Source: Actinomycetota bacterium | GTDB taxonomy: Bacteria; Actinomycetota; Nitriliruptoria; Nitriliruptorales; JAHWKO01 | Assembly: GCA_019347675.1 (NCBI GenBank) | Contig: JAHWKW010000014.1 | Span: forward strand, 1 to 54,012 | DNA: 54,012 nt | Direction: 5' to 3' | Shown here: piece after piece, positions 1-54,012 of the stretch | Layout of the letters: the number at the start of each line of letters is the position of its first letter | Numbering within the stretch: position 1 is the first letter of the stretch | Made by a program: the position numbers and the translations under genes | Notes under the pieces: generated by a model | Told to the model about the DNA's origin: nothing | What the model saw: only the letters and a program-made list of their open reading frames with translations | Database searches by the model: none

Positions 1-310
1 GGGCGTCGTGGCTGTCGGACTTGCGTGCCGAGCCACCCGAGAGAAGCCGGACGCGAGCCGAGAGCGTGGCGGGCACATCGATGACCTGTTCGCCAGCGGC
101 GATCAGCTGCTGAGCCAGCAGCCGGCCAAGTCCGTTGGCGCCCTCCACTGCCCACCGTCGCTGGGGCCATGGCTCCGCGAACCTCTGAAGCTGCAAGACC
201 TGGTGCTTGTTGGCGGCCACTCGCAGCTCGGCGAGTAGCTGTCCGGCCGTGTCGAGCGCGACGGCGGTGTGCGAGCTCTTGTGCGGATCGATCCCGATGA
301 TGACATCCAT
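1..310 (-). CDS. IS110-family DEDD transposase, N-terminal part
   Basis: Reading leftward from ATG at 310, the protein starts with residues MDVIIGIDPHKSSHTAVALD, the hallmark RuvC-like start of IS110 recombinases. The four acidic residues of the DEDD site are visible: Asp8 in GIDPHK, Glu56 in AVEGANGLG, and Asp99 and Asp102 in KSDSHDA. The frame is open to the window edge, so about 103 residues are present and the C-terminal Tnp_IS20 domain with the catalytic serine is missing. A GGAGG-like sequence (CAGGAGG on the minus strand, near 321-327) lies about 10 nt before the ATG. Family biology: this enzyme excises and inserts the element using a structured RNA guide. The visible frame has no stop codon, so the copy may be intact. 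Confidence 0.92.
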   Translation of the reverse strand, partial: MDVIIGIDPHKSSHTAVALDTAGQLLAELRVAANKHQVLQLQRFAEPWPQRRWAVEGANGLGRLLAQQLIAAGEQVIDVPATLSARVRLLSGGSARKSDSHDA

Positions 311-540
311 GCTGTGCTGGCCTCCTGTCGGTGACGTGCAGGGAGCCGCTACGGACAGTCCTGATGTGAGCGTGCACATCCCTCTGTTGAGTCACGCGGC
401 GGCGGCCTCGACGGGCGCACCTCGTTCTCAAGTCAGCCCGAGGGCGACAGGGGATTACAGAGCGTTCCCGCCGAGGCCAACGACGCTACGGAAGGCCAAC
501 CGTCTCGTCGCCTGCCCCCCAGTCTCCATCAGGGGATTTC
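311..540 (-). ncRNA. Candidate bridge-RNA region of the IS110 element
   Basis: This is the non-coding sequence directly upstream of an IS110-group transposase, the position from which IS110 bridge RNAs are transcribed. On the minus strand it contains a hairpin-forming pair (AGCGT/ACGCT, plus-strand 461-465 and 483-487) enclosing a 17-nt internal loop, and two copies of an ATCCCCTG motif (around 444-456 and 529-537). No long open frame with normal codon use covers it. Position and structure fit a bridge RNA, but the exact ends and the target and donor guide loops cannot be assigned by eye. Confidence 0.35.
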
Positions 541-840
541 GCGCGCACGGTCGCGCCTATGGCAACCCCCGCGTCGCTCCACAATGCGGTAGTTCGCGCA
601 ATCCCACAAACGGGGGCCGTGTCGGCACATTGCCCGTAGGCCCGCAGTCCGCCGTACGCGGAAGCCGGAGAAGTCGTGATGACCGCCGAGACGTTGCGCC
701 CGTTGGTGCGCAATGTTGAGGTCGAGACGCGGGTCGGCGAGGGGTGTCGACGACCGACGGTCGCCAGCGGTTGAGGAACTCGAACGACCGGGTCGCGTTC
801 GCCGCGGCTACGGTGCCAGGATGCCGCGCGGAGGGACGTG
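541..840. other. Gene-free stretch between the IS110 end and the first chromosomal gene
   Basis: No convincing gene was found. A short open frame (679-774, 31 codons) starts with ATG after a GGAG at 667-670 and has plausible codon use, but it ends quickly and is not recognisable; it could be the truncated start of a gene disrupted by the IS. A near-perfect inverted repeat lies at 691-716. A possible -10 hexamer TACGGT (809-814) precedes the gene starting at 841. Confidence 0.5.
691..716. repeat. Imperfect palindrome with 9-bp arms
   Basis: The arms ACGTTGCGC (691-699) and GCGCAATGT (708-716) pair over nine positions with a single G-T wobble around an 8-nt loop. It may be an operator or a transcription-terminating hairpin; there is no following T tract. 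Confidence 0.4.
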
Positions 841-1026
841 ATGGCCGAGCACCTGTTCCGGCCCAGCGAGGATCTGCGCGACGGGGAGGTCTTCGTCCTG
901 GCCAGGTGCAGCTGCGGGTGGGAAGGGGCCGCCTACCCCGAACCCGATCAGGGCTACGCCGACGCGCAGCTGGAGTTCGACGACCACCTCGAGGAGGTCC
1001 AGGCCGAGGAACCGCCGAGCCTGTAG
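841..1026 (+). CDS. Small conserved-type hypothetical protein with CxCGW motif
   Basis: A 61-residue acidic protein starting at ATG 841, preceded by GGAGGG at 830-835 with 5-nt spacing; a GTG at 838 is in frame but too close to the ribosome-binding site. Near residue 22 it carries RCSCGWEG, a short Cys-x-Cys-Gly-Trp motif that could be a knuckle or half of a metal site, followed by an acidic amphipathic C-terminus. It ends with TAG and lies 15 nt from the convergent ADP-ribosylglycohydrolase gene. I do not recognise a named function; similar tiny CxCGW proteins occur in actinobacteria as hypotheticals. Confidence 0.7.
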   Translation: MAEHLFRPSEDLRDGEVFVLARCSCGWEGAAYPEPDQGYADAQLEFDDHLEEVQAEEPPSL

Positions 1027-1040
1027 GTCTCCAGGCGCGT

Positions 1041-1985
1041 TCACACCGAAGGCGTGACCGCGGCCAGGCGCCCAGCCAACGTCAGCGCGTAGCTCCGTCC
1101 CCGCTCACCGTCCTCGAGGCGTCTCAGCCACGCCGGGGGGATGGCCTGCAGGCCGCCGGCGGCGCCGAGCACCGCCCCCGCCATCGCGGCGATCGTGTCG
1201 GCGTCACCACCCAGGCCCAGCGCCAGTTCGACCCCGTCTCGCAACCCGTCCGCGGTGGCCGCAGCCCACAGCGCTGCGGGAACCGAGCGTTGGGCGGTCA
1301 CGGTGTTGCCCAGCCGCTTGGCGACGTCGGCGAACTCCAGGTCGTCGTCGGCTGACCAGCCGTCGACCAGTTCAGCGGCCGCCTCCACGCCGGTTCGTAG
1401 CTCGTCGCTGGATGCCACCCCGGCCAGCTCCGCCAGCTCCGCGCCCCCGAAGCGGCCCCGGCCGGCGGCCAACCCCACCGCGCGTGCCTGCACGACCGCC
1501 CCATCGATGCCCAGCGTATGGACGTGGGTCACCCCCGCCTGGCGGCGGGCCACCGCTTCGAGGGTGTCGGGGTGGTCGGCCCACAGCACGCCGACCGGCG
1601 CGACGCGCATCGCGGCGCCGTTGCCGAACGAGCCGCTGGGGAAGATCGCGGTCGCGGCGTCCTCGACGGAAGTCCCCTTCCGCCACTCCTGGATGATCCC
1701 GTGCATGCCTGCTCCGTACCCACGCCACGGCTGGTAGTGGGCGAGGAAGGTCGCGGCCAGCCGTTCGGCATCGACGTGGGGGGCGTCGCACAGGTGCTCG
1801 GCCAGAGCCAACGTGAGCTGGGTGTCGTCGGTGTAGACCAGCTCCGCGTCGTCCTCCGAGCGTTGCAGGCGGTCACGCGATGCCCGGTCAGGCGCCGGTC
1901 GGCTGCCCTCCCACCGCGCCCCCAGGGCGTCACCGGCGAACGTGCCCAGCAGCGCGCCGGCGGCGATCTCCTCGCGGGTCGGCAC
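1041..1985 (-). CDS. ADP-ribosylglycohydrolase family protein
   Basis: A 314-residue protein starting with GTG at 1985. ADP-ribosylglycohydrolase (ARH/DraG) signatures are complete: GDALGARWEG near residue 18, the metal-binding YTDDTQ near 51-56, GNGAAMRVAPVG in the middle and LGGDADTIAAMAG near the C-terminus, which coordinates the second metal. The family removes ADP-ribose from proteins or hydrolyses small ADP-ribosyl and ribosyl compounds. The start lies one base after the stop of the upstream sugar-permease gene, so it is almost certainly the last gene of that ABC operon. This suggests a role in processing the imported substrate rather than in protein de-ADP-ribosylation; that is inference from context. 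Confidence 0.9.
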   Translation of the reverse strand: MPTREEIAAGALLGTFAGDALGARWEGSRPAPDRASRDRLQRSEDDAELVYTDDTQLTLALAEHLCDAPHVDAERLAATFLAHYQPWRGYGAGMHGIIQEWRKGTSVEDAATAIFPSGSFGNGAAMRVAPVGVLWADHPDTLEAVARRQAGVTHVHTLGIDGAVVQARAVGLAAGRGRFGGAELAELAGVASSDELRTGVEAAAELVDGWSADDDLEFADVAKRLGNTVTAQRSVPAALWAAATADGLRDGVELALGLGGDADTIAAMAGAVLGAAGGLQAIPPAWLRRLEDGERGRSYALTLAGRLAAVTPSV

Positions 1986-1986
1986 G

Positions 1987-2883
1987 TCAGCCCTTCACCG
2001 CGCCCATCGTGAAGCCCGCGATGAAGCGCTCGAGGAACAGGTTGAACACGAACGCGATCGGGACGGCGACCAGGACCGCTGCGGCTTGCAGCGATTGCCA
2101 GAAGAACACGTCGCCGCGGACGAGCGCGGTGGGGACGCCAACGCTGATCGTCTTCTCCGCGGTCGGCGACACGAACGCCAGAGCGTAGATGAACTCGTGG
2201 GCGGTGAGGGTGAACGCGAACACCACCACGGCGATGATCCCGGGGAACGCCAAGGGGATCACCGTCCGGACGAACGCCCCGACGCGGCTGTAGCCGTCCA
2301 CCATCGCCTGTTCCTCGACGTCACGTGGGATGGACTTCAAGAACCCGATCAGCAGCCACACCGAGACGGGGATCGTGATGGTTGGGTACACCACGACCAG
2401 CGACCAGGTCGAGTCCTGCAGCCCGAGTTCCGCGACCACGCGGGTGAGCGAGATGAACAGCAGCGTGGGGGGGATCAGGTAGACGAAGAAGATCGCGATC
2501 CCCAGCGGCCCGGCCCACGGCATGTCGAGCCGGGCGAGGCTGTAGGCCGCGGGCAGGCTGACCGCGAGGGTGATCAGCACGACCAGGAGCCCCACCCACA
2601 CGGTGTTCCACACGAACGTGTCGAAGGCGGTCCGCGAGAACAGGTAGCTCACGTGCTCCAGCGTGGGTGGGTCGTTGAAGACGAACGGGTTGTTGGCCTT
2701 GCGGTACAGATCGCGGTCCTGCTTGAACATCGTCACCAGGCTCCACAGAAAGGGGCCCGCGGCCAGCAACGCTGCCAGCACCGCCGTCACGTACAGCCCG
2801 GTACGTCCCAGCCTTCCGCGTCGACCCGCGCGCCGGCGGGCGCGCTCGACCTGGCGAGGGTCTCGGATGTCGAGGGTGGCCAT
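1987..2883 (-). CDS. Carbohydrate ABC transporter permease, MalG type
   Basis: A 298-residue inner-membrane protein of the MalG/UgpE family (binding-protein-dependent transport, CUT1 class). A first hydrophobic segment follows a basic N-terminus rich in Arg, several more follow, and the EAA loop is visible as EEQAMVDGYSRVGAFVRTVI, where the coupling helix meets the ATPase. ATG at 2883 is chosen because GGAGG lies 7 nt upstream; a GTG at 2886 is also possible. The start overlaps the stop of the partner permease (TGATG), showing translational coupling. With the MalF-type partner it forms the channel of the sugar importer encoded at 3822-6284. Confidence 0.92.
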   Translation of the reverse strand: MATLDIRDPRQVERARRRAGRRGRLGRTGLYVTAVLAALLAAGPFLWSLVTMFKQDRDLYRKANNPFVFNDPPTLEHVSYLFSRTAFDTFVWNTVWVGLLVVLITLAVSLPAAYSLARLDMPWAGPLGIAIFFVYLIPPTLLFISLTRVVAELGLQDSTWSLVVVYPTITIPVSVWLLIGFLKSIPRDVEEQAMVDGYSRVGAFVRTVIPLAFPGIIAVVVFAFTLTAHEFIYALAFVSPTAEKTISVGVPTALVRGDVFFWQSLQAAAVLVAVPIAFVFNLFLERFIAGFTMGAVKG

Positions 2884-3812
2884 CACATGACCTCCATGCG
2901 GCGCACCGCCCGCAGGATCGCGATCGCCGACGCCAGCAGGAGCGGGAACAGAAACAGGGCGACCGCGGCTCCCTGGGCCAGGTCACCACCTTCGACGCCC
3001 TTGCGGAAAGCCCAGCTGGCCAGCACCTCGGTGGCGTGGGTGGGACCGCCACGGGTCAGGACGAACACCACCGCCATGTCCGTGAACGTCAGGATGGCCC
3101 CGAACAGTGCTGCGACAGCGATGATGGGGAGGGTCAGTGGGAGCGTCACCTCCCACAGCTTGCGCCAGAAGCCGGCGCCGTCGATGGCCGCCGCGTCGTT
3201 GATCTCGTCGGGGATCGCCACCAGGCCCGCCATGATGATCACCGCAGCCAACGGCACGATCCGCCAGGTGTGCACGGCGATGACCGAGGCCATGGCGAGG
3301 TTCGGCTTGCCGAGCCAGAACGTGTTCGACTCGATCGCGCCGGCCCAGCGCAGCACCCAGTCGATCGGGCTGAACACCGAATCGAGCATCCACAGCCACG
3401 CGATCGCCGCCAGCGACACCGGCGTGGTCCACGGCAGCAGCACCAGGAACCGCACGAACCACTTCCCGTGGAAGTCGGCCACCAGGATCATCGCCAGCGC
3501 CTTGGCGAGGACCACCACCAGCGCCATCGACACCGACGTGAAGATCAGCGTGTTCTTCAGCGACCGCCAGAACACCTGGTCGCCGACCATGGCCCGGTAG
3601 TTGTCCCACCCCACCCAGTCGAAGCTGGGATCACCGACGGTGACGTCGCTGAAGCTGAACCCGATCGCGAGGAGGAACGGGATCGCGACCAGAGCGATGA
3701 TGTAGACCACCGCTGGGAGGAGGAACAGCGGTCCCAGGACGTCGTCGCGGTCGGCGATCGAGCGTCGGGCACGTGCGTGTCCCGCCGCGCGCTCCCAGGT
3801 CGCCTCGACCAT
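2883..3812 (-). CDS. Carbohydrate ABC transporter permease, MalF type
   Basis: A 309-residue membrane protein of the MalF/UgpA family. After a basic cytoplasmic N-terminus the hydrophobic helix around LFLLPAVVYIIALVAIPFLL is typical of the first transmembrane segment. The C-terminal half carries the EAA-type coupling sequence INDAAAIDGAGFWRKLWEVT. ATG 3812 lies 9 nt after the ATPase stop. The stop overlaps the MalG-type start. The protein is short for MalF itself but normal for the UgpA/LacF type, which lacks the large periplasmic loop. Its partner and binding protein are adjacent in the same operon. Confidence 0.92.
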   Translation of the reverse strand: MVEATWERAAGHARARRSIADRDDVLGPLFLLPAVVYIIALVAIPFLLAIGFSFSDVTVGDPSFDWVGWDNYRAMVGDQVFWRSLKNTLIFTSVSMALVVVLAKALAMILVADFHGKWFVRFLVLLPWTTPVSLAAIAWLWMLDSVFSPIDWVLRWAGAIESNTFWLGKPNLAMASVIAVHTWRIVPLAAVIIMAGLVAIPDEINDAAAIDGAGFWRKLWEVTLPLTLPIIAVAALFGAILTFTDMAVVFVLTRGGPTHATEVLASWAFRKGVEGGDLAQGAAVALFLFPLLLASAIAILRAVRRMEVM

Positions 3813-3821
3813 GCGGTGGCG

Positions 3822-4868
3822 TCAGGCGCGGACGGGGCGCGGCTGGGCGCGCTGGCCGCTGTCGCGGTCGAAGAACCTGAGGTCGCGCTCGTGGACCGCG
3901 AACTGGTAGGTCTGTCCGGCGTGGATCGTGGTGGTGACGGTGGCGGGCAGCCGGGCGATCACCCGGGTCTCCTCCCCGATCCCGGTCACGGTGCCGTACA
4001 GGTGCCGGTCGCCGCTGAGGTGTTCGATGCGGTGAACGTGAAACGGCATGGTGACCCGGCTGCCGTCGCCGGAGACGGCGTCGTTGGGCAGGAAGGTCTC
4101 GGGGCGGAACCCCAGCAGGTGGTCGTCGCGGGACACCAGGTTCATCGGCGGCGACCCCAGGAACGTCGCGACGAACGTGTCGGCCGGGTCGTCGTACACC
4201 GCGGTGGGCGGGCCCACCTGGCACAGCTTCCCCTCGTACATCACCGCGATGCGGTCGCCGAGCCCCATCGCCTCGACCTGATCGTGGGTGACGTAGATCG
4301 TGGTCGTCCCGATGCGAGCCTGGAACTGCTTGAGCTCGTCACGGGCAACGGCACGGAGCTTGGCGTCGAGGTTGGACAGCGGCTCGTCCAACAGGAAGAC
4401 GCTCGGCTCGCGGACCAGCGCCCGCGCGAGGGCCACCCGCTGCCGCTCGCCACCGGACAGGTGACGCGGCCGACGGTCGAGGAGGTGGGCGATGCCGAGC
4501 AGTTCCGCGGCCCACTCGGCCTTCCGGCGCCGCTCCCTGCTGTTGAGCTTCTCGGCTTTGAGCGGGAAGGTGATGTTGTCACGGACGGTCTTGTGGGGAT
4601 ACAGGGCGTAGCTCTGGAACACCATCGCGATCTGTCGGGCGCGGGGCGGAAGCCCGTTGACCACGTTCCCGCCGATCAGGACCTCACCTCGCGTCGGCTG
4701 CTCGAGGCCCGCGATCGTGCGCAGCAGCGTGGTCTTGCCGCAGCCGGACGGTCCGAGCAGGACGAGGTACTCGCCCTCGTCGGTGCGGATGTTCACCCCG
4801 TCGACGGCATGGACGTCACCGCCGTGGTAGTGCTTCTTGAGCTCCCGGACCTCGACGACGACTGCCAT
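3822..4868 (-). CDS. Sugar ABC transporter ATP-binding protein, MalK/UgpC type
   Basis: A 348-residue cytoplasmic ATPase. Visible motifs in order: Walker A GPSGCGKTT (about residues 38-46), Q-loop MVFQSYALYPH, signature LSGGERQRVALARAL, Walker B VFLLDEPLSNLDA, and the H-loop TIYVTHDQVEAMGLGD. The last third is a TOBE-type regulatory domain (LLGFRPETF), as in MalK. It should energise the two permeases encoded immediately downstream. ATG 4868 is 6 nt from the stop of the binding-protein gene with a weak ribosome site (GCGGAT), so expression probably depends on read-through translation from the upstream gene. Confidence 0.95.
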   Translation of the reverse strand: MAVVVEVRELKKHYHGGDVHAVDGVNIRTDEGEYLVLLGPSGCGKTTLLRTIAGLEQPTRGEVLIGGNVVNGLPPRARQIAMVFQSYALYPHKTVRDNITFPLKAEKLNSRERRRKAEWAAELLGIAHLLDRRPRHLSGGERQRVALARALVREPSVFLLDEPLSNLDAKLRAVARDELKQFQARIGTTTIYVTHDQVEAMGLGDRIAVMYEGKLCQVGPPTAVYDDPADTFVATFLGSPPMNLVSRDDHLLGFRPETFLPNDAVSGDGSRVTMPFHVHRIEHLSGDRHLYGTVTGIGEETRVIARLPATVTTTIHAGQTYQFAVHERDLRFFDRDSGQRAQPRPVRA

Positions 4869-4874
4869 ATCCGC

Positions 4875-6284
4875 TCAGGCGCCTCCGCCGCCGACCAGAC
4901 CTCGCTGACGGTACTTGTCGAAGATCGGCGTGATCTGCGACTCCGCGTCGGCGACGGCGTCCGCAGGCGACAGGTCGCCGCGGGCGGCCTTGGCCATCAT
5001 GTTCGGCAGGATGTACGTGCCGAACACCTCACCGATCGCGGTGTTGGACGGGCCGGGATGACCGATGTTCGTGGTCCAGTCCACCGCGTCCTTGAGGACC
5101 GCCAGCTTGTCGGTCGGTTGCGCCCCGAACGGGTCGATGCTGAGCCACTCGTCGAGCTGCGGGACACGCTCGAGGAACGCCGGGAAGTCGTACAGCTTCG
5201 ACTCGAAGGTGGCCCTGTGGAAGTTGGCGGTGTAGTGCAGCAGGAACTCCTTGGCGGCGTCCACGTTCTGCGCGTGCGACGGAACGATCCAGTTGTACAT
5301 CACGTGCTGCGCGGCGAGCTGTGCTGCCGGCCCCTGCAGGGCGGGGACGAAGAACACGTCGCGGGCCACCTCGGGGTTGGCGTCCTGGGCGGTGCGCCAC
5401 GCCGAGATCGAGTTGAGGATGTACGACATCTCCCCGGCGATCAGCCCCTGATTGTTCGACGCGGCGTTCCACGCGAAGACCTCGTCGGTCATGGCCTGCT
5501 CGTACAGGTTGCGCATGAACTCCACGGCGGCGATCGTCTCGTCGGAGTTGATCACCACGTTCTCGTTCTCGTCCTGCACCGAACCGCCGAACGACCACAG
5601 CAGCGCCCGGGCCGCCATGTTCGAGTCGATCTCCTGCGACATCCCGATGCCGAGCTGCACGTTGAGCCTGTTCTTGATCTCCGCCCCGCCCTCACGCAGC
5701 TCGTCCCACGTCGTCGGCCCGTCGGCCAGGCCCACCTGCTCCCACAAGCTCCTGCGGTAGTCACCGGGGTCGGGCACCCACCCGGGGCTGTAGGCGTAGA
5801 ACTTCTCGGTGTTGGGGTTGAAGCTCGACTTGCGGCACAGGTCCAGCTGTTCGCCGAACCGGTTCACCGCCTCCTCGGTCACGTCGGTCAGGTCGACGAC
5901 GCTGGGTTCGAACTGCGACAGCGGGGCGATGTACTGGATCAGGTCGTGGCCCCCACCAGCGGCGATCTCCGCCGAGATCCGGGTTGGGATGTCGGCCACG
6001 TTGATGTGGTCGACGGTGACGTTGACGCCGACCTCGTTCCCCCACTCCTTGGCGAACGGATCGAACCAGTCGTCGTGCGCCGGGACGAAGTGGCTCCACA
6101 GCAGGATCCTGAGTTCTCCTGACAGCGTCGTCGTGGGCTCGGTGTACGTCTCGGTCGGCGTGTCCGTCGGAGTCTGGCTGGCTCTCTGCTCGCCGCCACC
6201 GCCGCACGCAGCCGCCAGCGTGGCAAACCCGACACCCTTCACGAAACTCCGCCGCGTGATGCTGAACCCCGGATGGCCCGCCAT
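4875..6284 (-). CDS. Extracellular solute-binding lipoprotein of the sugar ABC transporter, Tat-exported
   Basis: A 469-residue protein of the family 1 (MalE-like) binding proteins. The start is fixed by AAGGAGG 6-7 nt before ATG 6284. The N-terminus has a twin-arginine motif (TRRSFVKG, residues 10-17), a hydrophobic stretch and the lipobox LAAAC with the lipidated Cys27, followed by a Gly-rich and Thr/Pro-rich linker. It is therefore expected to be exported folded and anchored to the outer face of the membrane. It is the first gene of a five-gene operon (binding protein, ATPase, two permeases, ADP-ribosylglycohydrolase). The transported sugar cannot be told from the sequence; the downstream hydrolase hints at a ribosyl-containing substrate. 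An inverted repeat at 6308-6326 lies just upstream. Confidence 0.92.
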   Translation of the reverse strand: MAGHPGFSITRRSFVKGVGFATLAAACGGGGEQRASQTPTDTPTETYTEPTTTLSGELRILLWSHFVPAHDDWFDPFAKEWGNEVGVNVTVDHINVADIPTRISAEIAAGGGHDLIQYIAPLSQFEPSVVDLTDVTEEAVNRFGEQLDLCRKSSFNPNTEKFYAYSPGWVPDPGDYRRSLWEQVGLADGPTTWDELREGGAEIKNRLNVQLGIGMSQEIDSNMAARALLWSFGGSVQDENENVVINSDETIAAVEFMRNLYEQAMTDEVFAWNAASNNQGLIAGEMSYILNSISAWRTAQDANPEVARDVFFVPALQGPAAQLAAQHVMYNWIVPSHAQNVDAAKEFLLHYTANFHRATFESKLYDFPAFLERVPQLDEWLSIDPFGAQPTDKLAVLKDAVDWTTNIGHPGPSNTAIGEVFGTYILPNMMAKAARGDLSPADAVADAESQITPIFDKYRQRGLVGGGGA

Positions 6285-6307
6285 GGCTCCTCCTTGTGGT
6301 CCCGCCT

Positions 6308-6326
6308 GCCACGCCGTCGCCGTGGC
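6308..6326. promoter_or_regulatory. Inverted repeat upstream of the sugar ABC operon
   Basis: GCCACG (6308-6313) and CGTGGC (6321-6326) form perfect 6-bp arms around CCGTCGC, 24 nt before the ATG of the binding-protein gene. The position between the divergent operon and oxidoreductase gene suits an operator for a LacI/GntR-type repressor, or a leader hairpin. No regulator gene is nearby. Confidence 0.3.
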
Positions 6327-6419
6327 GACCCGGCGGCGAGCAACGGCGCCAGTGTGTCGACAACGGTAGTCCCGTCTGACGTAGCGTGGGACGAGCGTCG
6401 CAGCGAGAGGACGGTGACG

Positions 6420-7388
6420 ATGCAGGCCGTGACGATCCAGACAACAGGTGGTCCAGACGTTTTGGGCACCGAGGAGCTCGACACACCCGCTCCCGGCCCC
6501 GACCAGGTCCGCGTCCGGATCGAGGCGGCCGGACTCAACTTCATCGACACCTACCTGCGCAGCGGCGCGTACGGCCTGGAGCTCCCGGCCATCCTGGGCG
6601 TGGAAGCCGCTGGTGTGGTCGACGCCGTCGGGGACGGCGTCGACGGCGTGCGCGAGGGCGACCGGGTGGCTTACACGGGGGTGCGCGGGGCGTACGCCGA
6701 GTACGCCGTGGTCCCCGCCGACCGGCTGGTCACCGTCCCCGACGAGATCGACCTGCGCACCGCCGCGGCCGTGATGCTGCAGGGCATGACCGCGCACTAC
6801 CTGACGCACAGCACCTACGTGGTCGACGACGGCGACACGGCGTTGGTGTTGGCCGCAGCCGGAGGGGTCGGCCACCTGCTGGTGCAGCTGGCCGCCCGGC
6901 GGGGCGCGCGCGTGATCGGGACCGTGTCGACCTAGGAGAAGGAGTCCCTGGCCCGGGATCTGGGGTGCGACCAGGTCGTGCGCTACACCGAGGTGGACCT
7001 GGTCGAGGCGGTCCAGGACCTGACCGACGGAGCCGGCGTCGACGTGGTGTACGACTCGGTCGGGCGCGACACGTTCGCCCAGAGCCTGGACTGTCTACGG
7101 CCACGCGGCTACCTGGTGCTGTTCGGCCAGTCGAGTGGGGCGGTGGAGCCGTTCGATCCGCAGGTGCTCAACGGCAAGGGGTCGCTGTTTCTCACCCGAC
7201 CGAGCCTGACCCACTACGTGGCTCGCCGTGAGGAGCTCGAGTGGCGCTCCGGCGATCTGTTCGCGTCGATGGTGGCCGGTGAGCTCCACGTGCGCGTCGA
7301 CCGCACCTTCCCGCTGGCCGAGGCGGCCGAGGCGCACCGCTACATCCAGGGCCGCAACACCAAGGGCAAGGTCCTGCTGGTGCCCTGA
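6420..7388 (+). pseudogene. NADPH:quinone oxidoreductase (zeta-crystallin type) interrupted by one in-frame TAG
   Basis: From ATG 6420 the frame reads a medium-chain dehydrogenase/reductase of the quinone oxidoreductase type, ending with TGA at 7388 (322 residues if read through, the family's usual length). The N-terminal GroES-like half, the Rossmann loop AAAGGVGHLLVQLA and the C-terminal segment [20 protein letters not shown] are intact. A TAG codon at 6933-6935 falls after VIGTVST, where relatives usually continue with a Glu or Ala before EK; downstream the same frame resumes at once with [15 protein letters not shown]. No base is gained or lost. A single G-to-T or C-to-T change from GAG or CAG would explain it. 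TAG is a normal stop elsewhere in the window. A -10 TAGCGT lies at 6382-6387. Confidence 0.85.
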
Positions 7389-7477
7389 CAGGTGCGTCGC
7401 ACCCGCACGTCGTCGGGCCGCGGACGGCGCACGTCCGAAGGCGACCGGGATCACTGCGACGCCAAGGAGGCCGTCAC

Positions 7478-8278
7478 ATGTCGCTCGCGTTCCGCTCCGG
7501 TCCGTTCGGGGACCACCCACGGGGGGTGTCCAACGCAACGTTGCCGCGACACGTGCTGTACTTCGAGGACACGCCCAAGCGGGTCCGGGTCGTGTTCCAC
7601 GGTGAGACGGTGGCAGACAGCCGCAACGTGAAGGTGCTGCACGAGACCGGTCAGGTCGCTGCGTACTACTTCCCGCAGGGCGACGTTCGCCCTGGTGTCC
7701 TGCGCGCGGCGGGCGTGCGCGGAGGCACGAACCAGAAGGGGACGGCGGCTGCCTACGACGTCGTCGTCGGTGAGCGGGTGGCGAGACGAGCGGCCTGGTC
7801 CTACGCCGACCCGGCGCCGGCGGCCGCGTTCCTCGCCGGCCACGTCACGTTGGAATGGGACGAGATGGATGCCTGGTTCGAGGAGGACGAGCAGGTCTTC
7901 CTCGAACCCCGCGACCCCTATCACCGCGTCGACGTGCTGCGCAGCTCGCGTCACGTCCGTGTGGAGGTCGCCAACGAGCTCGTCGCCGAGTCGCGTCGAC
8001 CGCGGCTGTTGGTGGAGACCGGCGCCCGGCCCCGCTACTACCTTCCCGCAGACGACGTGCGCACCGATCTGCTGGTCGAGAGCGACACCCGCACCCGGTG
8101 CCAGTACAAGGGACTCGCGTCCTACTGGTCGGTTCGGGCCGGTGGCGGCCTGATCGACGACCTGGTCTGGTCCTACCGTCAGCCGCTGCACGATGGCGAC
8201 CCGATCGCCGACATGTTGTGCTTGCCCCAGGAGCACGACCGCGTCCTGGTGGAGGTCGACGGTGAGCCGGTTGCGTGA
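7478..8278 (+). CDS. Protein with two DUF427 domains
   Basis: A 266-residue protein starting at ATG 7478, with AAGGAGG (7464-7470) 7 nt upstream. It contains two tandem DUF427 units: the first centred on VRVVFHGETVADSRNVKVL with YYFPQGDV (about residues 28-72), the second on HVRVEVANELVAESRRPRLL with RYYLPADDV (about 163-195). The motif of a beta-strand, a Glu/Asp-rich turn and YYxPxxDV is the DUF427 core, a compact beta fold of unknown biochemical function. Each domain is followed by a short segment ending in WSY (RRAAWSYADP, LVWSYRQP). The duplication probably arose from one domain. It stands alone between the oxidoreductase and the convergent anti-sigma gene. Confidence 0.85.
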   Translation: MSLAFRSGPFGDHPRGVSNATLPRHVLYFEDTPKRVRVVFHGETVADSRNVKVLHETGQVAAYYFPQGDVRPGVLRAAGVRGGTNQKGTAAAYDVVVGERVARRAAWSYADPAPAAAFLAGHVTLEWDEMDAWFEEDEQVFLEPRDPYHRVDVLRSSRHVRVEVANELVAESRRPRLLVETGARPRYYLPADDVRTDLLVESDTRTRCQYKGLASYWSVRAGGGLIDDLVWSYRQPLHDGDPIADMLCLPQEHDRVLVEVDGEPVA

Positions 8279-8294
8279 GGCCGGACCTGCCCCG

Positions 8295-8570
8295 TCAGGA
8301 CGCCCGGTGGCCCGCCAGTTCGTCGACGAAGCGCCGGAGCCGCTCGAGGGCCACCTGGTCGACGGGGTCGGCGAACCGTGACAGGCGCTGCTTGAGGTCC
8401 CGGTAGGTGTCGGCCTCCATGCCACAGCGGCGGCAGTGCTCCAGGTGGTCGGCGACCTCGCGCGCCGTGGTCAGCGTCAGTTCACCGTCGAGGTAGCTCT
8501 GCAGCACCCGGGCGACCTCTCCGCAGTCGAGCGTGTCGTCGCGGCGCCGCCGCGGGAACACCCACCTCAT
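8295..8570 (-). CDS. Zinc-finger anti-sigma factor (RsrA-like)
   Basis: A 91-residue cytoplasmic protein with the zinc anti-sigma motif H-x3-C-x2-C in DHLEHCRRCG (about residues 41-50), preceded by the helix LQSYLDGEL typical of these proteins. The upstream Cys near residue 16 (DCGEV) could be the additional ligand seen in RsrA, where disulfide formation releases the sigma factor. Its ATG (8570) overlaps the sigma stop codon by four bases (ATGA), so the two are made together. No transmembrane segment follows, so it is a soluble redox-type regulator rather than a membrane anti-sigma. It should bind and inhibit the ECF factor at 8567-9136. Confidence 0.9.
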   Translation of the reverse strand: MRWVFPRRRRDDTLDCGEVARVLQSYLDGELTLTTAREVADHLEHCRRCGMEADTYRDLKQRLSRFADPVDQVALERLRRFVDELAGHRAS

Positions 8571-9136
8571 CGACGTCCTCCCCGTACGTGACCGGATCCG
8601 CGCAGCTCATCGCGCATGTTCTTCCTCGCCCGATGCAGCCGGCTCATCACCGTCCCGGCCGGGATGCCCAGTGCATCGGCGGCCTCCCGGTACGTCAACC
8701 CGTCGATGCCGACCAGGACGACGACCGCGCGGTGCTTGTCGGACAGCGACCGCAGAGCGTCGGCGACCGCGGGATCGAGCGCATCGGCCAGGACGTGCTC
8801 CTCTGGGCCGGTGCGCCCGTCCGCGCCCCGCGCCCGGGTCCTGCCGAGGATGTTCTCGGAGAACTCAGAGATCACCGGACGACGCCGGCGCAGCTGGTTC
8901 TTCCAGGTGTTGCGCAGGATGGTGAGCAGCCACGCGCGCGGATGACGACCGTCGAAGCGGTCCACGGCGCGGTACGCACGGACCAGAGCATCCTGCACGA
9001 GGTCCTCCGCGGCATGCGGGTCGCCGGTCAACCGGCGCGCGACCCGCAGCATCACCTCCAGCTCGGGGACGACGTAGGCGCGGAAGGCGTCGTCGCGTTC
9101 GGTCGAGGTCGTCGGCTCCGGATCCATCAGAGCCAT
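8567..9136 (-). CDS. ECF sigma factor (SigR/SigH-like)
   Basis: A 189-residue sigma-70 family factor with region 2 (LTGDPHAAEDLVQDALVRAY, residues about 36-55) and RFDGRHPRAWLLTILRNTW, the -10 recognition helix of SigR-type ECF factors. It also has region 4 with ALGIPAGTVMSRLHRARKNM. The stop overlaps the start of the zinc anti-sigma gene, the arrangement of the sigR-rsrA thiol-stress module in Streptomyces. Two in-frame starts exist (9136 and Met4 at 9127); neither has a clear ribosome site, so the N-terminus is uncertain. It probably directs an oxidative or disulfide-stress regulon and its own operon. Confidence 0.92.
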   Translation of the reverse strand: MALMDPEPTTSTERDDAFRAYVVPELEVMLRVARRLTGDPHAAEDLVQDALVRAYRAVDRFDGRHPRAWLLTILRNTWKNQLRRRRPVISEFSENILGRTRARGADGRTGPEEHVLADALDPAVADALRSLSDKHRAVVVLVGIDGLTYREAADALGIPAGTVMSRLHRARKNMRDELRGSGHVRGGRR

Positions 9137-9639
9137 CCGCGGGCTGCCCGCATGGTGCGTCGCATCGCTGGTCGACCGATCGCGGGACAGTTCGCCCCGT
9201 CACCTGCCGCCGCCGTCATGTGCCGGCCCTTCCCTGGTCTCTCAAGGTGGCAACCCGATCGCCACGCCGGAGTCTTCCATGCGCCGCTCGTCTGGCGGTC
9301 GCGGCGGGGCGCGACCCGAAGGGGCTGGACAAGGCGCCCGGCTTCATCGACACGCGCCTGCACCTGGGGCTCGACGCCAGCACCGATCCCGTGGGAGCGA
9401 TGACCTCCGCTGACGACGCGACCCTCCTGGAACGGCATGGAGCGCGCCGCCGCACGGGCCCTGGCTGCCGACATCACGGCGCTCAATGAGATGCGGGCCG
9501 TCGTTCGCGCCGGCGAGTTCACCGGTCCGATCCGCCCCCGAACCCCATCCGTATGACCTGGCGTGGCTGGTCGCCACACACGGCCACGTCACGGCGTCTC
9601 CGCCGGCGACTCACGATCTGTCGGATGGGGACCCAGCGC
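9137..9639. other. Gene-poor stretch upstream of the ECF sigma gene
   Basis: About 500 bases without an intact gene. It must hold the promoter of the ECF sigma operon on the minus strand. On the plus strand, 9276-9556 has strongly GC-ending codons in two successive frames and is described separately as a possible gene remnant. No hairpin terminator or RNA gene was recognised. Confidence 0.5.
9276..9556 (+). pseudogene. Possible frame-shifted coding remnant
   Basis: From about 9276 the plus strand reads APGFIDTRLHLGLD and DASTDPVGAMTSADDATLLE with almost only G/C third positions, then becomes poor. Another frame takes over at ATG 9437 and reads MERAAARALAADITALNEMR and AVVRAGEFTGPIRPRTPSV to TGA at 9556. 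The two good stretches meet near 9425-9437 and would join by a one-base shift. An in-frame ATG at 9400 could start a roughly 50-residue product. No family is recognised. It may be a small frameshifted gene, a sequencing error or chance codon bias. Confidence 0.3.
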
Positions 9640-10746
9640 TCAGCGGACCGAGACGATGTGGTCGCCGACCTCCACCAGGTCGAACAGTTCGATGATGTCG
9701 TCGTTGGACAGGCGAACGCAGCCGTGGGACGCATCGCGGCCGAGCGAATCGACGTTGGCGGTCCCGTGGAAGCGGATGCCGGCTGCATCCCAGTTGAGCG
9801 CCCGCAGCCCGAGCGGATTGTTGGGTCCTGGTTCGATCCGCCGTGGTAGCCCGCGACCCCAGCCGTTGGGGGCGGGGTTGGTCCACACCGGGTTCGGGCG
9901 CTTTAGCGTCACATGGTGGATGCCGGTCGGCGTGGGGTAGTTCCCCGTCCCGACCGCCACCACGTAGGAGCGCACACGCCGCCCGTCGACCCACAGGTCG
10001 AGCTGGTGGTCGCTCTGCCGGAGGAACAGGATGCGGCGGTACGCAGCCGTGGTCTTGTCGGGCTGCACGGCCACGGTGGCCACGTCGACGCTGGTCGCCA
10101 GCCCCTCAGGTGAACCCGCCTGGGTCACCGCGTGCATGAGACCCTCGATCGTCGCCCCCTGGTTCACGGTGCGGCCGGGCTGCTCGGGGACGATCGTGGG
10201 TCGGGCGCGGTCGTAGGCCAGTTGGGCGTCGACCGGTTCGAGGTGAAGCTCGTCAGCGATCCGGGCGACGAGGTCACGTGCCTTCGCCGTCGGGTACTGC
10301 AGCGTGGCGTCGCCGGTGAACGGCACCGTGTCGCCGCGCCAGCGAACCTCGGCCAGCGTCGTCCACGACACGTTCCGTGACGTGTTGACGGCGGCTTCGG
10401 CGACGTCACCAGCCGTGGTGCTCACACCCAGCTCCCGGGGTGTCGTCTCCCACGTGCGGTCCTCGAACCGCAGCGTGATGCGGCGGTCGAGACGCGACGC
10501 CAGGACCGCGTCGACGGCTGCGGTGGCCTCGTCGACGGTCATACCACCCACGTCCACGCCGTTGATCTCCGCACCGGGCAGTGCCCGGTCCTGCCACGTG
10601 CGGCGGTAGTCGGCCATGTCGAGCGCGACGGCGGCCGTGCCCGACCCCAGGATCAGGACCGCGGCGGCCGCGAGCGCCGTGACGGCCGCCCACCAACTGC
10701 CGGGATCCCCGCGCTGACGTGACGTCCAGGACACCGACGACGTCAT
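9640..10746 (-). CDS. L,D-transpeptidase (YkuD) with N-terminal peptidoglycan-binding domain
   Basis: A 368-residue membrane-anchored enzyme. ATG 10746 is preferred because GAGGGGG sits 4-5 nt upstream, inside the alternative GTG start at 10758. After a short cytoplasmic segment a hydrophobic helix (AAVTALAAAAVLILGSGTAA, about residues 20-40) anchors it. The middle carries a VanW-type PG_binding_4 domain (GVDVGGMTVDEATAAV onward). The C-terminal YkuD catalytic domain has RFHGTANVDSLGRDASHGCVRLS, with the catalytic Cys in SHGCVR and the His in FHG. It forms 3-3 cross-links in peptidoglycan or attaches proteins to it. It is encoded 174 nt downstream of a same-strand coiled-coil gene. Confidence 0.92.
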   Translation of the reverse strand: MTSSVSWTSRQRGDPGSWWAAVTALAAAAVLILGSGTAAVALDMADYRRTWQDRALPGAEINGVDVGGMTVDEATAAVDAVLASRLDRRITLRFEDRTWETTPRELGVSTTAGDVAEAAVNTSRNVSWTTLAEVRWRGDTVPFTGDATLQYPTAKARDLVARIADELHLEPVDAQLAYDRARPTIVPEQPGRTVNQGATIEGLMHAVTQAGSPEGLATSVDVATVAVQPDKTTAAYRRILFLRQSDHQLDLWVDGRRVRSYVVAVGTGNYPTPTGIHHVTLKRPNPVWTNPAPNGWGRGLPRRIEPGPNNPLGLRALNWDAAGIRFHGTANVDSLGRDASHGCVRLSNDDIIELFDLVEVGDHIVSVR

Positions 10747-10920
10747 GGGCCCCCTCACATCGATGCCTGGCTGATCCGTCTTCGGGTCAGCTCGCTTCGG
10801 GTCAGTCTCGCTTCGACCGTACGCCTTTCAACTTCGCGCTCTTGTCCGGCGGGACCATCGAGCGGACAGTGCCGTCCGTCAGATATCGCCCTCGGCGGGC
10901 CCCGGCGCCCCGCGCCGTGC

Positions 10921-11418
10921 TCAGCTGGGGAACGCGGGGGGACGGCTCGCCGAGTGCCACAGCTCGTCATCGACGACCTGGAGCACCAACTCGTCCAGCA
11001 GCTGTGGGCTGAAGTCCAGCAGTCGCCACATCTCGATCGAGTCGCCGACCTCGCTGGTCCAGCGGGCGAGCACCTCGTCGTCATCTCGGTCGAGTTCGAT
11101 GAGCAACGTCCTGCGCGGTGTGCGCCGGACCGTGGTGACCTCTGAGACGAACTCCTCGCCCGACTCGCTCCAGCCGGAGCGAGACACCACCGACTCCGCT
11201 GCCTCGGCCTCGAGCTGGCCGAGCAACGCTTGCAGGCGCTCGACCAGCTCGGCGTGCCGCCTGCCACGGGCTTGACTGCGGGCCTCCGCGCGGCTCGCCT
11301 CTCGCTCGGCCCGTCCGCGCTCGTCACGGAGCTGTTGCTGTTCGGCGTCCTGGCGCTCCTGTTCCAGCTCGACGTTCCGCTCCAGCCTCGCGCGTAGCGC
11401 GTCTTGGAAGTCGTCCAT
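10921..11418 (-). CDS. Coiled-coil hypothetical protein
   Basis: A 165-residue protein beginning at ATG 11418. Residues about 5-75 are a charged heptad-rich helix full of Arg, Glu, Gln and Ala (LERNVELEQERQDAEQQQLR and following), a likely long coiled coil. The remainder (VRRTPRRTLLIELDRDDDEV onward) looks like a small globular domain of strands and helices. No signal peptide or membrane segment is present. I do not recognise the family. It is divergent from the phosphatase-like gene at 11520 and upstream of the L,D-transpeptidase on the same strand. Confidence 0.75.
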   Translation of the reverse strand: MDDFQDALRARLERNVELEQERQDAEQQQLRDERGRAEREASRAEARSQARGRRHAELVERLQALLGQLEAEAAESVVSRSGWSESGEEFVSEVTTVRRTPRRTLLIELDRDDDEVLARWTSEVGDSIEMWRLLDFSPQLLDELVLQVVDDELWHSASRPPAFPS

Positions 11419-11484
11419 GTGGCACTCCGTCGATCGAGATCGTCTGTGTGGCTTCGCCGCCGCGGACGGCCGCCGTCGGCTGCG

Positions 11485-11512
11485 TTGGCGGAGCGGCTGT
11501 TATGGGTAGCCT
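11485..11512 (+). promoter_or_regulatory. Promoter, leaderless type, for the phosphatase-like gene
   Basis: TTGGCG (11485-11490) and TAGCCT (11507-11512) are separated by 16 bp and followed after 7 nt by ATG 11520. This fits a sigma-70-type promoter whose transcript starts at or next to the start codon. Confidence 0.55.
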
Positions 11513-11519
11513 CCCGACC

Positions 11520-11942
11520 ATGGACGAGCCACCGTTCGAGATCGTCCCGGGCTTGTACCAGTCCGGGACGCCCGGGCAGGTCGACGCCGACGTGGTGATG
11601 AACCTACAGATGCGGCCGCCCAGCTACCTCCCGGACCAGCCGCAGGCCGAACAGTTCATCTCGATGTGGTGGCCGATCCATGACGGCCCGATGCCCGACG
11701 CGCGGATGGTGCGGTCGCTGGCCACGTTCATCTCGCGGCTGCTCGACGAGGACCGGAGGGTGCTGATCCACTGCGCGGCTGGGAACAACCGCTCCGGTCT
11801 GGTCGTCGCACGCACGCTGATCGAGCGGGGCCGCTCACCGCAGCAGGCGATCGGCGCGGTGCGCAGGGCCATCCCGAGCGCGCTGTCGAACCCCGAGTTC
11901 GAGAGCTGGCTGCTGAAGGAACGGCCGCGCGAGCGGTCGTAG
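11520..11942 (+). CDS. Dual-specificity/tyrosine phosphatase-like protein
   Basis: A 140-residue protein with the phosphatase P-loop HCAAGNNRSG (about residues 81-90), which matches the HCx5R signature with catalytic Cys and Arg in place. The upstream Asp-containing loop is WPIHDGPMPD (about 49-58), where the general acid is expected. ATG 11520 is chosen over ATG 11502 because a -10 hexamer TAGCCT lies 7 nt before it and there is no ribosome site for either. The size corresponds to a bare DSP-type catalytic domain. The substrate is unknown; protein phosphotyrosine, phosphoinositide or RNA phosphate are all possible in this superfamily. It ends in TAG. Confidence 0.85.
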   Translation: MDEPPFEIVPGLYQSGTPGQVDADVVMNLQMRPPSYLPDQPQAEQFISMWWPIHDGPMPDARMVRSLATFISRLLDEDRRVLIHCAAGNNRSGLVVARTLIERGRSPQQAIGAVRRAIPSALSNPEFESWLLKERPRERS

Positions 11943-11969
11943 CCGGCGCCCTGCCCACTCGTCCGGTGG

Positions 11970-11983
11970 CGAACATCTGTTCG
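11970..11983. promoter_or_regulatory. Candidate LexA (SOS) box upstream of pcm
   Basis: The 14-mer CGAACATCTGTTCG matches the Gram-positive LexA operator core CGAAC-N4-GTTCG at all ten fixed positions. It lies 8 bp upstream of a -10-like CATACT (11991-11996) and 20 bp from the GTG start at 12003, overlapping the expected -35 region, a typical repressor position. No second copy was seen in the window. Confidence 0.6.
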
Positions 11984-11990
11984 TGGGGGC

Positions 11991-11996
11991 CATACT
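11991..11996 (+). promoter_or_regulatory. -10 element of the pcm promoter
   Basis: CATACT, four of six matches to TATAAT, ends 6 nt before the GTG start of pcm, and no ribosome-binding site lies between. This suggests a leaderless transcript. The LexA-like box at 11970-11983 covers the -35 region. Confidence 0.45.
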
Positions 11997-12002
11997 CGCG
12001 TC

Positions 12003-12638
12003 GTGGCATCCTCGACTGAGCAGCTGGTGCGCGCCGCGATCGCAAGCGGCGTTCGTGACGAACGTGTCCTGGAGGCGTTGCGGTCCGTACCGCGACACCA
12101 CTTCGTCCCTGACGACCGTCTCGACCGCGCCTACATAGACCGTCCACTCCCGATCGGCCACGACCAGGTGACGACCCAGCCGTCGCTGGTGGCCGCGATG
12201 GTCGAAGCCCTGCAGCTGTCGGGCTCCGAGCGGGTTTTGGAGGTCGGGACGGGCCTGGGCTACCAGGCGGCCGTCCTGGCGCAGCTCGCCGCCGAGGTTT
12301 GGAGCGTCGAGCGGTTCGAGGATCTCGCCGAGCAGGCCCGCGCCAACCTCGCCGCCGCCGACGTCGACCACGTCGAGGTGGTCGTGGGCGACGGGAGCCA
12401 GGGCCTGGCGGAACAGGCCCCGTACGACGCGATCGTGGTCGCAGCCGCCTACCCGCAGGTCCCTCCGCCGCTGATCGAGCAGCTGCGGGTCGGCGGAACG
12501 CTGGTCCAGCCCGTCGGCCCCGGAGGCGCCGAGGACGTGACCCTGTTCGTCCGCGACCACGACGGCCTGGTTGCGCAGCGCTCGGTGATCGGCGCCCACT
12601 TCGTTCCGTTGCATGGCCGGCACGGTTTCCCGACCTGA
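12003..12638 (+). CDS. pcm: Protein-L-isoaspartate O-methyltransferase
   Basis: A 211-residue SAM-dependent methyltransferase starting at GTG 12003. PCMT features in order: the N-terminal helical cap with RSVPRHHFVPDD (about residues 28-39), the substrate loop GHDQVTTQPSLVAAMVEAL (family consensus GYGQTxSQP), SAM motif I VLEVGTGLGYQAAVLAQL (about 79-96), the acidic SVERFEDLA, and LVQPVGPGG. It repairs isoaspartyl residues formed by ageing or stress. The next gene starts 9 nt after the stop, so the two are cotranscribed. The promoter carries a LexA-like operator, an unusual association for this enzyme. Related small-molecule methyltransferases share the fold, but the motif set favours PCMT. 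Confidence 0.9.
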   Translation: MASSTEQLVRAAIASGVRDERVLEALRSVPRHHFVPDDRLDRAYIDRPLPIGHDQVTTQPSLVAAMVEALQLSGSERVLEVGTGLGYQAAVLAQLAAEVWSVERFEDLAEQARANLAAADVDHVEVVVGDGSQGLAEQAPYDAIVVAAAYPQVPPPLIEQLRVGGTLVQPVGPGGAEDVTLFVRDHDGLVAQRSVIGAHFVPLHGRHGFPT

Positions 12639-12646
12639 GGAGCACC

Positions 12647-13378
12647 ATGGACACCCTGGAGACCGGTGACATCCACTTCCTGTACAAGCCCGTGGTCGAG
12701 GAGGAGCATCCCCAGGGCCTCGTCGACGTCCAGGACTTCTTCGTCGTGCTGCACCCGCGTGGACGCGACACCTTCCGGTTGGTGGTGGTGGGACGCAAGC
12801 GTCTGCCCGAGATCGGCGACACGGAGCGGCTGTGGGGCTTCGTCAAGGAGGTGACCGACGACGCCGACGGGCTGCGGGATGCGCTCGGTCCTGCCGAGTA
12901 CGACACGGCCACTGTTGGCCGACGTCATCAGCCGGGCGCTCGGCCCGCCGGTCAGGGTGTGTACGCCCTGGTGCGGCGCGGACGTGACACGTTCGTCGCC
13001 TACCAGCTCGACTCCCCCGACCAGCCCGGTGACGTGCAGCAGGTCCTGCGGATCGCGCCGGAGGCACGGTTCGTGCTGGCGGTGAAGAACCCCGACGTGG
13101 GTGCTCCGCCCGGCGCTGGCCTGCCGCCCGACGCCCGCGCGGACCTCCCGCCCGACCTGCACGAACGCTTCGACGGCCGTCGCTGGCTGGCAGCCGACCC
13201 GCCGGCGTTCCTCGACCACGAGGGTGCCGAGTTCGTCCTGATCGGGGCGCGCGAGGACGTCGACGTCAACGGCACGCCGGCGCTGCACCCGGACGACGCC
13301 GCCGACCTGATGCGTCAGCTCGACCTCGACCGTCGGGAGCATCCGCCCACGCCGCTCCGTGACGGAGCGTGGACCTGA
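12647..13378 (+). CDS. Conserved hypothetical protein, cotranscribed with pcm
   Basis: A 243-residue acidic cytoplasmic protein. ATG 12647 follows a GAGG at 12636-12639 and lies 9 nt after the pcm stop. It begins METGDIHFLYKP-like (DIHFLYKPVVEEEHPQGLVD), then alternates strand-rich segments such as DFFVVLHPRGRDTFRLVVVG with linkers, and repeats a similar pattern around GVYALVRRGRDTFVAYQLD. The half-repeats VLHPRGRDTFRLVVVG and ALVRRGRDTFVAYQLD suggest an internal duplication. Relatives with the VEEEHP-DVQ motif are widely annotated as hypothetical; no biochemical role is known to me. Confidence 0.8.
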   Translation: MDTLETGDIHFLYKPVVEEEHPQGLVDVQDFFVVLHPRGRDTFRLVVVGRKRLPEIGDTERLWGFVKEVTDDADGLRDALGPAEYDTATVGRRHQPGARPAGQGVYALVRRGRDTFVAYQLDSPDQPGDVQQVLRIAPEARFVLAVKNPDVGAPPGAGLPPDARADLPPDLHERFDGRRWLAADPPAFLDHEGAEFVLIGAREDVDVNGTPALHPDDAADLMRQLDLDRREHPPTPLRDGAWT

Positions 13379-13530
13379 GACGGGGGAGCGCGCGGCCGTC
13401 GGTCACGCGTGTCCAGATGGACATCACCCGGTCTTGGAGGTGCACGGACGTGGGGCGTCCGCCGCTGCGTCGCAACGGCCGATCAGCCACCCTGGTCACG
13501 AAGGACACAGCCTACGACCAGGAGGACGCT

Positions 13531-13932
13531 ATGCCCGCCGACGTCATCCCATCCAGCCACCGTGATCTGCTCGACAAGGCCGGCTTCGCCCACGTCGCGT
13601 CGCTCGGCCCGGATGGCAACCCGCAGTCGCACCCGGTGTGGTACGACTTCCAGGACGGACAACTGTGCTTCAGCACGACGAAGTCGCGGCAGAAGTTCCG
13701 CAACGTCAGCCGCCACCCGCGGGTTGCCGTCTCGATCCTCGATCCCGACAACCCCTACCGCTACCTCGAGATTCGCGGTGAAGTCGCCGCGATCGAAGAC
13801 GACCCCCATAAGAAGTTCATCGACTTCCTCGCGGGCAAGTACCTGGGCGAGGACGAGTACCCCAACAAGCAGCCGGACGCTGAGCGGGTGATCATCAGGA
13901 TCGAACCTGAACACGCCGCCACCATGGGCTGA
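13531..13932 (+). CDS. PPOX-class F420-dependent oxidoreductase-type protein
   Basis: A 133-residue flavin/deazaflavin-binding split-barrel protein of the pyridoxamine-phosphate-oxidase-like superfamily (Rv1155 type). ATG 13531 follows AGGAGG with 5-nt spacing. Diagnostic stretches are FAHVASLGPDGNPQSHPVWY near the N-terminus, STTKSRQKFRNVSRHPRVAV in the centre (cofactor phosphate contact) and YLEIRGEVAAIEDD. In actinobacteria this class usually binds F420 and reduces small substrates. It is a single-gene unit followed by a strong hairpin at 13988-14039. It could bind FMN instead; the sequence alone does not decide. Confidence 0.88.
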   Translation: MPADVIPSSHRDLLDKAGFAHVASLGPDGNPQSHPVWYDFQDGQLCFSTTKSRQKFRNVSRHPRVAVSILDPDNPYRYLEIRGEVAAIEDDPHKKFIDFLAGKYLGEDEYPNKQPDAERVIIRIEPEHAATMG

Positions 13933-13987
13933 TCACCTGCGGTGGATCGGCTGTATCCACGGTGAGAGCCAACAACTCTCACACACC

Positions 13988-14039
13988 GACCACGCGACTT
14001 TCCGGTCGGCCCTGCGGGGGCCGGTCGGGCCGCGTGGTC
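13988..14039. terminator. Bidirectional terminator-like hairpin
   Basis: GACCACGCG (13988-13996) pairs perfectly with CGCGTGGTC (14031-14039). Inside is a second GC stem (CGGCCC with GGGCCG around TGCG). It lies between the convergent PPOX and sigma-factor genes, exactly where a shared terminator is expected. It lacks a clear T tract. Confidence 0.6.
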
Positions 14040-14043
14040 GTGG

Positions 14044-15198
14044 CTACGCAGCGACCAATTCGCCGTGGAGGCCGGTGAGGTCGTAGTCGGCTGCCGGGTG
14101 ACGGAGCTTGGCGAGCGCGAGCTTCTCGAGCTGGCGGATCCGTTCACGGCTCATGCCGAAATCATCCCCGATCTCGGCCAACGTGCGCTCCTGGCCGTCG
14201 ACGAAACCGAAGCGCAGCATGATGATGCGCCGTTCACGCTCGTCGAGGCTGGACAGGGCCCGCTCGATCTGGCGGCGGGCGTCGTGGGACCAGGCCGACT
14301 GCTCGGGGCTGATCGCCTCTTGGTCAGCGATCAGGTCGCCCATGCTCGCGTCGCCGTCCTCACCGACCGGGGCGTCGAGCGACGCCGTGCGCTCCAGGGC
14401 GTCACGGACCTCGTGGATGCGCTCCACGGTGAGCTCGACGGCCTCGGCGATCTCCGCGTCGGTGGGATCACGACCGAGCTCCTGACGCAGGTCGATCTCG
14501 GTCCGCGTAATCTTCGCCGACAGCTCCCACACGTGGGCCGGAACACGGATCGTGGTCGCCTTTCCGGACACGCCCCGCTGCAGGGCCTGACGGATCCACC
14601 ACACCGCGTAGGTGGAGAACTTGTAGCCCTTGGTGTGGTCGAACTTCTCGACGGCACGCATCAGGCCGAGGTTGCCCTCCTGGATCAGCTCGAGCATGTC
14701 CAGGCCGCGGCCCAGCCAGCGCTTGGCTTGCGCGACGACCAGCCGCAGGTTGGCCCGGACCATGTGCTCCTGTGCGCGTTCGCCGCCACGGGCGATCCGC
14801 CGCAGCGTGGCGCGCCGACGCGGCGACATCGTCTGCTCGTCGTCCTCCAGCATCCGCTTCGCGGCGAGCCCGGCCCGGTACCGCTTCGTGAGGTCCTGCT
14901 CGCGCTCGGCGTCGAGAAGTTCCGTGCGGCCAGCCAGGTTGAGGTACTGGCGCACGGAGTCGGTGGTGTGCGTCAGCTGACGGACCTGCCGCTCGGCGTC
15001 GGAGTCGGCGGACGTGTCGTCGATGATCGGGATATCGCGCTCACGCGCACGGTCGAGGACGTCGCCGACCGAGGTCTCCTCGTCAGCGAGCGGGTCCTCG
15101 ATCCGCTCGAGCTCGGAGACCAGCAGGTAGCCTCGCTCACCGGCACGCTCGAGCACATCGGTCAGCGTGTCGCTGGTAGCAAGCTCACTGATGGTCAC
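14044..15198 (-). CDS. RNA polymerase sigma factor, principal-like (group 1/2)
   Basis: A 384-residue sigma-70 factor. GTG 15198 follows AAGGAG with 5-nt spacing. The N-terminus (about 1-75) is an acidic region 1.1-like domain. Region 1.2 is DSVRQYLNLAGRTELLDAER, region 2 contains AKRWLGRGLDMLELIQEGNL and YKFSTYAVWWIRQALQRGVS, region 3 follows, and region 4.2 is TLAEIGDDFGMSRERIRQLE. Region 2.4 differs from the usual WWIRQAITRAIADQ of the primary factor, and the start after region 2.4 reads KATTIRVPAHVWE. This favours a group 2 paralogue (HrdA/SigB type) rather than the essential factor. The gene upstream on the same strand encodes a HelD-type protein that acts on RNA polymerase. The gene ends in TAG. 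Confidence 0.88.
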   Translation of the reverse strand: MTISELATSDTLTDVLERAGERGYLLVSELERIEDPLADEETSVGDVLDRARERDIPIIDDTSADSDAERQVRQLTHTTDSVRQYLNLAGRTELLDAEREQDLTKRYRAGLAAKRMLEDDEQTMSPRRRATLRRIARGGERAQEHMVRANLRLVVAQAKRWLGRGLDMLELIQEGNLGLMRAVEKFDHTKGYKFSTYAVWWIRQALQRGVSGKATTIRVPAHVWELSAKITRTEIDLRQELGRDPTDAEIAEAVELTVERIHEVRDALERTASLDAPVGEDGDASMGDLIADQEAISPEQSAWSHDARRQIERALSSLDERERRIIMLRFGFVDGQERTLAEIGDDFGMSRERIRQLEKLALAKLRHPAADYDLTGLHGELVAA

Positions 15199-15372
15199 AT
15201 GGGCTCCTTTTCGGCATAGGGAGAGAAAGATCCGGGCGTGGGTAGTTCAACGGTAACGACAGCCCGCACGGCCGGACTGCGCCTCACACCTGAACAACGC
15301 GGGGGGCGCCGTGACCCTTCCCGTACGAACGGACGGGTGCGTCGCCGCGCCGTGCGAACAGCCGACGGCTAC

Positions 15373-17244
15373 TCAGCCGGCGGCGTGGACGGCGTCGGAA
15401 CCGGCGAGGGGGCCCGGTAGGTCCTGACCGGCCGTGACGACCGAGAGCCGGTCGGTGGCGCGGGTGAGGGCGACGTAGAGGCTGCCGTATCCGGCGGTGG
15501 CCACGATAGCGTCGGGGTCGGTGACCACGACCGCGTCGAACTCCAGGCCCTTCACCGTCCACGGATCGAACACCCGCACATCATCGTCGACCAGGCGCTG
15601 GGCCAACTCGGGGAGCACCGCGCCGGCAGCGACGACGGCGACGGTTCCGGTGACGGCCTCGCGGGCACGTCTCGCCTCGCCGGCCGCGGCGTCGGCGAGG
15701 TCGGACAACCCGGTGATGATCGAGGGGTCGTGCTCGCCGATGCGAACCGACCGCGGGGGTCGCTGGTCGGGTGCGGTGACCATCAGCAGCCGGGCGGCGA
15801 GGTCCATGATCCGCGCGGACGTGCGGTAGTTCACCGTCAAGCGTGCCACCTCGACCTCGCGCCGTCCCACCAGTCGCCCCACGTCGATCCACGTGGACGG
15901 TCCGGCCAGGGTCGAGCGCTGGGCCAGGTCGCCCACGACCGTCCAGGTGGCCCGGTGACCGCGGCGAGCGACCATCCGCCACTGCATGAACGACAGGTCC
16001 TGGGCCTCGTCGACGACGACGTGGCCGAACTCGCTGTAGTCCGGCGCGTTGATCAGCTCGCCGGGGTCGACGCGGACCGAGCGGTCCGCGAACGTGGTGA
16101 CAGCGGGCTCGTCTGCGCCGTCGGCGGCGGGCGGACCTGACACGCCGAACGAGCCGAGGTTGACACGCAGCTCGTCGATAAGGGCCACGTCGTCCACCGA
16201 GGGCAACCGTCCGGCGGCGTGGTCGCCACGCCAGGCGGCGGCAACCGTCCGCGCCTGCTCGGCGGTGAGCACCCCACCCGCCAGCCCAGAGACGTCCACC
16301 TCGCCGCTGCGCAGCCGGTCGAAGGCCCCTCGCCACGACGCGCCCCGTGGGAGTCGGGCGGCGTAGCGGCGCATCACCTCCCCCATCCTGGGATCCCCCT
16401 TGATGGCTGCGACATCACGCTGATCGTGGCGGTCGGTGACCAGGCCAGGCACGAACGCCCCCAGCGGCTGCAGGACCGCGGTGGTCTCACCGAGTGACGG
16501 CAGGACGCTGGCGATGTAGTCAGCGAAGGCACGGGTGGGCCCCACGATCAGGACACCGCGGCGCTCCAGGCGTTCCCGGTGCCGGTACAGCAGGTAGGCG
16601 ACCCGGTGCAGAGCCACCACGGTCTTGCCGGTGCCCGGGCCGCCACTGACGACGACCACTCCGCGTGCGGGCTGCCGGATGATCTCGTCCTGTTCGCGCT
16701 GGATCGTGGCGACGATGTCGCGCATCCGATCCGAGCGGTCCCGGGTCAACGCGGCCATCAGGGCCGCGTCACCGACGAGGTCGATGCGGGCGTCCCCGTC
16801 GCCCCCGAGCAGCTGATCCTCGACCGTGAGGACGGTCCGGCCGCGGCAGTGGATGATGCGACGACGTCGCACCCCTTGCGGGTCGGCGAGGGTGGCGCGG
16901 TAGAAGGCGGCCGCGACGTCGGACCGCCAGTCGACCACCAGCGGCTCGTAGTCCTGCGATAGGACCGATACCCGCCCGACGTGGTAGGTCTCGCCATCGT
17001 CGCGGTCGAGGCGGCCGAACACAAGCGGCTCGGTGTCTCCGATGCTGAGCGAGGTCACGCGGGCCGCGGCCTGGAAGGCAGCGGCGTCGCGGTCGACCAG
17101 GTCGGCGTGGGTCACGACGGGAGCGGCCAACGCCTGCTGCCGCCGCCGCTCCGCCCGGCGTCGGAGCTCCTCCAAGCGGGCGTACGCGCGATCCACGTGA
17201 CGCTGTTCCTCGCGGATGGCGATCGCGCGGACGTCGTGGTTCAA
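15373..17244 (-). CDS. helD: HelD-family RNA-polymerase-recycling helicase
   Basis: A 623-residue SF1 ATPase. No ATG or GTG start fits; TTG 17244 is preferred because GGGAGG lies 4 nt upstream and the protein then begins at the conserved helix REEQRHVDRAYARLEELRRR, the coiled-coil arm that enters the polymerase channel. The middle has GRLDRDDGETYHVGRVSVL and PLVVDWRSDVAAAFYRATLA, typical of actinobacterial HelD. Walker A is GGPGTGKTVVALHRVAYLLY, Walker B VVVDEAQDLSFMQWRMV, and the C-terminal motifs are VNYRTSARIMDLAARLL, VKGLEFDAVVV and LYVALTRATDRL. HelD removes stalled RNA polymerase from DNA, and the related HelR protects against rifampicin. It is somewhat short for the class. It lies 174 nt upstream of the sigma-factor gene on the same strand. 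Confidence 0.85.
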   Translation of the reverse strand: MNHDVRAIAIREEQRHVDRAYARLEELRRRAERRRQQALAAPVVTHADLVDRDAAAFQAAARVTSLSIGDTEPLVFGRLDRDDGETYHVGRVSVLSQDYEPLVVDWRSDVAAAFYRATLADPQGVRRRRIIHCRGRTVLTVEDQLLGGDGDARIDLVGDAALMAALTRDRSDRMRDIVATIQREQDEIIRQPARGVVVVSGGPGTGKTVVALHRVAYLLYRHRERLERRGVLIVGPTRAFADYIASVLPSLGETTAVLQPLGAFVPGLVTDRHDQRDVAAIKGDPRMGEVMRRYAARLPRGASWRGAFDRLRSGEVDVSGLAGGVLTAEQARTVAAAWRGDHAAGRLPSVDDVALIDELRVNLGSFGVSGPPAADGADEPAVTTFADRSVRVDPGELINAPDYSEFGHVVVDEAQDLSFMQWRMVARRGHRATWTVVGDLAQRSTLAGPSTWIDVGRLVGRREVEVARLTVNYRTSARIMDLAARLLMVTAPDQRPPRSVRIGEHDPSIITGLSDLADAAAGEARRAREAVTGTVAVVAAGAVLPELAQRLVDDDVRVFDPWTVKGLEFDAVVVTDPDAIVATAGYGSLYVALTRATDRLSVVTAGQDLPGPLAGSDAVHAAG

Positions 17245-17471
17245 CCGGCCTCCCGGATCGGTCGTGGGAAGCAACGACGGTACACCGGCCGGGGCTGGCG
17301 ACGCGGCGGTGGAGCCGACCGACCGTGTCGACGGCGGGCGAGCTCGGGGCCACGTCGTTACGGTCGCGGTTGAGCGCGTCCGCGCCGTCAACTTGCAGAC
17401 CACTGAGCATCCGCCAGACGCGGGCGCGCGCTGCCGCGCGAGACAGCGACGCCCCGGTGACAGGAGTCGAT

Positions 17472-18080
17472 GTGGCCGACGACGACCCGATCTCGCTGAC
17501 CGACCGCTTCGTCGAGGCGGTCACGGTCGCACACTCGGTGCACGATGGTGAGGCCCGCAAGGGCACGCACGTGCCCTACCTCGCCCATCCGCTCGGTGTC
17601 GCCGCGCTGGTGCTGGAGGACGGTGGCGACGAGGACGAGGCGATCGCGGCAGTGCTGCACGACACGGTCGAGCATGCCCAGGACGCGGAAACCGCCCGGC
17701 AGGTGCACCGCCGCATCGTCGAGGAGTTCGGCGAGCTGGTCGGCGACCTGGTACTGGCCTGCACCGACTACGACCCCTACAGCGGCGAGCGCGGCCAGTG
17801 GAAGGAGCGGAAGCAGCGGTACCTCGACCACCTCGATACGACACCGGTATCGACGTTGCGCATCTCCGCGGCGGAGAAGCTGCACAACGCCGCGGCGATC
17901 CTGCGGGACCTGCGCATCGACGGCGACGCGGTCTGGGACCGGCTGGAGCACGGCCGTGATGGCCAGCTGTGGTACTACCGCCAGCTGGCGGATCGGCTCG
18001 CCGACGTGGCCGGCGGGCCGCTGGTCCGCGAGCTGAACGAGACGGTCACCGCAATGGAGGAGGCGGCCGGCGGTCGCTGA
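17472..18080 (+). CDS. HD-domain phosphohydrolase (SpoT/MESH1-like)
   Basis: A 202-residue protein starting at GTG 17472 with AGGAG (17462-17466) 5 nt upstream. It carries an HD fold of the guanosine polyphosphate hydrolase type: VAHSVHDGEARKGTHVPYLA with HP (first His), AAVLHDTVEHA (the HD pair, about residues 63-66) and LRISAAEKLHNAAAILRDLR, where the last Asp-type ligand is expected, here AEKLHN rather than ADKLHN. It lacks the synthetase, TGS and ACT domains of Rel/SpoT. The role may be hydrolysis of ppGpp or another nucleotide. It is divergent from helD, with about 227 nt between the two start codons. Confidence 0.82.
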   Translation: MADDDPISLTDRFVEAVTVAHSVHDGEARKGTHVPYLAHPLGVAALVLEDGGDEDEAIAAVLHDTVEHAQDAETARQVHRRIVEEFGELVGDLVLACTDYDPYSGERGQWKERKQRYLDHLDTTPVSTLRISAAEKLHNAAAILRDLRIDGDAVWDRLEHGRDGQLWYYRQLADRLADVAGGPLVRELNETVTAMEEAAGGR

Positions 18081-18083
18081 CCG

Positions 18084-19675
18084 TCAGCAGCCGTCGCCAG
18101 GGCGATCACGGATGGACGGGTCGACGACCTCGAGGTGAACGTGGGGCCAGTCGCGGGTCGAGTGCTCGTCGATCTGGGAGGGGAACGGCAGCCGCGTGGG
18201 GCGATCAGCTAACACGGTCGAGGCTGCGGTCACGCGGTCGCCGCGCTGGACCTTGACGCCGTCGATGTGCAGGACCTTGACCTCCCACCCGGGGTGGTCG
18301 TCGGGTTCGATCACCGCGAAGTCGTCGTGATCGCGGCAGTACAGCACGTAGGTCCCGCACGGAGCACCCGACCGGTGACCGGTGCGCGGACCGCGAGGTC
18401 GGGGTGGGACACCACATCGGCCGCGGAGCGTGACCCCGTCCCGCGACCTCGGCTCGGCAGCGTGACCGTCGGGGCGCCGGTCGAGACGACCTCGAGCTGC
18501 CGCGCCCCGTCGTGGTTGGACTCGTGGAACCCGATCACGTCGACGGCAGGCGACGGCAGGCGGAGCACCACCCCGCCGGTCGTCGCGAAGGCCGGCAGGT
18601 GCATCGCCCGCTCGGCGGCCACGCAGGCGGACACCACCACGTGCGCGGCGCAGACCAGATCGGTGTCCGGCGCATCGGCCAGGAAATCGCTGGTGTCGCG
18701 GTCGAGGTCGGCGCCGTCGGCGAGCACGATCGCAACCTTCTGGGACGCCGCCCACGCCCCGGCAGCGAACCCCGAGACCCACGCGTCCGGGTCATAGCCG
18801 TCGATGAGCAGGACGGAGCGGGCGTCGGCCGCGACCGCGAACCCCCGTCGCTGATCCTGCTCGACCGCTGTGCCGGTGCGGGTGCGGCCGGCGGCGCGCC
18901 GGACCGTGATCCCCAGCGCGCGGAGCTCGTGCTCGACGCCTGCCGAGACCGCAGCGGTCCCCCCTGCGACGATCACCTCGCGGGCACCGGTGTCGACCAG
19001 GTAGGCGGCCACATCGTCGTGCAGGTCCTGCGACGGGGTCAGCACGACCGGGGCGGCGAGGTGATGTGCGAGCGCGGACCCTCCCACAGCGTCGGCGAAG
19101 GCCTGCGTGCCATCGCCGGCGGCCCGGGCGATCACGACCGGGACGCCAGCCGCGTCCGGGTGGTAGTGGCGCGCGACGCCCACCGCCGTCTGGATCCGGG
19201 TGGCGCCCCCGATCCGGCGGACGGCGTAACCGCGTGCGATCAGCTCCGCCTCGACCGGTGCGCCGATCGCATCCGTCCCACCCAGGATCGTGACCTGTTC
19301 GGCGCCGAGGCGTTCGAGTTCGGCGGCGGTGCGCCGATCCAGGACATCGCGTCGGGTGAGCACGATCGGGCGGCCGGTGGCGGACCCAGCAGCGAGACTG
19401 TCGCCGAACAGGTCGTTGCGACCAAGCAGGACCTCGCGCGCCGTCCCCGCGGCGAACCCCAGTCGGATGACTTCGATCGCCGCGTCGATGTTGTCCGCAG
19501 CGGGCAGGGCCCGCCTGTGTGGGTCGTGCGCCAGGGCGGTCGGGGTGGGCTGCGTCGCAGCCCCCAACACGACCAGCAGCAGGATGATCGCCAACCCGCA
19601 CCAGTGACGTTCCAAAAGGCCCCGCTGTCGACAGCGGCGATCGTAGAGCCACCGTTGTTGGCGCGTGACGGCCAC
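18084..19675 (-). pseudogene. CWB2-repeat cell-surface protein with degenerate M23 domain, frameshifted
   Basis: From ATG 19675 the frame has a hydrophobic export/anchor helix (CGLAIILLLVVLGAATQPTP). Three type 2 cell-wall-binding repeats follow (repeat 1 with VTILGGTDAIGAPVEAEL, repeat 2 with EVIVAGGTAAVSAGVEHEL, repeat 3 with SVLLIDGYDPDAWVSGFAAG). It reaches APVTGRVLRAG and loses sense near 18351-18362. The neighbouring frame continues the same domain as GTYVLYCRDHDDFAVIEPDD through WPHVHLEVVDP to TGA at 18084. One missing base would restore a protein of about 530 residues. The C-terminal part resembles an M23/LytM fold with the HxH motif (HVHLE) but without the usual HxxxD ligand, so it may not be catalytic even if intact. 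Confidence 0.8.
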
Positions 19676-19690
19676 GTGACCATCCGTCGG

Positions 19691-19719
19691 TTGCCACCTG
19701 GGTTGCCCGCCGCTATGTC
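19691..19719 (+). promoter_or_regulatory. Promoter of the Cys-rich small protein gene
   Basis: TTGCCA (19691-19696) and TATGTC (19714-19719) are spaced by 17 bp, and the ribosome site GGGAGAGG and ATG 19748 follow. The upstream gene points away, so this is the only promoter position available. Confidence 0.45.
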
Positions 19720-19747
19720 AAAGGGTGGGCTTTCGGGAGAGGTGGAC

Positions 19748-19981
19748 ATGGCGCGGTGCGAGGTCTGCGGCAACGACTACGACAAGGCCTTCGAGGTGCA
19801 CGCCGCCGGAGCGGTGCATACCTTCGACTGCTTCGAGTGTGCCATCCACGCGATGGCTCCCTCGTGTGAGCACTGCGGCTGCCGCGTGGTCGGCCACGGG
19901 GTGGAGGCGGACGGGCAGTTCTACTGCTGCGCCCACTGCGCGCGTGAGTCCGGGGTCTCGGACGTCGCCGACCGGGTGTAG
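19748..19981 (+). CDS. Cys-rich metal-binding small protein (prokaryotic metallothionein-like)
   Basis: A 77-residue protein with eleven Cys and several His in CxxC-type pairs: RCEVCGNDYDKAFEVHAAG, HTFDCFECAIHAMAP, SCEHCGCRVVGHGVEADG and YCCAHCARESG. The pattern fits two treble-clef or zinc-ribbon knuckles. Very similar mycobacterial and streptomycete proteins are annotated as prokaryotic metallothionein or hypothetical. ATG 19748 is chosen because of GGGAGAGG 6 nt upstream; ATG 19715 is also in frame. It probably binds zinc, but a role in metal storage, sensing or as a small adaptor cannot be resolved. Confidence 0.85.
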   Translation: MARCEVCGNDYDKAFEVHAAGAVHTFDCFECAIHAMAPSCEHCGCRVVGHGVEADGQFYCCAHCARESGVSDVADRV

Positions 19982-20067
19982 CCGCACGGCCCTGACCGAC
20001 CTTCACCGACGAGGCCCTGTCTGTCAGGCGAAGGCGAGACGCCCGAGGAACCGGGGGTCACCAACCG

Positions 20068-21204
20068 GTGAGCGCGTACGACGCGATCGTGGTGGGGCTC
20101 GGGGGCATGGGATCCGCAGCGACCTACCACCTGGCGCGGCGCGGGCAGAAGGTCCTGGGACTCGACCGGTTCGGGCAGCCGCACGTCCACGGCTCGTCTC
20201 ACGGCCGTAGCCGGATCATCCGCCGAGCCTACTTCGAGGGGCCCAGCTACGTCCCGATCGTCGTCCGCGCCTACGAGCTGTGGCGGGAGCTGGAACGCCG
20301 GTCCGGCTCGCCGCTCGTGACGATCACCGGCGGGCTGTTGATCGGGCGTGCGGACTCCGACCGGGTGGAGGCGGCACGCATGAGCGCCGAGACGCATGGC
20401 GTGGACCATCAAGTGCTCGACGCCGAGGATGCGACGCGCCGGTTCCCGCAGCTGCGGATCGTCCCCGACGAGCTCGCGCTCTACGAGGCCCAGGCCGGCG
20501 TGCTCGTCCCCGAGCTCTGCGTCGCGGCGCACCTGCAGCTCGCCGACCGCAACGGCGCGGTCCTGCGCACCGGCGAGCCGGTCAGCGGATGGCGACCGCA
20601 TCCGGAGGGCCTGGTCGTCACCACCGCCAGCGGGAGCTACCACGCCCGCAACGTGGTGCTGACGGCGGGACCGTGGATCCCGCAGCTCACCGGTGGACGC
20701 CTCCCGATGACCGTGGAACGTCAGTACGTGGCCTGGCTGCGGCCACGCGGCGATCGTCACTTGTTCAGCGGCGGGAGATTGCCCGTCTTCATCATCGACC
20801 GTGAAGATGACGTCGCCCTGTACGGCCTCCCGGATCTGCACGGCGATGGGGTCAAGGTCGCGTTCCACCACGGTGGCGAGACCGGCGACCCTGACGCGCT
20901 GTCACGAGAGGTGCACGACGACGAGCTGCAGCGCCTGGCCGGGGCCGCCCGCGACCGCGTCCCTGCGCTCGGTGACGTCGCCGACGCGCAGGTCTGCCTG
21001 TACACCAACACCCACGACCGGCACTTCGCGATCGGGCCCCATCCCGACGTGGACGGGTTGATCGTGGCGGGGGGGTTCTCCGGCCACGGGTTCAAGTTCG
21101 CTTCCGCGGTGGGCGAGATCCTCGCCGACCTGGTCGTCGACGGGGAGACCGGCTTCGATCTCGACCACTTCCGCCCCGGGCGGCTGATCGACGCGCCGCG
21201 CTAA
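20068..21204 (+). CDS. FAD-dependent N-methyl amino acid oxidase (SoxA/SolA type)
   Basis: A 378-residue DAO-family flavoprotein starting at GTG 20068. The ADP-binding GLGGMGSAATYHLARRG motif lies at residues about 10-26, followed by the acidic end LGLDRFG. The motif HGSSHGRSRIIRRAYFEG (about 40-58) and the C-terminal GGFSGHGFKFASAVGEILAD are characteristic of monomeric sarcosine oxidase and N-methyltryptophan oxidase. QVCLYTNTHD contains the Cys that binds FAD covalently in this family. The likely reaction is oxidative demethylation of an N-methyl amino acid with release of formaldehyde and H2O2. The substrate is not predictable, and no partner gene is adjacent. Confidence 0.88.
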   Translation: MSAYDAIVVGLGGMGSAATYHLARRGQKVLGLDRFGQPHVHGSSHGRSRIIRRAYFEGPSYVPIVVRAYELWRELERRSGSPLVTITGGLLIGRADSDRVEAARMSAETHGVDHQVLDAEDATRRFPQLRIVPDELALYEAQAGVLVPELCVAAHLQLADRNGAVLRTGEPVSGWRPHPEGLVVTTASGSYHARNVVLTAGPWIPQLTGGRLPMTVERQYVAWLRPRGDRHLFSGGRLPVFIIDREDDVALYGLPDLHGDGVKVAFHHGGETGDPDALSREVHDDELQRLAGAARDRVPALGDVADAQVCLYTNTHDRHFAIGPHPDVDGLIVAGGFSGHGFKFASAVGEILADLVVDGETGFDLDHFRPGRLIDAPR

Positions 21205-21208
21205 ACGC

Positions 21209-21922
21209 TCACCGCACCGGCACGCCGGGCTCCAGTTCGACGATCTCGACGTCGAGGTCGCTGGCCTGGCGGCGGAACGCCTGGGGCGTGCCGGTGAACA
21301 TGGGAAAGTGGCCGTAGTGCATCGGGATGACCGTCGGGACCTGCAGGAGTCGGCTGGCGTGGGCGGCCTGGCGGGGATCCATCACGTAGAAACCGCCGAT
21401 CGGCAGGAGTGCGACGTGCGGGCGCCACAGTTCGCCGATCAGGCGCATGTCGCCGAACACCATGGTGTCGCCGGCGTGGTACACGCGCAGGCCCTCGGGG
21501 AACTCCAGCACCCACCCACCGGGCTCGCCGCCGTACACGACCCGGTCGTCGGGGAGCTGGATCCCCCCGGAGTGCACGGCACGGACGAGCGTGCCCCGCA
21601 CCCCACCGGGGCCCTCGACCGTGCCGCCGTGTGTCAGGCCGTTGACGTGCGGCACCCCTTGGCGGGACAACCACAGGAACGTCTCGTACACGCAGTAGAT
21701 CTGTGGCCGGTAGCGCCAGCCCAACGTCACCGTGTCGCCGAGGTGGTCGAAGTGGCCGTGGGTGACGAACACGGCGTCGATCCGGGTGGGGTCGCGCTCA
21801 CCGGGTGGGCACCCGGGGTTGTCGCGCAGCCAGGGATCGATGTACACGGTGGTGCCGTCGCCGGTGCGGAACCGGAACGTGGCGTGACCCAGCCAGGTCA
21901 GCTCGACGCCGCGCAGGTCCAC
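21209..21922 (-). CDS. MBL-fold metal-dependent hydrolase (UlaG-like)
   Basis: A 237-residue metallo-beta-lactamase-fold protein starting at GTG 21922, 3 nt after the stop of the HhH/Rho-N gene. It begins VELTWLGHATFRFRTGDGTT, typical of the UlaG/UPF0173 group. The metal motif is VTHGHFDHLGDT (HxHxDH variant, about residues 54-65), and further ligands lie in YHAGDTMVF and PMHYGHF. UlaG hydrolyses ascorbate-6-phosphate lactone, but close homologues act on varied substrates or are uncharacterised. Convergent with the oxidase gene at a distance of 4 nt. Confidence 0.88.
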   Translation of the reverse strand: MDLRGVELTWLGHATFRFRTGDGTTVYIDPWLRDNPGCPPGERDPTRIDAVFVTHGHFDHLGDTVTLGWRYRPQIYCVYETFLWLSRQGVPHVNGLTHGGTVEGPGGVRGTLVRAVHSGGIQLPDDRVVYGGEPGGWVLEFPEGLRVYHAGDTMVFGDMRLIGELWRPHVALLPIGGFYVMDPRQAAHASRLLQVPTVIPMHYGHFPMFTGTPQAFRRQASDLDVEIVELEPGVPVR

Positions 21923-21925
21923 CGC

Positions 21926-22708
21926 TCAGTGCCGGCGGGCGATCGCCTCGGCGAGTTCCTGCTTGTCCATCTTCGACCGGCCGGAGATGCGCAGAGCGCG
22001 GGCGCGATCGTACAGGTCGGTCTTGCGTTCCTGGAGCAGCGTCGCCACCTCGTGGGCGTCCTCCGCGTCGTTGCCGGCGCGGATCGCGTCCAGGTCGCCG
22101 GCGTCGCGGGCGCGGACCAGGGCCGCGCACAACCGCGGGAGATCGGCGTCGTCGACCACGGCGCGCAGATCATCGACCGACCTGCCGAGGCCGAGCTCGC
22201 CAGCCACCTCCAGTGCCTGCTGGTCGGCGAACGGGAACAGCTCGTCCCACAGCAGCTGCACCTCGCGGTGGAAGAAGTCCACGCCGGCGTCGTCAAGCCC
22301 GTTGAACTCCTTCAGCAGCTGGCGTTCGCGGGCAGGAGCGCGTTGGGCCCGCAGGCGGAGCTGGCGCAGGTCGCCACCGTAGTTGGCGAGCAGGTCCCCG
22401 ACCGCGTCGCCGAGGATCGCTGCTGCGTCGTCGTACCGCGGGTAGCCAGCGGAGTTCAGCACATCCACCCGCTGCTTCCAGGTCGAGTGCGCGAGCTTGG
22501 CTGGTGTGGTCCACCCGACGCGGAACACGGCGCTGGTGGCCTCCGCCGCGATCGTGGTGTTGATGCGCGCGCCGAACAGGATCGAGGCGACGAGCAGCTG
22601 GAACAGCGGGGAGGGCGTTCCGCGCTCGATGTCGATCGCCAGGTCCTCGGCGAACAAGCGCCCGTGGCGCGACAGAAGGGTGTCGATCGTGTCCTGCCGG
22701 CTTGGCAT
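21926..22708 (-). CDS. HhH-GPD-like (endonuclease III fold) protein with C-terminal Rho-N-like motif
   Basis: A 260-residue protein starting at ATG 22708 with GGAGGG 5 nt upstream. The N-terminal two thirds (PSPLFQLLVASILFGARINT onward, and FNGLDDAGVDFFHREVQLLW) resemble the all-helical endonuclease III/HhH-GPD fold, but the catalytic Lys and the 4Fe-4S Cys motif of Nth are not visible. The last 45 residues (LLQERKTDLYDRARALRISG and RSKMDKQELAEAIARR) match a Rho N-terminal-type nucleic-acid-binding motif. It probably binds DNA or RNA, and glycosylase activity is doubtful. Cotranscribed with the MBL hydrolase. The family is usually annotated as hypothetical or endonuclease-like. Confidence 0.65.
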   Translation of the reverse strand: MPSRQDTIDTLLSRHGRLFAEDLAIDIERGTPSPLFQLLVASILFGARINTTIAAEATSAVFRVGWTTPAKLAHSTWKQRVDVLNSAGYPRYDDAAAILGDAVGDLLANYGGDLRQLRLRAQRAPARERQLLKEFNGLDDAGVDFFHREVQLLWDELFPFADQQALEVAGELGLGRSVDDLRAVVDDADLPRLCAALVRARDAGDLDAIRAGNDAEDAHEVATLLQERKTDLYDRARALRISGRSKMDKQELAEAIARRH

Positions 22709-23014
22709 GAGCCCTCCTGCTCGTCTCCACCTTCGCCAGCCCCGCGCCCCGGTTCCCGCCACCGACCCGACCGTTCGCCAGGGACGCACGGTCGGGCGCG
22801 ACACGCCCGTGTGGACCCCTAAACCGGTTGCCGGTCATCGTCGCAGACCTCACACTGATCTCGCGGGGCGAACCTTTCCACGGCGACGGGGCGCTGCGGG
22901 AACGGCTGCGACACCAAGCCTGACGACGCACGTCCAAAACGCCGCCGCCACCGCACGCGCAGTCCGCGCCGCTGCGGATGGAGCCGCCCGCGCAGAAGCC
23001 GCCAAGGAGCGACA
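22709..23014. other. Gene-free divergent intergenic region with inverted repeats
   Basis: About 300 bases between the divergent HhH and Rpf genes. It has a perfect inverted repeat at 22766-22796 (9-bp arms), followed by smaller repeats ACACG-CGTGT (about 22801-22812) and ACCGG-CCGGT (about 22823-22835). The remainder is a GC-rich leader with runs of CG-rich pairs near 22861-22960 and no open frame. Rpf-type genes in actinobacteria often have a c-di-AMP (ydaO) riboswitch; I cannot find its conserved core with confidence. Confidence 0.45.
22766..22796. repeat. Perfect 9-bp inverted repeat upstream of the Rpf gene
   Basis: CCCGACCGT (22766-22774) and ACGGTCGGG (22788-22796) with a 13-nt loop. 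It may be an operator for a regulator serving the divergent genes or a leader hairpin. Confidence 0.4.
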
Positions 23015-23572
23015 TTGACGATGAGCCCTCATCTGCCACGTCGAGTGGTGGCCGTCCTCGCCGTGGTGGCTGTGACCGTGGCGGCAGCGCTGCTGTTCCT
23101 CGGCCGCGACACGGACGACACGCCGGCGGCCGTCCCGACGCAGGATCCGGTTGCCGGCCCGCCGGCGCTGGTGCGCGCAGCCCAGGCCGCATCGGTCGAC
23201 GAGCTGATCGACGCGCCGCCCACCGAGCCGAGCGGCCCCGTGGGTGTCGACGGTGACCCGGCGGCGGACGCCAAGCTGCAGCGGATCGCCGTTCGGCCCG
23301 AGCCCGTAGCCAGGTCCCGCGCTTCGTCCGGGTCGCTGTGGGATCGGCTCGCGCAGTGCGAGTCGAGCGGGAGATGGTCGAGCACCCGTGGAATGTTCGA
23401 GGGCGGCTTGCAGTTCCACCCGCAGACCTGGGAACGGTTCAAGCCGTCCGGGTATCCCGATGCCGCGTACAACGCCTCACGTCAGCAGCAGATCGCCGTC
23501 GCCAAGCGTGTCCTGGCCCGGCAGGGCTGGGAGGCGTGGCCGGTGTGCAGCCGCCAGATCGGGGTGCGCTGA
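23015..23572 (+). CDS. Resuscitation-promoting-factor-like muralytic protein
   Basis: A 185-residue secreted protein. TTG 23015 has AAGGAG 5 nt upstream; ATG 23021 (11 nt from the ribosome site) is the alternative. A hydrophobic signal anchor VAVLAVVAVTVAAALLFLG follows a short basic start. The C-terminal 75 residues are a transglycosylase-like Rpf domain: LWDRLAQCESSGRW with the catalytic Glu, GMFEGGLQFHPQTW, and ASRQQQIAVAKRVLARQGW through to the WPVCSRQIG end with the second Cys of the disulfide. Rpf proteins cleave peptidoglycan and promote exit from dormancy. Its leader region has inverted repeats that may regulate it. Confidence 0.92.
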   Translation: MTMSPHLPRRVVAVLAVVAVTVAAALLFLGRDTDDTPAAVPTQDPVAGPPALVRAAQAASVDELIDAPPTEPSGPVGVDGDPAADAKLQRIAVRPEPVARSRASSGSLWDRLAQCESSGRWSSTRGMFEGGLQFHPQTWERFKPSGYPDAAYNASRQQQIAVAKRVLARQGWEAWPVCSRQIGVR

Positions 23573-23660
23573 AGCGCACTCCTCCCCCACCGCCCTGCGC
23601 GTGGAACGGTACGCCCGCGCTCCGCGTCTCACACCATGGACCACGATTGCAGGAGGCGAG

Positions 23661-24428
23661 GTGCGATCACGGATCGTCATGGCAGCCGCGGCACTGGTCA
23701 CCCTGTTGGCCGCCGCGTGTGACGGCCAGGGCGGAGCAACCGGCGCAGCCGGCGCGCCCGCCGAGGTGGCGGCAGCCCAACGCGGCCCGAACGCGGCGGT
23801 GATCGCCGAGGGCGTGACCGTGACCGGCGTCGGGCGCATCACCGGCCGCCCCGACACGTTGCGTGCCACGGTCGGTGTGGAGGTCGAGCGCGACACGGTC
23901 CAGGAAGCGCTCGACGCGGCCAACGCCGCGGTCGACCAGGTCCTGTCCGCGCTCGGCGACAGCGGCGTCGAGGAGTCCGACATCCAGACGACCGAGTTCT
24001 CGGTGCGTCCGCGGATGGATCATCCCCGCGACGGTGCCCCGACCGTCCGCGGGTACGCCGTGACCAACCTCGTCGAGGTCAAGCTGCGCGACCTCGACCG
24101 CGCCGGCGAGGTTCTGCAGGCCGCGGTCGAGGCCGCCGGCGACGCCGTCCGGGTCCACGGGATGCGGTTCACGCTCGAGGACAACGACGAGCTGCTGCGT
24201 GCGGCGCGCGACGCCGCCTTCGGTGACGCACGAGCGAAGGCCGAGCAGTACGCGCAGCTCGCCGAACGCAGCCTCGGGCGGCTGGTCGGCGTCTCCGAGC
24301 AGCTGGGCGGTGACCAACCACCGCCGAAGCATGTCCTTGACCGCGCCCAAGACGCAGGGGCGGTCCCGATCCGGCCCGGCGAGCAGGAGGTCGCCGTCCA
24401 CGTGACGGCAGTCTGGTCGCTGGAGTGA
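23661..24428 (+). CDS. SIMPL-domain (DUF541) lipoprotein
   Basis: A 255-residue exported protein. GTG 23661 follows AGGAGG with 4-nt spacing. The signal peptide MAAAALVTLLAAAC ends in a lipobox with Cys near residue 20. The mature part has the SIMPL/OmpA-like DUF541 fold: GVTVTGVGRITGRPDTLRAT, VEESDIQTTEFSVRP, and ARAKAEQYAQLAERSLGRLV. The family includes the oxidative-stress protein YggE and interactors of IRAK in eukaryotes; bacterial function is poorly defined. Convergent with ppc, separated by two hairpins. Confidence 0.85.
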   Translation: MRSRIVMAAAALVTLLAAACDGQGGATGAAGAPAEVAAAQRGPNAAVIAEGVTVTGVGRITGRPDTLRATVGVEVERDTVQEALDAANAAVDQVLSALGDSGVEESDIQTTEFSVRPRMDHPRDGAPTVRGYAVTNLVEVKLRDLDRAGEVLQAAVEAAGDAVRVHGMRFTLEDNDELLRAARDAAFGDARAKAEQYAQLAERSLGRLVGVSEQLGGDQPPPKHVLDRAQDAGAVPIRPGEQEVAVHVTAVWSLE

Positions 24429-24441
24429 TCACGCGCAGCAG

Positions 24442-24480
24442 CGGCGCGGGACGCGCCGACGGCCGGATTCGAGCGGCCGT
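24442..24480. terminator. Two consecutive hairpins between convergent genes
   Basis: CGGCGCG (24442-24448) pairs with CGCGCCG (24452-24458) across a 3-nt loop. Next, ACGGCCG (24459-24465) pairs with CGGCCGT (24474-24480) across 8 nt. Both are perfect 7-bp stems directly between the SIMPL gene stop and the ppc stop, so they probably end transcripts from both sides. Confidence 0.6.
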
Positions 24481-27221
24481 CAGCCGGTGTTGCGCATCCC
24501 CGCGGCGATCCCGTTCATCGTCAACAGCAACGCGCGTCGCAGCAGCGGGTCGGGCTCGCCGTCGCGGCGGTAGCGGGCCAGCAGCGCGACCTGCAGGTAG
24601 CTGAGCGGGTCGAGGTAGGCGTCGCGCACGTCGAGCGTGCGGTGCAGGACCGGGTGGCCGGCCAGCAGCTGTTCCTCGCCGGTGGTCAGCAGCACCTGTC
24701 GCACCGTCCGTTCGTACTCGTCGACGATCCGCTCGAAGATGTGGTGCAGGTCCGGGTCGACCAGGCGCTCGACGTACCGGCGGGCGACGTCCAGGTCGGT
24801 CTTGACCAGCGTCATCTCCACGTCGGAGATGAACATGCGCATGAACTGCCAATCGCGCTGCATGTCGTCGATCGTGGCGTCCAGCCCCTCGGCGCGGGCG
24901 GCGGCCAACCCCGACCCCACCCCGAACCACGCGGGGATGATCTGGCGCGACTGGGTCCAGCCGAACACCCACGGGATGGCGCGCAGCTCCTCCAGCCCCG
25001 TTCCGCCGCCCCGCCGCGCCGGGCGCGACCCGATGTTGAGCTCCGCGAGCTCTTCGACCGGTGTCGAGGCGCGGAAGTACTCGGCGAACCGCGGGAGTTC
25101 CACCAGCGCCCGGTAGGCGTCGTACGCCGCCTGCGAGATCACGTCCATGGCGGTGTCCCAGCGACGCAGCGCCTCCGGCGGGTTGAGGGCCTCTCGGTGC
25201 AGCAGCGACCCTTCCAGCGTCGCGGCCAAGGTCACCTCGAGGTTGCGGCGCGCAAGGTCCGACAGCCCGTACTTGTCCGCGATGACCTCGCCCTGCTCGG
25301 TGATCTTGATGCGTCCGTCCACGCTGCCGGGTGGCTGCGCCAGGATCGCCTCGCTGGTCGGCCCGCCACCGCGCCCGACGCTCCCGCCCCGGCCGTGGAA
25401 GATGCGCAGCGCCACCCCGTGACCGGCAGCGGCGTCCCGCAGCCGTCGCTGCGCCTTGTGCAGCTTCCAACGCGACGTCGTGATGCCGCCGAGCTTGGAC
25501 GAGTCCGAGTACCCGAGCATGACCTCCTGCAGGTCGCCACGCAGCCGGACCAGCTCCCGGTAGGGCTCGATCGTGAGGAGCGCGTCCAGCAGGTCGCCGG
25601 CGGCGGCCAGGGACTCGGGCGTCTCCAGAAGCGGCACGAAGCCGATGCGGGCGATGCCCGCGTCGTGGTCGACCAGCCCGGCCTCGCGCGCCAACACCAC
25701 GGCGGCCAGCAGGTCGCCGACGGTCTCGACCATCGAGACGATGTACGACTCGATCGCCGGCTCGCCCTCGTCGAGGGCCCGGCGGATCGTCGTGAAGGTC
25801 GCCAGCGTCCGGCCCTGCTCCCCGGGGAGGCGGGTGGTGGGCGCGGCCAAGGGACGACGGCTGCGCAGCTCGTCGGCCAGGAGCGCACCCCGCGCCTGCG
25901 GATCGAGGGTCTCGTAGGGCTGTCCCAGCCGGGCGTAGAGGCTGGCCACGGCGGCGTGGTGCTTGGCGGCGTGCTCGCGCACGTCCATGATCGCCAGGTT
26001 CAGGCGGAACGCGGCCACCATCCGCATCAGCCGGGCCAGCGACCCGCGGGCGATCAGCTGCCCACGGTTGGCCAGGAGCGAGTCGTACATGATCCGCAGC
26101 TCCGCCAGGACCTGATCGGCGTTGGTGTACTCCTCGCGGCCGGGAGCGCGCCGCTCCAGGATCCGCCGGCGGGTGTTGGTCAGCCGGTGGTGGATGTAGG
26201 AGCACTTCAGCCGGTAGGGCTCCTCGCGGTTGAGGTGGACGAAGCGTTCGTACACGTCCGGCAGGCCCTCGCGGTCCTCGGCCAGGCTGGCGTGGAACTC
26301 GTCGGTGATGTCGGCGATCCGCACCGACGTGGACAGGTCGGTTGCCAGATCCTGCAGCGCAGACAGCAGGTTGCGGACGGCGTGGTCAGCCTGGACCCGC
26401 AGCACCTCCGATGTGACCTCGGGCGTGACGTTGGGGTTGCCGTCGCGGTCGCCACCGACCCAGGTCCCGAACCGGATCGGGACGGCATCGGGCTCCAGCT
26501 CGATCCCCAGCCGGAGCAGCTGGTTGGAGACCTCGTCGAACAGGTCGGGAACGACGTGGCTGAACAGCTCGTCGAAGTAGTAGATGACCGCCCGCGCTTC
26601 GTCGACGGGGTCGGGGCGCTCCAAGCGCAGCTCGTCGGTCTGCCACAGCATGTCGATGACCTCCGCCAGACGACGGTCGATACGGTCCTGGTCGGCGGGT
26701 GTGGCCCGCGGGTCGTTGCGCTCCGCGAGCAGGTCGGCGACGCGACGCACCTTGGTCAGGATCGACCGACGTGACGCCTCGGTGGGATGCGCGGTGAACA
26801 CCGGACGCAGTTCGAGGCGGTCGACGACGTCAGCGAGGAGCTTGTCGTCGAGGTCGGCGTCCTGGATCCGACGGATGGTGGCCTGGAGCCAGCCGCGGTG
26901 CTCGGTGCGAGCCGTGAGCTCATCGACCCGGTGGGCCTGCTCGGCGACGTTGGCCAGGTGGAAGTAGGCGGTGAAGGCCCGCACCAGCCGGATCGTGGTT
27001 GGCAGGTCCAGGTCGGCCACGAGCGACTCGAGCTCGCCGGGGCCGGTCCCACGGCCGTCGGTGCGCAGTGCCTTGCTGAGCGTCCGGACGCGTTCGACGA
27101 GTTCCAGCAGCTCCCCGCCCTCTTGACGCACCAGGGTCTCGCCGAGGAGCGTGCCGAGCCGGCGGATGTCTGCGCGGAGCGCCGCGTCGCGATCGGCGGC
27201 GGTGATGCGAACGTCGCTCAC
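24480..27221 (-). CDS. ppc: Phosphoenolpyruvate carboxylase
   Basis: A 913-residue cytoplasmic enzyme of normal bacterial length that adds bicarbonate to PEP to form oxaloacetate and replenish the citric acid cycle. Catalytic landmarks are complete: the His in FTAHPTEASRRSILTKVRRV, GYSDSSKLGGITTSRW with the lysine, and FHGRGGSVGRGGGPTSEAIL with the Arg/Gly-rich mobile loop. PPGSVDGRIKITEQGEVIAD, RAIPWVFGWTQSR and the conserved C-terminal MNGIAAGMRNTG are also present. GTG 27221 is used; GGAG lies 5-6 nt upstream. No frameshift or missing key residue was seen. It stands alone, 105 nt downstream of the DUF763 gene on the same strand. Confidence 0.97.
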   Translation of the reverse strand: MSDVRITAADRDAALRADIRRLGTLLGETLVRQEGGELLELVERVRTLSKALRTDGRGTGPGELESLVADLDLPTTIRLVRAFTAYFHLANVAEQAHRVDELTARTEHRGWLQATIRRIQDADLDDKLLADVVDRLELRPVFTAHPTEASRRSILTKVRRVADLLAERNDPRATPADQDRIDRRLAEVIDMLWQTDELRLERPDPVDEARAVIYYFDELFSHVVPDLFDEVSNQLLRLGIELEPDAVPIRFGTWVGGDRDGNPNVTPEVTSEVLRVQADHAVRNLLSALQDLATDLSTSVRIADITDEFHASLAEDREGLPDVYERFVHLNREEPYRLKCSYIHHRLTNTRRRILERRAPGREEYTNADQVLAELRIMYDSLLANRGQLIARGSLARLMRMVAAFRLNLAIMDVREHAAKHHAAVASLYARLGQPYETLDPQARGALLADELRSRRPLAAPTTRLPGEQGRTLATFTTIRRALDEGEPAIESYIVSMVETVGDLLAAVVLAREAGLVDHDAGIARIGFVPLLETPESLAAAGDLLDALLTIEPYRELVRLRGDLQEVMLGYSDSSKLGGITTSRWKLHKAQRRLRDAAAGHGVALRIFHGRGGSVGRGGGPTSEAILAQPPGSVDGRIKITEQGEVIADKYGLSDLARRNLEVTLAATLEGSLLHREALNPPEALRRWDTAMDVISQAAYDAYRALVELPRFAEYFRASTPVEELAELNIGSRPARRGGGTGLEELRAIPWVFGWTQSRQIIPAWFGVGSGLAAARAEGLDATIDDMQRDWQFMRMFISDVEMTLVKTDLDVARRYVERLVDPDLHHIFERIVDEYERTVRQVLLTTGEEQLLAGHPVLHRTLDVRDAYLDPLSYLQVALLARYRRDGEPDPLLRRALLLTMNGIAAGMRNTG

Positions 27222-27326
27222 GATGGCTCCTGACCGTGGTTGCCTGCCAGTCGATGGTCACGCTCAACCAGGAGCGTGGCAACCGGTTCCTGGATCCGCA
27301 TAACCGCGGCAGCCGGCGGCTGGCGC

Positions 27327-28406
27327 TCAGCCCGGCGGGGCGGCGGCTTCCACGCGCGCCAGACGCTTGAGGGCCTGGACCTTCTCGCCCCGCCCGACCT
27401 TGGCTTCGCGCACCGCACGCTGCAGCGACGCGATCGTGCTGTCGTACGTCGCGCGATCGACCGGGTACGGGGTGCGGTCCTTCCCCCCGTGCGCGAACGA
27501 GTACGACACGGGGTCGCGGACGGAGGTCGGCTCGCCGTACGTCAGCTCCGCCACCAGCGCCAGCGCTCGCAACCCCTTCGCGCCGAGCCCGGGAACGGCC
27601 AGCAGCGCCGTGAAGTCGGCGGGCTGAGCCTCGTAGGCGCCCAGCAGGATGCGTTCGAGCCGGTCGGGGTGCAGGTCGGCGACCCGGACGTGATGGTGGC
27701 GTGGCAGTTGCAGGCTGCGCAGACGACGCACGTCGCGCACCACCGGGGCGGGCCCCTCCCGGGCCAGCGCGACCGAGACCGTGCGGTTGGCCTCGGCCTC
27801 GGCAGCGACGAGGTTGAGCACCTGCCCGACCGAGCCGTCCCCGGCCACCGCCGCGTGCGGGTCGGCGTCGAACCGTCGCGGCTCGTGCCAGTGGTAGCGG
27901 CGCGCCATGCCCGTGGCGTCGTCCTTTCCCTGCTGCACCACCGCCCACGCCCCGTCGTCGGCGAAGATGAAGGTGTGGTGGTACAGCGCGAACCCGTCCT
28001 GCACCGCCGCCGAGTCGACCTTGGCGGCAAGACGGCTGGCCAGCACGAGCGGGGTGGGGTCGCGGCCGAGGCGCTCGCAGGTCAACTCGATCTCGGCGGG
28101 CGTCCGCCGCGACGTGCGACCCTTCCCGCCCGCCACCGTCAGCCCGAGCCGCGGGACGCCGCGCACCGCGGCCTTCAGCGCCCCGCACACCGTGGTGGTC
28201 AGGCCGCTGGAGTGCCAGTCGAACCCCAGCACGCACCCGAACGCCTGGAACCAGATCGGGTCGGAGACGCGGCGCAGCAGACCGTGCGGCCCCTCCTGGG
28301 CCGCGATCGCCACCGTCATCTCCCGGGCCAGCGCCGACATCCGCTCGAACAGCCACCGGGGCGCTCGTCCGCCGTGCAGCGGGAGGTCGGCGTGTCCGGT
28401 TCGCAT
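27327..28406 (-). CDS. DUF763 domain protein
   Basis: A 359-residue protein starting at ATG 28406. It begins MRTGHADLPLHGGRAPRWLF, the hallmark of DUF763, a family found in archaea and scattered bacteria. Other conserved parts are FGCVLGFDWHSSGLTTTVCG, LGLTVAGGKGRTSRRTP and HHTFIFADDGAWAVVQQG. A short helix-hairpin-helix-like stretch LLAVPGLGAKGLRALALVAE lies towards the C-terminus, so nucleic-acid binding is plausible. No enzymatic role is established. The gene is isolated between ppc and the CFA-type methyltransferase. Confidence 0.9.
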   Translation of the reverse strand: MRTGHADLPLHGGRAPRWLFERMSALAREMTVAIAAQEGPHGLLRRVSDPIWFQAFGCVLGFDWHSSGLTTTVCGALKAAVRGVPRLGLTVAGGKGRTSRRTPAEIELTCERLGRDPTPLVLASRLAAKVDSAAVQDGFALYHHTFIFADDGAWAVVQQGKDDATGMARRYHWHEPRRFDADPHAAVAGDGSVGQVLNLVAAEAEANRTVSVALAREGPAPVVRDVRRLRSLQLPRHHHVRVADLHPDRLERILLGAYEAQPADFTALLAVPGLGAKGLRALALVAELTYGEPTSVRDPVSYSFAHGGKDRTPYPVDRATYDSTIASLQRAVREAKVGRGEKVQALKRLARVEAAAPPG

Positions 28407-28474
28407 GGGGGCGCAGTCTACGCGGCCTGCGGATCGCGGGTCACGGTGTGGTCCCGCTCCGCGGCGTCGGTGAC

Positions 28475-29803
28475 TCACGCGCCGACGTCGCCCGCCAGCT
28501 GTGCGGGCGACGCGTGCTCGGGCGTGGTCGGCAGCATCCACCGACGACCCAGCGGGAGGCTGGCGCCCTTGCCGCCCAGGACCTGGATCACCCCCAGTTC
28601 GTTGGTGGCGAAGCCCACCGCCGCCGCGGCCATGTAGACCCGCCAGATGCGGTAGACGGCTTCGCTGGCGGCGCGCACGGCTATGTCGTGGTTGACCTCC
28701 AGCCGCCGCACCCACTTGCGGAGCGTCAACTCGTAGTGCGGGCGGAGCTGCTCGACGTCGATCAACTCGAAGCCGGCGCGCTCGGTGTGGCGCACGGCCT
28801 CCCAGGCGGGCACCAGCCCGCCGTCGGGGAACACGTACCGGGCGAGGAACGTGTCGCTGTCGCGGGTGAAGTCGCGGACGACCCCCCGGCCGCCGGTCGT
28901 GATGCCGTGGTTGAGGAACCGTCCGGAGCGGGCCGTCAGCGCGAAGCACCGCGAGAAGTACTCCTCGAGCTCGTCAGGCCCGACATGCTCGAACATCCCC
29001 ACCGACGCGACGGCGTCGAACCGGCCACGGATCTCACGGTAGTCGGCGAGCACGAGCTCCACCCGGTCGGCGAGGCCAGCTTGCCGGATGCGTTCCCGCC
29101 CGAGGTCGTACTGGCCCTGCGAGATCGTCACACCGGTGGCGTGCACGCCGTAGTGGCGGGCGGCGTGCAACACGAGCGCTCCCCAGCCGCACCCGATGTC
29201 GAGGAAACGGTCACCGGACCGCAGCGCCAGCTTCCGGCAGATCAGGTCGAGCTTGCGTTCCTGGGCGACGTCGAGCGGCTCGTCACGGTCGGCGAAGTAG
29301 GCGCAGGAGTAGACCAGGTTGCGGTCGAGGAACAGGGCGTAGAAGTCGTTGCCGACGTCGTAGTGGGCACGGACCGCCTCCCGGTCGCGGGCCAGCGAGT
29401 GAGCCCGCCCGCGGAGCCTGATCCGCCGATCACCGCAAGCAGGCGGGGGCGGAAGCCGGAGCAGATCGACGGCCAGAGCAGCGCTCGTCGGCAACGGCAG
29501 CTGTTGCCTCTGGGTCCTCGCCGCCGCGCGCAGCGCCGCGACCAGATCGCCTTCGACGTCCACGTCGCCGCCGAGGTAGGCCTCACCCGCAGCGACGTCA
29601 CCGGGGGCCAGCAGCGCACGCAGCGCCGACGGGCGGCGCAGGACCAGCCGGAAAGGCGCGTCGTCGGGCCCCAGTTCGGTGCCGTCCCATAGCCGGATCG
29701 GCCACTGGTGGCCGGTCGCGGCAGCGACCCGCCGGTGGATGCGCTCGACGATCCTCCGCGCTCGTGACCCGAAGGCGGCCGCCGCGACATCACGTGAACG
29801 CAT
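28475..29803 (-). CDS. Cyclopropane-fatty-acyl-phospholipid synthase family methyltransferase
   Basis: A 442-residue SAM-dependent enzyme. GAGGAG lies 7 nt before ATG 29803. An N-terminal lipid-binding region (RALLAPGDVAAGEAYLGGDV) is followed by the class I methyltransferase core: HYDVGNDFYALFLDRNLVYS, SAM motif I FLDIGCGWGALVLHAARHYG, TGVTISQGQYDLGRERIRQA and VGMFEHVGPDELEEYFSRCF with the Glu/His of the bicarbonate site. It would transfer a methylene or methyl group to unsaturated chains of membrane phospholipids. The gene could instead make methyl-branched or methoxylated acids as in mycobacterial relatives. Confidence 0.92.
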   Translation of the reverse strand: MRSRDVAAAAFGSRARRIVERIHRRVAAATGHQWPIRLWDGTELGPDDAPFRLVLRRPSALRALLAPGDVAAGEAYLGGDVDVEGDLVAALRAAARTQRQQLPLPTSAALAVDLLRLPPPPACGDRRIRLRGRAHSLARDREAVRAHYDVGNDFYALFLDRNLVYSCAYFADRDEPLDVAQERKLDLICRKLALRSGDRFLDIGCGWGALVLHAARHYGVHATGVTISQGQYDLGRERIRQAGLADRVELVLADYREIRGRFDAVASVGMFEHVGPDELEEYFSRCFALTARSGRFLNHGITTGGRGVVRDFTRDSDTFLARYVFPDGGLVPAWEAVRHTERAGFELIDVEQLRPHYELTLRKWVRRLEVNHDIAVRAASEAVYRIWRVYMAAAAVGFATNELGVIQVLGGKGASLPLGRRWMLPTTPEHASPAQLAGDVGA

Positions 29804-30054
29804 GGCGCACTCCTCGTCGTGCTCCTGAGGCGGGAACGTGCCGGGCGCTCACGGCCGGGTCAAGCGTGCGGTTCCAACCCCGACTTCATCAGCGGGAACA
29901 GACAGGACAGCTCGTGCGAACCCCGCTCGGTGCGTGCTGGCCGGCCCGGCTGGCCGGTCACCCGCATGGGTTACCGGTGGCAGCTGTTGAATTTGTGAAC
30001 TATCGATGCCAGGCTGGGCGAGTGAACGGTGGAGGGGCCACTGGGGGGACAGTG

Positions 30055-31029
30055 ATGCACGGGGAGTATCCGGACCGGTCCGTGACGAGCAGCGGCGTGC
30101 GCACCATCGTGAGCGTCGCCGCGTTGGCGGCGCTGCTGCTGGTCGCCGGCGCCCACACGTACGTGGTGCAGCACGGCGACACCCTGTCGGGGATCGCCAA
30201 TCGTGTCGGGACGACGGTGCGGGCGCTGACCGACAGCAACGGGATCGCCGACCCCGACCGCATCCGGGTCGGCCAGCGCTTGCAGATCCCGGCGTCGGGG
30301 GGGGCTGGCGGTGGCCGGGCAGACCACGTGGTGCGTCCGGGCGAGAGCCTGTCGCAGATCGCCGCCCGCTACGGGGTCACGCTGACAGAACTGGCCCGGG
30401 TCAACGGCATCGTCAACCCAAACCGGGTGTTGGCCGGCGCTCGGCTACGGGTGGCGGACGCCCCGGCTGCGCCGGCAGGCGCCGTGGCCCCGGCCGCCAC
30501 CGCCGAGCACGTCGTGCAGCGCGGTGAGAGCCTGTCCGTGATCGCCGCACGGTACGGCGTGACGGTCGCCGACCTCGCCGGGGTCAACGGGATCTCCGAC
30601 CCCAACCGGATCCTCGCCGGGACGCGCCTGACCATCCCCGGTGGGTGGCGCTGTCCCGTGGAGGGCGCGGTGCGCTTCTTGAACGACTACGGGTACCCCA
30701 AGCCCGACGGGCGCTTCCACGACGGGATCGACCTGTTCGCGCCCCGCGGGACCCCGGTGGTCGCCAGCGTCGCTGGGGTGGCGACCCAGCGCGAGGGTTC
30801 GCGAGGCGGCCTGCAGGTGCAGTTCGACGGCGTCGACGGGTACCGCTACTACGCCACCCACCTCGACGCGTTCGGGGTCGCCGGGCAGGTGCAGGCAGGC
30901 ACCGTGATCGGCCGGGTCGGCACCAGCGGGAACGCCGCCGGCACGGACCCGCACCTGCACTTCGAGATGCATGACTCGCAGGGCCCGGTCAACCCCTACC
31001 CCGTGTTGCTGGCTGCGTGCGCCGGCTGA
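30055..31029 (+). CDS. M23 peptidase with three LysM repeats
   Basis: A 324-residue secreted cell-wall enzyme. ATG 30055 has a G-rich ribosome site about 6 nt upstream. A hydrophobic segment (VSVAALAALLLVAGAHT) directs export. Three LysM motifs of about 45 residues follow (YVVQHGDTLSGIANRVGTTV, HVVRPGESLSQIAARYGVTL, HVVQRGESLSVIAARYGVTV). The C-terminal M23/LytM domain has the zinc ligands in HDGIDLFAP and HLHFEMHD, so it should be an active endopeptidase cutting peptide cross-bridges of peptidoglycan. The final 34 bases overlap the convergent beta-propeller lipoprotein gene. Confidence 0.92.
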   Translation: MHGEYPDRSVTSSGVRTIVSVAALAALLLVAGAHTYVVQHGDTLSGIANRVGTTVRALTDSNGIADPDRIRVGQRLQIPASGGAGGGRADHVVRPGESLSQIAARYGVTLTELARVNGIVNPNRVLAGARLRVADAPAAPAGAVAPAATAEHVVQRGESLSVIAARYGVTVADLAGVNGISDPNRILAGTRLTIPGGWRCPVEGAVRFLNDYGYPKPDGRFHDGIDLFAPRGTPVVASVAGVATQREGSRGGLQVQFDGVDGYRYYATHLDAFGVAGQVQAGTVIGRVGTSGNAAGTDPHLHFEMHDSQGPVNPYPVLLAACAG

Positions 31030-32081
31030 GCAGGCAGCGCCCACACGCCGTGGGGACCGGGACCGACGGGGATCGTGGCGACGCGCTCGCGCCGGGCCAC
31101 GTCGAACACCACCAACGCGCCGTTGGTGTGGTCGGCGACGGCGGCGAGCACCCCGTCGGGGGTGATGGCCACGTGGTGCGGTGAACCGGTGAGCTGCAAC
31201 TCGGCCACCACCCGCCGCGCGGCGGTGTCGACCACGTACGCCTTGCGGGTGGCGTGATCCACCACCCAGGCTTCCTCGCCGCCCGGGGTGAAAGCCAGGT
31301 GGTGGGCCTCGACGCCCAGCGGGATGCTGGTCTCGACCTCTCCGTCGGGTCCCAGGACGTGCACCGGACCGTCCCAGTCGGTGATCCAGATCGTCCCGTC
31401 GGGAGCGATGCGGATGTCGTGGGGTCGCTTGCCCGTCGGGACGTAAGCCGCGACCTGCGGGGTGGTCAGATCCACCAGAGCCAGCTGGTCGGTGCCGTTC
31501 AGGGTCACCCAGGCCCGGTCGCCGTCGGCGGTGACGTCCAGGTCGTGCGGCTGGGCGCGTAGACCGACGCGTGCGCCGCGATCGCCGTCGTGCTCGACGA
31601 GCTCGATGCGGCGCCCCGCCTCGTTGGCGACCACGAACCAGCGGTCGGTGGCCTTGACGTCGTGCGGGCGCCCGCCGAGTGTGACCGTGTGGAGCTCGCC
31701 GTCCCGGATGATCGCCAGGTCGGTGGAGGCGTAGAGGGCCGCGGCCACGGTGGCGTCAGCGGCGACCGTGATGTTGTGCGGTCCGTCGCCGGTGCGGTGG
31801 GTACGCACGACCTCGCTCGCGGCGAGATCGACCATGACCAGCGTCCCCGCCTCTTCGACCGCGACCCACACGGCAGCCTGCGTGGTGCCAAGCGTCGGCG
31901 ACGTCGCGTCGGCGGCCGGCGTGGCCGGCGACGACCGGTCCTCGTCGGCCGGTGCCGGTGCCGGCGTTGTCGGCGTGGTCGGCGTGGTCGGCGTACCGGC
32001 CCCGTCGGGTGACCCACCTCCGCCCGGGCATGCCGCTGTCAGGATGACGACGGTCAGCAACGGCCAGACGGTCCGCGGCAT
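30996..32081 (-). CDS. YVTN-type beta-propeller lipoprotein
   Basis: A 361-residue extracellular protein. ATG 32081 has GGAGG 4 nt upstream; the longer GTG start at 32096 lacks support. The signal peptide ends with the lipobox LTAAC near residue 17, then a Thr/Pro linker with a PTT repeat. The rest is a seven-bladed-propeller-like array of repeats containing GPHNITV, GRPHDVKA, AQPHDLDVTADGDRAWV, KRPHDIRIAPDG, VEAHHLAFTPGGEEAWV, GSPHHVAITPDG and GPHGVWAL, spaced by about 40 residues. Such proteins are surface lipoproteins of unknown ligand. Confidence 0.88.
   Translation of the reverse strand: MPRTVWPLLTVVILTAACPGGGGSPDGAGTPTTPTTPTTPAPAPADEDRSSPATPAADATSPTLGTTQAAVWVAVEEAGTLVMVDLAASEVVRTHRTGDGPHNITVAADATVAAALYASTDLAIIRDGELHTVTLGGRPHDVKATDRWFVVANEAGRRIELVEHDGDRGARVGLRAQPHDLDVTADGDRAWVTLNGTDQLALVDLTTPQVAAYVPTGKRPHDIRIAPDGTIWITDWDGPVHVLGPDGEVETSIPLGVEAHHLAFTPGGEEAWVVDHATRKAYVVDTAARRVVAELQLTGSPHHVAITPDGVLAAVADHTNGALVVFDVARRERVATIPVGPGPHGVWALPAQPAHAASNTG
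31969..31995. repeat. Three tandem 9-bp repeats in a linker
   Basis: GTCGGCGTG occurs three times in a row (the last copy differs in one base) inside the beta-propeller lipoprotein gene and encodes a Pro-Thr-Thr linker. Copy-number change would keep the frame. Confidence 0.7.
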
Positions 32082-32123
32082 GCAGCCTCCGATCACCGAA
32101 GACCGTACTCGTGCAGCAGCGGG

Positions 32124-33053
32124 CTATCCCTCCAGGGTCTCCTGCTCCATCAGGGCCTGCCCGCCGGGCGACAGGATCGCACCGGCCACACCAGCGACGG
32201 TGACGAGCCCGCCGACGACGTGCACGACGGTGACGGGTTCGCCGAGGAACCACCACGCCCAGCTGGCGGCGAGCACAGGGATCGCCAGGCGCATCACCGG
32301 CGGGATGTTGGCCGGGACCCACCGCAACGGCCAGGTGCTGACCACGTGCCCGACCGTGCCCGGGCCGGCCGCCACGATCGCGGCGAACAGCAGGTCGCGG
32401 ACGGTGGCGGCGCCGACCGCTTCCCCGGCGACCACGACGTAGGTGGAGACGGTGAACGCCGCCAGGGTGATGACGCCGAACAGGAACGGCACCACGTCGA
32501 GGTGCTCCCGGCTGCCCTTGGACGCCAGGAAGAAGATGGCGAAGACGACCACGTTCGCCACGGCCAGCGCCATCCCGACGGGGCTGCCTTCCGGCCCGGT
32601 GGAAGCTGCGAGCACCACAACGGCCGTGCCGGCCATCGCCATGAGCGACCACAGCCGGAACGACGGCCCGGGACGTTCCTGGAAGACGGGGACCGCCAGG
32701 ATCCCGGTGACGATCGGTGCGAGTGTGTTGATCAGCGTCACGTCGACGACCGACGTGGCCTTGATGGCCGAGAAGAACAGCAGCTGGTGAGCACCGAACG
32801 CGAACCCTGCCCCCACCGACCAACGCCACGCCTGCACCCTCGGGCGCCGACCGGAGATGCGCATGTGCGCCAGCGTGGTGATGCCCAGAACCACCACGCC
32901 GAACCAGAGCCGCCAGAACGAGAACGCCGGACCCGACACCGACGATGCCTGCACCAGCACGGGCCCGGTGCTGTACAGCAACACGCCCAGGGCGATCGGG
33001 GCCAGCGGATGGCGCCGACCGAACCGTCGCAGCTGCTCGGGGCGGGCGATCAC
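32124..33053 (-). CDS. EamA/DMT-family transporter
   Basis: A 309-residue integral membrane protein with about ten hydrophobic segments in two repeated EamA halves. Examples are FGAHQLLFFSAIKATSVVDV in the first half and SPVGMALAVANVVVFAIFFL in the second. The start is GTG 33053, overlapping the region of the LLM gene stop (33058). Substrates of this family range from amino acids and nucleobases to drugs; none can be predicted. Cotranscribed with the upstream LLM oxidoreductase. Confidence 0.9.
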   Translation of the reverse strand: MIARPEQLRRFGRRHPLAPIALGVLLYSTGPVLVQASSVSGPAFSFWRLWFGVVVLGITTLAHMRISGRRPRVQAWRWSVGAGFAFGAHQLLFFSAIKATSVVDVTLINTLAPIVTGILAVPVFQERPGPSFRLWSLMAMAGTAVVVLAASTGPEGSPVGMALAVANVVVFAIFFLASKGSREHLDVVPFLFGVITLAAFTVSTYVVVAGEAVGAATVRDLLFAAIVAAGPGTVGHVVSTWPLRWVPANIPPVMRLAIPVLAASWAWWFLGEPVTVVHVVGGLVTVAGVAGAILSPGGQALMEQETLEG

Positions 33054-33057
33054 CCGC

Positions 33058-33897
33058 TCAGTCGGCCAGCCGGGGCAGCACCTCCCCGGCGAAGCGGCGC
33101 ATCGCGTCGACGGTCGCGTCCGGGTCGAGCCCGAAGCGCAGCACGAACCCGTCGGCGCCGGCATCGAGCCGTTGCCGCAGCTGATCGGCCACGGCGGCGG
33201 GTGGACCGGCGACCGGCGCCCCGTCCCCGTCCCCGTCGAGCGCGACCGTGTAGCGCGGGACGATCGGTAGGTCGCCGAGCTCCTCGCGGCCGCGGCGGAG
33301 CGTGTCCGGGTCGGGGCTGGTGGGATGCCAGGCGTCGCCGCGCGCAGCGGCGCGGCGGCGGGCTGCGGCCGAGTTCCCACCGATCCACACCGGCGGGGGC
33401 GGGTCAGGCAGCGGCGCGAAGCGGACGTCGTCGAAGGACCAGCGGCTGCCCGAGAAGCGTTCGGCACCGTTCCACAGGGCGCGGATCACATCCAGCGCTT
33501 CGTCGGCGCGGGCGCCCCGATCGTCGAAGCGGTGGCCGAGGAACGAGAACTCACGCTCGTACCACCCCACACCGACGGCGAGTCGCACACGGCCGCCCGA
33601 CAGCTGCTGCAGGCTCGCGACCTCCTTGGCGACCTCGACCGGGTTGTGCAGCGGCAGGATCAGGATCGAGGTCCCGAGAGCGACGTGGGCGACCTGCCCG
33701 GCCAGCCACCCCAGCGTCGTGAGCGGGTCGAAGACCTGGGCGTAGCGGTCGGGGGCCTCCGCACCGACCAGCAGGTGCTCGGTGGCCCACACCGACCCGA
33801 AGCCGAGCTCAGCGGCGGTGCGCGCCACCGCCAGGATCCCGTCCGGCGAGGCGTGCGCACCGTAGTTCGGCACGACGATCCCGATCTCGACCGTCAC
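33058..33897 (-). CDS. LLM-class (probably F420-dependent) oxidoreductase
   Basis: A 279-residue TIM-barrel enzyme of the luciferase-like monooxygenase superfamily. GTG 33897 gives the usual short N-terminus TVEIGIVVPNYGAHASPDG and has GGAG 7 nt upstream; ATG 33924 is a weaker alternative. Typical stretches are LGFGSVWATEHLLVGAEAPD, VALGTSILILPLHNPVEVAK, GRVRLAVGVGWYEREFSFLG and PPPPVWIGGNSAAARRRAAA. In actinobacteria this group mostly uses coenzyme F420. The substrate is unknown. It precedes the EamA transporter in the same operon. Confidence 0.9.
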   Translation of the reverse strand: MTVEIGIVVPNYGAHASPDGILAVARTAAELGFGSVWATEHLLVGAEAPDRYAQVFDPLTTLGWLAGQVAHVALGTSILILPLHNPVEVAKEVASLQQLSGGRVRLAVGVGWYEREFSFLGHRFDDRGARADEALDVIRALWNGAERFSGSRWSFDDVRFAPLPDPPPPVWIGGNSAAARRRAAARGDAWHPTSPDPDTLRRGREELGDLPIVPRYTVALDGDGDGAPVAGPPAAVADQLRQRLDAGADGFVLRFGLDPDATVDAMRRFAGEVLPRLAD

Positions 33898-34007
33898 CCG
33901 GCTGCTCCGTTTCTCGGCGGGCATCGTTCGTGCGCACGGTACGCCGGCGGACGTCCCGGACGCGCGACGTGCCCCTCCCGGCGGACAAGCAGCCACGGGT
34001 GCAGCCG

Positions 34008-34013
34008 TACGCT
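34008..34013 (+). promoter_or_regulatory. -10 element next to a leaderless start
   Basis: TACGCT ends 7 nt before ATG 34021, with no ribosome site in between. A partial -35 (GGACA, about 33983-33987) is too far upstream for ideal spacing. Confidence 0.4.
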
Positions 34014-34020
34014 GCCCCCA

Positions 34021-34761
34021 ATGGTGGCCCGCGCGACGCTCCGGTTCTACGCCGACCTGCGTGACCTGGCGTTCGACGCCGACCGCAACGGCGAGGTGGA
34101 GGTCCCCGTCGAGCGGCCCCGGTCCGTGAAGGACGCGATCGAGTCCTGCGGCGTCCCGCACACCGAGGTCGATCTCGTCCTGGTCAACGGCGACAGCGTC
34201 GGCTTCGAGCATCGCATCGCGGACGGTGACCGCGTCAGCGTGTACCCGCCGTTCGCGTCGCTGGAGGTGGACGACGTCTCGCGGGTCCGCCCCGATCCCC
34301 TCGAGCCCCGCTTCCTGCTCGACGTTCACCTGGGTCGGCTGGCGCAGCGGCTGCGGCTGCTGGGGTTCGACGCGGCCTACCACAACGACCTCGACGATCG
34401 GGCGCTGGCGTCCATCTCGGCCGAGGAGGGACGCTGGCTGCTGACCCGCGACCGTGGGTTGCTGATGCGCAACCGCGTCCGTCACGGCTACCTGGTCCGC
34501 TCCACCGACCCGCGTCAGCAAGCCTTCGAGGTGGTGCGCCGTTTCCGGCTGGCGGGCCAGATCTCGCCGTTCAGCCGCTGCCTGGCCTGCAACGGCGTTC
34601 TGGAGTCCGTCCCCAAGGCCCAGGTCGCGAACCAGCTCCAGCCGGGCACCCGCAAAGACCACGACACGTTCGTGCGCTGCGGCGCCTGCGGACAGGTCTT
34701 CTGGGACGGGTCGCATCTGGACTCGCTCGAGGAGTTCGTCCACGAAGCTCGACAGGTGTGA
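34021..34761 (+). CDS. Ub-Mut7C plus Mut7-C RNase-domain protein
   Basis: A 246-residue protein. The N-terminal 85 residues are a ThiS/ubiquitin-like beta-grasp domain (TLRFYADLRDLAFDADRN to DRVSVYPPFASLEVDDVSRV), known as the Ub-Mut7C domain. The C-terminal half is a Mut7-C PIN-type RNase domain with DVHLGRLAQRLRLLGFDAAY, LASISAEEGRWLLTRDRGLL, and a C-terminal zinc ribbon (CLACNGVLES and VRCGACGQVFW). The acidic residues DVHLG and TRDRGL match the PIN active site. The natural RNA target is unknown. The stop overlaps the start of the M23 gene by four bases. Confidence 0.88.
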   Translation: MVARATLRFYADLRDLAFDADRNGEVEVPVERPRSVKDAIESCGVPHTEVDLVLVNGDSVGFEHRIADGDRVSVYPPFASLEVDDVSRVRPDPLEPRFLLDVHLGRLAQRLRLLGFDAAYHNDLDDRALASISAEEGRWLLTRDRGLLMRNRVRHGYLVRSTDPRQQAFEVVRRFRLAGQISPFSRCLACNGVLESVPKAQVANQLQPGTRKDHDTFVRCGACGQVFWDGSHLDSLEEFVHEARQV

Positions 34762-35384
34762 ACGTGGGCGGCTTCGAGACCTGGACCGCGGGGCGGCCTG
34801 ACGCTGCCCCACCGAAACGGTGGCGGGTCACGGTCGCTGCCGTCCTGGTCGGGGCGGGACTGGCCGTGGCAGGCCGGGTCGCGGCGCCGGGCCTGTGGCC
34901 GCAGGTCACTGAGTGGGTCGGCCAACCGCTGGGCGGTGACGGAGCTGTGACCGGCGGCGACCGACGCGACGACGATGACCGCAGGAGCCTGCAACGGCCG
35001 GCGTCGGTCTGCCCGGTGGTCGGGACGGTGTCGTTCGTCGACGACTTCGGGGTCAGGAAGCCCGACGGCCGCCGCCACCGCGGCATCGACCTGTACGCCT
35101 ACCGCGGCACGCCGGTGGCGGCCAGCGTCCCCGGGCGCGTCGAGCACGTCGAGGGTGACCGCGGCGGCCTGCAGTACGTCCTGCACGGTGACGACGGCGT
35201 CCGGTACGTCGGGGCGCACCTTGAGCGACGCGGGGAACACGGACGGGTCGCGGCCGCAACGGTCGTGGGGTACGTCGGCACGAGCGGGAACGCTGTCGGT
35301 AGCCGCCCGCACCTGCACTTCGAGATGCTGACGCCCGAAGGACCGATCAACCCGTTCTCGTGGCTCGACGAGCACTGCCGCTGA
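34758..35384 (+). CDS. M23 family metallopeptidase
   Basis: A 208-residue membrane-anchored cell-wall peptidase. GTG 34758 overlaps the Mut7-C stop (GTGA). A hydrophobic segment VAAVLVGAGLAVAGRVAAPG follows a short basic start. After an acidic Asp/Arg linker the LytM domain carries HRGIDLYAYRGTPVAASVPG and HLHFEMLTPEGPIN, providing the zinc ligands His/Asp and HxH. It lacks LysM repeats. It is a close paralogue of the enzyme domain at 30055-31029. Cotranslation with an RNase-like protein is unusual. Confidence 0.9.
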   Translation: MNVGGFETWTAGRPDAAPPKRWRVTVAAVLVGAGLAVAGRVAAPGLWPQVTEWVGQPLGGDGAVTGGDRRDDDDRRSLQRPASVCPVVGTVSFVDDFGVRKPDGRRHRGIDLYAYRGTPVAASVPGRVEHVEGDRGGLQYVLHGDDGVRYVGAHLERRGEHGRVAAATVVGYVGTSGNAVGSRPHLHFEMLTPEGPINPFSWLDEHCR

Positions 35385-35479
35385 TGGGGCGTGTGACCGT
35401 GGAGCCACGCCGCGCACCGGACCGACGCGTCGACCCTGATTGGACGTAGCATCGCCCCGATCGGAAACGAGGAGCGAGC

Positions 35480-36439
35480 GTGGCCGCGGTGCTCCAAGCC
35501 GAAGGGATCCGCCGGACGTTCGACGCCACGGTCGCACTCGACTCCGTCGACCTCGAGGTGGCGCAGGCAACGGTCGTGGCCCTGCTGGGACCCAACGGTG
35601 CGGGCAAGACCACCTTCGTGCGGATCCTTGCGACGTTGCTGGTCCCCGACAGCGGACGCGCCCAGGTGTTCGGCCACGACGTCGTGACCCAAGCGCCGGC
35701 CGTTCGCCGCCGCATCGCGCTGACCGGACAGTTCGCCGCGGTCGACGAGTTGCTGACCGGCCGCGAGAACCTGCGCATGTTCGCGCGCCTGTTCCACCTC
35801 GACCGGGTGGAGGCGTCTGCACGCGCGGACGCGCTCCTCGACCGCTTCGGCCTCGCCGACGCCGGGGATCGGCCGGTGCGGACCTACTCGGGGGGGATGC
35901 GTCGCCGGCTGGACCTGGCGTCGAGCCTGGTCACCCAGGCGCAGCTGCTGTTCCTCGACGAACCAACCACCGGCTTGGATCCGCGCAGTCGCCGCCAGAT
36001 GTGGCAGGTGATCCGCGACCTGGTCGGCGAGGGCGTCACGTTGCTGCTCACCACCCAGAACCTCGAGGAAGCGGACGAGCTCGCCGACCGCATCGTCGTC
36101 ATGGACCGGGGACGCATCATCGCCGAGGGCACCGGCGACGAGCTGAAGGACGACGTCGGCGGGCAGGTGGTCTTCGTCCGGCTGCAACACCCATCCGACC
36201 GCGACCGTGCGGTGCGTGCGCTGACCGCGGTCGGCTGTGAGCCGCGCCACGAACGGCACGCCGACGCGCTGTCCCTGCCGGTGCGCCACGACGGCGTCGG
36301 TCTGGTCGCCGACGTCGCCCACGCCCTGCAGAACGCGGAGATCGCGGTGCTCGATCTTGCGCTGCGCCGGCCGACGCTGGACGACGTGTTCCTTGAGCTG
36401 ACCGGCCGCCGCGCCGTCGAGGAGCCGACCGCCGCATGA
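35480..36439 (+). CDS. ABC exporter ATP-binding protein, DrrA-like
   Basis: A 319-residue ATPase from GTG 35480 with GAGGAG 5 nt upstream. Walker A GPNGAGKTTFVRI (about residues 39-51), Q-loop ALTGQFAAVDELLTG, signature TYSGGMRRRLDLA, Walker B LLFLDEPTTGLDPRS and H-loop LLTTQNLEEADELADR. The C-terminal extension VRLQHPSDRDRAVRALTAVG is typical of DrrA. It pairs with the ABC-2 permease encoded 4 bases into the same frame overlap to form a drug, lipid or polysaccharide exporter; the substrate is not predictable. Confidence 0.93.
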   Translation: MAAVLQAEGIRRTFDATVALDSVDLEVAQATVVALLGPNGAGKTTFVRILATLLVPDSGRAQVFGHDVVTQAPAVRRRIALTGQFAAVDELLTGRENLRMFARLFHLDRVEASARADALLDRFGLADAGDRPVRTYSGGMRRRLDLASSLVTQAQLLFLDEPTTGLDPRSRRQMWQVIRDLVGEGVTLLLTTQNLEEADELADRIVVMDRGRIIAEGTGDELKDDVGGQVVFVRLQHPSDRDRAVRALTAVGCEPRHERHADALSLPVRHDGVGLVADVAHALQNAEIAVLDLALRRPTLDDVFLELTGRRAVEEPTAA

Positions 36440-37269
36440 CCGCCGCGACGGACACGACGAGGATCCGCTCCGACCCGTACGAGCAACTGCGTTGGGCGCT
36501 GCACGACAGCCTCGTCGTGGCCGCCCGGAACCTGCGCCACTTCGTCCGCCAACCACGTCTGGTGGTGTTCTCCACGATCCAACCGGTGATGTTCGTGCTC
36601 CTGTTCGCCTACGTCTTCGGTGGGGCGATCAGCGGCGCGCTTCCGGCCGGCGTTTCGTACGTCGATTTCCTGCTGCCGGGGATCTTCGTGCAGTCGGCCG
36701 CGTTCCGCTCCACGCAGACCTCGGTCGGGCTCGCCGAGGACCTCGAGCGCGGCGTCATCGACCGGTTCCGCTCGATGCCGATGGCCCGATCGGCGGTCCT
36801 GGCCGGGCGGACGCTCGCCGATCTGGTCCGCAGCCTGTTCGTCATCGTCTTGATGGTCGTGGTCGGGTACGCGATCGGGTTCCGGTTCCAGGTCGGGGTG
36901 GCCGCGGCGCTGGGCGCGGTCGGGGTCGTCGCCCTGTTCGGCTTCGCGGTCAGCTGGATCTTCGCCTGGCTGGCTCTGGTGGTGCGGGGGGTCGAGGCGG
37001 CCCAGTCGGCCAGCTTCGTCGCGATCTTCCCGCTGGTGTTCGCGAGTTCCGTGTTCGTCCCGATCACGACCTTCCCCGCATGGCTGCAAGTGGTCGCCAA
37101 CGTCAGCCCGGTGACGTTCGCGGCGGACGCGGCGCGTGCCCTGTCCATCGGGGAGTCGTCGATCACCAGGCCGGTCACCACCGCTCTGCTGGGCACGGTC
37201 GCGTGGGCGGCGGTGTTCCTGGCGGTCTTCGTGCCGCTGGCCGTCCGCCGTTACCGGCGCCTGACCTGA
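36436..37269 (+). CDS. ABC-2 type exporter permease, DrrB-like
   Basis: A 277-residue membrane protein whose ATG overlaps the ATPase stop (ATGA). It has about six hydrophobic segments, including LVVFSTIQPVMFVLLFAYVF and GVVALFGFAVSWIFAWLALV, plus the ABC-2 pattern of PLVFASSVFVPITTFPAWLQ before the last helices. With the DrrA-like protein it forms a two-component exporter, often linked to antibiotic self-resistance. No biosynthetic genes are nearby, so a housekeeping or defence role is as likely. Confidence 0.92.
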   Translation: MTAATDTTRIRSDPYEQLRWALHDSLVVAARNLRHFVRQPRLVVFSTIQPVMFVLLFAYVFGGAISGALPAGVSYVDFLLPGIFVQSAAFRSTQTSVGLAEDLERGVIDRFRSMPMARSAVLAGRTLADLVRSLFVIVLMVVVGYAIGFRFQVGVAAALGAVGVVALFGFAVSWIFAWLALVVRGVEAAQSASFVAIFPLVFASSVFVPITTFPAWLQVVANVSPVTFAADAARALSIGESSITRPVTTALLGTVAWAAVFLAVFVPLAVRRYRRLT

Positions 37270-37331
37270 GCGTCTCCGTGCGACGTGGCCAAAGGCACCC
37301 GCGCAGGGCAGGCAGCGCAACACCGCCGGCG

Positions 37332-38087
37332 CTACTCCAGGTCGCCGAGGTACGCCCGCTGCATCTGACGGTTGTTGAGCAGGCCCTGGGCGGTATCGGC
37401 CAGGACGATCTCGCCGGTCTGCAGCACGTACCCGCGGTCGGCGATCGACAGCGCCATGTTGGCGTTCTGTTCGACCATGAACACGGTCGTCCCCGCCTCG
37501 TTGATCCGCTCGATGATCTCGAAGTTCTGCGCCACGAGGACCGGTGCCAGCCCCATTGACGGCTCGTCCATCAGCAGGACCTTCGGCCGCGACATCAGCG
37601 CCCGTCCGACCGCCACCATCTGCTGCTCGCCGCCCGACAGGGTCCCCGCACGCTGGTCCAGGCGCTGCTTGACGCGCGGGAACAGCGTGAACACGTTCTC
37701 GAGGTCTTCGGCGACCGCGCCGCGGTCGCGGCGGAGGTAGCTGCCCATCTCGAGGTTCTCGCGGACGGTCATCCGCTTGAACAGCCGGCGGTTCTCGGGG
37801 ACCATCGAGATGCCCTTGCGGACCAGCTGCTGGGTGGGCAGGCCGTTGACCCGCTCGCCGGTGAGGATCACGTCCCCCGCGGTGGGTTCCAGGTAGCCCA
37901 GGATCGTCTTCAAGGTGGTGGTCTTCCCGCTGGCGTTCCCGCCGAGCAGGCAGACGATCTCCCCGTCGTGGATGGTGAGCGTGACATCGCGCAGCACCTG
38001 GATCGCGCCGTAGTGAGCGTCGACGTGGCGCAGCTCGAGCACCGGGAGTGCGTCACCCGAGGCGCTGCCGTCTCCCGGCGTGCTCAC
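37332..38087 (-). CDS. livF: Branched-chain amino acid ABC transporter ATP-binding protein LivF
   Basis: A 251-residue ATPase. GTG 38087 gives a normal length and overlaps the LivG stop (GTGA). It has Walker A GGNASGKTTTLKTILGYL, Q-loop MVPENRRLFKRMTVRENL, signature LSGGEQQMVAVGRALM, Walker B KVLLMDEPSMGLAPV and H-loop VFMVEQNANMALSIAD. It is the second ATPase of the HAAT-type importer and is encoded last in the operon. Note the Walker A variant GGNASGKT in place of the usual GANGAGKT; Asn-Ala still permits binding. Confidence 0.95.
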   Translation of the reverse strand: MSTPGDGSASGDALPVLELRHVDAHYGAIQVLRDVTLTIHDGEIVCLLGGNASGKTTTLKTILGYLEPTAGDVILTGERVNGLPTQQLVRKGISMVPENRRLFKRMTVRENLEMGSYLRRDRGAVAEDLENVFTLFPRVKQRLDQRAGTLSGGEQQMVAVGRALMSRPKVLLMDEPSMGLAPVLVAQNFEIIERINEAGTTVFMVEQNANMALSIADRGYVLQTGEIVLADTAQGLLNNRQMQRAYLGDLE

Positions 38088-38920
38088 GCCTGCTCGCCTG
38101 GTGCGCCCCGGCTGTCGCCCGCGCGGTGATCGGATCCGCGATCTTGGACCGCCTTGGTGCCGAGGTAGGCCTCGATCACCTGCGCGTCGGTGGCGACCTC
38201 GTGGTAGGTGCCCTCGGCGATCTTCCGCCCGTGGTCCAACACGACCACACGGTCCGACACGCCCCGCACCACCCGCATGTCGTGCTCGATCAGGCACACG
38301 GTGTAGCCGCGTTCGTCTCGTAGCTTCCCGATCAGGTCGGTCAGCTCGCCCGTCTCGCGCGGGTTCATGCCGGCGGTGGGTTCGTCGAGTAGGAGCATCC
38401 TGGCGCCGGTGCCCATCGCGCGGGCGATCTCCAGGCGCCGACGGTTGGCGTAGGACAGCACCATCGCCGGCTGGTCGTAGCGGTACCCGACGAGGCGGGT
38501 CCCGAAGAAACCGAGGATGTCCTCGGCGTTGCGGCGGATCTCCTCCTCCTCCTGGCGGAAGCGGGGCGTGCGCAGGACGGCCGAGACGACCCCCGACCGA
38601 GTGCGGCAGTGCTGGGCCACCATCACATTCTCACGGACCGTCATGTTGGCGAACAACCGGACGTTCTGGAAGGTGCGAGCGACGCCCAAGCGCGCGATCT
38701 GGTTGGGCCGGCGGCCGACCAGGCTGTCGTGGTCGAAGACGATCTCTCCGGCATCGGGCCGGATCATGCCGCTCACCAGGTTGAACAGCGTCGTCTTCCC
38801 GGCGCCGTTCGGCCCGATGACGCTGACGATCTCGCCCGCGTCGACGTGGAAGCTCAAGCCGTCGATCGCCTTCAGCCCGCCGAAGGCCTTGGTCAGCTCG
38901 ACCGTCTCGAGCAGCGCCAT
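38084..38920 (-). CDS. livG: Branched-chain amino acid ABC transporter ATP-binding protein LivG
   Basis: A 278-residue ATPase starting at ATG 38920, overlapping the LivM stop by one base (TGATG). Walker A GPNGAGKTTLFNLVSG, Q-loop VARTFQNVRLFANMTVRENV, signature-like VLSYANRRRLEIARAMG (a modified form of LSGGQ, usual in LivG), Walker B MLLLDEPTAGMNPRE and H-loop VCLIEHDMRVVRGVSD are visible. A roughly 20-residue polar tail follows. It drives import together with LivF. Confidence 0.95.
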   Translation of the reverse strand: MALLETVELTKAFGGLKAIDGLSFHVDAGEIVSVIGPNGAGKTTLFNLVSGMIRPDAGEIVFDHDSLVGRRPNQIARLGVARTFQNVRLFANMTVRENVMVAQHCRTRSGVVSAVLRTPRFRQEEEEIRRNAEDILGFFGTRLVGYRYDQPAMVLSYANRRRLEIARAMGTGARMLLLDEPTAGMNPRETGELTDLIGKLRDERGYTVCLIEHDMRVVRGVSDRVVVLDHGRKIAEGTYHEVATDAQVIEAYLGTKAVQDRGSDHRAGDSRGAPGEQA

Positions 38921-40743
38921 CAGGTCAACCCGGCGTCGGGGCTGCGCTCCGGGGATGCAGGCGCCTCGCGCTCCTCGTGCTCCTGCTGGCGACTGATCCA
39001 CGCGTCCTGCATCAGCTCGTCCTGGTGGAGCTCGCGCGCTCTGCGCTTGCTGGGGATCAGACCCTCGGGGCGGTGCACCATCATGAAGATCAGCAGCGCG
39101 CCGTACAGCAGGAACTGGTACGCCTCGAACTCGCGCAGGAGCTGCGGGGCGCCGACCAGGACCAGCGCCCCGACCGCGACGCCGGGCAGGCTGCCCATGC
39201 CACCGACGATGATGATCACTAAGACGATGATCGACACGACGATGTTGAAGCTGTGCGGGAACACCGACCCGATCTTGGACGCGAACAGCGCACCACCGAA
39301 GCTGGCCAGCACCGCCCCGACGATGAACGCCGACAGCTTGGCGGACGCGATGTTGATCCCGAGGACCTCGGCGACCGATTCGTCCTCGCGCATCGCCATC
39401 CAGGCACGACCGATGCGTGACTCACGCAGGGCCCACGACACGTACGCAGCGATGATCGCGAAGAACGCGATCGCGTAGAAGAACTGCGGCGGTGTGCGCA
39501 GCACGATCGGCCCCACGGACACCGGCGGGACGCGTGTGATGCCCTGCGCGCCCCCGAAGACGGGGTTGAGCCAGTCCGACAGGAACAGGATCCGCGCGAT
39601 CTCGCCGAAACCCAAGGTGACGATCGCGAGGTAGTCGCCCCGCATCCGCAACACCGGCGTCCCAACGATGATCCCGGCCATCGCCGCCGCCAGGACGACG
39701 AACGGCAACGCCAGCCAGATGGTCAGCCCGGGACTCCACCGCGGCGACGCCGGGGAGGTCAGGACCGCGGCGGTGTACGCGCCCACCGCGAAGAACGCCA
39801 CGTACCCGAGGTCGAGCAGGCCGGCGTACCCCACGACGATGTTCAGGCCGAGCGCCATCAGCAGGTAGATCCCCACCAGGTCGAGGATCTCGCTGAGGAA
39901 CGGCCCCAGCACCTGCGGCAGCAGTCCCACCACCACGACACCGACGGCGAGCGCCACCGCACCGTAGGTCCGCCGCTGGCCCGCCGGCATCGCGTCGAAC
40001 CGCTCCCGGACGGTGGTGCGTCGCGTCTCGATCGCGGCGTAGAAGGCGAAGAAGCTGGCTGCGACGATGGCGGCGCCCCAGCCGGACAGGCCGCCGCCGC
40101 GCGTGTACAGCAGGTCGGCCGCCGCCCCCAGGCCGGTGCCGCGCAGCAGCGGCCCGATCAGGTCCCGCAGCAGCCCGAACGTGACCACCCACATCAGCGT
40201 CGCCAGCAGCGGCCGCCGCCACCGCTGTGGGACGACGTGGACCGCACCGCCAGCGGCCCCCGCGACCGCCGAACCGGCCAGCAGCAGGGCCGACCCGCCC
40301 GTCACGCCCCGTCCGAACGTGAGCAGGTCCACCATCTGCGGGCTGAGGTTGATGAGCATACGCCTCAGGTCGAGCGCGTCGACCACGGCCAGGAACACCG
40401 TCAGGACGAGCGCCGTCGCCACCCCGGTCACCAGACCCGCCACGACGTTGCGTGGGCCCCGGCGTGCTGGCGCGTACCCCTCGAGCTGTGGGGGCGGCTT
40501 CCCGGCCACGTAGCCGTACGTCAGCGGGACCAGGACCATCAGCAGGTAGCCGAGCGTCACCATGCCGGCGATCCTGCGGCCGGCGAAACTGCCCACCATG
40601 CCGACCGCCGGGAGGTACGCCGCGGTCGCCCCCGAGATCAGGCCCCACCGCACCGCGCGCCGCAGGTCGATGTCGCGGCGCTGCTGTTCCCGCTCGACGG
40701 CAGGAGCGGCTTCCCGGGCGGGGGTGCGCAGGGTCCGCGCCAT
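38920..40743 (-). CDS. livM: Branched-chain amino acid ABC transporter permease LivM, with long N-terminal membrane extension
   Basis: A 607-residue membrane protein. The last 330 residues are the LivM core: LLMALGLNIVVGYAGLLDLG, VAFFAVGAYTAAVLTSPASP, and the EAA-like loop IGRAWMAMREDESVAEVLGI with SAKLSAFIVGAVLASFGGAL. The first about 270 residues form an extra region with several hydrophobic helices (GLISGATAAYLPAVGMVGSF, MVTLGYLLMVLVPLTYGYVA, VVAGLVTGVATALVLTVFLA) absent from typical LivM (about 320-420 residues). This may be a fused membrane module affecting assembly. ATG 40743 directly abuts the LivH TAG stop, so the operon is tightly coupled. Confidence 0.92.
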   Translation of the reverse strand: MARTLRTPAREAAPAVEREQQRRDIDLRRAVRWGLISGATAAYLPAVGMVGSFAGRRIAGMVTLGYLLMVLVPLTYGYVAGKPPPQLEGYAPARRGPRNVVAGLVTGVATALVLTVFLAVVDALDLRRMLINLSPQMVDLLTFGRGVTGGSALLLAGSAVAGAAGGAVHVVPQRWRRPLLATLMWVVTFGLLRDLIGPLLRGTGLGAAADLLYTRGGGLSGWGAAIVAASFFAFYAAIETRRTTVRERFDAMPAGQRRTYGAVALAVGVVVVGLLPQVLGPFLSEILDLVGIYLLMALGLNIVVGYAGLLDLGYVAFFAVGAYTAAVLTSPASPRWSPGLTIWLALPFVVLAAAMAGIIVGTPVLRMRGDYLAIVTLGFGEIARILFLSDWLNPVFGGAQGITRVPPVSVGPIVLRTPPQFFYAIAFFAIIAAYVSWALRESRIGRAWMAMREDESVAEVLGINIASAKLSAFIVGAVLASFGGALFASKIGSVFPHSFNIVVSIIVLVIIIVGGMGSLPGVAVGALVLVGAPQLLREFEAYQFLLYGALLIFMMVHRPEGLIPSKRRARELHQDELMQDAWISRQQEHEEREAPASPERSPDAGLT

Positions 40744-41826
40744 CTACGCCCGCTCCTCCGCCAACCGCTCGCCCAGGACGCCGCTGGGACGGAAGATCAG
40801 CACCATGACCAACGCGGTGAACGCGACCACGTCCTTGAGCTGGTGGGCCGAGGGGATCCCCAGGCCGGTCAGGACCATGCTCGGGCCCAGTGCCTCGAAC
40901 ACCCCCAACAGCAGCCCACCGATCATGGCGCCCACGATGTTGCCGATCCCTCCCAGGACCGCGGCGGTGAACGCCTTGATGCCGGGGAGGAACCCCGTGA
41001 AGAAGAACACCGACCGGAACACCAGCGCCCACAGCAGACCGGCCGCACCCGCCATGGCGCCGCCCACCGCGAACGTGGTCACGATGGTGCGGTCGACGTC
41101 GACCCCCATCAGCGCGGCGATCTCCTTGTCCTCGGCCACCGCCCGCATCGCCCGCCCCGTCTTGGTGCGCTCCACGAACTGGTACAGGCCGAGCATCATC
41201 GCGAACGCCGCCACGATCGTGAGCGCCTGGGTCTTGACCACTCCGACGCCGAGGAGGCTGACCTGCCCCTGGAGGACGTCGACCGACGGGTAGGTCTTGA
41301 TCCCCGGCCCGAACAACCCCCGGAACGTGTACTGCAGGAAGAACGACGCGCCGATCGACGTGATCAGGGGGATCAGGCGGGGCGCGCCCCGCAGCGGCCG
41401 GTAGGCCACCCGCTCGAGGAGCACCGCCACGAAGGTCGACACCGCCATCGACGCCGCCAGGACGATCAGGAGCGACAGCACCGGCTGGCTGTTCCACACA
41501 CCGTGGCGCGCGAGCGCGTCCGCGGCGACGAAGCCGACCATCGTCCCGCTCATGAAGACCTCGCCGTGCGCGAAGTTGATGAACCCGAGCACGCCGTAGA
41601 CCATCGTGTAGCCCAACGCGATCAGGGCGTAGACCGACCCCTGAGCGACCCCGGCCAGCACCAGACCGCGCCACTGGGCGACGGTGAGCCGCCCGCCGGT
41701 CAGGCTGAAGTACGCGCCCCAGATCACCACGATCACCGCGACGATCCGCACCAGCCACAGGACGACGGTGACGAAGTCGATACGGCGCGCCGACCAACGC
41801 GACGGGCGGTTCAGCACGGTGGACAC
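40744..41826 (-). CDS. livH: Branched-chain amino acid ABC transporter permease LivH
   Basis: A 360-residue membrane protein. GTG 41826. An N-terminal helix VVLWLVRIVAVIVVIWGAYF precedes the usual LivH core: GLVLAGVAQGSVYALIALGY, TMVYGVLGFINFAHGEVFMS (highly conserved), and the coupling loop RTKTGRAMRAVAEDKEIAAL. The C-terminal GGIGNIVGAMIGGLLLGVFE is also typical. It forms the channel with LivM. A strong hairpin (41849-41878) separates its start from the LivK gene, which probably lowers its expression relative to LivK. Confidence 0.94.
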   Translation of the reverse strand: MSTVLNRPSRWSARRIDFVTVVLWLVRIVAVIVVIWGAYFSLTGGRLTVAQWRGLVLAGVAQGSVYALIALGYTMVYGVLGFINFAHGEVFMSGTMVGFVAADALARHGVWNSQPVLSLLIVLAASMAVSTFVAVLLERVAYRPLRGAPRLIPLITSIGASFFLQYTFRGLFGPGIKTYPSVDVLQGQVSLLGVGVVKTQALTIVAAFAMMLGLYQFVERTKTGRAMRAVAEDKEIAALMGVDVDRTIVTTFAVGGAMAGAAGLLWALVFRSVFFFTGFLPGIKAFTAAVLGGIGNIVGAMIGGLLLGVFEALGPSMVLTGLGIPSAHQLKDVVAFTALVMVLIFRPSGVLGERLAEERA

Positions 41827-41848
41827 GGGCGGAAGGTTAGTGGGACAG

Positions 41849-41878
41849 GGCTGGCCCCCGCCGCGTCGGGGGCCGGCC
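41849..41878 (-). terminator. Strong hairpin between livK and livH
   Basis: GGCTGGCCCCCG (41849-41860) pairs with CGGGGGCCGGCC (41867-41878), a 12-bp stem with one G-T wobble around CCGCGT. It is located after the livK stop (41892) and before livH (start 41826). It probably reduces read-through or protects the livK mRNA 3' end, giving more binding protein than membrane subunits. Confidence 0.7.
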
Positions 41879-41891
41879 AGGACCCGTGCGT

Positions 41892-43208
41892 CTACCGCCG
41901 CTCGGGGACGGTGGCCTCCACCTCCGGCGAGGACGTGAACACGACGTTGCTGATCGTCCCGAAGATGCCCACCGACGGGTCGGTGTTGTGGTACACGCCG
42001 ATGCGCGGCGCGGCGCAGTCACCGAAGACGTTGCACGTGATCCGCCCGGTGAGGCCGTCGTAGTCCCTGGTGGCGTACAGGGCGTCGCGGAGCGCCTGCT
42101 TGTCGATCGTCAGGGTGTCGCCGTCCTGCTCGGCGACCTCCGCGATCTTGTCGAGCAGGAGGTTGGTGGCGTCGTAGGCGTGGGCGTGGAAGGACTGGAT
42201 CGGTTTCTCGCCGAAGTCCCTCTCGTACATCTCGACGAAGTCGTCGTACTGGCCGGACTCGCTCCGGGCCGGCCCCGAGAAGTACATCCCTTCGCTCTCC
42301 GGAATGGTGACGAACGTGTCGGACAGCAACGCGTCCGCGCCCATGAACGTCACGTCATCGAGTTCCGGGTACTCCGTCGCCTGCTGGACGATGAAGTCCG
42401 CTTCCGGCTGGAAGATCGGGAAGAAGAAGATGTCGGGCTTCTCGGCGACGACCTCGGTGAGCACCGGTCGCATGTCCGTGTCGCCCTTGTTGACCGCGGT
42501 CGCCAGCACCACCTCACCGCCGAACTCCTGGAAGAACCGGCCGAACTCGGTCGCCAGCCCCTCGGTGTAGGGGTCGCCGTCGTGGACGGTCGCCGCCGTC
42601 CTGGCGTCAAGCTCCTCGTAGGCGAACTGCGCCGCCCCGTGGCCCTGGAACTCGTCGTTGTGGGCGGTGCGGTAGTACCCCTCCGAGAAGTTCTCCGCCT
42701 GCTCGAGCGTTCCCTCCTCCAGGTAGCCCCTCGCGGTCAGCGACGGAGAGGTGTTCGAGCCGGAGATCAGCACGCCACCCGCTTGGGAGATCACCTGTGA
42801 GGCGGGAACCGCCGCGGTCGAGCAGCTCGTCCCGATCGTCCCGATGATCTGGGGATCCGATACGATCTTCTGGGCGCCGGTCTGGCCGCCTTCGCTCGAG
42901 CAGGCCTCGTCCTCGACCTGGAGCTCGATCGCGTGGCCCAGCAGCCGGCCCTCCCGACGATCGATCGCGATCTTGGAGGCACGGACCTGGTCCTCACCGA
43001 GGTTGGCGTTGTCACCCGAGATCGCCTGGAGCACCGCGATCTTGACCGGCTCGCCGGCTCGGATCGTGATCGTCCCCAGGCCGGCCCCCTGGTCCGTGGG
43101 GGTGGTCGGTGTGGTCTGGACCTCGCCGCCCCCGCCACCGCACGCGACCGCCAACAGCATCATCGCCAAGGCGAGCCCCAACCAGCCCGACGCCTTCCGG
43201 TCCCGCAT
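41892..43208 (-). CDS. livK: Branched-chain amino acid-type ABC substrate-binding lipoprotein LivK
   Basis: A 438-residue exported binding protein of the Leu/Ile/Val (Peripla_BP_6) family. ATG 43208 has GGAGGAGG 7 nt upstream. The signal peptide ends with the lipobox LAVAC at Cys23, followed by a Gly-rich and Thr/Pro linker. Fold signatures are KIAVLQAISGDNANLGEDQV, IIGTIGTSCSTAAVPASQVI and DVTFMGADALLSDTF. It is longer than E. coli LivK (about 370). The ligand may be branched-chain amino acids, urea or other amides; the pocket cannot be assigned by eye. It is the first gene of the livKHMGF operon. Confidence 0.93.
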   Translation of the reverse strand: MRDRKASGWLGLALAMMLLAVACGGGGGEVQTTPTTPTDQGAGLGTITIRAGEPVKIAVLQAISGDNANLGEDQVRASKIAIDRREGRLLGHAIELQVEDEACSSEGGQTGAQKIVSDPQIIGTIGTSCSTAAVPASQVISQAGGVLISGSNTSPSLTARGYLEEGTLEQAENFSEGYYRTAHNDEFQGHGAAQFAYEELDARTAATVHDGDPYTEGLATEFGRFFQEFGGEVVLATAVNKGDTDMRPVLTEVVAEKPDIFFFPIFQPEADFIVQQATEYPELDDVTFMGADALLSDTFVTIPESEGMYFSGPARSESGQYDDFVEMYERDFGEKPIQSFHAHAYDATNLLLDKIAEVAEQDGDTLTIDKQALRDALYATRDYDGLTGRITCNVFGDCAAPRIGVYHNTDPSVGIFGTISNVVFTSSPEVEATVPERR

Positions 43209-43429
43209 GTCGTCGCCTCCTCCGAGGGTCACGGTGGTCACGACAGACCGCCGGACGGCCGACACTACAACGGTCGGAGCGCGCCCGGAAGTACCGCCGC
43301 ACGGCCGGGGGTGCGGCTGCGTGCAGCCGGCCGGGTGCCGGCGACCACGCAGCGCCCCGAGTCGGGTGACGGCGCGGACCTCGAGCGAATAGCGTCGGTG
43401 ACGACGACAGCGCGAGGAGCGGAACCCCC

Positions 43430-44389
43430 ATGGCGGAGCTGATGCGAGCGGTCGTGGCCCAGCAGACGGGCGACGCGGACGTCCTGGCCGTCGACGAGGT
43501 CGACAAGCCCACCCCCGGACCCGGTGAGGTCCTGATCCGCAACCACGCGGCCGGGATCAACCCGGTGGACTGGAAGACCCGGCGGGGCGGTGGCGTGGCC
43601 GGGCAGGTCGGCGAGCCGCCGTGGATCCTGGGGTGGGACGTCGCCGGTGTCGTCGAGGCGGTCGGGCCAGACGTGGCGCAGTTCGCGACCGGCGATGCCG
43701 TGTTCGGGATGGTCCGCTTCCCTGAGCTCGGCCGGGCGTACGCCGAGCACGTCGCCGCCCCCGCCGAGCACCTCGCCTCGAAACCCGCCAGCATCAGCGC
43801 CGTCGAAGCCGCGGCGCTCCCGCTGGTGGCACTGACCGCGTGGCAGGCGCTGTTCGATCACGCTGGCCTGCAACCGGGTGCGACGGTGCTGATCCACGCC
43901 GCTGCCGGGGGCGTCGGCCACGTCGCCGTCCAGCTGGCCAAGTGGAAGGACGCGCGCGTGATCGGGACCTCGTCGCGCCACGCCGACTTCCTGCGGTCGC
44001 TGGGGGTCGACGAGGTGATCGACTACACCAGCACGGACTTCGCCGAGGCCGTCGACGACGTCGACGTGGTGATCGACCCGATCGGTGGCGACACCCTGGT
44101 CCGTTCGCTCGACGTGCTCGTGCCCGAAGGGGTGCTGGTGCGGTTGTCCAGCCTGAGCGACGAGGAACGGCAACTGGCCGATGAGCGGGGGGTGCGGGCC
44201 ACCGGCATGCTGGTCGAACCGGACGGCGAGCAGCTGGCCAGGATCGCTGCGCTCGTCGACGAGGGCGTGCTCGAACCACGCGTGCAGGCCACCTACCGCC
44301 TGGACGAGGCCCCCGACGCGCACCGGGTCAGCGAGGACGGCCACGTGTGCGGGAAGCTGGTTCTGCACGTGCCCGGACCGCGGCGCTAG
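43430..44389 (+). CDS. Medium-chain NADP-dependent oxidoreductase (quinone-reductase type)
   Basis: A 319-residue MDR-superfamily enzyme starting at ATG 43430 with GAGGAG about 10 nt upstream. N-terminal GroES fold (NHAAGINPVDWKTRRGGGVA), the segment ILGWDVAGVVEAVGPD, and the Rossmann loop VLIHAAAGGVGHVAVQLAKW (about residues 151-170) are intact. It lacks the structural-zinc Cys cluster of alcohol dehydrogenases, which favours the quinone-reductase group. A -10 TAGCGT lies at 43390-43395. It resembles the broken oxidoreductase at 6420-7388, but they are not near-identical copies. Confidence 0.9.
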   Translation: MAELMRAVVAQQTGDADVLAVDEVDKPTPGPGEVLIRNHAAGINPVDWKTRRGGGVAGQVGEPPWILGWDVAGVVEAVGPDVAQFATGDAVFGMVRFPELGRAYAEHVAAPAEHLASKPASISAVEAAALPLVALTAWQALFDHAGLQPGATVLIHAAAGGVGHVAVQLAKWKDARVIGTSSRHADFLRSLGVDEVIDYTSTDFAEAVDDVDVVIDPIGGDTLVRSLDVLVPEGVLVRLSSLSDEERQLADERGVRATGMLVEPDGEQLARIAALVDEGVLEPRVQATYRLDEAPDAHRVSEDGHVCGKLVLHVPGPRR

Positions 44390-44493
44390 CCGGCACCCCG
44401 ACGACCGCGGCCCCATCCCCACCGCGGCGTGCAGGTCGCCGCCAAGGTGTCGCACGTCACCGGCATACTTCGTCGCCTGGCGGAGGGCACCGT

Positions 44494-47400
44494 GTGCTGC
44501 ACATCCACCGCGCCGAACGGGCGGACCGGCTGGTCGACGCTCTGGCCGGGGTGATCGCCACGTCCTTGCCGGACCCGATGACGCCCGAGGTCGTGGCGGT
44601 CCCGTCCCGCGGGATCGAACGGTGGCTGGCCCAGGAGCTGTCGACCCGGCTGGGGACCACGGTCGGGCGGCGCGACGGTGTCTGCGCCAACGTCGCGTTC
44701 CCGTTCCCGAGCCGTGTCATGGGCCAGGCCCTGGCCGCCGCCGCCGACCTGCGCCCCGACGAGGACCCGTGGTTTCCCGACCGGCTGGTGTGGCCGCTGC
44801 TCGAGACGGTCGACGCCCACCTGCACGAGGCCTGGCTCACCCCGATCCGCGCCCACCTGCGCGCGGCGACCGGGGACGACGCCACGCCGACACCGGCGCG
44901 CCGGTACGCGGCGGTCCGACACGTCGCCGACCTCTACGACCGCTACGGCGTGCACCGTCCCGAGATGGTCCGCGCCTGGGCGGCCGGACGCGACGTGGAC
45001 GGCTCCAACGCAGCGCTCGACGCAGCCGCCCGCTGGCAGCCGCGGCTGTGGCGCTGCGTCCGTGAACGCCTCGGTGTGCCCAGCCCCGCGGAGCGGCTCC
45101 ACGACGCCGTCGACCAGCTCCGCGACGGCCTGGACGTCCCCGGCTTCCCGCCGCGGCTCGCGCTGTTCGGGCTCACCGCCCTCCCGGCGAGCTACGCCGC
45201 CCTCCTGGCTGCCCTGGCCGCGACCCGCGACGTCCACCTGTTGCTCCTGCACCCCTCCCCGGTCCTGTGGAGCCGGGTCGCGGCCGACGTCGCGGAGGCC
45301 CCACGGCGACGCCGCCGTGTCGACGACCTCACCCGCGACTTGCCCAGCAACCCGTTGCTGGCGTCCTGGGGGCGCGACGCCCGTGAGCTGCAGCTGGTCG
45401 TCACCGGGGCGGCTGGCGCGCACACCGACGACCACCACGCCGTCGACGATCGGCCTGCCAGCCTCCTGGCGCGCATCCAGGCCGACGTCCGTGCCGACCG
45501 GCTCCCGCCCGGAGCGCCGGCCACCGGCCGAGACGACCTCCGTCCGGTCCTCGACCCCCGTGACCGTTCCATCCAGGTGCACGCCTGCCACGGCCGCACC
45601 CGCCAGGTCGAGGTGCTGCGCGACGCGATCCTCCACCTGCTGGCCCAGGACCCGACGCTGGAACCGCGCGACGTCATCGTCACGTGCCCCGACATCGAGA
45701 TCTTCGCTCCGATCGTGCACGCGGTGTTCGGGGCGCGGGCCGTGACCGACAGCGGCCCCGCCGGCGACCTGCCCGACCTCAGGGTGCGTCTGGCCGACCG
45801 CTCGATCCGCCAGACCAACCCGGTGATGCGCGTCGTCGCCGAGCTGCTGGAGCTGGCCCAAGGGCGGCTGACGGCCTCGCAGGTGCTCGACCTGGCGTCC
45901 CGCGAGCCGGTCCGTCGCCGCTTCGGCTTCGATGACGATGACCTGCAGCAGCTCGAGACCTGGGTCGCCGACGCCCGCATCCGTTGGGGGCTCGATGGCG
46001 ACCACCGGGCCAGGTTCGGCCTGCACGACGTCGCGGCGAACACGTGGCGGGCCGGCATCGACCGCCTCCTGCTGGGTGTCACCATGGCCGACGAGGACCA
46101 GCACCTGGTCGGCGGAACCGTCCCGCTCGACGACGTCGAGGCATCCCAGGTCGACCTCGCCGGCCGTTTCGCCGAGCTCATCGACCGGCTCGCGGCGACC
46201 CGTGACGCACTCGCCGGCCCCCACACCGTGGCCGGGTGGCGGGCCGCCATCGCGGAGGCGTCCGCGCTGCTCACCGTCACCGCCGAACGCGAACGGTGGC
46301 AGACCGTGCAGGTGCACCGTCTCCTCGACGAGGTCGTCTCCGAAGCCACCCACCACGGGGCCACCAGCCCGGTTCCGCTGACGTTGCACGAGATCCGCAC
46401 GCTCCTGGCGGGTCGTCTCCGCGGGCGCCCCACCCGCGCCAACCACCGCACCGGTGACCTCACCGTGTGCACGCTCGTGCCGATGCGGTCGGTCCCTCAC
46501 CGGGTGATGTGCCTGCTGGGTATGGACGACGGGGCGTTCCCGCGCCGGACCGCGCCCGACGGTGACGACCTGGTCGCACGCGACCCGCACGTCGGCGACC
46601 GCGACCCACGCACCGAGGACCGCCAGCTGCTCCTGGATGCGCTCCTGGCCGCGACCGACACGCTGGTCGTGACCTACACCGGCCGGGACGAACGCAGCAA
46701 CCAGGAGCAGCCTCCGGCCGTCCCGATCGGGGAGCTGCTCGACGTGATCGACCGGACCGTCCGCGCCGGCGCGCCCCGCGTCGGAGGCGACGAGGAACCG
46801 GCCCGCGACCAGGTCGTGATCGACCACCCGCTACAGCCCTTCGACGCCCGCAACTTCCACTCCGGCCAGCTCCTGGCCGATGGGCCGTGGGGCTTCGACC
46901 GCAACGCCCTGGCCGGGGCCCGCGTCCGCGCGGCCGGCCAGACCCACGACGCCCCGTTCCTGCCCACACCGCTGGCTGAGGTCGACGCCGAGGACGTCAT
47001 CGACCTCGGCGAGATCGTGGACTTCCTGCAGCACCCGGTGAAGGCGTTCCTGCGTCGGCGTCTGGGGGTGACCCTCCCCGGACAGAACGAGGCCGTCTCC
47101 GACGCCATCCCGGTGGAGCTGGCCGGTCTCGAGCGGCACGCGGTCGGTGAGGGGCTGCTGACCGCACGCCTGGCAGGAGCGAGCGTCGAGCGGTGGGTGC
47201 GGGTCGAGCGCGCACGCGGCACCCTCCCGCCCGGGGGACTCGCCGACCCCCTCCTGGACGAGATCACCACCACCGTCGACGCGCTGGTCGCCTGCGCCAG
47301 CGACCACGCCGACCTCGGCGCCCCGCGCGAGAGCATCGAGGTCGCGCTCGACCTGCCCGCCGGACGGACCGTGACCGGAACGGTTCCCGACGTCGCCGGC

Positions 47401-47967
47401 GAGGTGATCCTGGTGGTGCAGTACTCACGGGTCGCGCCCAAGCACCGGCTGGCCGCCTGGGCACGGCTGGTCGCCGCCACGGCGGCGCAACCCGACCGGG
47501 CCCTGCGCGCCGTCACGGTGGGGCGCTGCCGCACCCCACGCAAGCGGGCCGAGGTGACCGTGGCGTGCCTGGGACCGCTGGGCGCCACCGCCGCCGAGCG
47601 ACAACGCACGGCCCGTGCCCAGCTGATCCGCCTCGTGGACCTCTACCTGCGGAGCCGACGCGAACCACTCCCCATCTACTGCGACACCTCCGCGGTGTAC
47701 GCCGAGGCCGTCGACGGTGACCATGACCCGGCCGCCGCCGCACACGACGCGTGGACGACCGAGTGGACCCACGCGCGCGAGGACCGCGACCCCCACCACG
47801 TCCTCGTCCTCGGCGGCGTCGTCGGGTTCGACCATGTGCTCGGTGCGGTGGCGCGCGACGACGAGACCGGCGACGGCTGGGCCGCCGACGAGACGTCACG
47901 CTTCGGCCGCTACGCCCGACGGTTGTGGGAGCCGCTCATCGCCTTCGAGGAGTGCCACGACCGATGA
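44494..47967 (+). CDS. recC: Exodeoxyribonuclease V subunit gamma (RecC)
   Basis: A 1157-residue subunit of the RecBCD helicase-nuclease, which processes double-strand breaks for recombination and degrades foreign linear DNA. GTG 44494 has GGAGGG 6 nt upstream. RecC-specific parts include the start LHIHRAERADRLVDALA, VVAVPSRGIERWLAQELSTR, RFGFDDDDLQQLETWVADA and VCTLVPMRSVPHRVMCLLGM (inactivated helicase core) plus the C-terminal inactivated nuclease-like domain. Such degeneration is normal: RecC serves as scaffold and recognises chi. The stop overlaps the recB start by four bases. Confidence 0.95.
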   Translation: MLHIHRAERADRLVDALAGVIATSLPDPMTPEVVAVPSRGIERWLAQELSTRLGTTVGRRDGVCANVAFPFPSRVMGQALAAAADLRPDEDPWFPDRLVWPLLETVDAHLHEAWLTPIRAHLRAATGDDATPTPARRYAAVRHVADLYDRYGVHRPEMVRAWAAGRDVDGSNAALDAAARWQPRLWRCVRERLGVPSPAERLHDAVDQLRDGLDVPGFPPRLALFGLTALPASYAALLAALAATRDVHLLLLHPSPVLWSRVAADVAEAPRRRRRVDDLTRDLPSNPLLASWGRDARELQLVVTGAAGAHTDDHHAVDDRPASLLARIQADVRADRLPPGAPATGRDDLRPVLDPRDRSIQVHACHGRTRQVEVLRDAILHLLAQDPTLEPRDVIVTCPDIEIFAPIVHAVFGARAVTDSGPAGDLPDLRVRLADRSIRQTNPVMRVVAELLELAQGRLTASQVLDLASREPVRRRFGFDDDDLQQLETWVADARIRWGLDGDHRARFGLHDVAANTWRAGIDRLLLGVTMADEDQHLVGGTVPLDDVEASQVDLAGRFAELIDRLAATRDALAGPHTVAGWRAAIAEASALLTVTAERERWQTVQVHRLLDEVVSEATHHGATSPVPLTLHEIRTLLAGRLRGRPTRANHRTGDLTVCTLVPMRSVPHRVMCLLGMDDGAFPRRTAPDGDDLVARDPHVGDRDPRTEDRQLLLDALLAATDTLVVTYTGRDERSNQEQPPAVPIGELLDVIDRTVRAGAPRVGGDEEPARDQVVIDHPLQPFDARNFHSGQLLADGPWGFDRNALAGARVRAAGQTHDAPFLPTPLAEVDAEDVIDLGEIVDFLQHPVKAFLRRRLGVTLPGQNEAVSDAIPVELAGLERHAVGEGLLTARLAGASVERWVRVERARGTLPPGGLADPLLDEITTTVDALVACASDHADLGAPRESIEVALDLPAGRTVTGTVPDVAGEVILVVQYSRVAPKHRLAAWARLVAATAAQPDRALRAVTVGRCRTPRKRAEVTVACLGPLGATAAERQRTARAQLIRLVDLYLRSRREPLPIYCDTSAVYAEAVDGDHDPAAAAHDAWTTEWTHAREDRDPHHVLVLGGVVGFDHVLGAVARDDETGDGWAADETSRFGRYARRLWEPLIAFEECHDR

Positions 47968-50900
47968 GCCCCACGGCGACCACCACGATCCACCACTTCG
48001 ACCCCGCGGGGCGGCTTCCGACCGGCACGGTGGTGCTGGAGGCCAGCGCCGGGACCGGGAAGACCCACACGATGGCGGGTCTCGTGGCGCGGTACGTGGC
48101 CGAGGAGTACCGGCTGCCCGAGCTGCTGGTGGTGACGTTCACGCGGGCGGCCACCGCTGAGCTCCGCGACCGCGTCCGTCGACGCCTGGTCAGCGTCGCT
48201 GACCACCTCGAGCACGTCCTGGCAGGATCCGATCCAGACCGCACCGACGACCGGGTCGCCGCGCTACTGGGTGCCGGCGGCCGCGCGCAGGTCGCCGAAC
48301 GGCGCCGGCGGCTGCTCGTCGCGCTCGGCGAGTTCGACGCGGCGACGATCGCGACCATCCACGGCTTCTGCCAGCACGTCCTTCACGGCGTCGGGCTCGC
48401 CGCAGACGTCGACCGCGACGCCACGCTGGTCGACGACCAGGGTGACCTGGTCGAGGCCGTGGTCGACGACGTGATGGTGAGACGCTTCCACCGCACCGTC
48501 GGGGAGCCGCCCGTCTCGCGCCGCGATCTGTCGGCGATCGCTGCGGCGGTGGTCGCCAACTGCGACGCCACGATCGTCCCCGAGCGGCCTGCCGACCGCA
48601 CGGCCGCGCTCCGCGTCGAGCTCGCCCGGGCGGTCCGCACCGAGGTCGTCGACCGCAAGCGGGCTGCCGGTCAACTGTCGTACGACGACCTGCTGGCGCG
48701 GCTGGCCCAGACCCTGGGCGACCCTCATCGCGGACCCGCCGCGCGACGCCGGCTGCGTGCCCAGTACCGCATCGCCCTGGTCGACGAGTTCCAGGACACC
48801 GACCCGGTGCAGTGGGACATCCTGTCGTCGGCCTTCGGTGGGGCGAGCGACGGGTGCGGCCTGATCCTGATCGGCGACCCCAAGCAGGCGATCTACCGCT
48901 TCCGTGGCGCGGACGTCCACTCCTACCTGACCGCGGCGACGCGGGCCCCCACCCGGTCCACCCTTGACGTCAACTGGCGATCCGATGGCGGCCTGCTCCA
49001 CGCCTACAACCTGCTGTTCCGCGGCGCCGCGCTGGGCCATCCCGGCATCGCCTACCGCGCCGTCAAGGCCACCGACGGTCTCCGCTCCCCGCGCCTGGTC
49101 GGCAGCCCCTCCGACGCGCCTCTCCGGATCCGGTTCGTCGCCCGCCACCCGGGCCTGCGCACCACCCGGTGGGGGGCCGTCCAGGCGGCTGCCGCACGCA
49201 GGCACATCGCCGCCGATCTGGCCGCCGACGTCGTCGGCCTGCTCGCGTCCGGGGCGCAGGTGATCAGCCGCGGCGCCGACGGTCGCGAACGCAGCCGTGC
49301 CAGCATCCGCCCCGCCGACATCGCGGTCCTGGTGCCCCGCAACGTCGAGGCGGCGTTGGTGCAACGCAGCCTGCGTGCCGTCGGTGTCCCGGCGGTGATC
49401 AACGGTGTCGGGAGCGTGTTCGCCACCCCAGCCGCCACCGACTGGCTCCGGCTCCTCGAGGCGCTGGAGCGGCCGGCCTCGCCCACCCGCACCCGCGCGG
49501 CGGCGCTGACGGCGTTCGTGGGCTGGAACGGCCAGGACGTGGCCGCCACGGTCGACCAACCCGACCGGCTCGTGGACGTCCACCTGTGGCTGCACCGGTG
49601 GGCCGCGATCCTCCGCCACCACAGCGTGGCGTCGCTGCTGCAGACGCTGACCGTCCACCAGCGCCTACCGGAGCGTCTCCTGGCCCGCGAAGCCGGCGAG
49701 CGCCTGCTCACCGACATCCACCACATCGGCGAGCTGTTGCACGCGGCGGCGACCGCCGAGGAGCTCGGCGTCACCGCCCTGACCAACTGGCTGCGCGCGC
49801 GCATCGCCGAGGCCGGCGACGACCTCGACGCCGAGGAGCGGGCCCGCCGCCTGGAGTCCGACGCCGAAGCGGTCCAGGTCGTGACCATCCACCGCAGCAA
49901 GGGCCAGGAGTTCCCGGTGGTCTACTGCCCCTTCCTGTGGTCGTCGCGGCCCGTCGACACCAACGTCCCGGTGTTCCACGACCCGGACACCGGACCGGGC
50001 CGGATCGTCGACGTCGGCGGGGACAGCGCCCCGGACTTCGATCACCACCAGCGCCTCGCGGAACGCGAGCAGAAGGGCGAGGACCTGCGGATGCTGTACG
50101 TGGCCCTGACCCGGGCACGTCACCAGGCCGTGGTGTGGTGGGCCCCGGCCGCACGCGGCCAGGACTCAGCGGTGGCACGGGTGCTGTTCTGCCGCTCCCG
50201 CGACGGGCGCGTGCTCAGCCAGGGCCGGGCATCCCTGCCGAGCGACGCGGATGCGCAACGGCGACTGGAGGAGCTGGCCGCACGCGCCGGTGGCACGATC
50301 GCGATCGAAGCCACCCCACCCGACCCGCCGACGGAGGCCTGGACGGCCGCACCCGCGACGGGCCGGGCGCTGGCCGCGGCCACGTTCGACCGCAGCCTGG
50401 ATCGCACGTGGCAGCGGACCTCGTATACGGCCCTCATCGCCGCGCGCGACGACACGCTGGTGACCAGCGAACCCGACGAGCACGTCGTCGATGACGAACC
50501 GTCGCTGACCACGGCAGCTGCCGCGGTCGCGGGCGGAGTCCGCGAGGACCGCCGGCTACGTTCGGTCGTGTCACCGCTCGTCGGCCTGCCGGGCGGGGCG
50601 GATATCGGCACGTTCGTCCACGCCGTCCTGGAACACACCGACTTCGCGGCCGACGACCTCGACCGTGAGCTCGCCGCGCAGGTGGCGGTGCAGCTCACGC
50701 GACGCTCGGTCGACGTCGGCGACCAGGCGGCACTGGTCGCCGGGCTGCGGCGGGTGATCGAGACCCCGCTCGGCGCGCTGGTCGGCGACGTTCGCCTCCG
50801 CGACGTGACCCGCGCCGACCGCCTCGACGAGGTCGCCTTCGAGCTCCCGCTGGTCGCAGCGACCTCCCCCAGCGCCGACCTGGCGGTTGCCGCGATCGGG

Positions 50901-51398
50901 GAGCTGCTGGCCACCTGGCTCGCAGACGATGGTCCGCTGGCCGAGTACCCGGCTCAGCTGGACGATCCCGCCTTCCGCCGCAACGTCCGCGGGTACCTGA
51001 CCGGCTCGATCGATCTGGTTCTCCGCGTGCGCGGTCCCGGCGGCACACCGCGGTTCGTGGTCGTGGACCACAAGACCAACCGCCTCGGTGACGGCGACGG
51101 ACGGCTCACCGCCTGGCATTACCGACCGGCCGCGCTGGCCGACGCGATGGCGCGCGGCCACTACCCGTTGCAGGCGCTGCTCTACAGCGTCGCGCTGCAC
51201 CGCTACCTGCGCTGGCGTCTGGACGGGTACCGGCCCGACAGCCACCTGGGCGGGGTGCTGTACCTGTTCGTGCGCGGGATGACCGGAGCGGACGTCCCCC
51301 GGGTCGGCGGCCAACCTTGCGGGGTGTTCCCCTGGCGGCCGCCTGCGTCGCTGATCGAGGCGGTCAGCGACCTGCTCGACCGCGGGAAGACCGCGTGA
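47964..51398 (+). CDS. recB: Exodeoxyribonuclease V subunit beta (RecB)
   Basis: A 1144-residue SF1A 3'-5' helicase with C-terminal nuclease. ATG 47964 overlaps the recC stop (ATGA). Motif I is LEASAGTGKTHTMAGLVARY, motif Ia VVTFTRAATAELRDRVRRRL, motif II IALVDEFQDTDPVQWDILSS, motif III LILIGDPKQAIYRFRGADVH, motif V VVTIHRSKGQEFPVVYCPFL and motif VI LYVALTRARHQAVVWW. The nuclease domain carries FVHAVLEHTDF, GSIDLVLRV and VVVDHKTNRLGDGD, so the metal-binding His, Asp and Lys are present and it should be active. Confidence 0.97.
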   Translation: MSPTATTTIHHFDPAGRLPTGTVVLEASAGTGKTHTMAGLVARYVAEEYRLPELLVVTFTRAATAELRDRVRRRLVSVADHLEHVLAGSDPDRTDDRVAALLGAGGRAQVAERRRRLLVALGEFDAATIATIHGFCQHVLHGVGLAADVDRDATLVDDQGDLVEAVVDDVMVRRFHRTVGEPPVSRRDLSAIAAAVVANCDATIVPERPADRTAALRVELARAVRTEVVDRKRAAGQLSYDDLLARLAQTLGDPHRGPAARRRLRAQYRIALVDEFQDTDPVQWDILSSAFGGASDGCGLILIGDPKQAIYRFRGADVHSYLTAATRAPTRSTLDVNWRSDGGLLHAYNLLFRGAALGHPGIAYRAVKATDGLRSPRLVGSPSDAPLRIRFVARHPGLRTTRWGAVQAAAARRHIAADLAADVVGLLASGAQVISRGADGRERSRASIRPADIAVLVPRNVEAALVQRSLRAVGVPAVINGVGSVFATPAATDWLRLLEALERPASPTRTRAAALTAFVGWNGQDVAATVDQPDRLVDVHLWLHRWAAILRHHSVASLLQTLTVHQRLPERLLAREAGERLLTDIHHIGELLHAAATAEELGVTALTNWLRARIAEAGDDLDAEERARRLESDAEAVQVVTIHRSKGQEFPVVYCPFLWSSRPVDTNVPVFHDPDTGPGRIVDVGGDSAPDFDHHQRLAEREQKGEDLRMLYVALTRARHQAVVWWAPAARGQDSAVARVLFCRSRDGRVLSQGRASLPSDADAQRRLEELAARAGGTIAIEATPPDPPTEAWTAAPATGRALAAATFDRSLDRTWQRTSYTALIAARDDTLVTSEPDEHVVDDEPSLTTAAAAVAGGVREDRRLRSVVSPLVGLPGGADIGTFVHAVLEHTDFAADDLDRELAAQVAVQLTRRSVDVGDQAALVAGLRRVIETPLGALVGDVRLRDVTRADRLDEVAFELPLVAATSPSADLAVAAIGELLATWLADDGPLAEYPAQLDDPAFRRNVRGYLTGSIDLVLRVRGPGGTPRFVVVDHKTNRLGDGDGRLTAWHYRPAALADAMARGHYPLQALLYSVALHRYLRWRLDGYRPDSHLGGVLYLFVRGMTGADVPRVGGQPCGVFPWRPPASLIEAVSDLLDRGKTA

Positions 51399-53422
51399 CC
51401 GTTGCTGTCCCCGCCGACGATGCGCTGCTCGGGCCGGTCGATCCGCGCGACGCCCGCCGGGTGCAGCGCGGACCGCACCTGCTCCGTGACTTCAACGCCG
51501 CAGGGCTCCTCGGGCCGGCCGACGTGCACGTCGCAACCACGCTCTCGCGCCTGGTCGGTGACGCCGACCCCAGCGTGCTCCTGGCGGTCGCCCTGGCGGT
51601 CCGCGCCCCGCGGTTCGGGCACGTGTTCGTCGACCTGGCGACCGTCCGCTGTTCTGTGACCGCCGATGACGACGTGGCCGTCGACGTCGATGCCCTGCCG
51701 TGGCCCGACGTCGACAGCTGGGTGGAGGCGGTCGCCGCCAGCCCGTTGACCGCCGTCACCAGCCCGTCGATCGCCGACGGGGCGCCCGCCGACCCGACGG
51801 CCACGGAGACGACGCCCGAGGGTGACAGGCCCGTGCGGCTGGTCGGGTCGCGTCTGTACCTCGACCGGTACTGGCGCTACCAGCAACGCGTGGTGGACGC
51901 CCTGCGGCGGCGGGGCGCGAGCGGGACCGACGACGTCGACGTCGACGTCCTCCGCGACGGCCTCGATCGGATGTTCCCCGCCGACCGCGGCGTGGACGAA
52001 GCCCTTCGGCCACGGCTCGCGGCCGCCGTGGCGGTGCTCCGGCCGCTGGGGGTGATCGCCGGGGGACCCGGGACGGGCAAGACCACCACCGTGTCGGCGA
52101 TCCTGGCGCTGCTCGAGGAGCAGGCCGCCGCCGCGGGGCAGCGTCCCCCGCGGATCGCGTTGGCGGCCCCGACGGGGAAGGCCGCCGACCGCCTGGCGGA
52201 AGCGGTGCACGAGCGGGTCGTGGATCTTCGCACCGACGACGCGACCCGCGCGCGGCTGACGGCCCTGGGTGCGTCGACCATCCACCGGCTGCTGGCCGTC
52301 CGACCGAACAGCCGGACACGCTTCCGCCGTGACCGCACCGACCCGCTGCCGCATGACGTGGTCGTGATCGACGAGACGTCGATGGTGTCGCTGTCGCTGA
52401 TGGCCAAGCTCCTCGACGCCGTCCGCGACGATGCCCGCCTCGTCCTGGTTGGCGACCCCGACCAGCTCACATCGGTCGAGGCCGGGACGGTCCTGGGCGA
52501 CGTCGTCGGCCCGACCACCGCCGGCCTGCACTCGACCGAGGACGCGCGCACCGCCTTGCGCCGGCTCACCGGCCAGCCGGTCACGGCACACAAGCCTCCC
52601 GCCGGGTCGACCATCGGTGACAGCATCGTGGTGCTCACCACGATCCACCGCTTCGGTCGCCGGTCGGGCATCGCAGAGCTCGCCACCGCGATCCAGCGCG
52701 GGCGGGTCGCGGCGGTCCTCGAGCTCCTCGACGATGGGCGGCCCGACATCGGCTGGGTGGCGGCCGACCCGGCGCAGGACACGCTCGAGGACGCGCTGGA
52801 TCCGGTCCGCGACGCGGTGAGCGCCGCCGGGGCGGCGGTGCACGCAGCGGCACGTGCGGGGTCCGCGCACGAGGCGCTCGATGCGCTCGGCCGGCTCCGG
52901 ATCCTGTGCCCACACCGGCGTGGGCCGGCGGGCGTCGCGACGTGGGTCGCGCGTATCGAGCGGTGGCTCGTGCAGGACGTGGACGGCTACGACACCGACC
53001 CAGCGTGGTACGTGGGACGGCTGGTGATGGTCACCGCCAACGACTACCAGGTCGGCGTGTTCAACGGTGAGCAGGGTGTGGTCGTCGCACAGCGCGATGG
53101 CCGCGTCGCCGTCGCGTTCGAGCAGGGGGGTCAGGTGCGGCTGCTCGACCCGGCTCGCCTGGACGCCGTCGAGACCGCACACGCCATCACCGTGCACAAG
53201 AGCCAGGGGTCGCAGTTCCAGCACGTGATCGTCGTGCTGGCCGACCTGGCGTCGCCGATCCTCACCCGCCAACTGCTGTACACGGCGGTCACACGCGCCC
53301 GGGAACGCGTCACGATCGTCGGGGGGCCGGCAGCTGTCCGCGCGGCGATCGACCGGCAGGTCCAGCGCGCCTCCGGCCTGCGCGACGCGCTGTGGGGGGC
53401 TTCGACGCCGGCGTCGCCCTGA
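51395..53422 (+). CDS. recD: Exodeoxyribonuclease V subunit alpha (RecD)
   Basis: A 675-residue SF1B 5'-3' helicase. GTG 51395 overlaps the recB stop (GTGA). Walker A is AGGPGTGKTTTVSAILALLE, Ia/II include LGASTIHRLLAVRPNSRTRF and HDVVVIDETSMVSLSLMAKL, III is LVLVGDPDQLTSVEAGTVLG, V/VI are AITVHKSQGSQFQHVIVVL and LLYTAVTRARERVTIVGG. The N-terminal 120 residues form the RecC/RecB contact domain. A small hairpin CCAGG-CCG-CCTGG directly follows the stop (53423-53435) and may end the operon. The tight overlaps show stoichiometric synthesis of the trimer. Confidence 0.96.
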   Translation: MTVAVPADDALLGPVDPRDARRVQRGPHLLRDFNAAGLLGPADVHVATTLSRLVGDADPSVLLAVALAVRAPRFGHVFVDLATVRCSVTADDDVAVDVDALPWPDVDSWVEAVAASPLTAVTSPSIADGAPADPTATETTPEGDRPVRLVGSRLYLDRYWRYQQRVVDALRRRGASGTDDVDVDVLRDGLDRMFPADRGVDEALRPRLAAAVAVLRPLGVIAGGPGTGKTTTVSAILALLEEQAAAAGQRPPRIALAAPTGKAADRLAEAVHERVVDLRTDDATRARLTALGASTIHRLLAVRPNSRTRFRRDRTDPLPHDVVVIDETSMVSLSLMAKLLDAVRDDARLVLVGDPDQLTSVEAGTVLGDVVGPTTAGLHSTEDARTALRRLTGQPVTAHKPPAGSTIGDSIVVLTTIHRFGRRSGIAELATAIQRGRVAAVLELLDDGRPDIGWVAADPAQDTLEDALDPVRDAVSAAGAAVHAAARAGSAHEALDALGRLRILCPHRRGPAGVATWVARIERWLVQDVDGYDTDPAWYVGRLVMVTANDYQVGVFNGEQGVVVAQRDGRVAVAFEQGGQVRLLDPARLDAVETAHAITVHKSQGSQFQHVIVVLADLASPILTRQLLYTAVTRARERVTIVGGPAAVRAAIDRQVQRASGLRDALWGASTPASP

Positions 53423-53477
53423 CCAGGCCGCCTGGCGCACGCCGTGGTGTTCGAGCGGGTAACGCGATCAGCGAGGC

Positions 53478-53493
53478 GATCGTCAGGACGATC
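53478..53493. repeat. Palindrome upstream of arfB
   Basis: GATCGTC and GACGATC form perfect 7-bp arms around AG (53478-53493). It lies 12 bp before a second palindrome at 53505-53518. Confidence 0.45.
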
Positions 53494-53504
53494 AGCGGTG
53501 ATGG

Positions 53505-53518
53505 TGCTCGTACGAGCA
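53505..53518. promoter_or_regulatory. Perfect 14-bp palindrome at the arfB promoter
   Basis: TGCTCGTACGAGCA is exactly self-complementary and ends 4 bp before the -10-like TACCCT (53523-53528). It covers the expected -35 region, a position fitting a repressor operator. Confidence 0.5.
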
Positions 53519-53522
53519 TCCG

Positions 53523-53528
53523 TACCCT
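53523..53528 (+). promoter_or_regulatory. -10 element of arfB
   Basis: TACCCT ends 6 nt before ATG 53535 with no ribosome site, the same leaderless arrangement as at 11520, 12003 and 34021. Confidence 0.45.
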
Positions 53529-53534
53529 GGCTGC

Positions 53535-53957
53535 ATGAGCACCATCCGGATCCGTCGCGGCATCTCGATCCCCGAGCGCGACATCGAGCTCCGCTTCGCC
53601 CGATCAGGGGGACCGGGCGGGCAGCACGTGAACACCTCCGCGACCAAGGTCGAGCTCCGCTTCGACCTGGAGGAGACCGACGCCCTCACCGATGCACAGA
53701 AGCAGCGTGTGCGCGAGCGGCTGGGGTCGAGGCTGACCAACGACGGCGTCCTGGTGCTGCACGCGTCGGAACATCGCAGCCAGACCCGCAACCGTCAGGC
53801 TGCCGTCGGTCGCCTGCGCAACCTGCTGCGAGACGCCCTCGAGGTACGGACGCAACGGAAACCCACGCGGCCCAGCCGGTCGGCGCGCGAGCGACGGCTG
53901 CAGCACAAGCGGGAGCGTTCCGAGGTCAAGCGCCTCCGTCGTCCCCCGGAGGTCTAG
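53535..53957 (+). CDS. arfB: Alternative ribosome-rescue factor ArfB (YaeJ-type peptidyl-tRNA hydrolase)
   Basis: A 140-residue protein of the release-factor family without a codon-recognition domain. The GGQ catalytic motif lies in RSGGPGGQHVNTSATKVELR (about residues 24-43). The C-terminus is a long basic tail (RKPTRPSRSARERRLQHKRE and following) that enters the empty mRNA channel of stalled ribosomes. It hydrolyses peptidyl-tRNA on ribosomes stuck on truncated mRNA. ATG 53535 follows a -10-like TACCCT at 6 nt, so the mRNA is probably leaderless. The length matches E. coli ArfB. It ends in TAG. Confidence 0.95.
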   Translation: MSTIRIRRGISIPERDIELRFARSGGPGGQHVNTSATKVELRFDLEETDALTDAQKQRVRERLGSRLTNDGVLVLHASEHRSQTRNRQAAVGRLRNLLRDALEVRTQRKPTRPSRSARERRLQHKRERSEVKRLRRPPEV

Positions 53958-54012
53958 CGCGCGTTCGTCGAGGTAGGGCGTGTTGTGAAGCTGTGGGATG
54001 TGGTGGTGGTCG

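What the first reader, a model, noticed from the sequence alone, without database searches (positions are those of the whole stretch)
311..540. IS110 leader is a candidate bridge RNA
The sequence shows the start of an IS110 transposase with D8/E56/D99/D102, then about 230 nt of leader with a hairpin pair around a 17-nt loop and repeated ATCCCCTG motifs. IS110-group elements are known to encode a bispecific bridge RNA in this position. The visible transposase part has no stop, so the copy may be functional. This would be a programmable recombinase of a phylum-deep actinobacterium.
Basis: partly seen in the sequence, partly recalled or inferred. Interest (0 to 1): 0.7.

Follow-up and report, generated by a model that had tools for sequence, protein, structure and literature searches.

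The report
Bridge RNA leader of IS110 element

Summary
Confirmed, with refinements. Window 1-536 (minus strand) is the left part of a single IS110-group insertion sequence cut by the contig end. Its missing right part, including the serine (Transposase_20) domain and right end, lies at the end of contig C45 of the same genome. Five identical 1418-bp copies in a genome of the same order (G010) fix the ends. The 226-nt leader holds a two-loop RNA (model match window 342-481). In 34 actinobacterial relatives 25 of 31 pairs show compensatory changes, and a model built without the window's clade still finds it (90.5 bits, E 8e-19). In 50 elements the four predicted guide-DNA pairings beat all 5000 re-pairings; three of four control pairings do not. 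Two Rhodococcus relatives with slightly different guides sit in correspondingly different alleles of one site, whose empty forms exist on other plasmids. The "repeated ATCCCCTG" is the left junction and its copy in the target-binding loop. The core dinucleotide of this clade is unresolved (TC is the only one shared by both ends); the window's own right target guide match is weak. No RNA or activity was measured. New member of a known kind.

The parts
2..310 (-). N-terminal 103 aa of the IS110 DEDD transposase (RuvC-like domain), truncated by the contig end; rest at G000:C45:6410-7117(-)
   Evidence: PF01548 E 7.2e-11; C45 fragment PF02371 E 2.5e-22; halves fit the G010 element at 1-531 and ~558-1417 of 1418, so ~23-26 nt missing between contigs
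311..536 (-). left end (LE) non-coding leader; element boundary at 536 (TCCCCTGATGG...)
   Evidence: sharp boundary shared by five identical G010 copies with different flanks; same start in window
342..481 (-). bridge RNA core (target-binding loop + donor-binding loop)
   Evidence: R1 110.3 bits (training member); R2, built without window/G010/G001, 90.5 bits, E 8.2e-19; covariation
479..512 (-). 5' hairpin GGCGACG..ACGG/CCGT..CGTCGTT preceding the target-binding loop
   Evidence: single-sequence fold; not tested for covariation
404..478 (-). target-binding loop: outer stem 467-478/404-415, apical stem 432-448
   Evidence: helices 1-3 of the covariation count; positions
449..459 (-). left target guide region TGTAATCCCCT (overlaps the copy of ATCCCCTG at 448-455)
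   Evidence: own left junction match AATCCCCTG (9 nt), 0/49 other elements and 0/300 shuffles reach it
422..429 (-). right target guide region GAGAACGA
   Evidence: reverse complement TCGTT(CTC) vs right flank TCGTTACGG on C45; weak alone, strong family-wide (0/5000)
345..403 (-). donor-binding loop stem-loop
   Evidence: helix 4, 12 pairs, 10 with double changes
380..387 (-). left donor guide ACAGAGGG, identical to part of the right end CACACAGAGGGTTCG
   Evidence: 8/300 shuffles as good
360..366 (-). right donor guide CATCAGG = reverse complement of CCTGATG at the left end
   Evidence: 16/300 shuffles as good
526..536 (-). left end / right donor TCCCCTGATGG; TC (535-536) is the only dinucleotide shared in register with the right end
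537..548 (-). left target flank GTGCGCGCGAAA at the insertion site; right flank GTTACGG on C45

Best explanation
The feature is the left end of a single-copy IS110-group insertion sequence of about 1.42 kb in a Nitriliruptoria-related (Actinomycetota) genome. Its leader encodes a bridge RNA upstream of the transposase. Inferred mechanism, as for IS621: the excised circle (or a read-in promoter) gives the RNA; the target-binding loop pairs with the two strands of the insertion site and the donor-binding loop with the joined element ends; the DEDD/serine recombinase then exchanges strands at a short core. Shown here: the element and its ends, the conserved RNA structure, the four-way guide/DNA correspondence in the family, and target alleles that follow guide alleles in two relatives. 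Inferred: transcription, protein binding, and activity of this copy.
For: Ends from five identical copies and matching right end on C45. Both Pfam domains present, and sequence similarity to the solved IS621 and ISCro4 recombinases (E 1e-13). Structure: 91.5% of cells paired vs 35-47% when slid; 171 double changes vs 57 in shuffles. Clade-blind model finds the window at E 8e-19. Guide tests: 0/5000 for all four predicted pairings. Empty sites for two relatives: 216 nt contiguous at 100% for L148 and 99.1% for L150; guides GTGAACGTT / right CCACAC versus GTGAACATT / right CCAGAC track the target.
Against: No transcript or binding data. The window's right target guide matches only TCGTT, no better than chance alone. 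One control pairing (RDG to right end) is mildly above chance (45/5000). Donor guides in the window are only moderately unusual singly. Left side reads CC/CT and right side TC when aligned with relatives, so the core is not settled. No -10 box is evident at the predicted circle junction although TTGACA is conserved in the right end. Rfam has no matching family.
Confidence: 0.93

Rival explanations
1. The leader is a structured 5' UTR that controls transposase expression (attenuator or start-codon occlusion) and not a guide RNA.
For: It lies directly upstream of the start codon and is strongly folded.
Against: Loop sequences track each element's own flanks and ends across 50 elements, which regulation does not predict.
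Confidence: 0.04
2. The copy is a dead remnant: the RNA structure is inherited but the element no longer moves. (Compatible with the best explanation of what the RNA is.)
For: Single copy; the halves are separated by a small assembly gap; target guides fit this site only in part.
Against: Both halves are open and in frame with relatives, both ends and donor guides are intact, and a close relative has five identical copies.
Confidence: 0.3
3. Left (C14) and right (C45) parts come from two different copies.
For: They are on separate contigs.
Against: Each part occurs once in the genome, they are complementary halves at contig ends in the same orientation, and both flanks fit the target consensus of the G010 copies.
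Confidence: 0.05

Closest known systems
IS621 bridge RNA-guided recombination (IS110 group; PMC11208160, PMC11208158)
   Same: RNA in the left end; 5' hairpin, target-binding loop, donor-binding loop; left guides on the 5' side matching the top strand, right guides on the 3' side as its reverse complement; DEDD + serine recombinase
   Different: Recombinase only distantly similar (C-terminal match E 1e-13); core not clearly CT; several nt (CCCTG) between the target guide's TC and the apical stem if the core is TC, where IS621 has a one-nt linker
Predicted bridge RNAs of other IS110 elements, e.g. ISAar29 (PMC11208160, Fig. 6)
   Same: Predicted bridge RNA with target and donor loops
   Different: Not compared directly: its sequence is not in the tools
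seekRNA of ISEc21 (PMC11187229)
   Same: RNA from the upstream non-coding region, bottom-strand match 5' to top-strand match
   Different: Described as a shorter RNA (74 nt; 58 nt suffices) with target matches only
IS110-family elements of Rhodococcus plasmids (L148, L150)
   Same: Same RNA model (104-105 bits) and guide grammar; core CC fixed by empty sites
   Different: Right donor abuts the core (CC|GACTTATATG); transposase about 46-48% identical to the G010 relative

Membership tests
IS110 family insertion sequence | DEDD RuvC-like domain plus Transposase_20 domain with catalytic serine | tested here: met
   PF01548 (window) and PF02371 (C45); S266 of the relative invariant and aligned with the ESG serine of IS621
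IS110 family insertion sequence | Defined ends with a short core shared by both junctions | tested here: inconclusive
   Ends defined by five copies; shared core is probably TC but no empty site of this clade was found
IS110 group (not IS1111) | Longer non-coding left end carrying the RNA | tested here: met
   LE 226 nt, RE about 152 nt; the RNA model hits the left end and nothing on C45
Bridge RNA | Conserved two-loop secondary structure | tested here: met
Bridge RNA | Loop guides complementary to target and to donor (element ends), left guides 5', right guides 3' | tested here: met
   Family-wide 0/5000 for all four pairings; in the window itself LTG clear, LDG and RDG moderate, RTG weak
Bridge RNA | All four guides include an identical core dinucleotide | tested here: inconclusive
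   Target and ends of the Rhodococcus relatives share core CC; window clade reads CC/CT on left guides and TC on the right guide and right end
Bridge RNA | Expressed RNA that binds the recombinase and directs programmable recombination | not testable with these tools
   needs RNA-seq, binding and recombination assays

The most novel reading that the evidence does not exclude
In this clade (Nitriliruptoria and Acidimicrobiia elements) the core grammar differs from IS621: the left and right junctions do not carry the same dinucleotide, and the target-binding loop continues past its left guide into a copy of the element's own left end (CCCTG in window/G010, ACCTG in G006a, with a matching base change between G006b and G015), acting as a guide for the exchanged product rather than for the substrates.
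Probability: 0.12. Interest if true: 0.5.

Novelty: new member of a known kind. Interest (0 to 1): 0.3.

Why it matters
It extends well-supported bridge RNAs to a deep actinobacterial class and supplies a family alignment, a covariance model and natural reprogramming pairs with empty sites. If the core asymmetry is real, it would bear on how guide loops handle strand exchange and on choosing recombinases with other core rules. Otherwise it is an additional, possibly usable, ortholog of a known tool.

Tried and rejected
Rfam: no family. Empty-site searches for Salsipaludibacter and for the window's own joined flanks found none; a Streptomyces search could not be centred. The six Streptomyces sp. 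I6 copies sit in a larger repeat and do not define the ends. Reading-frame restoration at the G010 sites did not discriminate core registers; no clear interrupted gene was seen. The idea that the target is a dispersed REP-like motif was rejected: pattern counts equal the reversed control. A circle-junction promoter was looked for: TTGACA is conserved in the right end, no consistent -10. A regulatory-leader-only reading was rejected because loops track flanks.

Full report
What is there. The window is contig C14, bases 1-54012, of a 3.49-Mb draft genome. Its first 310 bases encode, on the minus strand, the first 103 residues of an IS110 transposase that runs off the contig. The rest of the protein is found at the end of contig C45 (236 residues, PF02371 E 2.5e-22). 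Against the 1418-bp element of a relative (G010, 87% identical over the 103 residues) the two pieces cover positions 1-531 and about 558-1417, so roughly 23-26 nt are missing between contigs and the frames are compatible. Each piece occurs once in the genome, so one copy is the simplest reading.

Ends. G010 carries five identical copies with unrelated flanks; the shared block begins TCCCCTGATGGAGAC and ends CACACAGAGGGTTCG. The window and C45 have the same ends, at window 536 and C45:6254. The leader is 226 nt and the right non-coding end about 152 nt, the IS110-group layout (RNA on the left) rather than IS1111 (PMC11208160).

Structure. Leaders of 34 actinobacterial relatives align over about 150 nt. 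RNAalifold gives 31 pairs, 25 with compensatory changes. Counts: 91.5% of cells paired (35-47% when slid by 1-3 columns), 171 double-change cells against 57 in shuffles, none of 500 shuffles reaching any measure. A model built without window, G010 and G001 finds window 342-481 at 90.5 bits, E 8e-19 and most related leaders tested. Single-sequence folding energy is only mildly unusual (z -2.5), so the case rests on comparison.

Guides. With guide regions taken from the alignment, each was matched to its own and to other elements' ends in 50 elements. Target-loop 5' strand to left flank/left end, target-loop 3' strand (reverse complement) to right flank, donor-loop 5' strand to right end, and donor-loop 3' strand (reverse complement) to left end all beat 5000 of 5000 random re-pairings. 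Of the four control pairings three do not; donor-loop 3' to right end is slightly above chance (45/5000). This is the bridge-RNA grammar of IS621. Relatedness among elements makes the permutation figures approximate, but it would affect controls too. For the window itself the left target guide is clear (AATCCCCTG, 0/300 shuffles), the donor guides moderate (8/300 and 16/300), the right target guide weak (TCGTT at the junction; the best-scoring match in the right part was a chance one elsewhere).

Natural reprogramming. Two Rhodococcus plasmid relatives (L148, L150) interrupt the same place in IS481 transposase genes. One has left junction GTGAACGTT and guide GTGAACGTT, the other GTGAACATT and GTGAACATT; the right sides are CCACAC and CCAGAC with matching right guides. 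The uninterrupted site of L148 is present, 100% over 216 nt with one CC core, on three other plasmids, and that of L150 at 99.1% on two. L116 and L133 show a similar single-base change on the left side.

Open point: the core. In the Rhodococcus relatives the core is CC and directly precedes the right donor. Aligned the same way, the window clade would have CC or CT on the left (left end, left target guide, right donor guide) but TC on the right (right end, right target guide). The only dinucleotide shared in register by both ends in the five G010 copies and the window is TC, which leaves extra C residues between core and the conserved CTGATGG. No empty site of this clade was found, so I leave it open.

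Mechanism. By homology with IS621 the recombinase would use the RNA to bring target and circularised element together and exchange strands at the core. RNA production, protein binding and activity are inferred, not shown. The relative with five identical copies shows that close kin moved recently.

Known or new. Bridge RNAs were predicted for 85.7% of IS110-group elements in ISfinder, the vast majority in the left end (PMC11208160), so this is a new member. A literature search found no paper in the held library describing bridge RNAs of this class, which is weak evidence given the library's limits.

Noticed in passing
window 582-786; G000:C57:3177-3378: A 205-bp stretch next to the insertion is 84% identical to a place on contig C57; no function assigned.
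   Followed up: partly
G000:C4:173144-173480 (L019) and C27:3466-3657 (L021): Decayed IS110 fragments of the same broad kind; C4 keeps a recognisable bridge-RNA-like leader (42 bits, E 5e-6).
   Followed up: partly
G000:C40:10237-11274 and C18:13402-13873: Other IS110-family transposases of more distant kind in the same genome.
   Followed up: no
window 537-548 with C45 right flank: The insertion site is flanked by an imperfect palindrome (GTGCGCGCGAA ... TTCGCGCAC about 30 bp into the right flank); some G010 sites look similar, but GC-rich chance was not excluded.
   Followed up: no
L085, L086, L087, L093, L095, L103, L104, L130 (left-end junctions and tails): Left ends read about GTGCCTG and right ends about TTCG or TCG; no dinucleotide is shared in register, like the window clade.
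   Followed up: partly
window 1041-6875: ADP-ribosylglycohydrolase-like ORF and an ABC sugar transporter operon (two permeases, ATPase, solute-binding protein) lie beside the element, judged only by eye from the translations.
   Followed up: no
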